44,477 bases of DNA from assembly GCA_903892635.1 (NCBI GenBank), contig CAITJH010000044.1, positions 130,108 to 174,584 on the forward strand. The letters run 5' to 3'. Shown here one piece after another: positions 1 through 44,477 of this stretch. The translations under genes and the position numbers were made by a program. Each line of letters opens with the position of its first letter. The first letter of the stretch is position 1. This DNA is from an uncultured Actinomycetes bacterium. Lineage in GTDB: Bacteria > Actinomycetota > Actinomycetes > S36-B12 > UBA5976. Under the pieces are notes generated by a model that searched no databases, had not been told where the DNA came from, and saw only the letters and a program-made list of their open reading frames with translations.

Positions 1-740
1 ATACGCAAGCTGAAGCACGAGAACTCATTGAGTTATACAGCGCAGACCGTGAGCGAGTTCGCGTGATCAACCCTGGTGTTGATCTGCAGCAATTTGTTCC
101 TGGAGACAAATCTGCGGCGCGCGCCAACCTAGGAATTGCCAAAGATGCAATTGTCTTGCTTTTTGTCGGACGCATCCAACCGCTGAAGGCACCTGATGTC
201 TTGATTAGTGCTGCAGCAGAACTTGTCCGTAATGATCCGTCGTTGCGTAGCAAACTCGTCGTGGCCATTTGTGGAGGTCCCTCTGGAAGTGGTCTAGATC
301 GACCAACTGCACTTATCGATCTTGCCGCCGAGTTAGGAATATCTGACTGTGTGCGATTTGAACCACCGACGCATCGAGAGCGACTTGTGCAATGGTTCCA
401 AGCGGCAGATTTGAATATTGTTCCTTCATACAGTGAATCATTCGGGCTCGTAGCACTCGAGGCGCAGGCATGTGGCACCCCTGTCATTGCAGCAAACGTT
501 GGTGGCTTACCAACGGCAGTAAGTAACGGAGTCAGTGGCATTCTGGTTAACGGGCATGATCCTCGTCATTGGGCAAGTGTGATCGCAGATACTCTGAGTG
601 ACCAACAACTGCTGGTCAAACTGGGAATTGGTGCCACCAATCATGCTGCGAAATTTGGTTGGGAAGCTACAGCCGATCAGCTCTTAAGCGTATATAACGA
701 GGCTGTAGAGTCAGCTGCACTTCGACTGGCGCAGTCATGA
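1..740 (+). CDS. mshA: D-inositol-3-phosphate glycosyltransferase (mycothiol biosynthesis), 5' truncated by window edge
   Basis: Retaining GT4-family glycosyltransferase that transfers GlcNAc from UDP-GlcNAc to inositol-3-phosphate, the first step of mycothiol synthesis in the actinobacterial cytoplasm. The open frame runs in from base 3, so the N-terminal Rossmann domain is missing. Visible are the linker motif VINPGVDLQQF that opens the second domain, the VGRIQPLKAPDVLI strand and the GT4 donor-site signature ESFGLVALEAQACGTPV, with its two glutamates spaced EX7E. The stop codon overlaps the ATG of the YbjN-like gene, so the two are translationally coupled. The order mshA-YbjN-gpm is common in actinobacteria. 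A generic GT4 enzyme is the only alternative. Confidence 0.9.
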   Translation, partial: TQAEARELIELYSADRERVRVINPGVDLQQFVPGDKSAARANLGIAKDAIVLLFVGRIQPLKAPDVLISAAAELVRNDPSLRSKLVVAICGGPSGSGLDRPTALIDLAAELGISDCVRFEPPTHRERLVQWFQAADLNIVPSYSESFGLVALEAQACGTPVIAANVGGLPTAVSNGVSGILVNGHDPRHWASVIADTLSDQQLLVKLGIGATNHAAKFGWEATADQLLSVYNEAVESAALRLAQS

Positions 741-1219
741 CAGTCCTCAAAGAACTCATCTCATTTTGTGAAGTAAACAAAATTGACCATGCGTTAGTTA
801 ACGACACAACACTGCTGACGACCTTTAGTGGTACTCAAAGAAAAAGCTTGAGCATCGTATTTGCCGTAGGACAGCATTACTTACGAGGGGAAACTTTTGT
901 CGCACGAAATCCCGATGACAATCACGAAGCCGTCTACCGCTGGATGCTCGAGCAAAACATCAAACTTGTGCTTGCAAGTTATGGTGTCGATCAATTTGGG
1001 GACATATATCTCAGTAGCTCAATACCCATCGCAAATGTGGATAGTGAACTTATAGATCAACTACTCGGTGTGCTTGTGAGCAACTCGGATAGTTCATTCA
1101 ATACCTTGATCGAACTCGGATTTCGCAACGCGATTGAACGCGAATGGGCTTGGCGAACCAGTCGCGGCCTTGCGGCTGATAACTTGGCAGCCTTCAGTCA
1201 CCTATTCGACTCTGACTAA
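737..1219 (+). CDS. YbjN-domain protein
   Basis: 160-residue soluble protein of the YbjN type, a fold resembling type III secretion chaperones. Its biochemical role in actinobacteria is unresolved. The start ATG lies inside the mshA stop (ATGA overlap) and the gene ends 14 bases before gpmA, so it sits in a three-gene operon. The sequence has alternating strands in its first 80 residues and an amphipathic C-terminal helix rich in Ala and Trp ([20 protein letters not shown]). No signal peptide or membrane segment is seen. The assignment rests on the neighbourhood plus overall length and pattern; no catalytic motif is evident. Confidence 0.65.
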
Positions 1220-1233
1220 GGCAGAATTGTCTT

Positions 1234-1977
1234 ATGACAACTTTGATCTTGGTGCGTCACGGCGAAAGCCAGTGGAATGAAAAGAATCTATTTACTGGCT
1301 GGGTCGATGTAGACCTCAACGACAAAGGCCTCGGTGAAGCCCAGCGCGCTGGTTCGTTGCTCAAAAAACACAATGTTCTTCCCGATGTACTTCACACTTC
1401 TTTGTTACGTCGCGCTATCAAAACGGCAAACATTGCGCTAGATGTCGCTGACCGTCATTGGATTCCAGTAACTCGAAGTTGGCGACTAAATGAGCGTCAC
1501 TATGGTGCTCTTCAAGGAAAAGATAAGGCTCAAACTCTCGCTGAATATGGTGAAGACCAATTCATGCTGTGGCGTAGATCGTTTGATACTCCACCTCCGG
1601 CCATCGCGGCTGACGATCAGTACGCGCAAACACATGATCCGCGATACGCTGATCTCGGAGCGGATTTACCAGCAACTGAATGTTTAGCTGATGTGGTCAA
1701 GCGCATGCTCCCCTACTGGGAATCGAACATTGTCCCTGATCTTTCCGCTGGTAAAACTGTCATGGTTGCAGCGCACGGAAATTCGTTGCGAGCTCTCGTC
1801 AAACATCTTGATGGAATTAGTGACTCGGACATTGCCGGTTTAAATATCCCAACAGGCATTCCACTAATTTATGAACTTGATTCAAAGTTCAATCCTGTCA
1901 TCGCCGGTGGAACTTATCTTGATCCTGAAGCCGCTGCAACGGCTGCTGCTGCCGTCGCTAATCAAGGTAAGAAGTAG
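1234..1977 (+). CDS. gpmA: 2,3-bisphosphoglycerate-dependent phosphoglycerate mutase
   Basis: Glycolytic/gluconeogenic enzyme that interconverts 3- and 2-phosphoglycerate through a phosphohistidine. The N-terminus reads [10 protein letters not shown], with R8-H9-G10 carrying the phosphoacceptor histidine. [10 protein letters not shown] near residue 87 is the substrate loop and [11 protein letters not shown] near residue 180 carries the second catalytic histidine. Length (247 residues) matches the dPGM family. The C-terminus has an Ala-rich tail. Its last 20 bases overlap the convergent methyltransferase gene, leaving no room for a terminator between them. Confidence 0.96.
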
Positions 1978-2764
1978 GCGCTACCACTTCCCACGGTACG
2001 GTCAATTCTCCAAGACGCCAGCGCACTTTTGAATCCTGTACGGGCACTCCTTGTTCCACAAGGCTTTCGATTGTTGCTACCCACCTTTGGCGCGCGCCAA
2101 AGGGAATCAGGCTTGCATGAGAATTCCACAAACGATCCATTTGTTGTAGAAAATCGTAAATTTTTTCGCCCGCGACGTTGCGATGGATTAATGCTTTGGG
2201 AAGTCGAGGCGCGATGTCTGAAGGCATCTCGAGCGAACCAACATGCACGGAAATCGTCAACGTTTCGGGGACTGATTGACCAGCACGAATACTGACCCAC
2301 GTAGCTCGACGGCCGATCTCGTCGCAGGTTCCTTCAACGAGAAATCCGTTCGGTGCAAGACGTGAAGTCATAGTGCTCCACGCTTGCTGTACTTCCGATT
2401 CGTCGTACTGGCGCAACACATTAAATGCTCTTATCGCAATCGGCATACGTCCGTTAGCTAGTGGAACTTCAAAACCTCCGTAGCGAAATTCCAACCCAGA
2501 TTGCGCCACGCTGTGAGCCTCGGCAACACGTTGTGGATCTATTTCTATGCCGACAACCTCAACGTCTGGTCGGACGTGTTTGGCGAAACGTTGGTACATT
2601 TCCAAAGTAGTTACTGGCGTTGCGCCATAACCAAGATCAACTACGACTGGATCTTCGCAAGCACGAATGGTGCCACACACAGCGTGAAGCATCCAGCGAT
2701 CAACTCGACGTAATCTGTTCGGATTCGTCGTTCCGCGAGTGATATCTCCGAGTGCTCGCGTCAT
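1958..2764 (-). CDS. Class I SAM-dependent methyltransferase, substrate unknown
   Basis: 268-residue protein with a Rossmann-like methyltransferase core. Motif I is [13 protein letters not shown] around residues 40-52, and the acidic end of strand 2 is [11 protein letters not shown] (residues 70-80). The C-terminal half lacks a recognisable substrate domain, so the target is unknown. A homologous gene commonly sits beside gpm and a DUF2516 gene in actinobacteria, which supports conservation but not function. It starts one base inside the stop of the upstream DUF2516 gene (TAATG), so the pair is co-translated. Its 3' end overlaps gpmA by 20 bases. Confidence 0.75.
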
Positions 2765-3048
2765 TAGCGACGATTATTCTGCATTTCGATGATCTTTGGA
2801 CGTATGTCAACTACGTACACCGCACAGGCAACAAGTCCGGTCAAACCGAGAAAACCAAAGGCTCCAAAAATTACGTGTCCGAAAATGCTCAGAACTGCAA
2901 TTCCAATCCACGTGTTCTTCGTTAAACGGTCAAGAAATGGGAAGGCTTCTGCTGGTCGCAAGAAGATGTCACCTAAGGCAAAGATTTTGATTCCTAGAGT
3001 TGCAAGACCGACGAAGGTCCACACAAAGGACACTGAACTAGCAAACAT
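2764..3048 (-). CDS. DUF2516-type small membrane protein
   Basis: 94-residue membrane protein with about three hydrophobic segments: residues 5-28, 40-60 and 62-82. A basic/amide tail follows (KIIEMQNNRR). Size, topology and position beside the methyltransferase and gpmA fit the actinobacterial DUF2516 family, whose function is not known. The minus-strand leader before the ATG carries AAAAGGAG, a good ribosome-binding site. Nothing in the sequence suggests an enzyme. Confidence 0.65.
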   Translation of the reverse strand: MFASSVSFVWTFVGLATLGIKIFALGDIFLRPAEAFPFLDRLTKNTWIGIAVLSIFGHVIFGAFGFLGLTGLVACAVYVVDIRPKIIEMQNNRR

Positions 3049-3079
3049 GGCAACTCCTTTTCATAATCCTATAGACATG

Positions 3080-3117
3080 ACGCGTGCCCTGTATCCGTGG
3101 GAATACAGGGCACGCGT
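3080..3117 (-). terminator. Strong hairpin terminator downstream of clpC
   Basis: A perfect 15-bp inverted repeat, ACGCGTGCCCTGTAT at 3080-3094 against its complement at 3103-3117, starts 9 bases past the clpC stop. The loop is 8 nt. No clear T-run follows on the minus strand, so this is the stem-only terminator type frequent in actinobacteria. It may also act as an mRNA 3' stabiliser. Confidence 0.8.
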
Positions 3118-3125
3118 TGACGAAA

Positions 3126-5627
3126 CTATTCAGCAGTTTCCGCAGTCTCGACTGGAACGTCAGGGATCTCTCCCTTAAATTCGCCGCGGAACGTGAATGC
3201 TGCATCGGCGCCTTCACCATTAACATCAACGATGACAATCTCGCCTGGCTTGAGATCTCCATAAAGCATCTTTTCGCTCAATGGATCTTCAATTTCGCGC
3301 TGAATTGTTCGACGAAGTGGTCGAGCACCCAACACTGGATCGTAGCCACGAGTTGCAAGCAAAGCCTTTGCTGCAGGAGTTAGCTCGATAGCCATGTCTT
3401 TGTCGCGCAGACGTGAATCCAACTTGTCGACCATCAGATCAACAATCTGAACGATTTCATCTTGACTGAGTTGGTGGAAGACAACGATGTCGTCGATTCG
3501 ATTGAGGAACTCAGGACGGAAGTGTGTTTTGAGTTCATCATTTACTTTGCTCTTCATACGTTCGTATGACGACTGTGTGTCGTTGGCATCAGCGAATCCA
3601 AGGCTCACGCTCTTAGCAATGTCTCGCGTTCCAAGGTTCGTTGTCATGATGACAACTGTGTTCTTGAAGTCAACTACACGACCTTGAGCATCGGTTAAAC
3701 GACCATCTTCGAGTACCTGTAGAAGCGAATTGAAGATGTCTGGGTGAGCCTTTTCAATTTCATCAAAGAGCACAACACTGAATGGCTTGCGTCGCACCTT
3801 TTCAGTGAGCTGGCCACCTTCTTCGTAGCCTACGAATCCTGGAGGCGAACCGAAGAGACGCGACACAGTGTGCTTTTCCGAATACTCCGACATGTCGAGT
3901 GAAATCAACGAATCTTCATCGCCAAATAAGAATTCGGCAAGCGTCTTTGACAACTCAGTCTTACCCACGCCAGATGGTCCAGCAAAGATAAACGAGCCAC
4001 CTGGGCGTTTTGGATCCTTGAGCCCCGCGCGAGTACGACGGATTGCCTGGGACAACGCCTTGATCGCTTGTTCTTGTCCGATGACTCGACGGTGGAGTTC
4101 ATCCTCCATCTTGAGCAAACGCTGTGACTCTTCTTCGGTCAACTTAAAGACTGGAATTCCAGTAGTTGCGGCAAGAACTTCTGCAATGGTTTCTTCATCG
4201 ACCTGCGCAACGACGTCTAAGTCGCCGTCTTTCCATTCTTTTTCACGCTCGGCGCGAGAAGCAATCAGATTCTTTTCATCATCACGAAGCGAAGCTGCAA
4301 GTTCAAAATCTTGTGAATCAATTGCCGATTCCTTAGCCTTACGGACATCTGCAATCTTGGTATCAAATTCACGTAAATCTGGTGGAGCAGTCATACGTTG
4401 AATTCGAAGGCGCGCTCCAGCCTCATCAATGAGGTCAATTGCCTTGTCTGGCAAGAAACGATCATTGATATAGCGATCTGCCATCGTGGCTGCGGCAACA
4501 ATTGCGGCATCCGTGATGGTGACCTTGTGATGGTTTTCGTACCGGTCGCGCAAACCCTTCAGAATTTCAATAGCGTGAGCCAAAGTTGGTTCGCTAACCT
4601 GAATCGGCTGGAAACGACGCTCGAGCGCTGCATCTTTTTCGATGTACTTTCGGTACTCGTCAAGTGTTGTTGCGCCGATCGTTTGAAGTTCACCGCGAGC
4701 CAGCATCGGCTTGAGCATGCTCGCTGCATCAATTGCGCCTTCGGCTGCACCTGCACCAACAAGTGTGTGAATTTCATCAATGAAAATAATGACATCTCCG
4801 CGCTGCTTAATTTCCTTGAGAACCTTCTTCAATCGCTCTTCAAAGTCACCGCGGTAACGCGAACCCGCTACGAGCGCACCAAGGTCAAGTGAGTAGATCT
4901 GCTTGTCACGCAAAGTTTCAGGGACATCGCCTTTAACAATTTTTTGTGCAAGTCCTTCAATGATCGCGCTCTTTCCAACGCCGGGCTCACCAATAAGGAC
5001 CGGGTTGTTCTTTGTTCGACGCGAGAGAACTTGCATAACGCGTTCCATCTCTTGCGTGCGACCAATAACAGGATCTAGTTGGCCCTCACGTGCAGCTTGC
5101 GTCAAGTTACGACCAAACTGATCAAGAACAAGTGACGTTGAAGGAGTTCCTTCAGATGCACCAGAGCCTGCAGTTTGCGGTTCTTTACCTTGGTACCCAG
5201 AAAGCAACTGAATGACTTGTTGACGAACTCGATTAAGGTCAGCACCAAGTTTTACCAGTACCTGTGCTGCAACCCCTTCACCTTCACGGATGAGGCCAAG
5301 AAGAATGTGCTCGGTACCGATGTAATTGTGGCCAAGTTGGAGAGCTTCGCGAAGTGACAACTCGAGAACCTTCTTGGCACGAGGTGTGAATGGGATGTGT
5401 CCACTCGGAGCCTGTTGGCCCTGCCCGATAATTTCTTCGACCTGAGCACGAACCGCCTCAAGAGAGATGTCCATGCTTTCGAGCGCCTTTGCGGCAACGC
5501 CTTCACCTTCGTGAATCAGGCCGAGCAGGATGTGTTCTGTGCCGATGTAGTTGTGATTGAGCATGCGGGCTTCTTCTTGTGCCAACACAACAACTCGTCG
5601 GGCTCGATCTGTAAACCGCTCGAACAT
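3126..5627 (-). CDS. clpC: ATP-dependent Clp protease ATPase subunit ClpC
   Basis: AAA+ unfoldase that feeds substrates to ClpP in the cytoplasm. Two Clp-N repeats (about residues 1-145, each with [11 protein letters not shown]) precede NBD1, whose Walker A is GEPGVGKS at 213-220. A mid-domain with a UVR-like stretch (near 425-460, [16 protein letters not shown]) separates it from NBD2 (Walker A GPSGVGKT near 550). A C-terminal D2 small domain ends in an acidic tail. Length (833) is typical of ClpC. The ATG is preceded by a strong GGTGAGGAG site. It is divergent from the kinase-like gene at 5847; a 31-nt dyad lies directly upstream. Confidence 0.97.
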
Positions 5628-5644
5628 TAGAACTCCTCACCTTC

Positions 5645-5675
5645 GCAAATGTTTAGCCGGTGGCTATGCATTTGC
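5645..5675 (-). promoter_or_regulatory. 31-nt interrupted dyad in the clpC leader
   Basis: Outer arms GCAAATG (5645-5651) and CATTTGC (5669-5675) pair perfectly. Inner arms TAGCC (5654-5658) and GGCTA (5662-5666) also pair, around GGT, with two imperfect positions between the arm pairs. It lies 17 bases before the clpC ATG, just beyond the ribosome-binding site. It could be a 5'-UTR hairpin or an operator. It does not match the HAIR box, and it is not a clean ClgR-type site. Confidence 0.5.
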
Positions 5676-5846
5676 TCTTGCACCAATGGTAGACGTGCTT
5701 GCTGTCAGGCGCGTCATGCTTTTAGATACAACCCACTTCAGGGTGGCCATGTTCCCTGAAATTACTCACTTGTCTGAGTTCGTGTACGCCACGGGCGAAC
5801 AGGGATCACTCGTAGTATCGAGTAAGGAAACACAATTTCGATTGGC

Positions 5847-7580
5847 TTGGGGGCGGGGATGCCAGGAACTATTACGAACTCGTTTCTGAATGCCACTTGG
5901 CGCGATCGACTCGGTGGACGGTGGGCTATTTCGCTACCGCCTTATGTATGGTCAACGCCATTCATTGTTGGCCTGATTCCGTTAGCTAGTAGTGAGAAAT
6001 TCGAAGACTCCGCCACTTTGCTCAGGCTTACAGTTGTTTCGGCAATCGCTTGGATTGCATTTGGGCTTGTTCTTTACATCGGGCATCGAACCTTCTTTAG
6101 AAATCGTGCAACGAAACCTGTGTCCCCTATCGCAACGGCAATTCTTGGGATGATTGCAGGCTTCACTCAGAGCCTGATACACGGAGACTGGTTTCCAGCC
6201 TTCGGACTTAAGGGTTCGTACAGCCTGTCTCTGGTAACGAACGCAACAATCGGCTCGGCAGTGTGGATTCTTGCTACAGCAAACTTTATGTATTTTCGGC
6301 ATACCTTTAAGGCACTTCGTGATGCTCTACTTAAGCAACAGTCAAATTTGCTAGCTGAAAGTGATGAGTGGCTCAAACAAGTTCGACTTCATCGCGAAGA
6401 CTTAGCGCAATCAGTACGTATTCAACTCGTTCAGGAATGGGAACAAGCGCGCGAGCAGATTAGAAAGCAACTTGAACAGAAGTCGCAAAACTGGCGCGAA
6501 GCATTGTCTGATTTTTCGCTTCGTAGTCAAGAGACCGCTTTGTCACTTACGCAATCGTTCGAAACGCCTACCTCAAAACGAACTTCGCTAACCGATGCTT
6601 TGAGCTTGGTTTCAAGTATTCCGTTGATCCGAATTCGCGGCACAATCATGATGTTCCTGCTTCTAGCGACATTGCCACTCTTGCGCCTTGTCGGCGCTGT
6701 TGCTGCGGCACTAGTCCTCACTTCAATCTCCATTGCTTTGGGACTGTCCGTAATTATCGGTCGCCTTCTCATCAGAAAATTTCCAGATCAAGCGCGCTTA
6801 ATTTATGTTGCACTGATCATCACAGTTGCCGTTATCCCGCTAATTTCAATTTCGATTCACGTATCAAGCGCCATCGGAAACTCTGCAAGTATCGGCCTCG
6901 CCTTACTCGGTGGAACTGTAATGGCCGCGTCTTTTATCAGTTTTAACTTCACTGCGTTGCGAACTCGCCTGCGAGAAGATGAGATTCGACGACTACAGAG
7001 TGAAAACATTCTGTTGAGTGCACTTGAAGATCGACGACACCAAGTAGACGTTGAAACTCGCGTAGATTTTGCTGGACATTTAAATGCCACGGTGCAAAGT
7101 GCGATTAAATTAGCGACACGAGCCATAGATGACGGATTTACTAGCGGCAATATCGAAGCCGTTAATAGTGGACTGGCTGTCCTTGATGCTGTCTACTCCA
7201 ACATCTTGGGTCAGTATTCCGCTGACGAAGTCATTGATTTACATGCGCAAATTTCAGATGTTGTAAAACTATGGTCTGATCAAGCAATTATTACGTGGTC
7301 ATTGTCGATGGACGATTTAGATCACGAAGTAACGCGTCGCGTACTTCTCCTTATTAAACATTCACTTTCGCAACTTGTTGCCAACAATCTTGCTGGCCGA
7401 ATTCACGTCGACATCAGTTCGAAGGAAAATCAAGCTCACATTGTTATTGACTCAAACGCGAACCAATCATGGATCGAGAATGATCAACTGACTCGTGAAG
7501 TAATTGACGCTACGACCAGTTCGCAATGGAAGGTCGAACGCATTGACATGGGTTCGCGTCTTATCGCGACAGTTGGCTAA
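5847..7580 (+). CDS. Eight-TM coiled-coil protein with degenerate histidine-kinase C-terminus
   Basis: 577 residues. There are about four N-terminal membrane segments (33-48, 58-84, 93-111, 125-150) and a long charged coiled coil (155-235). A second membrane block follows (266-308, 316-339, 348-368), then a cytoplasmic region from 370. That region aligns with HisKA_3/HATPase sensor kinases: the R-IA--LHD-VQ motif is R405-VDFAGHLNATVQ417, so the phosphoacceptor position is Asn413 and the following Asp is Ala414. The N-box position is SLSQ (506-509) instead of a LTN-type Asn, and no DxGxG follows. It is therefore probably a catalytically dead receptor-like pseudokinase. The start is uncertain: TTG at 5847 or ATG at 5859. 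No response regulator gene is adjacent; clpC is divergent. Confidence 0.65.
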   Translation: MGAGMPGTITNSFLNATWRDRLGGRWAISLPPYVWSTPFIVGLIPLASSEKFEDSATLLRLTVVSAIAWIAFGLVLYIGHRTFFRNRATKPVSPIATAILGMIAGFTQSLIHGDWFPAFGLKGSYSLSLVTNATIGSAVWILATANFMYFRHTFKALRDALLKQQSNLLAESDEWLKQVRLHREDLAQSVRIQLVQEWEQAREQIRKQLEQKSQNWREALSDFSLRSQETALSLTQSFETPTSKRTSLTDALSLVSSIPLIRIRGTIMMFLLLATLPLLRLVGAVAAALVLTSISIALGLSVIIGRLLIRKFPDQARLIYVALIITVAVIPLISISIHVSSAIGNSASIGLALLGGTVMAASFISFNFTALRTRLREDEIRRLQSENILLSALEDRRHQVDVETRVDFAGHLNATVQSAIKLATRAIDDGFTSGNIEAVNSGLAVLDAVYSNILGQYSADEVIDLHAQISDVVKLWSDQAIITWSLSMDDLDHEVTRRVLLLIKHSLSQLVANNLAGRIHVDISSKENQAHIVIDSNANQSWIENDQLTREVIDATTSSQWKVERIDMGSRLIATVG

Positions 7581-7591
7581 TTACTTACTGG

Positions 7592-8602
7592 TTAATTCAG
7601 ACCAGAGTATGAGTGCAAGCCACTCACAAACATGTTTACGATGAAGTAGTTAAACATGATTGCCGCGAATCCAGCAATTGCAACAAATGCTGCCTTACGT
7701 CCGCGCCATCCGACAGTTGCACGGGCATGAAGATATGCCGCGTAAATTACCCACGTGATGAACGCCCAGGTTTCCTTTGGATCCCAACCCCAATAGCGAC
7801 CCCAAGCAGCTTCTGCCCAGATGGAACCCGCAATTACAGCGAAGGTCCACAGCGGAAACATGAATGCGTGAATTCGATATGCCATCAAATCAAGACGATC
7901 AGACGACGGAAGTCGCTGCGCTAATGGACCAAGTCGACCCGGTGCTTCACCATTGGCAATGTTGCTTTCAACGCGTTCAGCTACTAGGTACAGCACAGAA
8001 AGTGCGGCACCTATTGCGAACGAGCCAAGACATACCATTGCTGCTGTCACGTGGATGGCTAGCCAATAGGAATTTAGTGCTGGAACAAGTTGTGCACTTT
8101 CTGTGTACAAAACAGTGATCGCTAATCCAAGGTCCAATAGGACTGGCATCACAATGAACATGCCCAACCAGCGAAGGTCACGCTTAAGCGACATCACACA
8201 ATAGGCAATCAGTACGCCAAATCCCGCAGCGATAGAAAATTCGTACATGTTGCCCCATGGCAAACGGTGCGCAGAAAGGCCGCGAAAAATAATCGCTGCT
8301 CCAGTGAAGATGGCACTGAGCCACGTGAGAGACATGCCGATGTTTCCAGCACGTCGACCTTCGCCACGTCCGTCTTCAGTCACAATCGCTGTCGATACAG
8401 CAGGTCGATCTAGAGTTGCAGTCGAACCCATGCGCACTTGATGCGAAGCACTTGTTGCACGTTCTGCCGACTCTTCAAGTGTCTCAATACGACGACCCTT
8501 TGCCAACGAGATAGCAAATGCGCCCATTGCGCCAGTCAATGTTGTCATCGCGCCATAGACCATGATGTTGCTTGCTTGAGCTAGTGATTCATTAATCGCC
8601 AT
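7592..8602 (-). CDS. ccsB: Cytochrome c biogenesis protein CcsB (haem handling, system II)
   Basis: Polytopic membrane protein that, with ResB, delivers haem to apocytochrome c outside the membrane. It carries the tryptophan-rich haem-binding signature WGRYWGWDPKETWAFITW near its C-terminus, with conserved histidines in flanking TM segments. I start it at ATG 8602 (336 residues), because GAGG sits six bases upstream; a longer in-frame opening has no such site. It overlaps the resB 3' end by 11 bases and is the last gene of the tlpA-ccdA-resB-ccsB run. It converges on the kinase-like gene 11 bases away. Confidence 0.93.
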   Translation of the reverse strand: MAINESLAQASNIMVYGAMTTLTGAMGAFAISLAKGRRIETLEESAERATSASHQVRMGSTATLDRPAVSTAIVTEDGRGEGRRAGNIGMSLTWLSAIFTGAAIIFRGLSAHRLPWGNMYEFSIAAGFGVLIAYCVMSLKRDLRWLGMFIVMPVLLDLGLAITVLYTESAQLVPALNSYWLAIHVTAAMVCLGSFAIGAALSVLYLVAERVESNIANGEAPGRLGPLAQRLPSSDRLDLMAYRIHAFMFPLWTFAVIAGSIWAEAAWGRYWGWDPKETWAFITWVIYAAYLHARATVGWRGRKAAFVAIAGFAAIMFNYFIVNMFVSGLHSYSGLN

Positions 8603-10106
8603 GAAGAACCTCGGGTGCGTAGGTACGTGCAGTTCGGGCAAGTTCAGAAATTTCTGTAACTAACCCTGGGGTTTCAGTCTTTGACAAACCTGCTACCTCA
8701 ACAAGAGTAGCCCCATTTGTCGAAGTTGTAATTCTCAACCAAGCCCGTCGACGAGGAACTAACAGCGAAAGTGACAATCCAACAATCGCAAACATTCCAG
8801 CACCAAGCGCCCAGCCTTTTCCAGGGTCATGAGTGATCGAAAAGGATGCCCATTCCTTGTACCCATCGAATGTGACTGATCCTTGACCCTTTGGTAATTG
8901 ATAAGTTTCACCGGGCTTTAACTTTTCCAATCCCACTTTTGTCATTCTCGTCGTATCAAGACGATAGACACTTTGCGGTGTTCCCGAATCGAGACCGAGA
9001 TCACCTGTCCACACACTCATAAAGACCATGGGATCCATCGGTGCGGGATAAGTGGAATGAGGTCCTTGCGTCATGTCGACCGCAGCCGTTGGCAAGAAGA
9101 ATGCTTGAATACCAATTTGAGGAACTGAATCTGGCGCCTTAACAACACCAGTGGATGTGAAGTTTCCATCCTGCGGCAAGAAAATTGCGGAATCTTTCCA
9201 GACAACTTGTCCCAGTGCATTCTTAACAGTGAATTCCGGCGCATAACCATGTCCAACGAGATAGACAGACGACCCTTCGATCCGAAGCGGTTTATTCACT
9301 TCGATACGCACATTGCGAGCTTCGCTAGCGGGAGCATTTTTTACAGCAACATCCGCATAAAACTCGCGCGGTGCACCATTTTGCATTCCACCTAGTTGAT
9401 AGGTCGCAAAAAATTTCTTTAACTGAAATGAGAATGGAGCCATCGTGCTGGTGTTAAAAGCTCGTCCCGGTGTGAAGGTGTCGTACTGCGTAATGTTGTT
9501 CGCAAAGCCCGAACCTTCGCGCACCAATACTGTGCCTTTTGTTCCAAGTGCGCTACCTGAACCAATCGCAAGAAGAACCAATAGCAGGGCAAGGTGGAAG
9601 AGTAGATTTCCAGTCTCGCGCGCATAGCCACGTTCGGCAGCAACCCACGATTCTCCAGTGCGAACGCGCCAACCTCTTTGCGACCATGCCTTTGCTACCC
9701 CATCGATAGCACCATCGACATTGTTGCTTGTCCACGATTCGTGAGCTGGGAGTCGACCAAGATTGCGTGGAGCAACTGGCGGCTGACTTCGAAGTTCTTT
9801 CCAATGAATCAATGTTCGAGGAAGTACGCATCCCGTCAGCGAGATGAAAAGCAAAATGTAAATTGCAGCGAACCATGGTGATGCAAAGACATCAAACATG
9901 TGAAAGCGATCCAAGAGTGGCCCGGACTTGGGGTGATCTCTTAAATATTGGGTGACCTTAAGCGGTGACGTACCTCGCTGTGGGAACAATGAACCCGGAA
10001 CGCTGGCAATCGCCAACAAGAAAAGTAGGAACAATGCAGTTCGCATGCTTGTGAGAGAACGCCACATCCAACGTGCATACGCCACGATTTGTTTCATGAC
10101 ACTCAT
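8592..10106 (-). CDS. resB: Cytochrome c biogenesis protein ResB
   Basis: Membrane partner of CcsB in the system II haem lyase. Three N-terminal-half TM segments are visible (near residues 20-40, 75-95 and 160-185), followed by a large extracytoplasmic domain and a last TM around 435-460. The N-terminal TM1 motif ALFLLFLLAIASVPGSLFPQ is family-typical. The chosen ATG at 10106 forms a TAATG overlap with the ccdA stop; an in-frame start 30 bases upstream would bury 30 bases in ccdA. Length is 504 residues. Confidence 0.93.
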   Translation of the reverse strand: MSVMKQIVAYARWMWRSLTSMRTALFLLFLLAIASVPGSLFPQRGTSPLKVTQYLRDHPKSGPLLDRFHMFDVFASPWFAAIYILLFISLTGCVLPRTLIHWKELRSQPPVAPRNLGRLPAHESWTSNNVDGAIDGVAKAWSQRGWRVRTGESWVAAERGYARETGNLLFHLALLLVLLAIGSGSALGTKGTVLVREGSGFANNITQYDTFTPGRAFNTSTMAPFSFQLKKFFATYQLGGMQNGAPREFYADVAVKNAPASEARNVRIEVNKPLRIEGSSVYLVGHGYAPEFTVKNALGQVVWKDSAIFLPQDGNFTSTGVVKAPDSVPQIGIQAFFLPTAAVDMTQGPHSTYPAPMDPMVFMSVWTGDLGLDSGTPQSVYRLDTTRMTKVGLEKLKPGETYQLPKGQGSVTFDGYKEWASFSITHDPGKGWALGAGMFAIVGLSLSLLVPRRRAWLRITTSTNGATLVEVAGLSKTETPGLVTEISELARTARTYAPEVLHGD

Positions 10107-10861
10107 TACAGCGGTACCGCCCACTGTGGTGCCCAATCACGCAAGGTAACCATCAATTCATTCCAATACCCAGTGACTTGCATGAGGCCAATGGCAATAA
10201 GGAGAAGTCCTCCGAATTGCATGATCAAGCGTGAGTGTCGTCTCAGTGCCCCGACTGCACGAACGCTTCGCTCTAACATCATGCCTAACAAGATGAACGG
10301 TACGCCTAGTCCAAGGACATACACAAAACTAAGTAGCGCTCCTCGCGCAGCACTAGCTTCAGTCAACGCCATGCTCTGGACCGCGGCAAGTGCTGGACCG
10401 ATACATGGTGTCCAACCAATGGCAAAAAGCAGTCCAAGAACAAACGCGCCAACGAGATTTCCGGTGGGCATTCGATGCATTCGAAACTCACGTTGAAGTG
10501 CCGGAATTAACCCAAGAAAACCAAGTCCCAGAATGATGACAATAATTCCCATCACCATTTGAATGATGCGCTGATGCTCAATGAGTCTTTGCCCTAATCC
10601 GCCGAATAGCGCACCGAATGAGACAAAGACCACCGCAACACCGGTCATGAATGCCAGTGCACCAATCACAGCTCGGCTACGAGTTGGAGTGCGACCTGTT
10701 GCTTGTGCTCCGGCAACTCCAGTCATGTAAGACAGGTACCCCGGAACTAAAGGCAAGACGCACGGAGATAAAAAAGACACAACGCCAGCAAGAGCAGCGA
10801 GCGGAATAGCAATAAGCATCGACCCACTGGTCAACGTTTGGGCAACTCCTGCTGCGACCAC
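10106..10861 (-). CDS. ccdA: Thiol:disulfide interchange membrane protein CcdA
   Basis: Six-TM DsbD-like protein that passes electrons from cytoplasmic thioredoxin to the extracytoplasmic TlpA/ResA-type reductant. The first TM pair carries the catalytic Cys in SFLSPCVLPLVPGYLS, and the paired Cys sits in GWTPCIGPALAAV. The GTG start overlaps the tlpA stop (TAGTG) and its own stop overlaps resB, so the four cytochrome c genes form one coupled operon. Confidence 0.94.
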   Translation of the reverse strand: MVAAGVAQTLTSGSMLIAIPLAALAGVVSFLSPCVLPLVPGYLSYMTGVAGAQATGRTPTRSRAVIGALAFMTGVAVVFVSFGALFGGLGQRLIEHQRIIQMVMGIIVIILGLGFLGLIPALQREFRMHRMPTGNLVGAFVLGLLFAIGWTPCIGPALAAVQSMALTEASAARGALLSFVYVLGLGVPFILLGMMLERSVRAVGALRRHSRLIMQFGGLLLIAIGLMQVTGYWNELMVTLRDWAPQWAVPL

Positions 10862-11430
10862 TATTTTTCCTCGACTACAGCGAGTGACACATCACGCAGT
10901 TGTGCCTCTGTTACTGGGCCAAGAATGCGCGCTGCTACACGTCCCTTGCGATCGAGAATTATGGTCGACGGTGTAGCTGCTGGTCCAAGATTGCCAAAGG
11001 CGAGCGTGAGTACTCCATCGTTGTCTTGAATCGACGGATAGCCAGTTGGAAAGCGGTCTTGAAATGCCTTGGCTGCAGCAAGACCATCACGAGTATTGAG
11101 ACCGAGAAAATGGACACCTTGCTTGGAAAGCTCTTTATTCACTTTTTCGAGCGTGACGGCTTCACTTCGACATGGGCCACACCAACTTGCCCACAGGTTT
11201 ACCGCAACAATATCTCCGCGCCATTGTGAAATGTCCAGCGGTGACCCTTCGAGTGTTGTTCCCGCAAGCTCAATTGGCGCCCCGCGCTTGTCCGCAGCGA
11301 CCAAAATCGTGCTGCCATCTCCAGCAACATAACTTGTGTCACCTGTGCCCTTAGTTGACGTATTTGAACAAGCCGAAAGCATTCCAGTAGCAAGGACTGC
11401 TACCCAAAGAATTACTAATGACTTACGCAC
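10861..11430 (-). CDS. TlpA/ResA-like thioredoxin lipoprotein
   Basis: Membrane-tethered thioredoxin-fold reductase, expected to keep apocytochrome c CXXCH thiols reduced for haem attachment. The N-terminus is a lipoprotein signal ending in the lipobox LSAC, and the active site is WASWCGPCRSEAV. I choose GTG at 11430, preceded by AAGGT and giving the compact signal MRKSLVILWVAVLATG. A TTG 24 bases earlier is open but gives a poorer signal sequence. It overlaps the phosphatase gene by 8 bases and ccdA by one. ResA is the expected equivalent, but the name is not certain from sequence. Confidence 0.88.
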   Translation of the reverse strand: MRKSLVILWVAVLATGMLSACSNTSTKGTGDTSYVAGDGSTILVAADKRGAPIELAGTTLEGSPLDISQWRGDIVAVNLWASWCGPCRSEAVTLEKVNKELSKQGVHFLGLNTRDGLAAAKAFQDRFPTGYPSIQDNDGVLTLAFGNLGPAATPSTIILDRKGRVAARILGPVTEAQLRDVSLAVVEEK

Positions 11431-12061
11431 CGGCGACCTTACTTGCTTGCGCAATTAAATCGGCAGAGGGTTCTGTGTAAATAATTGCTGTTAATTCGTC
11501 TTCATCAAATGTAAGTGACGTTAGTGAAGCAAGGCTGCATTGACGTCGACGCGGATCGTGTGCAAATCGTCGGCCTTCGAAATCCAAACGGCTTATCCAA
11601 ATAGGAAGTTGATGGCTAACGAGCACGGCCTCATGACCATAAGCCTGTTCTCGAGCACTCTCAACTGCACGACGCATGCGTTCTGCAAGAAGTTTGTACG
11701 GCTCGCCCCATGATGGCTTCAATGGATTGTAAAGATGCTTCCATGCGCTCGGTTCGCGTAAGACTCCATCACCGACGGCAACTCGCTTACCTTCAAAAAC
11801 ATTGTCAGCTTCGATCAAGTCCACGTTTGTGGTTATCGGGAGATTGAACTTTGCTGCAATTGGCATAGCAGTTTGCTGAGCGCGTTCTAGTGGTGATGCA
11901 ACAACCAGCGTTACATCACGATTCGCAAGTGCATCTGCGGCTCGCACCGCCATAGTCTGACCTAATTCTGAGAGTTGAAATCCTGGAATTCGTCCGTACA
12001 AAATCTTGTCAGGGTTATGCACTTCACCATGTCGCAACAAGTGGACGATAGTGCGAGCCAT
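11423..12061 (-). CDS. Histidine phosphatase superfamily protein
   Basis: About 212-residue phosphoglycerate-mutase-like phosphatase. The core motif is HLLRHGEVHNPDKILYGRIPG. The second catalytic-histidine block reads AVLVSHQLPIWI, with SPLERAQQTA between. The substrate is unknown. In actinobacteria this gene typically lies between hemL and tlpA. Here it follows hemD by 7 bases, because hemB and hemL are absent. Start ATG 12061 is chosen over an earlier opening that would run back into hemD. Confidence 0.85.
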   Translation of the reverse strand: MARTIVHLLRHGEVHNPDKILYGRIPGFQLSELGQTMAVRAADALANRDVTLVVASPLERAQQTAMPIAAKFNLPITTNVDLIEADNVFEGKRVAVGDGVLREPSAWKHLYNPLKPSWGEPYKLLAERMRRAVESAREQAYGHEAVLVSHQLPIWISRLDFEGRRFAHDPRRRQCSLASLTSLTFDEDELTAIIYTEPSADLIAQASKVAGA

Positions 12062-12068
12062 GTCGACC

Positions 12069-13652
12069 TCAGGTTGCGCGACGGCGAGCAGCCGAGCGCT
12101 TGCGTGATGGTCGCCAACCGACAGATCCTGCAGCAGCAGCTTGATCACGCAATGCGACGCCGTGCGCTGCTAGTGCATGAGCGAGTGCATCAATTTCAGC
12201 TGACTCAGGAAGGACATCGACTCGCAATCCATGTTCTTGAGCAGTCTTGGCCGTCGCTGCACCAATGCAAGCAATGATGCTTGATGGGTGAGGCTTCCCT
12301 GCGATACCAACCAAGTTACGAACGGTGCTGCTGCTTGTGAAGATCACAGCGTCAAAGCCGCCAGTCTTAATCGCTTCACGTGTACTTGCAGGTGGTGGTG
12401 TTGCTCGAACAGTTCGGTACGCAGTGACGTCTTCAACTTCCCAACCAAGTTCGGTTAGTCCCGCAACAAGTGTGTCGGTTGCAATGTCAGCACGCGGTAA
12501 GAAGATGCGATTGATTGGATCGAGGATCTGATCAAACTCTGGCCATTCTTCCAACAGTGACGCAGTTGTTTGTTCGCCTACTGGCACGAGATCTGGGCGA
12601 ACGCCCATCGCGATTAGTGCCTCGACAGTGTCTTGCCCGATCGCTGCTACTCGAATGCCTGAGAGTGATCGTGCATCTAGCCCGCTCTCGTCAAAACGCT
12701 CACGAATTGCGCGCACTGCGTTGAGGCTTGTGAAAACAACCCATTCGAATCGACCAGAAACCAGTCCGTGAATTGCGCGCTCCATTTGCTGTGGAGTACG
12801 AGGTGGTTCAACACTCATTGTTGGAACTTCGAATGGTACGGCTCCGAATGAAATGAGCATGTCTTGCAAATCTTCAGTTGAATCCTTGGTCTTTGGAACA
12901 AGCACACGCCAGCCATGTAACGGGCGAACTTCAAACCAAGGAGTGCGCTCGCCGGCAGTTTCACCGATGATGACAAGTCCTTGACCAGTGTGCTTTGCCA
13001 ACTTTGCAGCCCCTGGAAGTGCGTCGAGAGTTGTGTGCAATGAACGCTGCTCAACAGTTGCACCGTCACGAACGATAGCTACGGGAGTCTTTGGATCGCG
13101 ACCAGCTTTGATGAGTGCCTTAGTAATTTCTGCGGCACGATCGGCAGCATTTTGAATTACCAACGTGACATCAGCGTCGATGTAGTTTGACCATTCAATC
13201 GCTGGCACGTCTGCATCAATAACGCGCACCTCACGAGTACGTCCACCTGTGAGGGAGATACCTGTGTGTGCTGCAGCTGCAGCCAAAGGTGTTACACCAG
13301 CAGCAACCTCAAAAGCTAGACCGGTCTTTGCAATGGCTTCGGTCTCAAGGGACAAACGACCATCGAGTACTGGGTCACCGGAAAGCAAGCGGGCAACAAC
13401 TTTGTCGTCTTTGCGGGCATCTGTAATGACCTTGTTGCGAGCGGCAAGTGACAGTGGTGCACCGTTGCTGTCGTTAGCTACCAATACCTCACCAGAGGCA
13501 ACCTGCATCGCTAACTCAACGACTTCGGCATCAGCAAGGACCACATCAGCGGTCTTTAATAATCGGTGCGCACGTACCGTAAGTAGATCGGGGTCTCCGG
13601 GACCTGCGATCACAAAGGACACTCCGACAGCTGCTGCTGGTCGAGAGATCAT
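12069..13652 (-). CDS. hemD: Uroporphyrinogen-III synthase fused to a CobA-like methyltransferase domain
   Basis: The N-terminal half (about residues 8-235) is a tetrapyrrole methylase fold, with FVIAGPGDPDLLT and AAGVTPLAAAAAHTGISLT. The usual GGDPFVFGRGGEE loop is replaced by SGDPVLDGRLSLE, a divergence common in actinobacterial fusions. The C-terminal half (about 245-500) is HemD, which closes hydroxymethylbilane to uroporphyrinogen III (GWRVLVP, FTSLNAVRAI, FTSSSTVRNL). A basic tail ends the 527 residues. AAGG-AGG purine runs precede the ATG. It follows rex by 26 bases, with hemA and hemC missing. Methyltransferase activity is doubtful. Confidence 0.88.
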   Translation of the reverse strand: MISRPAAAVGVSFVIAGPGDPDLLTVRAHRLLKTADVVLADAEVVELAMQVASGEVLVANDSNGAPLSLAARNKVITDARKDDKVVARLLSGDPVLDGRLSLETEAIAKTGLAFEVAAGVTPLAAAAAHTGISLTGGRTREVRVIDADVPAIEWSNYIDADVTLVIQNAADRAAEITKALIKAGRDPKTPVAIVRDGATVEQRSLHTTLDALPGAAKLAKHTGQGLVIIGETAGERTPWFEVRPLHGWRVLVPKTKDSTEDLQDMLISFGAVPFEVPTMSVEPPRTPQQMERAIHGLVSGRFEWVVFTSLNAVRAIRERFDESGLDARSLSGIRVAAIGQDTVEALIAMGVRPDLVPVGEQTTASLLEEWPEFDQILDPINRIFLPRADIATDTLVAGLTELGWEVEDVTAYRTVRATPPPASTREAIKTGGFDAVIFTSSSTVRNLVGIAGKPHPSSIIACIGAATAKTAQEHGLRVDVLPESAEIDALAHALAAHGVALRDQAAAAGSVGWRPSRKRSAARRRAT

Positions 13653-13678
13653 TGCTGCACCTACCTTGCTTCTTCTAG

Positions 13679-14383
13679 TTAACTTGCACTGGTTTCGGAC
13701 AATACAAGTTGTGACTTGCGTTGTTCATGAAATGCCAAAATTTGTAGTTCCGTTGCTAAATCGACACGACGGACATCTACGCCTTCGGGTACCTCGAGAA
13801 TTACTGAGGCGAAGTTCAGGATGCTAGTCACGCCGTGTTCGACGAGTAGATCGCAAACTTCTTGTGCACCGGCTTCGGGTGTAGCAATCACACCAATCGA
13901 TGCGTTGAGAGAATGCATGGTTGCGTGAAGCTCGCGTACATCGCGAACAACCATCGAGGTGCCTGCAACCGAAATAGATTCGCCGATTCGACGAGGATCT
14001 GAATCAAAAAGACCAACGACACTAAAGCCACGAGAAGCGAAGCCAGGGTATCCGGCAAGCGCATGGCCCAGATTTCCAACGCCAACAATGACGACGGGCC
14101 ACTCTTGAGTCAGACCTAAGGCGCGCGCGATTTGGTACAAAAGAAATTCAACGTCGTAACCAACGCCTCGAGTTCCATACGAACCGAGGAATGAAAGATC
14201 TTTACGAAGCTTTGCGCTATTGACTGCAGTTGCTTCGGCAAGTTCTTCAGAAGAGACGAGTAGAACGCCACGTGCTGCCATTGCAACTAGTGCACGGTGA
14301 TACATCGGGAGTCGGGTCACAGTTGCTTCGGGGATGCCACCGCGCGCCGTTGAAGGCGACTTCGGCATTCGCGACTGTGGCAT
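13679..14383 (-). CDS. rex: Redox-sensing transcriptional repressor Rex
   Basis: Dimeric repressor that senses the NADH/NAD+ ratio and controls respiratory genes. A winged helix (about residues 15-85, with KLRKDLSFLGSYGTRGVGY) is followed by a Rossmann domain whose nucleotide motif is VVIVGVGNLGHAL, ending in a swapped C-terminal helix. 234 residues is normal for actinobacterial Rex, where it usually heads rex-hemACD. I looked for a TTGTGAA-N4-TTCACAA operator in the 159-base gap upstream and did not find a convincing one. Confidence 0.95.
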   Translation of the reverse strand: MPQSRMPKSPSTARGGIPEATVTRLPMYHRALVAMAARGVLLVSSEELAEATAVNSAKLRKDLSFLGSYGTRGVGYDVEFLLYQIARALGLTQEWPVVIVGVGNLGHALAGYPGFASRGFSVVGLFDSDPRRIGESISVAGTSMVVRDVRELHATMHSLNASIGVIATPEAGAQEVCDLLVEHGVTSILNFASVILEVPEGVDVRRVDLATELQILAFHEQRKSQLVLSETSAS

Positions 14384-14542
14384 GTAATCGACCTTAAATC
14401 TCGTTCTTGGGTGACAGGTTATGCGCTAGTTCCCCTGAGTCAAAATTGGCATTCAAGAGCAGGTTCGTGCTAAGAGAAACCGTTGCAATAACTAGAAAAA
14501 AGAAAAATTTTTTGTGTTGCAGATGTGACTAATGTGATTTGA

Positions 14543-14785
14543 CTAGTGACCCGTTAGTGCAGTACGAAGACGTGTTTCATCGACACGAAATTGATCATGA
14601 TGTTTGCCGTCAACCAATGTCACTGGGATTGCTTCAAAATATTTATCAGCCAATTGCGGGTCATCCAATATGGACAATTCACTCCATGAAACGCCAAGTT
14701 CATCGCATACGCGGGCGATTGTTAACCGTGCGTTATCGCACAAATGACACCCTGGTTTTGCGATGAGAACAACACGAGATTCCAT
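14543..14785 (-). CDS. Glutaredoxin-like thioredoxin-fold protein
   Basis: 80-residue protein beginning MESRVVLIAKPGCHLCDNAR, with a CXXC redox pair (CHLC) after the first strand, and the cis-proline block AIPVTLVDG. Related small glutaredoxins lie just upstream of rex in many actinobacteria. Start ATG 14785 is chosen; a longer in-frame opening would overlap the divergent HAD promoter and adds an unlikely N-terminus. A disulfide-reducing role with mycothiol or mycoredoxin is inference. Confidence 0.82.
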   Translation of the reverse strand: MESRVVLIAKPGCHLCDNARLTIARVCDELGVSWSELSILDDPQLADKYFEAIPVTLVDGKHHDQFRVDETRLRTALTGH

Positions 14786-14846
14786 GTTTTTGCCACCAAC
14801 CTTCTGCAAGAAGTGTCGCACACTCCATGCTGGGTACGCTTATTCC

Positions 14847-15647
14847 ATGGGTGAAGAATCTGACGTAGCACAGATCGCGGCCTTCTTCGATATCGACAAC
14901 ACGATCATGCGAGGAGCCAGTATCTACCACCTTGCTCGCGGTCTTTTTTCCCGAAAAATTCTTGGAGCATCCGATCTCGCAAACTACGCCTTCACACAGG
15001 GCAAGTTCCTGATGTCTGGATCTGAAAACATGAGCGACATGGCACGCATTACCGAAAATGCGTTGGCCTTCGCAAAAGGTCGCACCGTCGATGAAATGAA
15101 CGACCTATGTGCCGAAATTTATGACGAACTCATGGCGGACAAAATGTGGCCGGGCACTGTGCAACTTGCTCACACACATCGAGCCGCTGGACACGAAGTG
15201 TGGCTCGTCTCAGCGGGACCAATCGAGTTAGCTAACATCATCGCCTCACGATTGGGCCTCACTGGAGCAATTGCAACAGTCAGCGAGATCGTGCACGGCG
15301 AATACACCGGACATCTCAAGAGTGCACCTATGCACGGTCCAGAAAAAGCCATTGCAGTTCGCCAGCTCGCTTCTGATCGAGGCATCGATTTGGATCACAG
15401 TTTCGCTTATAGCGACTCCAGTAATGACATCCCACTTCTCAGTTGCGTCGGAAACCCCATCGCCATTAACCCTGACAGCAGTCTCAAAACTTACGCTCTC
15501 GACCACGAATGGCCAGTTCACGACTTTCGACGCCAACACCTCGTTAAGCGTTACGGAGTACCAGCCGGCGCAGTAGGTATTGCGCTAGCCGGCGCTGCTA
15601 TCGGTATTGCCATTGCTGCACTCGTAAAAGACCGCGACAACAACTAG
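14847..15647 (+). CDS. HAD-IB family hydrolase with C-terminal membrane segment
   Basis: 266-residue haloacid-dehalogenase-like phosphatase. Motif I is AAFFDIDNTIM, motif II VWLVSAGP and motif IV AYSDSSNDIPLL. The family includes phosphoserine- and glycerol-3-phosphate phosphatase-like enzymes, and the true substrate cannot be read here. A Gly/Ala-rich hydrophobic helix (about 240-258) before KDRDNN suggests membrane association. The start at ATG 14847 follows from the motif spacing. A shared 61-base divergent region separates it from the glutaredoxin-like gene. Confidence 0.87.
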   Translation: MGEESDVAQIAAFFDIDNTIMRGASIYHLARGLFSRKILGASDLANYAFTQGKFLMSGSENMSDMARITENALAFAKGRTVDEMNDLCAEIYDELMADKMWPGTVQLAHTHRAAGHEVWLVSAGPIELANIIASRLGLTGAIATVSEIVHGEYTGHLKSAPMHGPEKAIAVRQLASDRGIDLDHSFAYSDSSNDIPLLSCVGNPIAINPDSSLKTYALDHEWPVHDFRRQHLVKRYGVPAGAVGIALAGAAIGIAIAALVKDRDNN

Positions 15648-15662
15648 AACGCATCACGATAA

Positions 15663-15706
15663 AAACCTCTGGGGTGACTGGCAACTGCCAACCACCCCAG
15701 AGGTTT
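15663..15706. terminator. Bidirectional intrinsic terminator between the HAD gene and bS22
   Basis: A perfect 14-bp inverted repeat, AAACCTCTGGGGTG (15663-15676) with its complement at 15693-15706, has a 16-nt loop. On the minus strand the stem is followed by TTTTT, so it is a full intrinsic terminator for bS22. On the plus strand it closes the HAD gene 16 bases after its stop. Confidence 0.88.
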
Positions 15707-15728
15707 ATTACAAGCTTTAGGTCTAGCC

Positions 15729-15821
15729 CTACTTACGACGCTTCGCGCGCGTCTTCTTCAGCATCTTGCGGTGCTTCTTCTTGGCCATACGCTTGCGGCG
15801 CTTCTTGATTACGGAGCCCAC
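15729..15821 (-). CDS. 30S ribosomal protein bS22 (AURKAIP1/COX24-domain peptide)
   Basis: A 30-residue, extremely basic peptide (about 18 Lys/Arg) that starts with MGSVIKKRRKRMAKKKHRK. This is the short actinobacterial small-subunit protein bS22, related to the mitochondrial AURKAIP1/COX24 domain. It is too short for usual gene cutoffs. The start is GTG at 15819-15821 with AGAGG seven bases upstream. It is followed by a strong terminator and preceded by a 6-bp dyad, and it lies downstream of the BldC-like gene as in many actinobacteria. Confidence 0.93.
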   Translation of the reverse strand: MGSVIKKRRKRMAKKKHRKMLKKTRAKRRK

Positions 15822-15864
15822 AGGACCGCCTCTTCTTTTCTAGTCGTCAATGGTCTTAGTGCCT

Positions 15865-15881
15865 TTAGTCTATGCGACTAA
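15865..15881 (-). promoter_or_regulatory. 6-5-6 dyad between the BldC-like gene and bS22
   Basis: TTAGTC (15865-15870) and GACTAA (15876-15881) are perfect inverted repeats around TATGC. The dyad is 14 bases after the BldC-like stop and 43 before the bS22 GTG. It is too weak to terminate well, so an operator overlapping the bS22 promoter is plausible. Confidence 0.35.
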
Positions 15882-15895
15882 CGGCTTAGGTCTTA

Positions 15896-16102
15896 TTAGC
15901 CTGCTTCTACGAAGGATTCTTGTAGGTAAGCGTGTACGGCCTGCTCTGGAACTCGGAAAGAGCGGCCAACACGTACAGCTGGCATCTCACCGCTATGAAC
16001 TAAGCGATACACAGTCATCTTGGATACGCGCATTGCTGCGGCAACTTCGGCAACAGTTAAGAAGCGAACTTCGCCCAACGGACGATTACTTGGAGTTGGC
16101 AT
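15896..16102 (-). CDS. BldC-like (MerR/excisionase-type) helix-turn-helix protein
   Basis: 68-residue DNA-binding protein. The single domain reads FLTVAEVAAAMRVSKMTVYRLVHSGEMPAVRVGRSFRVPEQAV, a winged HTH of the excisionase/BldC class. Start ATG 16102 has AGGA seven bases upstream; the open frame extends 66 bases further but lacks a site and family similarity. This short regulator sits between proC and bS22 in many actinobacteria. Proteins of this class bind direct repeats; two lie upstream of this gene (16180-16213). Confidence 0.85.
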   Translation of the reverse strand: MPTPSNRPLGEVRFLTVAEVAAAMRVSKMTVYRLVHSGEMPAVRVGRSFRVPEQAVHAYLQESFVEAG

Positions 16103-16156
16103 TTCGAGATCCTGCAACTTTCTCGCCTGCTTGCTAATTACCGGCTTCCCCTCCGG

Positions 16157-16245
16157 GTTTGCAAACACGCATCAGTGTTAAGTGACCAATGTAGTGGTAA
16201 AAGTGACTGATGTGAAAGTCGAATGCTTAAGTTACACGAGTGTAA
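16157..16245. promoter_or_regulatory. Regulatory-dense gap upstream of the BldC-like gene
   Basis: Within the 157-base gap there are four signals. One is a perfect 10-bp palindrome, GTTTGCAAAC (16157-16166). Two 13-base direct repeats, AAGTGACCAATGT (16180-16192) and AAGTGACTGATGT (16201-16213), match at 11 of 13 positions and are spaced 21 bases start to start. The last is a perfect 6-2-6 palindrome, TTACACGAGTGTAA (16232-16245), ending 14 bases before the proC stop codon. The 21-base period puts the repeats on one face of the helix. Confidence 0.55.
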
Positions 16246-16259
16246 TTTTGCTTCGCGTT

Positions 16260-17054
16260 TTACGAACCAAGTTCGCGCGAACGATCACGTGCCGCTTCCA
16301 TCGCTGAAAGAAATGCAGCACGCACTTTAAAGTCATCAAACACACGCAGTGCTGCAACTGTAGTTCCACCAGGTGACGTGACCTGCTCACGCAACACGGT
16401 TGGGTGCAAGCGCGTTTCTGTGAGCATCGTTGCCGCACCGTAAACAGTTTGATAAACCATTTCAGTTGCAACATCGCGTGGCAATCCAAGCATTACACCA
16501 GCTTCGATCATCGCTTCGGTTACGTAATAGATGTAAGCGGGTCCACTTCCAGAAATTGCGGTCACAGCATCTTGATATTTTTCTGGAAGCTGCATAACTT
16601 TGCCAACGCTCTTGAGCAAACTCTCGGCAGTTGCTAAATGTTCATCAGTACACGAAGCACCGGGGCTGACTGCAGTCATAGCTTGATCGACCAAAGCAGG
16701 CGTATTTGGCATTGCTCGTACAACTGGCGTTCCCGCTGGAAGCAATGCTTCAAGGAACGTTGTGGTGATACCTGCAGCGATAGAAATTACTAATGCGCCC
16801 TGTCTCAGAGTTGGGCTAATTTCGCTAAGCACCGTTGCCATATCCTGTGGTTTGACCAGCAATACCAGGGTTTCACAGCGACTTGCCACCGCGGCGTTAT
16901 CCACCACTTCAACGCAATATTTGGCAGCAAGTTCAGCAGCGCGTTCGGGTCGACGCTCTGCAATGAGCAACTCAGCAGGAGCCATTCCTGCTCGCAATAA
17001 ACCTGCAAGCAGAGTTTCGCCCATGACGCCTGCTCCAACTATGCCAATCGTCAT
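16260..17054 (-). CDS. proC: Pyrroline-5-carboxylate reductase
   Basis: Final enzyme of proline synthesis, reducing P5C with NAD(P)H. The N-terminal Rossmann motif is MTIGIVGAGVMGETLL. The C-terminal dimerisation/active-site signature is GSGPAYIYYVTEAMIEAG (near residue 165), and LREQVTSPGGTTVAAL is present. Length 264 is normal. The start follows GGAGACCATC on the minus strand. It follows the proline dehydrogenase gene by 42 bases, so opposing reactions share one transcript. Confidence 0.96.
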   Translation of the reverse strand: MTIGIVGAGVMGETLLAGLLRAGMAPAELLIAERRPERAAELAAKYCVEVVDNAAVASRCETLVLLVKPQDMATVLSEISPTLRQGALVISIAAGITTTFLEALLPAGTPVVRAMPNTPALVDQAMTAVSPGASCTDEHLATAESLLKSVGKVMQLPEKYQDAVTAISGSGPAYIYYVTEAMIEAGVMLGLPRDVATEMVYQTVYGAATMLTETRLHPTVLREQVTSPGGTTVAALRVFDDFKVRAAFLSAMEAARDRSRELGS

Positions 17055-17096
17055 GATGGTCTCCTTACAAAATGTGAAAAGAGTGTCGCGAAAAAA

Positions 17097-18026
17097 TTAG
17101 GAGCGCGACACTAGCGAACGCATGAACAAAGCAAGGTTCGCCGGCTTTTCGGCCATGCGACGCATTAAGTATGCGTACCACTGGTCACCGTAAGGAACAT
17201 AGATACGAACTTTGTGACCAAGACCAACAAGGCGAAGTTGTTCTTCAGGACGAACTCCAAGCAACATTTGGAATTCAAATGAATCCTTGGCTCGACCTGA
17301 GCGAAGTGCAAGCGCTTGACCAATTTGAATTAAACGTGGATCGTGAGTCGCCAACATTGGGTAAGCCTCGGAATCGAGCAAGGTGCGCATGTTGCGAACA
17401 TAAGCTTTGTCGATATCGACACGCTCAATAAACGCAACATCTGGACCTTCAGCGTAGGCGCCCTTGCATAAACGAATTCTTGAAGTTTTGAATGCGTGTG
17501 CATTGACATCATCTTCGGTGCGATGCAACTGAGCCTGAAGTACACCACCAGTCGTTGGGTACTTTTCGCGAATTGCATGCAAGATACGCAAGGTCGAATC
17601 AATCGTGGTGTGGTCTTCCATGTCGAAAGTCACTGTCGTTTTTACATCGTCTGCAACTTCGCAAATCTTCATTGCATTAGCCAGAGCGACTGCTTCACCA
17701 TCGCCAGGGAGTGCTTGTCCTACTGCGCTTAGCTTGACCGAAACTTCTGCCCATTCAGTGAGGTTGTTGGCATACAAGGCGCGCAACAACTCGACGTATG
17801 CGTCTACTGTCGCTTGAGCTTGTTGCGGGTCCTTGGTTTCTTCACCAAGGCGATCGATTGTTGAGTAAAGGCCCTGATCCTTGAGTTGCTGGACCTTAGC
17901 CACAGCATCAGCAGTCGTCGTACCTGCAACGAATCGGTTTACAACCCCGCGACTCAGAGGCGATGTAGAAACAATATGTTCAAGTTTCTCGCTGCGGGAT
18001 GCGGCTACGAGAGATTTGCGAAGCAT
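17097..18026 (-). CDS. Proline dehydrogenase (monofunctional PRODH)
   Basis: FAD-dependent enzyme that oxidises proline to pyrroline-5-carboxylate. The beta-alpha barrel carries VSVKLSAVG, TVTFDMEDHTT, RIRLCKGAYAEG and MLATHDPRL. The C-terminal signature IYVPYGDQWYAYLMRRMAEKPANL has the paired arginines that bind the proline carboxylate. At 309 residues it has no fused P5C dehydrogenase domain, and no separate P5C dehydrogenase is in the window. GGAG lies four bases before the ATG. It is flanked by Ppx/GppA upstream and proC downstream. Confidence 0.94.
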   Translation of the reverse strand: MLRKSLVAASRSEKLEHIVSTSPLSRGVVNRFVAGTTTADAVAKVQQLKDQGLYSTIDRLGEETKDPQQAQATVDAYVELLRALYANNLTEWAEVSVKLSAVGQALPGDGEAVALANAMKICEVADDVKTTVTFDMEDHTTIDSTLRILHAIREKYPTTGGVLQAQLHRTEDDVNAHAFKTSRIRLCKGAYAEGPDVAFIERVDIDKAYVRNMRTLLDSEAYPMLATHDPRLIQIGQALALRSGRAKDSFEFQMLLGVRPEEQLRLVGLGHKVRIYVPYGDQWYAYLMRRMAEKPANLALFMRSLVSRS

Positions 18027-18089
18027 GGGACTCCATCCAAAGACTGTATGTATTGCCTACTTTACGACCTTGGAAGCGTGATCGCCCGT

Positions 18090-19025
18090 TTAGTCCTGGT
18101 CAGCGAACCAGTCGAGTCGGCGCAAGATGATTCCTTCGCGCAAAGCCCAAGGACAGATCTCGAACATGTCGACTCGCAAGAGATCCATAGTCTCTTCCGC
18201 CACGATTGCCCCAGCAAGTAACTGCTCGGCTCGGCCGGATGAGACTCCGGGCAAAGTCGCTCGCTCGACCGCGGACATCGAGGACATAGTTTCGACCCAC
18301 TCGCTCAGTTCGTTAGCAGGAAGTATTCGTCGGATAAACGGGCCCTGACTCGATGCTGCTGCGCCGGTGATTCGCGCGAGTTGTCGAAACGTTTTACTCG
18401 TTGCCACAACATGTTCTGGCTTACCATGAGCAAAAATCTCACCAAGCTCTTCAGCAAGGGTGGCACGTACATATTTCCGCAAAGCTTTGATTTCACTTTT
18501 GTCAGGTGGATCAGAAGTGAAGAAGTCTCGAGTTAACCGCCCAGCACCTAGCGGAAGTGACGCGGCAAAATCTGGATGCTCATCATTGCCCTGAGCGACT
18601 TCAAGCGAACCGCCGCCAATATCGGCAACGAGTAATCGTCCCGAACTCCAGCCATACCAGCGACGCACGGCAAGGAATGTCAACATGGCTTCATGTTCGC
18701 CATCTAGTACCTGCAGTTCAATACCAGTTTCGGCAAGCACTTGGGCAAGGACTTCCTCAGAATTCGTGCAGTCGCGAATAGCCGATGTGGCAAATGCCAA
18801 TGTTTCTTCGCAATCAAGTTTGGTGATCTCGTCCTGGCATTGGTGGAGTGCTTCGATCAAATTGGTAATGGCACTTTTTTTGAGTTCGCCATCTTTGTTG
18901 AGAGCCTGCGCCAACTTTAATTCAAATTTACGAGAAAGTGCGGCGCTCGGGGCTGCACCATGATGTGCATCAACTACTAAAAGATGCAAGGTATTGGATC
19001 CCACATCAAGTACCGCAAGCCGCAT
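18090..19025 (-). CDS. Ppx/GppA phosphatase family (exopolyphosphatase-like)
   Basis: Actin-fold phosphatase, likely acting on polyphosphate or pppGpp. Phosphate-1 motif VLDVGSNTLHLLVVD is at residues 5-19. FATSAIRDCTNSEEVL, ADIGGGSLEVAQG (phosphate-2) and PLGAGRLTRDF follow. At 311 residues it is the short actinobacterial form, without the C-terminal HD domain of E. coli Ppx, so processivity on long chains may differ. The first gene of the run to proC, it is divergent from the Cys-rich gene at 19125. Confidence 0.9.
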   Translation of the reverse strand: MRLAVLDVGSNTLHLLVVDAHHGAAPSAALSRKFELKLAQALNKDGELKKSAITNLIEALHQCQDEITKLDCEETLAFATSAIRDCTNSEEVLAQVLAETGIELQVLDGEHEAMLTFLAVRRWYGWSSGRLLVADIGGGSLEVAQGNDEHPDFAASLPLGAGRLTRDFFTSDPPDKSEIKALRKYVRATLAEELGEIFAHGKPEHVVATSKTFRQLARITGAAASSQGPFIRRILPANELSEWVETMSSMSAVERATLPGVSSGRAEQLLAGAIVAEETMDLLRVDMFEICPWALREGIILRRLDWFADQD

Positions 19026-19124
19026 ACGTCAAGACTAACGAGAGCGAATGAACGTTTGGTGAAGTCTTGTCAGTTTGTGACCACTGTGTACCGCGATACC
19101 ACGTTTGCTATTAGGCTCTAGTCC

Positions 19125-19913
19125 GTGGCTGAAAAAGATCTTGACTTTGCACGTGCGTGGGTAGAGTTCGTTGACCCAGACGATGACACTAACTTGTATA
19201 AATGTGACCTCACGTGGCTGACTAGCCGTTGGACCTGTATCTGGGGTCGCGGTTGCAAAGGTATCGACGCAAAAAATCCTGATGTCGGTTGCTGCAACCT
19301 TGGTGCGCACATCGCAGATAAAGAAGATGAAAAGAACACCAAGAAGTACATCAAGTTGTTGACTCCCGAAATCTGGCAGAACTTTGAAGAAGGCCAAGGC
19401 AAAAAGGGCGTCTGGGAAAAGGACGACGAAGGACAGCTCAAGACGCGCGCATATAAAGGTGGCTGCATCTTCCATAACCGAAATGGTTTCGAAGGTGGGG
19501 ATGGTTGCGCGTTCCACATTTTGGCAGACAAGCTTGGCGTTCACTATGTAGAGACCAAGCCACAAGTGTGCTGGGAGTTGCCAATTCGCCGAACCTTCGA
19601 ACTCGTTGATCGTCCTGACGATGTTCAAATTCTTGTCATCGGAATTGAAGAATTTACCCGTCGTGGCTGGGGACCTGGTGGTTCCGAACTCGATTGGTAC
19701 TGCTCAACGGCGACCGAAGCGCACGTTGGTGCCAAGCCGGTCTATGAATCGTACGAAGCAGAACTCACCAAATTGATGGGCAAGAAGTGCTACAAGATTT
19801 TGGTCGAGCATTGCAAGGCCCGTGAAGCTGCGCTCGAAGCGGTGAACGCCTACGCAGACAACAAGTCGCGCAAAATGTTTGCCATCCATCCTGCGACTCC
19901 GAAGAACCAATAA
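19125..19913 (+). CDS. Cysteine-rich conserved protein, DUF3109-like putative metal-binding
   Basis: 262 residues with ten cysteines: 27, 38, 44, 56, 57, 114, 128, 149, 193 and 222/230 region. The core blocks TCIWGRGCKGID, VGCCNLGAHIADK and GGCIFHNRNG resemble YkgJ/DUF3109-type proteins proposed to chelate zinc or iron-sulfur. The family name is my judgement from this pattern. No membrane segment or export signal is present, so the cysteines are cytoplasmic and more likely ligands than disulfides. It starts at GTG with only a weak ribosome-binding site. It is divergent from Ppx/GppA and 56 bases before radA. Confidence 0.6.
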   Translation: MAEKDLDFARAWVEFVDPDDDTNLYKCDLTWLTSRWTCIWGRGCKGIDAKNPDVGCCNLGAHIADKEDEKNTKKYIKLLTPEIWQNFEEGQGKKGVWEKDDEGQLKTRAYKGGCIFHNRNGFEGGDGCAFHILADKLGVHYVETKPQVCWELPIRRTFELVDRPDDVQILVIGIEEFTRRGWGPGGSELDWYCSTATEAHVGAKPVYESYEAELTKLMGKKCYKILVEHCKAREAALEAVNAYADNKSRKMFAIHPATPKNQ

Positions 19914-19969
19914 TTCACAGCACAAGGATTGCGGCAGTTGCTGTCGGAATACGCGCGTAGTCTGTACGC

Positions 19970-21340
19970 ATGGCAAAAGTTCGCGCATCTTTCAAGTGCA
20001 CCGAGTGCGGTTGGTCTGGCGCGAAATGGGTTGGCCGTTGTCCTGAATGCCAAGCATGGAGTTCAGTTGTCGAAGCCACTGTTGCTCCATCGAGCGCAGG
20101 TCTCAAGAGTTCAACAACGGGTGTAACTCCAGCTTCGCCCGCTCGCTCGGTCAACAACATTCCACAACGAGAAGTCGAACGAGCAAGCACAGGCCTGAGC
20201 GAACTTGATCGAGTTTTGGGTGGCGGGCTAGTCGCAGGGCAATGCGTATTGCTTGCTGGTGAACCGGGCGTGGGAAAATCAACATTGCTGCTCGCGGCTG
20301 CAAATGAATTTGCGAGCGGAGGCAAGAAGCCTCGAACAGTTCTTTATATTTCTGGTGAAGAATCAGCCGAACAAATTGGAATTCGCGCTCGTCGAATCGG
20401 AGCAACATCCGACACACTTCTCATCGCCGATGAAACAGATCTTGCGGTCCTACTCGGCCATGTCGAGGAAGTTGATCCTGATCTCTTGATCGTCGACAGT
20501 GTGCAAACCATCGCCTCAAGCGAACTTGATGGCCGTGCTGGTGGCGTGGCTCAGGTTCACGAAGTTACTCAAGTTCTTACTCGCGCGGCAAAGGGCCGTC
20601 GAATGCCACTTTTGCTCATCGGACAGTCGACTCGAGACAACTCTGTCGCAGGTCCCCGATCGCTTGAACATCTCGTTGATACTGTGTTGACTTTTGAAGG
20701 CGACCGCGGAACTCCCCTACGTTTGCTTCGCGCAAGTAAGAACCGTTACGGTCCAGCAGATGAAGTCGCCTGCTTTGAACAATCTGATGATGGGCTTCGC
20801 GAAGTGACGGATCCATCATCGCTATTTCGGTCGCACCGAGATCAAGCAATTGCAGGAACCTGTATCGCCATCACACTCGAAGGCCGTCGGGCATTGCTTG
20901 TCGAAGTCCAAGCACTGACAACAACTAGCCCTGGAAATAATCCGATGCGGCGAACAACCGGATTTGATAACACGCGCGCAGCTATGTTGATCGCGGTTAC
21001 CGAACGGGCTTCACGAGTCAAACTGTGGGACAAAGATGTCTACCTGGCCACTGTTGCTGGCGCAAAAGTTTCTGACACTGGTGCAGATCTGGCTATGTGT
21101 TTGGCGGTGGCTTCTGCTGCGCGCGACTCGGCCCTGCCAATTGACCTTGCGGCTATTGGAGAAGTTGCCCTCAGCGGCGATGTCCGTCCAGTTCCGGGCA
21201 TGAATCAACGTTTAGCCGAAGCTGCTCGTCTCGGATTCACAACTGCTCTTGTCCCTCGCGGAACGTCGTTCAAAAGTACCTACCCAGGATTACGTATCAT
21301 CGAAGTCAGCAACCTCAATGAAGCGTTAAGCGCTGTTTAA
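19970..21340 (+). CDS. radA: DNA repair protein RadA (Sms)
   Basis: RecA-like motor that drives branch migration in recombinational repair. A C4 zinc finger (C10, C13, C24, C27) is followed by Walker [10 protein letters not shown] at 97-105, LLIVDSVQTI as Walker B, and a RadA-specific motif that reads KNRYG at 257-261 in place of the usual KNRFG. A Lon-protease-like C-terminal domain completes 456 residues. It precedes disA by 89 bases, a pairing known in many Gram-positives. Confidence 0.96.
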   Translation: MAKVRASFKCTECGWSGAKWVGRCPECQAWSSVVEATVAPSSAGLKSSTTGVTPASPARSVNNIPQREVERASTGLSELDRVLGGGLVAGQCVLLAGEPGVGKSTLLLAAANEFASGGKKPRTVLYISGEESAEQIGIRARRIGATSDTLLIADETDLAVLLGHVEEVDPDLLIVDSVQTIASSELDGRAGGVAQVHEVTQVLTRAAKGRRMPLLLIGQSTRDNSVAGPRSLEHLVDTVLTFEGDRGTPLRLLRASKNRYGPADEVACFEQSDDGLREVTDPSSLFRSHRDQAIAGTCIAITLEGRRALLVEVQALTTTSPGNNPMRRTTGFDNTRAAMLIAVTERASRVKLWDKDVYLATVAGAKVSDTGADLAMCLAVASAARDSALPIDLAAIGEVALSGDVRPVPGMNQRLAEAARLGFTTALVPRGTSFKSTYPGLRIIEVSNLNEALSAV

Positions 21341-21429
21341 CGAAAAGTGTCAATTGCCTAATGGGCACAAAATGTTGAGAATTAGGTTCTAGACTCAACG
21401 CATAACCCACGTGAAGAAAGAGCACTCAA

Positions 21430-22521
21430 GTGCCAACTAAAGAATCCATCGATCCAGAAGCCAAACTTCGTTCAGTGCTTGCACAAATGGCGCCAGGAAC
21501 AGCTTTACGTGATGGTTTGCAACGAATTCTGCGCGGTAGCACTGGTGCGCTGATTGTTCTTGGTCAAGATAAAACCGTTTCGGCGATCAGCAGCGGTGGC
21601 TTCAACATTGATATTGAATTTACGGCGACGCGACTTCGCGAACTAGCAAAGATGGATGGCGCGGTGTTATGCGATCGCGATGCGACCCGCATCCTCGAAG
21701 CTGCTGTCCAACTGCTGCCTGATCCTTCAATTCCCACTGACGAGCAAGGTACCCGACACCGCACAGCGGATCGTGTGTCACGCCAGACCAGTCTTCCTGT
21801 CATCAGCGTGAGTAAGTCAATGAACATCATTGCTCTCTACCTCGATGGACGACGCTACGTTCTTGAAGATGCGGCTGCAATCTTGTCGCGCGCAAACCAA
21901 GCGCTTGCAACTTTGGAACGCTACCGACTTCGTCTTGATGAAGTAACGAACTCGTTGTCGGCTCTCGAGATTGAAGATCTCGTGACGGTACGAGACGTGG
22001 CTATCGTGGCGCAACGTCACGAAATGGTTCGTCGAATTGCTGCGGAAGTGACCGACTACCTTGTTGAACTGGGAACAGATGGACGTTTGTTGTCATTGCA
22101 GCTCGAAGAGTTTGTCGCAGGCACCGCCGAAGGCCAGCGTCTTGTCGTTCGAGACTACGTTTCAGGATCAAGCAAGCGGCCAAAGTCAGCCGAACCAATC
22201 CTTGCTGCACTGGCCGGCTTAGATTCTGCTGGACTTATTGACTTGAGCAGCATCGCAACCGCACTTGGAATGCCTGGCGATATTGAATCGCTCGATAGTG
22301 CTGTGCGCCCACGTGGCTATCGCATTTTGCATCGGGTACCGCGTTTGCCTGAAGCAGTTATCTCAAATTTGATTTCTCACTTTGGAGATTTGCAAAAGAT
22401 TCTTTCTGCAAGTGTTGAAGACTTACGCGACGTCGAAGGCGTTGGTGAGGCGAGAGCCCGAAACATTCGCGAGAACTTGTCTCGAATTGCCGAATCAAGT
22501 TTGATGGAACGTTTCGCGTAA
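21430..22521 (+). CDS. disA: DNA integrity scanning protein DisA (diadenylate cyclase)
   Basis: Octameric c-di-AMP synthase that scans DNA and slows synthesis at branched lesions. The cyclase domain has D76-G77-A78 and R109-H110-R111-T112 active-site motifs. A helical linker follows (about 145-290), and the C-terminus is a helix-hairpin-helix DNA-binding domain with VEDLRDVEGVGEARARNIRENL. It starts at GTG 21430 after AGAAAGAG. Length (363) is normal. c-di-AMP targets are not visible in the window. Confidence 0.96.
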   Translation: MPTKESIDPEAKLRSVLAQMAPGTALRDGLQRILRGSTGALIVLGQDKTVSAISSGGFNIDIEFTATRLRELAKMDGAVLCDRDATRILEAAVQLLPDPSIPTDEQGTRHRTADRVSRQTSLPVISVSKSMNIIALYLDGRRYVLEDAAAILSRANQALATLERYRLRLDEVTNSLSALEIEDLVTVRDVAIVAQRHEMVRRIAAEVTDYLVELGTDGRLLSLQLEEFVAGTAEGQRLVVRDYVSGSSKRPKSAEPILAALAGLDSAGLIDLSSIATALGMPGDIESLDSAVRPRGYRILHRVPRLPEAVISNLISHFGDLQKILSASVEDLRDVEGVGEARARNIRENLSRIAESSLMERFA

Positions 22522-22525
22522 TTCG

Positions 22526-23200
22526 CTATTGTGCGATCACGAAACGAGCACCGTCACTATTGACGTTTCCGTTTCGAGCATGTCCCCAATAAGCGCCCGG
22601 TTTTGCAGTGGCCAAAATCTTGCAGCCCTTTGCTGACATTTTACCGTCCCACACAACATCGACGGACCATGTTTGACCTGGTTTCAAATCGACAATGTCT
22701 TTGGCAGTACTTGGGTTGCAATGATCAGTTGACCAAATTAAAGCAGGTCCACTGATGATCGTGACTTCATTTGCTCCGCTGCCAACATCGCGCTTACATG
22801 AGGTTGCCGAAGTGTTCTTAACTGACATCGTCATATGAACCCCAACACCAACCGTTGTGGTCTTACGATCAAGCGTGATCGTGACTGCAGTGTCAGCATC
22901 CGAACATTCACCCGAAGCGGTAGTTGTCGGTGCGGTCGGAGTTTGTGATGCGACAGCAATCGGCATGTCTGATGCAGTTGGACTTGGTGACTGAGCCGTC
23001 ATTTGTGCACCTGAAGAAGCTGCTGGTGTTGCAGAGACAGACGTACTCGTTGAACTAGCTGCTGCAGGTGAGCCGCCACCATGGTGCACAACTTTGACGA
23101 GAAGAACCAATGTCACAATGACAGCCAATCCAACGATGAGGCGGCGTCGCCAATACACCTCGGGTGGCTCTGGGCCAACGGGATGGGTTACTCCGGACAC
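22526..23200 (-). CDS. Membrane-anchored extracytoplasmic protein, DUF4232-like
   Basis: 224 residues. A short cytoplasmic N-terminus with RRRL precedes one TM (residues 18-40). A low-complexity Ser/Thr/Ala/Pro linker follows (about 45-95), and a beta-rich domain contains four cysteines (GECSDAD, TSCKRDV, DHCNPST, KGCKILA) that could form two disulfides. This resembles DUF4232-like actinobacterial surface proteins; the function is unknown. The start is GTG 23200. It ends 5 bases past the convergent disA stop. The linker implies the domain stands off the membrane. Confidence 0.6.
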   Translation of the reverse strand: MSGVTHPVGPEPPEVYWRRRLIVGLAVIVTLVLLVKVVHHGGGSPAAASSTSTSVSATPAASSGAQMTAQSPSPTASDMPIAVASQTPTAPTTTASGECSDADTAVTITLDRKTTTVGVGVHMTMSVKNTSATSCKRDVGSGANEVTIISGPALIWSTDHCNPSTAKDIVDLKPGQTWSVDVVWDGKMSAKGCKILATAKPGAYWGHARNGNVNSDGARFVIAQ

Positions 23201-23276
23201 AACTTCACGTTAGGGGCAAAATCTGTCGTTGGTAGGTAACTGCGCACTCATCGGCGGTTCGTGTCACGATTGCTTC

Positions 23277-24140
23277 GTGGGAATTCAAGACGCACTCATT
23301 GCGTGGTACTCGAGTAATGCTCGAGATTTGCCGTGGCGCAAGAATCGCGTTACCGCCTATCAGATTTTGGTCAGCGAAATTATGCTGCAACAAACACCTG
23401 CCGCTCGGGTAGCTCCGCAGTGGCAAGCATGGATTAAGCGCTGGCCAACTGCCGCCCATTTGGCTAAGGCTTCTAGCGCTGATGTGATTCGCCAGTGGGA
23501 CCGGCTGGGATACCCAAACCGAGCGCTGAGGTTACATGAAACTGCGAAACTAATCACTCGAAGTCATGCGGGACGATTACCGCAACAGTATGAGGACCTC
23601 ATCTCGCTTCCAGGGATCGGTGATTACACCGCCAATGCAATTCTGGCTTTCGCGTTCAACAAGCGATCAGTAGTGCTCGATACCAACATTCGACGAGTGA
23701 TTGAACGTGTGTGGAATGGGAATGAACGACCATCCAACTCGCCCAGCGCAGTGGAGCGAGAGTTTGCAGAAGCTTTGGTTCCCCTTGACGACAAACAAGC
23801 AGCTGCATGGTCGATTGCTGTCATGGAGTTTGGTGCGCTTGTTTGCACGGCTCGAAATCCACAGTGCGATGCCTGCCCGATTGCCTCTTCTTGCGCATGG
23901 CGCGCAGCTGACTATCCCGCAAGCACACTTGTTCGCAAGAGCCAAAAGTTCGAAGGCACGGACAGACAAGTGCGTGGAAAAATAATGGCTGAATTGAAAT
24001 CAGCAACAACCAGCAAGACACGTGACTCGCTATCTCACGTTGCCAAAGATCGTTCACAATTTGATCGCGCAATGTTATCTCTGATTGATGATGGGCTCAT
24101 CGAAGTAACGGCCAACGGACGAGTTCGATTACCGACTTAA
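23277..24140 (+). CDS. mutY: A/G-specific adenine glycosylase
   Basis: Removes adenine mispaired with 8-oxoguanine. SEIMLQQTPAARV holds catalytic Glu34. The helix-hairpin-helix is LPGIGDYTANAI, and catalytic Asp135 is in VVLDTNIRRV. The [4Fe-4S] cluster motif C-X6-C-X2-C-X5-C is complete. GTG 23277 is chosen because family similarity begins here; an in-frame opening 48 bases upstream adds a Cys-rich leader without support. At 287 residues there is no NUDIX-like 8-oxoG recognition domain; only a winged-helix-like tail follows the cluster. Confidence 0.94.
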   Translation: MGIQDALIAWYSSNARDLPWRKNRVTAYQILVSEIMLQQTPAARVAPQWQAWIKRWPTAAHLAKASSADVIRQWDRLGYPNRALRLHETAKLITRSHAGRLPQQYEDLISLPGIGDYTANAILAFAFNKRSVVLDTNIRRVIERVWNGNERPSNSPSAVEREFAEALVPLDDKQAAAWSIAVMEFGALVCTARNPQCDACPIASSCAWRAADYPASTLVRKSQKFEGTDRQVRGKIMAELKSATTSKTRDSLSHVAKDRSQFDRAMLSLIDDGLIEVTANGRVRLPT

Positions 24141-24193
24141 CGAGTGATCTTTCAACCGCATTACGATAGTGATGTCGTCGAAAAGGATTCACC

Positions 24194-25354
24194 ATGACAG
24201 TCAACAGCGCACCTCTTGAGGGACTGGTTGTCGTGTCAATTGAGCAAGCAATTTCGGCCGCCTACGCTAGTCGCCATCTTGCAGAACTCGGAGCAACCGT
24301 AATCAAGATTGAGCGACCTGAAGGTGACTTTGCTCGAGATTATGACTCTGTAGTTAATGGACAAGCAGCTTTCTTTGTTTGGGCAAACCGCGGCAAACAA
24401 AGTCTTGTGCTTAATCTCAAGGATGCAAGCGACGTACACACGTTTCATGAATTAGTCGCTGGTGCTGACGTTGTCATACAAAACTTGGCACCAGAGGCAG
24501 CAAAGTCACTCGGCGTCGACGGCGCATCTCTTCGTGCGCTTCATCCAGCTTTGATTGCTTGCGATATTTCTGGATACGGCAGCGGAGGACCTCGCAGTAA
24601 TGACCGCGCTTACGATTTAGCAATTCAAGCCGAAGCTGGCCTTTTTTCCGTCACCGGCAATGACGAAATGTCAAAGACTGGAATTTCAATAGCAGACATT
24701 TCATCTGGAATGTATGCCTTAACGTCAATCTTGGCCGCGATTGTTCGACGTGACCGAACTGGCGAAGGCGCTCACATTGACGTTGGCATGCTGGATGTAG
24801 TTGCAGAATGGGTAGCGCCAGCTATGTATGGAACTGTCTACTCCGGATCGCAGCCACCACGTACTGGTCGTCGACACCATGCCATCGCGCCCTACGGCAC
24901 ATTCGCTCTTCGTGATGGTTCAACGATTCTTATCGCTGTTCAACACGATCGTGAATGGAAACGACTAGCCAAGAATGTATTGAATGATCCAGAACTGGCT
25001 ATGGATCAAGAACTTGAAACTAACTCGGGACGCATCGCACACGTAGAGCGCCTCGAGAAGAGAATGCAGGACATCTTTTCGCACAACGATGCATCGTTGA
25101 TCCGTGAGTTACTTGCTAAACATGACATCACTTCTGCGAATGTCAATGATTTGCGCGGCGTATGGGATCACGATCAACTTCGTACTCGAAATCGTTTTGA
25201 AACAGTAGACATTCCGGGCGGAACCGCAGAAGTATTACGTTCGCCATTTAACATAAGCAATTGGGACAACCACACCACAGGTGTTCCTGCATTGAATGAA
25301 CATTCTGTCGAAACAATTGCCGCTGTGATTGCACGCGGGAAATCTTTGCCTTAG
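24194..25354 (+). CDS. Class III (CaiB/BaiF) CoA-transferase
   Basis: 386-residue enzyme that moves CoA between organic acids. The family blocks are VVSIEQAISAAYASRHLAELGATVIKIE, ANRGKQSLVLNLKD, and GYGSGGPRSNDRAYDLAIQAEAG, whose Asp is the likely acyl-anhydride nucleophile. The substrate is not readable from sequence. AAGGA lies seven bases before the ATG. It ends in a 4-base overlap with the convergent acyl-CoA dehydrogenase, suggesting a shared catabolic theme; this is inference. Confidence 0.88.
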   Translation: MTVNSAPLEGLVVVSIEQAISAAYASRHLAELGATVIKIERPEGDFARDYDSVVNGQAAFFVWANRGKQSLVLNLKDASDVHTFHELVAGADVVIQNLAPEAAKSLGVDGASLRALHPALIACDISGYGSGGPRSNDRAYDLAIQAEAGLFSVTGNDEMSKTGISIADISSGMYALTSILAAIVRRDRTGEGAHIDVGMLDVVAEWVAPAMYGTVYSGSQPPRTGRRHHAIAPYGTFALRDGSTILIAVQHDREWKRLAKNVLNDPELAMDQELETNSGRIAHVERLEKRMQDIFSHNDASLIRELLAKHDITSANVNDLRGVWDHDQLRTRNRFETVDIPGGTAEVLRSPFNISNWDNHTTGVPALNEHSVETIAAVIARGKSLP

Positions 25355-26505
25355 TACGACTTAGGTAAGCCCAAAACATGATTTGCAACATGGGCAAGTA
25401 CCAAATTGTTGTTAATAGGTGCGGTTTTGTAAAGACGAGTTTCGCGAAACTTTCGTTCAATGTCGTATTCGCGTGCAAAGCCAAACCCACCAAATGTGTC
25501 GATCGCAGCATTTGCCGTAGCCCACGACGCTTCAGCAGCTAGATATTTAGCTTGGTTTGCCAGTGCCCCGCATTCTTCGTGTCGGTCGTATCGTGCCGCT
25601 GCATCGAAACGAACAAGGTCAGCGGCACGCAACTGCATGTACGCGGCTGCAAGTGGGAATTGCACTCCTTGATTCTTGCCAATACTTGAGCCAAAGACTT
25701 CCCGAGCATTTGCATAGGCAACTGCACGTTCTAAAAAAAACCGTCCATCGCCAATGCACTCTGCACTAATAAGAATCCGTTCGGCATTCATGCCATCCAA
25801 AATATATTTAAATCCTTTTCCTTCTTCGCCGATCAGCGAATCAGCAGGAATAATCACATCTTCGAAAAACACCTCAGTCGTATTGTGATTCATCATCGTC
25901 TTAATGGGTTTAATTGTCAGCCCTGGCAAATTGCGCATGTCGAAAAGGAACACTGACATTCCCGCAGATGGTTTATCAACATCTGACAGTGGTGTAGTTC
26001 GAGCAAGAAGAACCATGAGATCGGAATGTTCCGCGCGCGAAGTCCAAATCTTTTGTCCGTTAATCTTCCAGCCTGCATCCACCCGTTCTGCGCGCGTGCG
26101 GATCTTCGTGGTTTCTGATCCTGCATCTGGCTCTGTTACTCCAAAGGCTTGAAGTCGTAATTCGCCTTTTGCAATTTTCGGCAAATACTGTGCCTTTTGC
26201 TCAGGACTGCCATGGCGAAGCAAAGTACCCATTACATACATCTGCGCGTGGCATGCCGCAGGATTGCCGCCCGAAGCAGAGATTTCTTCAAGAACAATCG
26301 AGGCTTCAGTCAACGTCGCACCGCCACCACCAAACTCTTGCGGGATAAGCACTGAAAGCCACCCGTTTCGAGTCAAAGTATCTACAAACTCTGTTGGATA
26401 ACCATCAGGTTCGAGACTTTGCCAATAGCTTCCGGGAAATTCTTCACATAAGGAACGTACTGCTTCGCGCAGATCCGCATGGTCATTGTCAGTGTTGAGA
26501 TTCAT
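25351..26505 (-). CDS. Acyl-CoA dehydrogenase
   Basis: FAD flavoenzyme that desaturates an acyl-CoA thioester. N-terminal helical domain, middle beta domain (AFGVTEPDAGSETTKIRTRAER and GQKIWTSRAEHSD) and C-terminal helical domain (IDTFGGFGFAREYDIERKFRE) are all present in 384 residues. Chain-length preference cannot be told. It is translationally coupled to the asparaginase gene (ATGA overlap, 26502-26505). Its 3' end overlaps the convergent CoA-transferase by 4 bases. Confidence 0.92.
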   Translation of the reverse strand: MNLNTDNDHADLREAVRSLCEEFPGSYWQSLEPDGYPTEFVDTLTRNGWLSVLIPQEFGGGGATLTEASIVLEEISASGGNPAACHAQMYVMGTLLRHGSPEQKAQYLPKIAKGELRLQAFGVTEPDAGSETTKIRTRAERVDAGWKINGQKIWTSRAEHSDLMVLLARTTPLSDVDKPSAGMSVFLFDMRNLPGLTIKPIKTMMNHNTTEVFFEDVIIPADSLIGEEGKGFKYILDGMNAERILISAECIGDGRFFLERAVAYANAREVFGSSIGKNQGVQFPLAAAYMQLRAADLVRFDAAARYDRHEECGALANQAKYLAAEASWATANAAIDTFGGFGFAREYDIERKFRETRLYKTAPINNNLVLAHVANHVLGLPKSY

Positions 26506-27482
26506 CGCACACCACTTAATGTTGCGGTAATTGACCCAACTGGTTTTCCTCCACCTAAGACTTCAATTGATGTCTGTTTCTCAATAACGTCCGCAGTCAG
26601 ACCCATAACGTCGCGCAAAATCGTTGCACCAGCCACGATGCGAGCACGATCCGCCCCGTCATCAATCTTTAATGCAAGCGCGCGCCCATCTGCTAAACCA
26701 ATTCCGTAAACAGCTTCGGCGCCAATTTTTGCTAGGAGGCCAGGTACGCCTTTCATCAGCAGACAATCATCACGACGAGTTCCGGATTCATATTCAGGGA
26801 ACTGACGAATGGCGTCGGCAATTTTGCGTTGTTCTGAACTCGCTTGAGGTCCAGCAAATTGGGAAAAAGAACGAGCTAATCCAAGTAGTGATGTCGACAT
26901 AAGTGGAGCACCACAACCATCAATACCAATGTGCTGAACAGCCTCGCCCGTGCACTCTTCAAGTGCGATACGACAAGCCTGTTGAAGAGGATGATCAAGT
27001 TCAAGGTAGGTAGCAGTGTCCCAGCCGTTGAGTACGCACGTGAACAACATTGCCGCATGCTTGCCACTGCAATTCATGTGTATTCGCGACTTCTCCAGTC
27101 CGGCTGCCAACAACGAGTCTTTCTCGACGTCATCGAGCGGAAAATCTGGTGGACACTGCAATGAGTCAACGTCAAGATTGGCGGCATTCAAAATATCGTG
27201 AACCGCGTCTATGTGAATTTGCTCGCCGCTATGTGAAGCGCACGCAAGAGCGAGTAATCGATCCTTGAGCGGCAGCCCTGATCGAACCATAGCCAAACCC
27301 TGCATCAATTTATTTGCTGAGCGTGGGAAGATGTGAGACTCGATGTCTCCGATTGACCATTCCACTTGGCCATCAGCGTTGATAACTACGGCGCTTCCGT
27401 GATGGATACCTTCAACGAAGCCATTGCGAACTAACTGAGCTATTGGTACAGACACATACCTATCGTTCCAGACCAGACTCAC
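26502..27482 (-). CDS. L-asparaginase, thermolabile (AnsA/Rhizobium etli-type) family
   Basis: 326-residue cytoplasmic asparaginase of the PF06089 type, which resembles penicillin-binding-protein/beta-lactamase folds rather than AnsA/AnsB. Characteristic blocks are VEGIHHGSAVVIN, IFPRSANKLMQGL (with the SXXK-like catalytic Ser-Lys pair), NCSGKHAAML and GIDGCGAPL. It would release aspartate and ammonium. A signal peptide is absent. It shares an ATGA overlap with the acyl-CoA dehydrogenase and a short divergent region with dtd. Confidence 0.9.
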   Translation of the reverse strand: MSLVWNDRYVSVPIAQLVRNGFVEGIHHGSAVVINADGQVEWSIGDIESHIFPRSANKLMQGLAMVRSGLPLKDRLLALACASHSGEQIHIDAVHDILNAANLDVDSLQCPPDFPLDDVEKDSLLAAGLEKSRIHMNCSGKHAAMLFTCVLNGWDTATYLELDHPLQQACRIALEECTGEAVQHIGIDGCGAPLMSTSLLGLARSFSQFAGPQASSEQRKIADAIRQFPEYESGTRRDDCLLMKGVPGLLAKIGAEAVYGIGLADGRALALKIDDGADRARIVAGATILRDVMGLTADVIEKQTSIEVLGGGKPVGSITATLSGVR

Positions 27483-27518
27483 ATTTCATAGCGGGCAGGC
27501 ATGCGCAAGAATGTGACC

Positions 27519-27989
27519 ATGCGTGCAGTAATTCAACGAGTTGATGGTGCTCGATGTGAAGTTGATGGCCAGATAACTGGGGCTTTTGATGGTCCGGGCC
27601 TAATGGTTCTAGTCGGAGTTCACGTTGACGATACCGACGATAAGTGTGCCATCCTTGCTGACAAGATTTGGAAATTGCGAATTTTTGATGCTGAAACTCT
27701 TCGCAATAGAGGTATCGGCGTGGATTCACAGAGCGTCGAAGTCGCGGCAGCTGATGCAGCATTACCGGTGTTGATCATCAGTCAATTTACACTCCACGCC
27801 GACACGAGCAAAGGTCGACGCCCAACGTGGCTCCAAGCTGCACGTGGCGACAAGGCCGAACCGCTGGTTGACGCAGTTGTCGAAGAATTGCGCAAGTTAG
27901 GTGCACGTGTCGAGACTGGAAAGTTTGGTGCTGACATGCGAATCACCCAAGTCAACGATGGACCAACAACAATCGTGTTAGACGTTTAG
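27519..27989 (+). CDS. dtd: D-aminoacyl-tRNA deacylase
   Basis: Removes D-amino acids mischarged on tRNA. The signature MRAVIQRV starts the protein. SQFTLHADTSKGRRPTW is the catalytic block and NDGPTTIVL contains the second Gly-cisPro element. Start ATG 27519 matches the family N-terminus. An ATG 18 bases earlier is in frame and has GGGCAGG nearby, so translation might begin there. At 156 residues it is slightly long, with a small insertion near residue 70. Confidence 0.94.
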   Translation: MRAVIQRVDGARCEVDGQITGAFDGPGLMVLVGVHVDDTDDKCAILADKIWKLRIFDAETLRNRGIGVDSQSVEVAAADAALPVLIISQFTLHADTSKGRRPTWLQAARGDKAEPLVDAVVEELRKLGARVETGKFGADMRITQVNDGPTTIVLDV

Positions 27990-27992
27990 CAA

Positions 27993-28988
27993 CTATTCAA
28001 CAATGACAGTTTGAGCAGCACTAATTCCGGCCACATCAAAAACGGCATCGGTTGGAGTGCTTCGTTTCACTACTGCAAGTCCAAGTGGTCCGTGTTCAAA
28101 ATCTTGAACTAGAGAAGTAAGCCGTCCAACCACAGTGCCATCAAGAACTACATCAGAGCCAAGCTCGGGCATTTCGTTTGTTGAACCATCAAGATCTAAC
28201 ATCACAAGACGACGTGGTGGCTTGCCTAAGTTATAAACTCGCGCAATGGTTTCTTGGCCGCGATAGCAACCTTTGTTCAGATGCACCGCTGCCGCGATTA
28301 AACCAAGTTCATGCGGAATTGATTTGTGATCGCTCTCAAAATTCAGACGTGGGACGCCAGCACGAACCCGCGCTGCTTCCCATGCCCAAGTACCGACCAA
28401 AGCGTGACCTTCAAGCGCAGTGTCGATTTCTGTTCGAGGAACAACAAATTCGGTAACCATCCAAGATTCTGGGCGGTGTGCGACATATCGATCGACAACT
28501 TGCGAATCTTTCACAAACGCAAGAGGTGAATGCCATGTAGGAAAGCGATCATCTTGCACATGGCCCGATGCGCCAACAACAGCAAATTCATTCGTCACGT
28601 TTTGGACCTCAACACGGAGCATGAATCGCATTGAAGTGAGATACGACGTCAGAGCCGCAGCTGTACCCGGCTCGACAATGATCCACACGGTAGGACCATC
28701 GTTGATGATGTGCAAGTCGTGCTCAATGTGTCCATGCGGAGACAGTATTAACGAATGGGTTGAAGAAAATTCCGAAGTAATTTCTTGTGTGAGCAACGAA
28801 TGAAGCCACGTATGGCGATCTTCACCTGTTACTGTCACCACACCTTTGTGCGATAAATCAATGCGCACTTCACCACGTGACATTGCACGCTGCTCTTTTA
28901 GTGGTTCCCCGTAATGCCACGGCACACCAGAGTCGATACTGGTGTCATCCATATGAGGGGTTGCGGTCACACCTCTATTGTGTCGCAC
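27993..28988 (-). CDS. ygfZ: YgfZ/GcvT-like folate-binding protein (Fe-S cluster maintenance)
   Basis: CAF17/YgfZ family protein, thought to use tetrahydrofolate to support certain Fe-S enzymes. The diagnostic NKGCYRGQETIARV, with its conserved Cys, is present. The preceding LGLIAAAVHL block supports the fold. 331 residues from GTG 28988; GTG 28970 and ATG 28952 are alternatives, and none has a good ribosome-binding site. A TTGTG-TCG-CACAA dyad (28978-28990) covers the first start, which could mean leaderless initiation at a downstream codon. Confidence 0.88.
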   Translation of the reverse strand: MRHNRGVTATPHMDDTSIDSGVPWHYGEPLKEQRAMSRGEVRIDLSHKGVVTVTGEDRHTWLHSLLTQEITSEFSSTHSLILSPHGHIEHDLHIINDGPTVWIIVEPGTAAALTSYLTSMRFMLRVEVQNVTNEFAVVGASGHVQDDRFPTWHSPLAFVKDSQVVDRYVAHRPESWMVTEFVVPRTEIDTALEGHALVGTWAWEAARVRAGVPRLNFESDHKSIPHELGLIAAAVHLNKGCYRGQETIARVYNLGKPPRRLVMLDLDGSTNEMPELGSDVVLDGTVVGRLTSLVQDFEHGPLGLAVVKRSTPTDAVFDVAGISAAQTVIVE

Positions 28989-29026
28989 AAAAAAGAATGT
29001 GAAACCTTAAGTTCGCAGCAAGCGGA

Positions 29027-29455
29027 CTAAAGCAGTTTCATACGACCGATGCATGTGGCACATTGGCCATGAATCGAAACGTGGGCAACATCGGTTTCAA
29101 ATCCAGCTTTATCGCGCAATAGTTCGACGAACATCGAAGCTTCTTCTGCAGGAATCGATTGAATTTGACCACAGGTATCGCAGACCAAGTGAATATGGAC
29201 ATCAGTATCCACCGAATGATATGTCGGCGCACCATGACCAATATGGGCATGTGTGACAAGTCCAACTTGCTCCAGAACCTCAAGCGTCCGATAAATCGTT
29301 GACAGGTTTACAGCTCCGGCAGTTTTTTGTACCTCAGCAAGTAACTCTTCTGGAGTCGCATGCCCAAGAGAATTCACTGCTTCGAGTACAAGCTGGCGTT
29401 GTGGAGTAATTCGATAGCCGTGCTCGCGAAGTACTTCATCCCAATCTCTGGACAT
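29027..29455 (-). CDS. Fur family transcriptional regulator
   Basis: 142-residue metal-dependent repressor. A winged helix (RITPQRQLVLEAVNSLGHAT, then VNLSTIYRTLEVLEQVGLV) is followed by a dimerisation domain with HIHLVCDTCGQI and a second Cys pair CATC near the C-terminus, forming a structural zinc site. Fur, Zur and PerR cannot be distinguished by sequence. ATG 29455 with AAGGG six bases upstream is the start; it lies 2 bases past the nitrobindin-like stop. Association with a haem-binding protein gene is notable. Confidence 0.9.
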   Translation of the reverse strand: MSRDWDEVLREHGYRITPQRQLVLEAVNSLGHATPEELLAEVQKTAGAVNLSTIYRTLEVLEQVGLVTHAHIGHGAPTYHSVDTDVHIHLVCDTCGQIQSIPAEEASMFVELLRDKAGFETDVAHVSIHGQCATCIGRMKLL

Positions 29456-29457
29456 GA

Positions 29458-29973
29458 TTACCCTTGCTTCTTCAATTGTGCAGAAATGTGAGATGCCAAT
29501 TTTTGTCCTTCGGCTGCCATGTCGTAGACCCATGCAAGGTCGCCATTGACTAGGCCATAGAGACGCTTACCTGCATTAACTTCTTTGGCAGACTCGGTGC
29601 GAACAATGGCATCTGTATCTAATTCAGCACGCGCACCAGTAATAACGGCATTCTCAATGCCAGTCACTTCTACTTTTCCAACCCACACTTCAACAAAACC
29701 TGTGGGATGCGCGAGTAAGAATTCGACTTGATTATCAGGACGTGGACGCCAAAATCCAGCTTCCACAGCAAGCGGCTTGACGCGCTCGCCTGCCTCATCG
29801 AGTTCCCAGGTTCGTGAGAAGTGCGTTAAGAAAGGACGACCATCGTGCGAGATCGACAATTCTTGTCCGATGCGAATGTCCTCGGGCATGGATGGATAAC
29901 CAACAACGCCAACACCGACCCATGTGCCAATAAGCCACGATAGGTGCGCAAGTTCTGGATGGTAGTCGCTCAC
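29458..29973 (-). CDS. Nitrobindin-like (FABP/DUF1794) haem-binding beta-barrel protein
   Basis: 171-residue ten-stranded lipocalin-like barrel of the nitrobindin family, ferric haem proteins proposed to sense or isomerise NO/peroxynitrite. The N-terminal motif reads GTWVGVGVVGYP, a shifted form of the usual GXWXGXGXGXYP. The proximal histidine is H162 in KLASHISAQLKK. It starts with GTG 29973 overlapping the stop of the 33-residue membrane peptide (GTGA) and is followed closely by the Fur gene. Haem binding is from the family, not shown here. Confidence 0.85.
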   Translation of the reverse strand: MSDYHPELAHLSWLIGTWVGVGVVGYPSMPEDIRIGQELSISHDGRPFLTHFSRTWELDEAGERVKPLAVEAGFWRPRPDNQVEFLLAHPTGFVEVWVGKVEVTGIENAVITGARAELDTDAIVRTESAKEVNAGKRLYGLVNGDLAWVYDMAAEGQKLASHISAQLKKQG

Positions 29974-30071
29974 TTATGCCCCTTGTAAAGCTTGAAAACA
30001 ATTACTGCAGAGAACCAAGTGATGACTGCAGAGAATGCAACCAACAGACCTGCATAGATGTTCTCTAACAT
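29970..30071 (-). CDS. 33-residue single-TM membrane microprotein
   Basis: Short gene reading MLENIYAGLLVAFSAVITWF..., one hydrophobic helix (about residues 5-27) followed by KLYKGHK. Its TGA overlaps the GTG of the nitrobindin-like gene (GTGA), strong evidence for coupled translation and a real gene. An AGG lies about ten bases before the ATG, a weak site. The basic C-terminus predicts cytoplasmic placement of the tail. Function unknown; a membrane anchor or partner for the downstream haem protein is speculation. Confidence 0.68.
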   Translation of the reverse strand: MLENIYAGLLVAFSAVITWFSAVIVFKLYKGHK

Positions 30072-30106
30072 GATCAACAGCCTACCGTAGTGACAATCTT
30101 CATCAC

Positions 30107-31282
30107 TTAAACAACTTGGCGCGCAAGGCCGAGTGTTTCTGCCACCAAATCTCCAACAGCTTGTGTTTCGATGAGGAATCCATCATGTCCATAGATTGAA
30201 TCAATCTCATGAAGTTTTCCGGCGCTTGGAATGAAATCGGAGATCTGTTGTTGTTGGTAAATCGGATAGAGACGATCACTAGTGATTCCACCAACAACAA
30301 GTGGTGTAGATATTCGACGGAGAACCTCAGTGAGTGCACCTCGCCCACGTGCAACATTGTGCGTATTCATAACGTCACTCAACGACACGTAAGTGCCTGC
30401 ATCAAATCGATCAGCAAGTTTCTGCCCGTGATGATGCAAGTAGGACTGAATCGCAAACCGACCAGCCTCACTATGGCGACCTACGACCTTGTTGCCATAA
30501 GCATCTTCATCTTCTTGATGCTGTTGACCAAATCGATCATTCAATTCTGATTCTGATCGGTACGTAAGGTGGGCAATCTGACGAGCGATTCCAAGACCAG
30601 TTTCAGGTCCTTTACCGTCACCAACTGTGTAGTAGTCGCCATGATTCCAAGCTGGATCTGCAGTGATCGCAGCGATCTGAGCGCTTTGTGTTCCAATTTG
30701 ATCGGCGCTGGCTACCGCAGTTGTTGCAAGAACTAATGCGCTCTTGACTCGCGACGGTGCGATTAACAGCCACTCAAGAACGCGCATTCCCCCCATCGAC
30801 CCACCCATGATCGCAGCCCACTGAGTAATTCCTAGTGCGTCACTCAGTGCTATTTCGACCGCAACTTGATCTCGAACTGTGATGCGTGGCCAACGGCTAC
30901 CCCACGGTTTGCCATCACTGTGCAACGAGCTTGGACCCGTTGTTCCTTGACAGCCACCGAGCACGTTGGCACACACTACAAACCATTCATTGGTATCGAG
31001 AACGCCGCCATCGCTGACGATATCTCCCCACCAACCTTCAGTTGGTTGACCTGGGCCTGCCGGACCCGCAACGTGTGCGTCTCCAGTTAAAGCGTGTTCG
31101 ATCAAAATTGCGTTATTGCCTGTAAATGTTCCAAAAGTTTCATAGGCGACAACAACGTCATCAATTCGACCGCCGAATTCCAGATCGATGCTTCCAACCT
31201 GAAGGTATTGACGACCTGTCGAGGCACGACCTTCAGCACCCGGAGAAGTCTGCGGGTGCTGAAGGTCGCTGTCGATTGGCAT
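30107..31282 (-). CDS. metX: Homoserine O-acetyltransferase
   Basis: Alpha/beta-hydrolase that acetylates L-homoserine with acetyl-CoA, committing it to methionine. The nucleophile elbow is MGGSMGGMRVLEWL and the histidine lies in IYGHDGFLIE, with GGITSDRLYPIYQQ carrying the acid. 391 residues from ATG 31282, which has a poor ribosome-binding site and lies 5 bases after metY. The first 25 residues are coded across a perfect hairpin (31227-31268). Co-transcription with metY puts it under the SAM-IV riboswitch. Confidence 0.95.
   Translation of the reverse strand: MPIDSDLQHPQTSPGAEGRASTGRQYLQVGSIDLEFGGRIDDVVVAYETFGTFTGNNAILIEHALTGDAHVAGPAGPGQPTEGWWGDIVSDGGVLDTNEWFVVCANVLGGCQGTTGPSSLHSDGKPWGSRWPRITVRDQVAVEIALSDALGITQWAAIMGGSMGGMRVLEWLLIAPSRVKSALVLATTAVASADQIGTQSAQIAAITADPAWNHGDYYTVGDGKGPETGLGIARQIAHLTYRSESELNDRFGQQHQEDEDAYGNKVVGRHSEAGRFAIQSYLHHHGQKLADRFDAGTYVSLSDVMNTHNVARGRGALTEVLRRISTPLVVGGITSDRLYPIYQQQQISDFIPSAGKLHEIDSIYGHDGFLIETQAVGDLVAETLGLARQVV
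31227..31268 (-). repeat. Perfect 15-bp hairpin inside the metX start region
   Basis: CGACCTTCAGCACCC (31227-31241) and its complement (31254-31268) flank a 12-nt loop. The stem begins 14 bases after the metX ATG and 20 after the metY stop. It therefore codes for metX residues near 5-19 while having the place and strength of an intercistronic terminator or processing stem. No T-run follows. Confidence 0.7.
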
Positions 31283-31287
31283 GTGAA

Positions 31288-32628
31288 TTACTTTGTTGCT
31301 GACGAGAGAGTTGAATCTGCAGCGACGGCAGCGAATGCCTGCTGTAGATCTTCGATGATGTCTTCTATCGCTTCAATGCCGACTGAAAGACGAATTAGGC
31401 CAGGAGTCACTCCAGTTGAAACTTGTTCTTCGGGTGACAACTGCGAGTGTGTGGTCGATGCTGGATGAATCACGAGGCTGCGCACATCACCAATGTTGGC
31501 AACATGCGAGTGCAAGAACAGTGACTCAACGAACTTCTTGCCTGCTTCAACTCCACCCTTGATTTCGAACGACAACACGCCGCCAGTTCCCTTTGGAGCA
31601 AGCTTCTGTCCACGCTCGTACCATGGGCTGCTCTTGAGGCCTGCGTAGTTAACGCTTTCTACCTGTGGGTGTGCCTCGAGGAACTCGGCTACCTTCTGGG
31701 CGTTTGCTACGTGGCGCTCAACGCGAAGTGACAATGTTTCAATACCCTGTGCCACGAGGAATGCGTTGAATGGTGCAGCTGCCGCGCCAAGATCACGGAG
31801 TAACTGAACACGTGCCTTCAAGATATACGCGAGGTTGGCACCAAGAATGCCATTCACTCCAAGGTCGCGTGCGTAGGTAAGGCCGTTGTATGACGGATCA
31901 GGTGTGTTGTAGTTCGGGAAACGCTCTGGGTCAGCAGCGAAGTCGAACGTACCTGCATCAACGATTGCACCGGCGATTGCTGTGCCATGTCCACCCAAGT
32001 ACTTCGTTGCGGAGTGAACAACGATGTCTGCGCCGTGCTCGAATGGACGAAGAAGGTATGGCGTTGCAACAGTGTTGTCGACGATCAGTGGCACACCAAC
32101 TTCGTGTGCAACTTTGGCAACACCTTCGATATCCAAGATGTCATTCTTTGGATTCGAAATTGATTCGCCAAAGAACAACTTGGTGTTTGGACGCGCAGCT
32201 GCGCGCCATTCTTCAAGGTCATCTGGATTCTTAACGAATGTGACTTCGATGCCAAGCTTGCGCAATGTGTAGTTGAACAAGTTGTACGTGCCGCCATAGA
32301 GGCTTGGGCTCGACACAATGTGATCGCCTGCTTCGGCAATGTTGAGTACAGCAATAGTTTCAGCAGCCTGACCACTGGAAACAAGAAGTGCAGCAAGTCC
32401 ACCTTCGAGGCTTGCAATGCGATCTTCAACAGCAGCCTGCGTTGGGTTCATGATGCGGGTGTAAATGTTGCCGAACTCTTTTAGCGCAAACAAGTTCGCT
32501 GCATGCTCGGTGTTATTAAATGTGAATGACGTGGTCTGGTAGATCGGCAATGCACGTGCATTTGTTGCGGAATCTGGAGCCTGACCGGCGTGAATCTGAC
32601 GGGTCTCGAAGGACCAATTTGCTGACAT
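31288..32628 (-). CDS. metY: O-acetylhomoserine sulfhydrylase
   Basis: PLP-dependent enzyme that makes homocysteine from O-acetylhomoserine and sulfide. FETRQIHAGQAPD starts the protein, and the Schiff-base lysine lies in VHSATKYLGGHGTAIAGAIVD. PSLYGGTYNLFNYTL and a Cys-Met-metabolism fold cover 446 residues, the MetY length (longer than MetB/MetC). AAGGGAACGAC precedes the ATG. It heads the metY-metX operon under the SAM-IV riboswitch in the 247 bases upstream. Confidence 0.95.
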   Translation of the reverse strand: MSANWSFETRQIHAGQAPDSATNARALPIYQTTSFTFNNTEHAANLFALKEFGNIYTRIMNPTQAAVEDRIASLEGGLAALLVSSGQAAETIAVLNIAEAGDHIVSSPSLYGGTYNLFNYTLRKLGIEVTFVKNPDDLEEWRAAARPNTKLFFGESISNPKNDILDIEGVAKVAHEVGVPLIVDNTVATPYLLRPFEHGADIVVHSATKYLGGHGTAIAGAIVDAGTFDFAADPERFPNYNTPDPSYNGLTYARDLGVNGILGANLAYILKARVQLLRDLGAAAAPFNAFLVAQGIETLSLRVERHVANAQKVAEFLEAHPQVESVNYAGLKSSPWYERGQKLAPKGTGGVLSFEIKGGVEAGKKFVESLFLHSHVANIGDVRSLVIHPASTTHSQLSPEEQVSTGVTPGLIRLSVGIEAIEDIIEDLQQAFAAVAADSTLSSATK

Positions 32629-32747
32629 GTCGTTCCCTTAATTAATTCGTCGGAGGGTGACATGACCCTTGAATAAAGCAATGCCTAAGGCAACACCTCA
32701 ACACGACTCATGTCGGTTTGGGGCCCTGCGGCGCAAGACCCGCGCTT

Positions 32748-32855
32748 GCTAATTCACATCTGGTGAATTAACCAGGTCTTCACCTAGGGCACCCCATCGC
32801 GGTTGCAAGGGTTGCCGGACAGTCAGCTAGGGCTTAAAACTGTCACTCATGACCT
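32748..32855 (-). promoter_or_regulatory. SAM-IV riboswitch upstream of metY
   Basis: Reading the minus strand from 32855, AGGTCATGAGTGACAG opens the P1/P2 side. CCGGCAACCCTTGCAACCGC, GATGGGGTGCC and AGGTGAAGACCTGG then follow in the order of the SAM-IV class. P2 pairs GACAGT with ACTGTC, and a P5-like stem pairs TAATTCAC with GTGAATTA (32750-32770). Both CCTAG blocks differ together from the CCCGG of typical SAM-IV, as in compensatory change. A P1 strand AAGACC (32775-32780) can pair instead with GGTCTT (32735-32740). The 349-base gap also holds the metY leader (to 32629) and the promoter region of the CoA-binding gene (32856-32977). Confidence 0.87.
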
Positions 32856-32977
32856 AAAGATGAAGTTAGTCTTCGATGTCGAAGATTGCAAATCGAATCC
32901 ATGATTGTTCAAATCGTGGACACCAATCGAAAAGGTCTCGCAATAGGCTCGTAGTACTCAACAAAAGTGAGGTCCTC

Positions 32978-33412
32978 ATGAATGCAGAATTATCCGACGC
33001 TGAAATTCGCCAGATTTTGAGTGATGCTCAATCTGTTGCAGTCATCGGAGTTTCGAGTAAGCCTGATCGGGCTAGCCATCAGGTGGCGGCTTACTTGCTC
33101 GAACAGACTCACTTCGGCGTATATCTCATTAATCCCGCACACGAAGGCGACATTCTTGGTCAACCCGTATACAAGACTGTTGCCGATCTACCCGTTATTC
33201 CCGACATCATTGATGTCTTTCGAAAAGGTGACGACATGCCAGGTGTGTGGGACAAGGAGTCACCAGCAATTCTTGATCACTGTGCAGGCAAAACATGGTG
33301 GATGCAACTGGGAATTCATAATGATGCTGTAGCCGCACACGCGCACAAGGCCGGAATGAATGTTGTCATGGATCGCTGCATCAAAGTTGATTACATGAAG
33401 TTGATGTCTTAA
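32978..33412 (+). CDS. CoA-binding (YccU-type) protein
   Basis: 144-residue single-domain Rossmann protein of the succinyl-CoA synthetase alpha N-terminal class: SVAVIGVSSKPDRASHQVAAYL binds the nucleotide, then LINPAHEGDILGQPVYKTVADLP. The function is unknown, possibly CoA or acyl-CoA sensing. ATG 32978 has GTGAGGT seven bases upstream. An in-frame opening 102 bases earlier has no family similarity. It is divergent from the metYX operon. Confidence 0.85.
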   Translation: MNAELSDAEIRQILSDAQSVAVIGVSSKPDRASHQVAAYLLEQTHFGVYLINPAHEGDILGQPVYKTVADLPVIPDIIDVFRKGDDMPGVWDKESPAILDHCAGKTWWMQLGIHNDAVAAHAHKAGMNVVMDRCIKVDYMKLMS

Positions 33413-33425
33413 CTATCTCGAAAAT

Positions 33426-33461
33426 AGCCGTGGTGCCTCACAATTGCGAGACACCACGGCT
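33426..33461. terminator. Bidirectional terminator between the CoA-binding gene and pyrE
   Basis: AGCCGTGGTG (33426-33435) pairs perfectly with CACCACGGCT (33452-33461), extended inward by three of four further positions (CCTC/GAGA). The plus side continues into TTAAAAATTTA and the minus side into TATTTTCG. It lies 13 bases past the CoA-binding stop and 9 before the pyrE stop codon. Confidence 0.85.
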
Positions 33462-33470
33462 GTTAAAAAT

Positions 33471-34004
33471 TTATAGGCCGAGATCAGCCAAGTTGTATAC
33501 ATACAAATAAGGCAAGCCTGCTGCTTCAACTGCCGGTTGTGCTGCTCGTTCGACGATGACAGCAACGGCAACAACTTCGGCGCCTGCTGCTCGCAACGCT
33601 TCAACCGCTGTGAGCACCGAGCCACCTGTGGTGCTGGTGTCTTCCACTGCAACAACTCGACGCCCCTTGACATCAGGTCCTTCAATACGACGCTGGAGGC
33701 CGTGCGCCTTTTCCGCTTTACGAACCACGAATGCATCGAGCTCGCGACCCTGTGCAGCTGCGGCGTGCAACATAGCCGTTGCAACAGGATCTGCGCCGAG
33801 CGTCAATCCACCAACTGCGTCAAAATCAAGATCCTTTGTCAGTTCCAGCATCACTCGACCGACAAGTGGCGCTGCTTGTGCATCAAGTGTTACGCGACGC
33901 AGGTCAACGTAATAGTCGGCTTCTTTCCCACTGGAAAGAATGACCTTGCCATGAACAACGGCTTTATCGAGGATTTGTTGGCGTAATGCTTCGCGATCTG
34001 TCAT
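33471..34004 (-). CDS. pyrE: Orotate phosphoribosyltransferase
   Basis: Joins orotate to PRPP to give OMP in pyrimidine synthesis. The PRPP-binding motif is VVAVEDTSTTGGSVLTAVE. KVILSSGKEADYYVDLRRVTLD forms the N-terminal orotate-side block and LTLGADPVATAML the flexible loop region. 177 residues is normal. The start is ATG 34004. It sits alone, divergent from a small hypothetical gene. Confidence 0.95.
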   Translation of the reverse strand: MTDREALRQQILDKAVVHGKVILSSGKEADYYVDLRRVTLDAQAAPLVGRVMLELTKDLDFDAVGGLTLGADPVATAMLHAAAAQGRELDAFVVRKAEKAHGLQRRIEGPDVKGRRVVAVEDTSTTGGSVLTAVEALRAAGAEVVAVAVIVERAAQPAVEAAGLPYLYVYNLADLGL

Positions 34005-34054
34005 GGCTCTAGCCTAGAACGCCACGCATGCACGATGCATGGCACACTCGTGTC

Positions 34055-34483
34055 ATGAGTTCCGTTGCATTTTGCCCAACTGTGGATGCGGTCAATCCCC
34101 TTACTCCAAGTGTTCAATTGGCAACTCAGCCTTTCATCGTTTCCGCACCAGCCGAAGGTGTGCGATGGATTACCCACGTAGCAGCAGAACTATCAAAGAC
34201 AGCTGAACCTTTGATCCTCGTGTTTTATGGCGAAGCAGCGATTCACGCGCCGGCGTTGGGATTCAGTCGTCGCTCACTTCGTCGACCTGCAGTTGGCTAC
34301 GTATTGGTAGATCCCGTCATGCCTACTATCGGTGGCGACTACGGCGACTGGCCAGATGCTCCGGTGACTGTGATCGTGAGTGACAATCCACCCGAGCACG
34401 CACGTGAGGCAGCAATGCAATCGCGCCTACGAGGATGGAACGTTACACAAGAGTCACTGCAAAGTGTGCTCGAACGTTATTAG
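34055..34483 (+). CDS. Conserved protein with degenerate alpha/beta-hydrolase pattern
   Basis: About 142 residues with no signal peptide. Strand-like blocks PLILVFYGEAAIHAPALGF and GYVLVDPVMPTIGGDYGDWP recall the nucleophile-elbow and following strand of alpha/beta hydrolases. The G-X-S-X-G serine position is not present (FYGEA), and no catalytic His is obvious. Start ATG 34055 is favoured over a position 27 bases upstream. The 3' end overlaps the convergent DUF6186-like gene by 4 bases. Function unknown. Confidence 0.5.
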   Translation: MSSVAFCPTVDAVNPLTPSVQLATQPFIVSAPAEGVRWITHVAAELSKTAEPLILVFYGEAAIHAPALGFSRRSLRRPAVGYVLVDPVMPTIGGDYGDWPDAPVTVIVSDNPPEHAREAAMQSRLRGWNVTQESLQSVLERY

Positions 34484-34677
34484 CGCCCTAAGTAGTGCAC
34501 GCCGAACCAAAACCAAAACACAAGCAGTCCAAACCGGGTTGCCCGTTTATAGGTCACTAAATCAACCAGTCTTCCAAGTGGCATGAGACTCTGTGGCCGA
34601 ACTACTGAGTAAGTTGCGATTAAAGTCGCTAGTGCAAGGCAAATGGTGTACCCATGCGCAAAGAATGATCGACTCAT
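34480..34677 (-). CDS. DUF6186-like small membrane protein
   Basis: 65 residues with two hydrophobic segments (5-24 and 45-62). The C-terminus FGLLVFWFWFGVHYLGR matches the tryptophan-rich end I associate with DUF6186 proteins. The start ATG overlaps the stop of the upstream membrane gene (ATGA), so translation is coupled. Function unknown. Confidence 0.65.
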   Translation of the reverse strand: MSRSFFAHGYTICLALATLIATYSVVRPQSLMPLGRLVDLVTYKRATRFGLLVFWFWFGVHYLGR

Positions 34678-35234
34678 GTGAGATCCCGCATAACTCGTGG
34701 ACGCAAGAGTCGAAGCCCAAGAAATAACCACAAAGCCGCGAAAACTGCTCGGCCAAAATATTGTTCCAGCGATGGATCTATGAGCACGGTAATTGTTGGG
34801 AAGTGTTGGTCATCGCCACCATGTGCACGTGCCAAGATGTAGGCGCTTAACTCGATGCATCCAAGAATTACTAACAGCGTTGACCACACGATGATAGATC
34901 GCTTTAACGATTGTGACTGTGGTCGATCACGCCGAGAATCGGTATGCCATGTCTCTAGATATACGAATACCGCAATCGCTGATAACACTAACCAGTCGAT
35001 GACACCGTAACGTTGAGAAAAAGTCAGAAGCACAAAAGCCACTGACGCCGAAAAAGCAAGAGTAAATCGGGTAATAGTTAGTCGCTTGTAGCGAAAACGG
35101 TGAACGCCACGATGATCAAGCTCCAAAATAATTGTGGCTGCAATAAAGATTGCGGCATCCGGCAGCGCACCACGGCCGAGGTGCCACAACCCAGTGATTC
35201 CCAAGATGTACAACCACACAGGGCGTTGTTTCAT
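34674..35234 (-). CDS. Multi-pass membrane protein of unknown function
   Basis: 186 residues. Hydrophobic segments lie near 8-36 (broken by GRGALPDA), 55-72, 78-95, 113-133 and 160-178. A CPBP- or transporter-like motif is not seen. It overlaps SDR upstream (ATGA at 35231-35234) and the DUF6186-like gene downstream (ATGA), so it belongs to the run continuing from hspR. No function can be assigned. Confidence 0.6.
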   Translation of the reverse strand: MKQRPVWLYILGITGLWHLGRGALPDAAIFIAATIILELDHRGVHRFRYKRLTITRFTLAFSASVAFVLLTFSQRYGVIDWLVLSAIAVFVYLETWHTDSRRDRPQSQSLKRSIIVWSTLLVILGCIELSAYILARAHGGDDQHFPTITVLIDPSLEQYFGRAVFAALWLFLGLRLLRPRVMRDLT

Positions 35235-36001
35235 CGGCTCCTCGACATCACCGAAAGTAACCGCACAATTGGTCGCGGTGCATATTGCGCCACGAGTCCC
35301 AACGCCTTGTATTGGATACTTGGGACACTAACTGGTTGTCGTCCGGCAAAATCGGTCAAGGCATCGCGAACCAGTTGACCTGCATCAAGCCACATCCAGT
35401 CAGGAATGGTTTCAGTTTCCATACCTGCGCGGTCTTGAAACTCTGTACGTGTAAAACCTGGACACAATGCCATGACGTGAACGTCAGTATCGCGAAGCTG
35501 CATCGTCATTGATTCACTGAATGTTGTCACCCAAGATTTAGCTGCACTGTAAGTTCCACTCGACATCCAACCAGCAACTGAACTGACATTGATGATTCCG
35601 CCGCGATTTCGATTTCGCATACCTGGAAGTGCCGCGTGCGAGATTCTCATCACAGCAGTAACCAAAACATCGAGTAACTTCTGCTCCGCCTCTACCGAAT
35701 TATCAAAAAATGATTCGTTGAGGCCAAATCCTGCATTGTTGATGATCAGGTCGATGTCATCTTTGCTTGCTCGTTGCGCAACAGTATCAATTTGTTCACG
35801 ATCGCTGAGATCGGCCGTAAGGACTTCGACGAGAACACCATGTTTCGATCGCAAAAGCTGCGCAACTTGTTCGAGCTTTTCGGTATTGCGTGCAACCACA
35901 ACCAGATTCATTCCGCGCGAAGCTAGCTCGTCAGCAAACTCGAAACCAATGCCAGTTGAAGCGCCAGTAACTATTGACGTTCCGCGAAATAGAGAAGTCA
36001 T
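35231..36001 (-). CDS. Short-chain dehydrogenase/reductase
   Basis: 256-residue classical SDR. The cofactor motif is VTGASTGIGFEFADELASRG, NNAGFG follows, and the active site has Ser in NVSSVAG and YSAAK (Y-X3-K). VVVARNTEKLEQVAQ suggests NADP(H) preference by the basic residue after strand 2, an inference. ATG 36001 lies in ATGA overlap with the hspR stop, so a metabolic enzyme is translationally coupled to the heat-shock repressor. Confidence 0.9.
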   Translation of the reverse strand: MTSLFRGTSIVTGASTGIGFEFADELASRGMNLVVVARNTEKLEQVAQLLRSKHGVLVEVLTADLSDREQIDTVAQRASKDDIDLIINNAGFGLNESFFDNSVEAEQKLLDVLVTAVMRISHAALPGMRNRNRGGIINVSSVAGWMSSGTYSAAKSWVTTFSESMTMQLRDTDVHVMALCPGFTRTEFQDRAGMETETIPDWMWLDAGQLVRDALTDFAGRQPVSVPSIQYKALGLVAQYAPRPIVRLLSVMSRSR

Positions 36002-36345
36002 CGTGAACGGCGACCTGGACGCCAAACAACGACAGCATTAGATGGATTGCGCTCACGAAGCACTTCGATTTCAATTAGTGCACGTTCGAGTTGTTCTTCG
36101 AGGTTCAAAATGCGAACGATACCCGCAAGCGTGATGCCTTCGGCCGACAGTGCTGCCACAGTACGAAGGCGGTTAATGTCGCGCTGCGAATACAACCGGT
36201 TGTGACCACCAGTGCGATCAGGTGACACTAAACCCATGCGGTCGTATTGGCGAAGCGTTTGTGGGTGCATGCCCGAGAGTTGCGCTGCGATCGAGATGAC
36301 ATATAGCGGTGTCTCGTCGTCAAAGTGATAGCTGCTGCTAGCCAT
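35998..36345 (-). CDS. hspR: Heat-shock repressor HspR (MerR family)
   Basis: 115-residue MerR-type winged HTH: PLYVISIAAQLSGMHPQTLRQYDRMGLVSP followed by NRLYSQRDINRLRTV. It binds HAIR sites, uses DnaK as co-repressor, and closes a feedback loop on its own operon. The start overlaps the dnaJ stop (TAATG). A HAIR-like element is present at 39776. A basic C-terminal tail ends RPGRRSR. Confidence 0.95.
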   Translation of the reverse strand: MASSSYHFDDETPLYVISIAAQLSGMHPQTLRQYDRMGLVSPDRTGGHNRLYSQRDINRLRTVAALSAEGITLAGIVRILNLEEQLERALIEIEVLRERNPSNAVVVWRPGRRSR

Positions 36346-37286
36346 TACTTTTCCGCCTTGGCTTCATGGAATCCAGCCTTGCGCATGATGTCTTCGCGCG
36401 GGTTGAAATCAGAAGTAAATTCGGAAAATTCTTGAAGTGCCTTTTTGGCATCGTCCGAGATGTCTTTAGGTACCGCAATCTCGACCGTGACGATCAAGTC
36501 GCCATGTTGGCCATCGCTCTTTGCTACACCCTTGTCGCGTGCTCGGAATTTCGCACCAGTCTTCGTTCCTGCTGGAATTCGGATGCGCACAGGTTTGCCA
36601 TCGAAAACTGGCACTTCAATATCTGCGCCGTTGACAGCTTCATCGAAACGAATGGGAACTGTGATTGTCAGGTTGTGACCGTCGCGGCCAAAGAGTGGGT
36701 GTGCCTTAACGTGAACGGTCACGTATAGGTCACCAGCAGGTCCACCTTGATCGCCTGCGCCGCCCTTACCCTTTAGTCGAATCCGTTGATCGTTTTTCAC
36801 CCCGGCAGGGATACGAGCTTGAGTCGTACCCGAATCGAGACGCAGTGGGATTGTCACGCCACGAAGCGACTCATCAAATGAAATTGTGACGGTTGTTTCA
36901 AAGTCAGCACCTCGACGAGGTCCACGCTTTCGACCGCCACCAAAAAGTCCACCCAAGAGGTCGTTGATGTCTCCAAATTGTTGGCCGCCCCCGAACATGT
37001 CGCCCATGTTTGGTGCACCAGCTTGCCCACCAAATCCACCAGCACCTGGACGAAAACCGCCAGTAGCTCCGAGGCGTTGCATTTCGTCATACTCTGCTCG
37101 ACGCTTTGTATCACCGAGCGTGTCATAAGCAGCGCTTACTTCCTTGAACCGCTCTTCGATCTTCTTATCGCCTTCGTTCTTGTCAGGATGCAAATCCTTA
37201 GCAAGTTTGCGATAAGCCTTCTTGATCTCATCTTGAGTCGCCGTCTTGGAGACACCAAGAACTTTATAAAAATCTTTATCGGCCAT
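36345..37286 (-). CDS. dnaJ: DnaJ-family co-chaperone without zinc finger (type II/CbpA-like)
   Basis: Stimulates DnaK ATPase. J domain (1-70, with HPD in DLHPDKNE), Gly/Phe-rich linker (75-115), then two C-terminal client domains. The CXXCXGXG zinc-finger repeats are absent; no cysteine is in the 313 residues. Several actinobacteria carry such a form in the dnaK operon. GGAG is seven bases before the ATG. It follows grpE by 42 bases and overlaps hspR by one base. Confidence 0.92.
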   Translation of the reverse strand: MADKDFYKVLGVSKTATQDEIKKAYRKLAKDLHPDKNEGDKKIEERFKEVSAAYDTLGDTKRRAEYDEMQRLGATGGFRPGAGGFGGQAGAPNMGDMFGGGQQFGDINDLLGGLFGGGRKRGPRRGADFETTVTISFDESLRGVTIPLRLDSGTTQARIPAGVKNDQRIRLKGKGGAGDQGGPAGDLYVTVHVKAHPLFGRDGHNLTITVPIRFDEAVNGADIEVPVFDGKPVRIRIPAGTKTGAKFRARDKGVAKSDGQHGDLIVTVEIAVPKDISDDAKKALQEFSEFTSDFNPREDIMRKAGFHEAKAEK

Positions 37287-37328
37287 CAGTGTCTCCTTTC
37301 ATTGAGACGGGATTATCTATAGACAGTG

Positions 37329-37886
37329 TTAAACAGTTTCGGTTTCAGCCGGTGCGCCTGGATCAGCAACACTGACAATTGCCGCGCGAATCACTCGTCC
37401 GGAAAATTCATAGCCAGGCTGAAATACAGCGACACATGTCGAGGTCGACACCTCATCACTGTATTCATGCGCAATTGCTTCGTGACGCATTGGATCAAAT
37501 TCATCACCTGGTTCGCCAAACTTCGTCATACCCAAACGTGTCACAGTATTTTCAAGCGCCTCACCAACACTCTTAAATCCACCCTCGAGTTCGTCATGCG
37601 CACGCGCACGACCAATGTCATCAAGAATTGGCAAGAGTTCAGAGAGTGTTCCCGAAATTATTTGCTCACGCACGAGTTCTCGATCGCGTTCAACGCGCTT
37701 GCGATAGTTCGAGTACTCGGCCTGAAGTCGTTGTATGTCGGCTGTTAGTTCGGCGACTGGATCAACTTCCACAACAGGTTCCTCCGGCGCATCTTGCGAT
37801 GCGCGCGGGGCTCCCGTCTCTGGATCAATCTTGCGATTGTCTGTGATCTTGACGCCCTCAGCCGTGCTGTGGTCGTTGTCAGTCAT
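37329..37886 (-). CDS. grpE: Nucleotide exchange factor GrpE
   Basis: Releases ADP from DnaK. An acidic, disordered N-terminus leads to a long coiled coil (about 45-95, LTADIQRLQAEYSNYRKRVERD) and a beta-wing domain that carries MTKFGEPGDEFDPMRHEAIAH and GYEFSGRVIRAAIVSVA. 185 residues. It starts 2 bases past the dnaK stop. Confidence 0.95.
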   Translation of the reverse strand: MTDNDHSTAEGVKITDNRKIDPETGAPRASQDAPEEPVVEVDPVAELTADIQRLQAEYSNYRKRVERDRELVREQIISGTLSELLPILDDIGRARAHDELEGGFKSVGEALENTVTRLGMTKFGEPGDEFDPMRHEAIAHEYSDEVSTSTCVAVFQPGYEFSGRVIRAAIVSVADPGAPAETETV

Positions 37887-37888
37887 TA

Positions 37889-39697
37889 TTAGTCCACAAG
37901 CTCTGCATCGACTACATCGTCGTCAGCCGAAGGGGCTTCGCCTGCAGCTGCATTTTGATTCTCTGCGTAAAGCGCTGAACCTAGTGCTTGCGATGTCGTT
38001 GCGACTGCTTCTACGCCAGCCTTGATAGCTTCGAGGTCATTACCTTCGAGAGCCTTCTTCAAGTCCGCAAGTGGTCCTTCGACATTTTCCTTAGCTTCTG
38101 CTGGGAGCTTGTCTTCGTTTTCCTTGATGAACTTCTCGGTCGAGAAGACTAGCGATTCAGCTTGGTTTCGAACTTCAGCTTCTTCACGGCGCTTGCGATC
38201 TTCTTCAGCGTGTGATTCAGCATCAGCCATCATGCGATCGATTTCTTCCTTGGAAAGCGTTCCGCCTCCAGTGATAGTCATCGACTGTTCCTTACCTGTG
38301 CCCAGATCCTTTGCGGAAACATGCACGATGCCGTTGGCATCAATGTCGAAGGCAACTTCGATTTGTGGCACGTTGCGTGGAGCTGGTGGCAATCCGGTGA
38401 GTTCGAACGTCGCAAGCTTCTTGTTGTAAGCAGCCATTTCGCGTTCGCCTTGGAATACCTGAATCAGCACAGATGGTTGGTTGTCTTCAGCAGTTGTGAA
38501 GATTTCCGAACGACGAGTTGGGATCGTGGTGTTGCGCTCGATCAACTTAGTCATCACGCCACCCTTGGTTTCGATGCCTAGTGACAAAGGTGTGACATCA
38601 AGGAGCAACACGTCCTTAACTTCACCCTTCATGACACCGGCTTGGAGTGCAGCGCCGATTGCAACAACCTCATCGGGGTTTACACCCTTATTTGGTTCCT
38701 TGCCACCGGTAAGTTCCTTCACCAAGTCAGTAACTGCAGGCATACGAGTCGAGCCACCAACGAGCACTACGTGATCGATGTCGCCAACCTTGATGCCAGC
38801 ATCCTTAATGACTTGTTGGAATGGAGCCTTGGTTCGCTCGAGTAGATCAGCAGTGAGTTGCTGGAACTGTGCACGAGTCAAAGTCTCGTCCAAGTGAAGT
38901 GGTCCTGCATCTGATGCTGTGATGTAAGGAAGGTTGATGTTTGCAGACTGTGAAGCCGACAATTCAATCTTTGCCTTTTCAGCAGCTTCGCGTAGACGCT
39001 GAACTGCAACCTTGTCAGCTGACAAGTCCACACCATTTGCGTTCTTGAATGCAGTGACCAAGTGATCAACTATGCGCTGATCCCAGTCATCGCCACCGAG
39101 GTGGTTGTCACCACTGGTTGCCTTTACTTCGACAACACCTTCACCGATTTCGAGAAGTGAAACGTCGAAGGTTCCACCACCAAGGTCGAATACAAGAATC
39201 GTTTGTTCTTGATCGCCCTTGTCTAGTCCATAAGCAAGTGCAGCAGCAGTTGGTTCGTTAACGATACGAAGCACATTCAGACCGGCAATCTGGCCAGCAT
39301 CCTTCGTCGCTTGACGTTGTGCATCATTGAAGTATGCAGGCACAGTGATAACTGCATCAGTCACAGTTTCACCAAGGTATGCCTCAGCATCGCGCTTGAG
39401 CTTTTGCAAAATACGAGCAGAGATTTCTTGAGCGTTGTACTTCTTGTCGTCGATACTGACGTTCCAGTTTGTTTCGCCAATGTGGCGCTTAACAGAGCGG
39501 ATCGTGCGATCAACGTTTGTGACGGCTTGGCGCTTGGCGACTTCGCCGACCAGTACTTCGCCGTTCTTTGCGAATGCCACAACCGAAGGAGTCGTACGAG
39601 CACCTTCAGCATTGGCGATAACAGTGGGTTCGCCGCCCTCAAGGACGCTCACCACTGAGTTGGTTGTTCCTAGGTCGATACCTACGGCACGTGACAT
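37889..39697 (-). CDS. dnaK: Molecular chaperone DnaK (Hsp70)
   Basis: ATPase domain begins [19 protein letters not shown], with [17 protein letters not shown] and [17 protein letters not shown], then a substrate-binding beta domain and a helical lid ending in an acidic tail ([11 protein letters not shown]). 602 residues from ATG 39697; this start has GGAGG eight bases upstream, better than a second ATG two codons earlier whose spacing is only 2. It is the first gene of dnaK-grpE-dnaJ-hspR, with a HAIR element 79 bases upstream. Confidence 0.97.
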
Positions 39698-39775
39698 AGT
39701 CATTTCCTCCAGTTGGATAGTTTTCCCTCGGGTCAGCCCCGACTCACCGCACCTGCGCAATCTCTTAGCAGATGC

Positions 39776-39796
39776 CTTGAGTCGGGTTGGCTCAAG
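39776..39796 (-). promoter_or_regulatory. HAIR operator (HspR-binding inverted repeat) of the dnaK operon
   Basis: CTTGAGT-N7-GCTCAAG, which differs at one position from the consensus CTTGAGT-N7-ACTCAAG. It is 79 to 99 bases upstream of the dnaK ATG, where HspR-DnaK would block transcription. hspR is the fourth gene of the same operon. Confidence 0.88.
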
Positions 39797-39823
39797 GTTC
39801 TTGATTATTGTAACCCAGATCAT

Positions 39824-39840
39824 TCAGGTTGTATTCCTGA
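39824..39840. promoter_or_regulatory. TCAGG-N7-CCTGA dyad near the HAIR site
   Basis: A perfect 5-bp inverted repeat with the same 7-base spacer as HAIR but different arms. It lies 27 bases beyond the HAIR site and 55 before the alcohol dehydrogenase ATG. It could be a weak second HspR half-site pair or the promoter operator of the divergent gene. No direct support for either. Confidence 0.35.
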
Positions 39841-39895
39841 GCTGAAAAGCCCTTAAAACGTGAGGTTTTTCTAGTTTTGCTCTATGGTTAGGCAG

Positions 39896-40939
39896 ATGCG
39901 AGCGGTTCAATTTGATGAGTTTGGCGGCCAGTTATACGTTGCAGAACGTCCGATGCCCGTTTTACGTCCTCATGGCGCGATCATCAAGGTCGAAGCCACC
40001 GGACTGTGCCGCAGCGACTGGCATGGGTGGATGGGGCACGATGACGACATCCAAACATTCCCGCATGTTCCCGGGCACGAATTAGCTGGAACCATTGCGC
40101 AAGTTGGAGCAAACGTCACCAAGTTCTCAGTCGGCGATCGTGTGACAGTTCCATTCGTCTGTGGATGCGGTGACTGCGTCGACTGTCTGGCAGGCAACGC
40201 ACAAGTATGCATGTTTCAATGGCAACCGGGTTTTTCTGGAGCAGGTTCATTCGCAGAGTATGTGACGATTCCCCAAGCTGACTTCAATGTTGTTGCAATT
40301 CCAGACTCAATTTCTTTTGATACCGCCGCTGGATTAGGTTGTCGCTTTGCGACGTCATACCGCGGCATTGTGCAAGTGGCGAAAGTACAGCCAGATGAAA
40401 CAGTTGCCATCTTTGGCTGTGGCGGTGTTGGACTTGCTGCGATCATGATCGCAAAATCGCGTGGCGCTCAAGTGGTTGCAATTGATAAATCTCACGAGGC
40501 ACTCGATCGTGCCCGACTTGCCGGAGCAGACGTTCGTGTCGATGCGGTGTATGACGAAGTCGTCAAAGTTGTTCGCAAATTTGGAGATAACGGAGTCAAT
40601 GTCACAGTTGACGCACTCGGCAGCATCGAAACATCGCGCACTGCAATCGAGACATTGAAACGCCTTGGCCGACACGTACAAATTGGTTTGCTTCCTCCCT
40701 CAGTTGTCGGTGATCATGCAACTATCCCCATGCATCGTGTGATTGGACACGAACTGACAGTTCTCGGAAGTCATGGCATGTCTGCAGCAACATATCCTGA
40801 CATGCTCTCAGATATTGCCAACGGACTACTTCGGCCAGAACTTCTTATTGAACGCGTCATTTCACTTGACGATGTTCCTGCTGAATTAGCAGCAATGAGT
40901 ACTACATCGGTACCTGGTATCACAATCATTCATCCGTAA
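39896..40939 (+). CDS. Zinc-dependent medium-chain alcohol dehydrogenase
   Basis: 347 residues of the MDR superfamily. GLCRSDWHGW and FPHVPGHELAG hold catalytic zinc ligands (Cys, His, Glu). The structural zinc is bound by CGCGDCVDCLAGNAQVC, and GCGGVGLAAI is the NAD(P) motif. Substrate unknown. ATG 39896 matches the family N-terminus. An ATG 12 bases upstream is in frame without a good site. TATGGT ending 7 bases before the start could be a -10 element, giving a near-leaderless mRNA. Confidence 0.9.
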   Translation: MRAVQFDEFGGQLYVAERPMPVLRPHGAIIKVEATGLCRSDWHGWMGHDDDIQTFPHVPGHELAGTIAQVGANVTKFSVGDRVTVPFVCGCGDCVDCLAGNAQVCMFQWQPGFSGAGSFAEYVTIPQADFNVVAIPDSISFDTAAGLGCRFATSYRGIVQVAKVQPDETVAIFGCGGVGLAAIMIAKSRGAQVVAIDKSHEALDRARLAGADVRVDAVYDEVVKVVRKFGDNGVNVTVDALGSIETSRTAIETLKRLGRHVQIGLLPPSVVGDHATIPMHRVIGHELTVLGSHGMSAATYPDMLSDIANGLLRPELLIERVISLDDVPAELAAMSTTSVPGITIIHP

Positions 40940-40979
40940 CTTCACACATTCGGCGAACCTGCATTGCTAGTCTGCAATT

Positions 40980-42128
40980 GTGTCTGACATCCAAGCTGAT
41001 TCCTTAGAACAACTCCGACTACGCCGAAGTGCAAAGTGGCGTGGATTTGATTCAGATGTACTGCCATTACCTGTGGCAGAAATGGATTTTCCAATCGCAG
41101 AGCCAATTAAGCGCGTACTCATCGACATGATTGAACGAAGCGATGTGGGCTATGGCGGAATCATTCCCGAATTCGCAATTGCATTTTCAAAGTATGCCCA
41201 CGATATGTGGGACTGGGATATTGATCCTGAGCAAGTTCGACTTGCAACCGACGTCGGAGTTGCAGGCGTTGAAGTGCTTCGTGCCATTTGTTGGCCGAGC
41301 GACAAAGTCGTCATCAATTCGCCGGTGTATCACAACTTTTATAACTGGATCAAAGAGGCGCACTGCGATGTCGTTGATGTACCGCTGCTTAATGATAGCA
41401 ACGGCACCTGGACTCTAGATTTTGTCGCACTTGAAAAAGCTTTTGCTGATGGTGCCAAGGTTTATCTGATGTGTAGCCCACACAATCCTGTGGGAACAGT
41501 TTTCTCTCGCGAAGAGCAAAGCCGTATTGCTAATCTTGCTAAGAAATACAACGTTGTTGTGATTAGCGATGAAATTCATGCACCTCTAACGTTTGATAAT
41601 TCTTTTGTTCCATTCCTTGCGGTCAGTGATGTTGCTCGTGAAGTAGGCATTTGTATCACTGCTGCCAGCAAATCGTGGAATCTTGCTGGATTGAAGTGTG
41701 CACAAATTGTGACCGGAAGCCTCGATATGAAGGCACGCCTTGATGCCTTACCAATCAGCGTTCCATGGCGTGCTTCAATTCTTGGTGCTTGGGCAAGCAC
41801 GGTTGCGTACAACGAAGGACGCGAATGGCTCGCCGATGTAATGAATAGTTTGAGTGACAATCGAGCTTTCATTAAGAACCAGCTCGCAATACACGTTCCG
41901 AAGGCGCGCTACTTTATTTCGAATAGCACGTATTTAGCATGGATTGATCTGAGTGCCTATGGCATCGAGGATCCAGCAAAAGTAATCCTCGAAAAGGGTC
42001 GAGTCGCATTTAACAACGGTGCCGACTTTGGCCCTGCTGGAGAGAATCACATTCGCTTGAACTTCGCTACGAGTCAAGAGATTTTGGCCGAAGCAATTCA
42101 ACGTATGGCATCAGTACTCGAAGCCTAG
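40980..42128 (+). CDS. PatB/MalY-type PLP-dependent C-S lyase/aminotransferase
   Basis: 382-residue fold-type I PLP enzyme. RSAKWRGFDSDVLPLPVAEMDFP is the PatB-type opening, SPHNPVGTV and VISDEIHAPL line the cofactor, and the internal aldimine lysine lies in AASKSWNLAGLK. PatB proteins act as cystathionine beta-lyases; this would link to methionine genes at 30107-32628, but an aminotransferase role cannot be excluded. It starts at GTG 40980, 40 bases after the dehydrogenase. Confidence 0.88.
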   Translation: MSDIQADSLEQLRLRRSAKWRGFDSDVLPLPVAEMDFPIAEPIKRVLIDMIERSDVGYGGIIPEFAIAFSKYAHDMWDWDIDPEQVRLATDVGVAGVEVLRAICWPSDKVVINSPVYHNFYNWIKEAHCDVVDVPLLNDSNGTWTLDFVALEKAFADGAKVYLMCSPHNPVGTVFSREEQSRIANLAKKYNVVVISDEIHAPLTFDNSFVPFLAVSDVAREVGICITAASKSWNLAGLKCAQIVTGSLDMKARLDALPISVPWRASILGAWASTVAYNEGREWLADVMNSLSDNRAFIKNQLAIHVPKARYFISNSTYLAWIDLSAYGIEDPAKVILEKGRVAFNNGADFGPAGENHIRLNFATSQEILAEAIQRMASVLEA

Positions 42129-42163
42129 GTCCGAGTAACTCGACAAAGAGATAGGGGCGACAA

Positions 42164-42550
42164 ATGTCGCATTTAGGAATGATCACAATCGTCGTTGACA
42201 ACTACGACGAGGCAATCGATTACTACACAACCGCTCTTGGATTTACATTGATTGAAGATACCAAGATGTCCGAGACAAAACGCTGGGTCGTTATTGCTCC
42301 TGACTCATCACACGGTGCCCAACTATTGATCGCTGAAGCAACAACCGAAGAACAAAAGTCGGCCATTGGAAATCAAACTGGTGGTCGCGTCGGATTCTTT
42401 TTGTATACCGATGATTTTGATCGTGACTATGCCCGTATGCGTGAACACGATGTTACTTTTACTGAAGAACCTCGTCACGAAGAGTTTGGAAAAGTCATCG
42501 TGTTTGCTGATAGGTATGGAAACAAATGGGATTTCATTGAGCGCCGTTAG
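42164..42550 (+). CDS. VOC (glyoxalase/bleomycin resistance-type) superfamily protein
   Basis: 128-residue vicinal-oxygen-chelate protein. MITIVVDNYDEAIDYYTTALGF opens the first beta-alpha-beta module and VIVFADRYGNKWDFIE ends the second with the conserved Glu. Possible metal ligands are the early His3 and the final Glu. Substrate unknown. GAGATAGGGG is seven bases before the ATG. Confidence 0.87.
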   Translation: MSHLGMITIVVDNYDEAIDYYTTALGFTLIEDTKMSETKRWVVIAPDSSHGAQLLIAEATTEEQKSAIGNQTGGRVGFFLYTDDFDRDYARMREHDVTFTEEPRHEEFGKVIVFADRYGNKWDFIERR

Positions 42551-42561
42551 GCAAGCACATC

Positions 42562-42816
42562 TCAGCCGCGTTCATACGGGCAATGACGGCATCCACTTCC
42601 ACAACAGTATCCGCGATTAGCGTGGGCCAAAGCTGTAAACACCCATGCACCTGTTGATGGATCCAGATATCCGCTTCGATTTTCAGCCATCGCTTGGCTG
42701 TGACTAGCAATAATCTCGTCATAGTCCGCACGCTCTGGGTTCAGTCGGTCTTCGGCAGGCAACGACAAATCACGCGCTGCTAGTTGCGTTATTCGCGATC
42801 CTCGAAGAAATGCCAT
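42562..42816 (-). CDS. DUF5522-like small cysteine-cluster protein
   Basis: 84 residues. The C-terminus GYCCGSGCRHCPYERG, with four cysteines in C-C-X3-C-X2-C, is the hallmark of DUF5522 proteins, and likely a metal site. The N-terminal 45 residues are helical and charged (NPERADYDEIIASHSQAM). ATG 42816. It is convergent with the VOC gene and divergent from the methyltransferase. Function unknown. Confidence 0.7.
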   Translation of the reverse strand: MAFLRGSRITQLAARDLSLPAEDRLNPERADYDEIIASHSQAMAENRSGYLDPSTGAWVFTALAHANRGYCCGSGCRHCPYERG

Positions 42817-42894
42817 ACGCCGACTTTAACGTCCGCTAGCGTTTGGTGCATGCCCCAGTTTCTGAGCCATGAAATCAAGACTCCTTGGAAAAAC

Positions 42895-43359
42895 ATGTCA
42901 GTCATCATTGATATCGAAGGTAAACCAACCGTTGTCGCTGCCGCTTTCTTACCCATGAAGCAACTCATCGCCAAAGCAGGAGGCGAAATTGCTGCTTCAA
43001 AAATTCATGATGACGTGAAGTTGGAAGGAGTGACCGAAGTCGTGAACGAATGGGCGAATGGGAAATTGAACGCATTCGATAGTTTGACTGTTCGTCAGCC
43101 TGGCGGTGAATTCATGCAGGAATGCTGGAAGGCGCTGAGGAAAGTTCGCGCTGGAAAAGTTATTAGCTATGCCGATCTCGCATTGAAGGCTGGCCGACCT
43201 CGCGCGATGCGTGCCGCGGGTACTGCGTGCTCATCGAATTTAATCGCACCGATTATTCCGTGCCATCGGGTTGTTCGTACCGGTGGCGACTTAGGTAACT
43301 ATGGGTTTGGAGTTCCGCTTAAGCGCACCTTGCTCGAACATGAAGGCATTACTTTCTAG
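42895..43359 (+). CDS. Methylated-DNA--protein-cysteine methyltransferase (Ogt/MGMT type)
   Basis: 154-residue suicide alkyltransferase that repairs O6-methylguanine. The active-site motif is IIPCHRVVRTGGDLGNYGFG, with the DNA-binding helix upstream (AMRAAGTACSSNLIAP) and the Asn hinge. ATG 42895 follows TTGGAAAAAC; an opening 111 bases earlier lacks homology. It joins MutY, RadA and DisA as repair functions of the window. Confidence 0.93.
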   Translation: MSVIIDIEGKPTVVAAAFLPMKQLIAKAGGEIAASKIHDDVKLEGVTEVVNEWANGKLNAFDSLTVRQPGGEFMQECWKALRKVRAGKVISYADLALKAGRPRAMRAAGTACSSNLIAPIIPCHRVVRTGGDLGNYGFGVPLKRTLLEHEGITF

Positions 43360-43380
43360 CAACAGACTTACACTTAACAC

Positions 43381-43950
43381 GTGACCCAATACCTGATCGT
43401 GTTCGCAGTGGTTTTCATTGCAAACGTCGTGCCAGCATTCGCGCCACCGACATGGTCAATTTTGGTTTTTCTCACACTGCATTACGACTTGAACAATGCG
43501 CCTGCGATTGTGATTGGTGTTATTGCGGCATCAAGCGGCCGTTTTATTTTGGCAAATGCATTCCGTCGCTACCGTGACAAGTTTCCACAGTGGTATCTCG
43601 AAAACATGGAAAACGCTGCATCGCACCTAACAAAGTCGAATCGACATGTTGTTGCCCTTACATCTCTCTTCTTTGTCTCTCCGCTGTCCTCTGCACAATT
43701 GTTTGAAGCAGCGGGAATTATGAAGAACATCGCGCTCAAGCCACTGACATTAGCTTTTGCTGCGGGTCGATTGGTGACGTACACAATTTATGTGTCTGGG
43801 GCTAGCGTGCTCAAGGAGTCTTCGTTTGGCGACGTGATCTTGAAGAACATCAAGTCACCAACCGCGATTGCAATTCAGATTCTGATGGTTGTTGGGCTCG
43901 TGGCTTTGGGTTCCGTGAAATGGAAGCCTCACCAACCTCATCACGCCTAA
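43381..43950 (+). CDS. Small multi-pass membrane protein, weakly VTT/DedA-like
   Basis: 189 residues with hydrophobic segments near 3-30, 38-55, 88-105, 115-140 and 160-178. The stretch LFFVSPLSSAQLFEAAGI then LAFAAGRLVTYTIYV recalls the SNARE-associated/VTT domain (re-entrant loop then TM), but the match is weak. GTG 43381 is the start, 21 bases past the methyltransferase. Function unknown. Confidence 0.55.
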   Translation: MTQYLIVFAVVFIANVVPAFAPPTWSILVFLTLHYDLNNAPAIVIGVIAASSGRFILANAFRRYRDKFPQWYLENMENAASHLTKSNRHVVALTSLFFVSPLSSAQLFEAAGIMKNIALKPLTLAFAAGRLVTYTIYVSGASVLKESSFGDVILKNIKSPTAIAIQILMVVGLVALGSVKWKPHQPHHA

Positions 43951-43964
43951 TGGCTTTGAAATGA

Positions 43965-43998
43965 CAAATGCCCCGCACAATTAAGTGCGAGGCATTTG
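43965..43998. terminator. Bidirectional terminator before the cupin gene
   Basis: CAAATGCCCCGCAC (43965-43978) pairs with GTGCGAGGCATTTG (43985-43998) at 13 of 14 positions around a 6-nt loop. It lies 14 bases after the membrane-protein stop and 13 before the cupin stop codon, serving both convergent genes. Confidence 0.82.
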
Positions 43999-44011
43999 AA
44001 GAAACTCTAAA

Positions 44012-44368
44012 TTACAAGTACATCAAGTTGAAGACTTTGCGGATGGTTTCGTGGCAGACCCACGTGCCCTTCCAGCCTTCAGGTGTTGACAACATCGTGC
44101 CTGGCTTTGCTTCGATTACTGTGCCGTCTTCGGCAGTGATCGTTGCGCTGCCTGCAACGATTGTTGCAGTTTCGTGGTAACCATCACGGAACGATGTGAA
44201 AGTACCTGGCTCACATTCCCAAACACCATAGACGAGTTTGCCGTCTTCGGACTCCCACACAACATCCACTTGTTCCATTTGACCGGTCAATGTTGTTGCT
44301 TTAAGAACAGGTTCGCCCTGCATTGGACGAGTAACGATGTCTTGCATTGAAAAAGTTGGTGTGCTCAT
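44012..44368 (-). CDS. Cupin-domain protein (DUF861-like)
   Basis: 118-residue small beta-barrel. YGVWECEPGTFTSFRDGYHETATIVAGSATITAEDG resembles the DUF861 cupin class (ureidoglycolate lyase-like), with one His for a metal (HETA). An enzyme role is not established. ATG 44368; an opening 30 bases upstream is less likely and would overlap the next gene's end. It follows the truncated gene at the window edge by 10 bases. Confidence 0.8.
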   Translation of the reverse strand: MSTPTFSMQDIVTRPMQGEPVLKATTLTGQMEQVDVVWESEDGKLVYGVWECEPGTFTSFRDGYHETATIVAGSATITAEDGTVIEAKPGTMLSTPEGWKGTWVCHETIRKVFNLMYL

Positions 44369-44378
44369 GCACCCAAGC

Positions 44379-44477
44379 CTATTGGGCAGATTGGCCAATA
44401 CGGGCTAGGCGTTCCAACGCTGCTTCTTCGATCGGAGAATGGTCCCCGACTGCTAGTCGCATCATTCCCAATAGACC
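44379..44477 (-). CDS. C-terminal end of an unidentified protein (truncated by window edge)
   Basis: The last 32 codons read ...MMRLAVGDHSPIEEAALERLARIGQSAQ then TAG. The coding frame is open to the window end, and the ten-base gap to the cupin ATG suggests an operon. Too little is visible to name it. Confidence 0.5.
   Translation of the reverse strand, partial: GLLGMMRLAVGDHSPIEEAALERLARIGQSAQ

Follow-up and report, generated by a model that had tools for sequence, protein, structure and literature searches.

DivL modulates CckA, and RocA modulates CovS; to our knowledge, few pseudo-histidine kinases found in nature show signs of having been maintained over long periods, these two being the examples. 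RocA, an accessory protein of the Streptococcus pyogenes CovR/S system, binds CovS through its transmembrane (TM) part and homodimerizes through its cytoplasmic part (PMC6635533, PMC7028121), and the Caulobacter protein DivL provides a second pseudo-histidine kinase precedent (PMC4211667). Other forms of non-canonical action are represented by a ChrS variant of Corynebacterium glutamicum (PMC9491836) and by FasB/FasC (PMC12675982).

Here we examine a gene from a freshwater actinobacterium, located in a 44,477-nucleotide stretch of DNA (contig CAITJH010000044.1; hereafter the window, meaning the whole stretch analysed), that encodes a membrane receptor derived from a sensor kinase, lies divergent to the protein-quality-control gene clpC, and whose product probably signals by protein contact, not by phosphorylation. 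Its likeness to RocA rests on kinase fold and architecture: both are orphan multi-TM proteins with DHp and CA-like parts, no regulator of their own, and lost CA residues. RocA differs in having six or seven TM helices in a single block, in keeping a dispensable His, in its phylum and in its partner, CovS; by analogy, it is nonetheless the nearest functional precedent. DivL likewise has its phosphoacceptor replaced across orthologues (by Tyr) and acts without kinase activity, but it carries PAS sensor domains, is alphaproteobacterial and binds DivK~P. The ChrS variant, too, is a pseudokinase derived from an actinobacterial sensor kinase, and a paralogue is its proposed route of action, although it arose by a laboratory frameshift in one strain, whereas the window case is a natural lineage. 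Because intact kinases and pseudokinases occur together in one genus, with a loss that can be dated, this family could reveal why a sensor kinase is retained without phosphorylation, and which parts still matter (the first TM block, DHp helix 2 and the CA shell).

Architecture and fold of the window protein

The reading frame (Table 1) may begin at a TTG or at an in-frame ATG at 5859, the latter yielding 573 amino acids; orthologue starts lie 18 residues ahead of an R-x-RL motif, which makes the ATG the likelier start. Hydropathy analysis, with which an AlphaFold model agrees, indicates about four TM helices, a coil, about four further TM helices and a DHp/CA-like C-terminus made up of a helix pair and an alpha/beta domain, matching the two TM blocks around a long coiled coil described in an initial annotation of this DNA. 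By hydropathy, the charged helix between the blocks spans about residues 150-245 (31% charged). In the comparison of three orthologues, the first TM block is the best-conserved part (50 of 136 columns invariant, residues 15-150) and the second the least conserved (15 of 130), and the second helix of the pseudo-DHp (VNSGLAVxDAVYS) is strictly conserved. The N-terminal membrane part folded alone reached a pLDDT of 73, and a structure search of the PDB with it returned no match under E 1.

Table 1. Features of the pseudokinase locus (positions within the window).
Feature	Position	Strand	Basis
clpC, divergent neighbour	3126-5627	-	translation; conserved in 3/3 orthologous loci
ClgR-type operator TGTACGCCACGGGCGAAC, clpC/pseudokinase intergenic region	5783-5801		consensus match, both strands
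Orphan pseudo-histidine kinase gene, 577 aa	5847-7580	+	ORF from TTG; full-length homologues in same genus
First TM block, residues 28-145, about four TM helices	5928-6281	+	hydropathy, AlphaFold helices
Long charged helix/coiled coil, residues 150-232	6294-6542	+	AlphaFold helices 127-211, 214-232
Second TM block, residues 258-371, about four TM helices	6618-6959	+	hydropathy, AlphaFold
Pseudo-DHp, residues 376-470, two helices	6972-7256	+	AlphaFold helices 345-433, 436-458; hhalign; alignment
Asn413 at phosphoacceptor His position (Thr, Ile in two orthologues)	7083-7085	+	alignments, hhalign
Pseudo-CA, residues 471-577, HATPase_c-type fold without ATP motifs	7257-7577	+	AlphaFold, structure comparison
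Gln509 at N-box Asn position (His in both orthologues)	7371-7373	+	alignments
SNANQ (536-540) in place of DNGxG	7452-7466	+	alignments, hhalign
resC/ccsA-type cytochrome c biogenesis gene, convergent neighbour	7592-8641	-	translation; conserved in 3/3 loci

Searches with the window protein alone returned only noise from Pfam and NCBIfam, with no HATPase_c or HisKA_3 match, and no match among PDB-chain sequences; in Pfam, HATPase_c matches 13 of 21 family members, with E values up to 0.1. When the C-termini of the three window-type proteins (the window protein and its two orthologues) were compared by hhalign with those of intact family members, the modules aligned at E 1.1e-11 (probability 97%), and the C-termini of a recA-linked sister group aligned at E 1.2e-7. 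The profile search suggested earlier therefore fails for the single protein in Pfam but succeeds as a profile-profile comparison with intact paralogues.

The AlphaFold model (pLDDT 69.9 on average and 73-88 over most of the CA region) was built on an alignment of 13 sequences with intact paralogues among them, whereas the window-type profile used in hhalign was free of these. It matches DesK in Foldseek (E 1.5e-5), and its CA part aligns with the CA domain of DosS with a Z of 14.4 and an rmsd of 2.0 over 107 residues (VIA-align); the modelled fold is of the DosS/DesK/VraS type, with the DivL structure 4q20 also among the structure matches, and DesK is likewise hit when PDB sequences are searched with the family profile (E 1e-8). 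The C-terminal DHp/HATPase module proposed by eye is thus recovered by hhalign, AlphaFold and structure comparison. The best structural matches of the CA part, HisKA_3 kinases of the DosS, DesK, VraS and NarX types, are active enzymes, however, whereas the window protein lacks every catalytic motif.

Catalytic positions and the kinase family

In hhalign, Asn413 pairs with the phosphoacceptor His, Gln509 with the N-box Asn and SNANQ with DNGxG, the same correspondence as in MAFFT alignments, so that the two substitutions located by eye in the initial annotation were placed exactly. The phosphoacceptor region reads N413-A-T-V-Q417, and across the three window-type proteins the His is replaced by N/T/I, the N-box Asn by Q/H/H and the G1 Asp, which binds adenine, by S/C/A; the G1 Gly is also lost, confirming that the DxGxG glycines are missing, though N537 of the G1 box is invariant. 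Conservation of residues 413, 414 and 509 had been proposed as a check: the loss is conserved, but the residues themselves are not (T/I, T/T and H/H in the orthologues), and neither orthologue keeps the His, the N-box Asn or the G1 Asp, contrary to what decay in one strain would predict. Ala414, reported as the loss of an Asp, is correctly positioned, but this family normally has Gly directly behind the His (LHG), so the Ala does not represent a family-specific loss. The usual residue there in HisKA_3 kinases is Asp or Glu; intact members such as L011 and L019, with adjacent regulators and their other motifs intact, carry Gly (LHG) or Asn.

All the hallmarks of an active histidine kinase (phosphoacceptor His, N-box Asn and G1 Asp) are therefore absent from the window protein, and a catalytically dead, kinase-like receptor is what the conserved loss of motifs on a kinase fold indicates at the level of sequence. 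A shifted phosphoacceptor was considered and rejected, as the pseudo-DHp contains no His conserved across the three orthologues, the only conserved one (H520) lying in the CA part. Residual ATP binding may persist despite the lost motifs, and an unconventional enzyme, acting solely as a phosphatase or binding ATP without the usual motifs, would accord with the retained N537 and CA fold, and with the DNG and LG box that the recA-linked sisters keep. Such an enzyme is nevertheless highly improbable, given that Q417, the possibly phosphatase-relevant +4 residue, is Asn and Arg in the orthologues, that the pseudo-DHp lacks a conserved His, and that the G1 Asp is gone in all three proteins.

The window protein belongs to a family of 4TM-coil-4TM sensor kinases from Nanopelagicales-type genomes, on which literature searches found no publication. 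Homology is full-length and includes both TM blocks, with E values of 1e-126 to 1e-140 for orthologues and down to 1e-32 for other groups, mostly in the same genus; identity to the two orthologues is 36-39%, whereas the adjoining resC is ~85% identical. MAFFT alignments show the His (LHG..Q) and N-box Asn in each of the 28 other proteins in the tree, mostly together with the G box; both residues are missing from the three window-type and seven recA-type proteins. These ten form one clade (support 100/99), recovered with SH-aLRT values of 99 from N-terminal columns alone and 83 from C-terminal columns, in a tree that includes long branches and whose root was not inferred. As the two groups are sisters, a single ancestral loss of His and N-box Asn is the simplest history, and the window protein almost certainly belongs to a pseudo-histidine kinase lineage.

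Intact members resemble DosS/DesK/VraS/NarX-type kinases in their DesK profile match and in their pairing with a NarL-type regulator (Response_reg + GerE), which nearly all have directly upstream; those without an adjacent regulator either sit at the end of a contig or belong to the most divergent branch. Shorter members of 372-408 amino acids (L114, at G015:C3:622500-642000, and L115) apparently lack the first TM block and keep the His and N-box Asn. An intact-type kinase gene of the family elsewhere in the window's genome, at G000:C23:22418-24750 (L098 4916-7264), is frameshifted, and its NarL-type regulator carries an in-frame stop, reflecting either decay or an assembly error.

Pseudokinases of the two groups together are patchily distributed (10 of 23 genomes of the genus), the groups never occurring together in one of these genomes. 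The protein might modulate its own intact, NarL-linked 4TM-coil-4TM paralogues, as a heterodimer partner or dominant negative: it shares their family and architecture, helix 2 of its pseudo-DHp is strictly conserved, its orthologues' genomes (G007, G022) hold intact paralogues, and paralogue heterodimers are known from ChrS/HrrS (PMC9491836) and FasB/FasC (PMC12675982). However, G001 and G016 (91-92% complete) carry a pseudokinase of the recA-linked group and no intact family member, so the gene persists on its own and obligate partnership with intact members is unlikely; the genome table reveals no strict pairing of pseudokinases with one intact paralogue type, and the nearest intact-type pair in the window's genome is damaged, although a more distant intact paralogue lies on C37. 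We consider modulation of these paralogues unlikely.

Maintenance and proposed mode of action

A decaying, functionless relic would explain why every catalytic motif is gone, why divergence is fast and why occurrence is patchy. Reading frames are nonetheless unbroken in all ten His-less genes, which still encode 567-577 amino acids despite deep divergence; whole-gene dN/dS in the recA-type group is low (0.06-0.12 for pairs with computable dS, and about 0.10 in intact kinases); and the proportion of columns invariant in the three window-type orthologues is 28% in the CA part, on par with the coil and pseudo-DHp (29% each). Saturated dS means that selection on the window-type group, a fast-evolving set from three MAG genomes, is seen only indirectly. 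A relic is thus decidedly unlikely, and the lineage is, on the evidence of its motifs and frames, a naturally evolved and maintained one, of the same general kind as the known pseudokinases.

We lean towards a non-enzymatic membrane modulator comparable to RocA and DivL, with a scaffold or allosteric role, of the kind raised in the initial annotation, suggested by analogy. The ancestor would have been a two-component sensor kinase (four TM helices, coil, four TM helices, DHp and CA; HisKA_3/DesK-DosS-like) that lost the His and N-box Asn a single time, before the clpC-linked and recA-linked groups diverged from one another, and the window's group would later have lost the ATP-binding G1 box as well; to judge from these motifs, autokinase activity has presumably been lost. 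The pseudo-DHp would probably mediate dimerization and the membrane part would probably do the sensing, with output by contact, either tipping a different sensor kinase between kinase and phosphatase activity or controlling another membrane protein, in the manner of RocA with CovS and DivL with CckA. Missing motifs, retained frames and a conserved pseudo-DHp helix 2 fit a protein that works by contact.

Gene neighbourhood and predicted operators

In all three genomes, the window-type gene lies between clpC and resC, facing clpC as first described, with 219 bp (TTG) or 231 bp (ATG) between the start codons of clpC and the pseudokinase. None of the ten His-less genes has a response regulator beside it, extending the observation made initially for the window; the nearest Response_reg in its genome, ~8 kb away, is part of another kinase gene pair. 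Orphan status and synteny, like the fold, the conserved motif losses and the intact frames, are read directly from the DNA and its translation. It had been asked whether the gene always neighbours clpC: this holds for the three orthologues but not for the sister group, whose two extensively read loci have recA (divergent) on one side and ald on the other, and whose other five share the same upstream palindrome; the lineage can therefore do without clpC beside it. The recA-linked intergenic regions (L005-L010, L012) carry a perfect LexA-type palindrome, CGAACACCTGTTCG, or one close to it, probably the ordinary recA SOS box, and contain no ClgR box.

An identical ClgR-type 18-mer is present in the intergenic region of all three window-type loci, the consensus being WNNWMGCYNNNRGCGWWS as quoted in PMC2905415. 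The pattern alone is unspecific (44 matches in the genome versus 31 for a reversed control), so only its conserved place upstream of clpC supports the box, and co-regulation of the pseudokinase with clpC through this shared predicted box is possible. Given also that clpC adjoins all three orthologues and that the window's genome has a gene for a ClgR-like HTH protein beside cinA, the pseudokinase might serve ClpC as membrane anchor, adaptor or stress sensor and be induced jointly with it by ClgR. Related boxes, however, occur upstream of clpC in members of the genus without the pseudokinase (G020, G002, G004, G008, G010), indicating that the box belongs to clpC; the sister group adjoins recA, and in G020, where the pseudokinase is missing, a small unrelated ORF separates clpC from the resC beside it. 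A dedicated ClpC partner is thus very unlikely. A further scenario, in which the lineage lost kinase chemistry once, dropped its regulator and settled twice by stress genes (recA and clpC), persisting there even where no intact family member is present, would make the protein an independent stress receptor that generates an output of its own non-enzymatically instead of assisting a paralogous kinase; we regard it as somewhat doubtful, and retain the RocA/DivL-like modulator as our preferred reading.

The small ORF in G020 (MPRFFLVFLAFGLFVYAFSDW..., L136 at about 2620-2880) resembles a membrane protein of the PLD-nuclease N-terminal type. In the other members of the genus that were read, clpC is not near resC. 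Also conserved in the genus is the interval 7592-13652 of the window, where a cytochrome c biogenesis cluster of the resC-resB-ccdA-tlpA type precedes a gene of the phosphoglycerate-mutase type and one for a fused uroporphyrinogen methylase/synthase.
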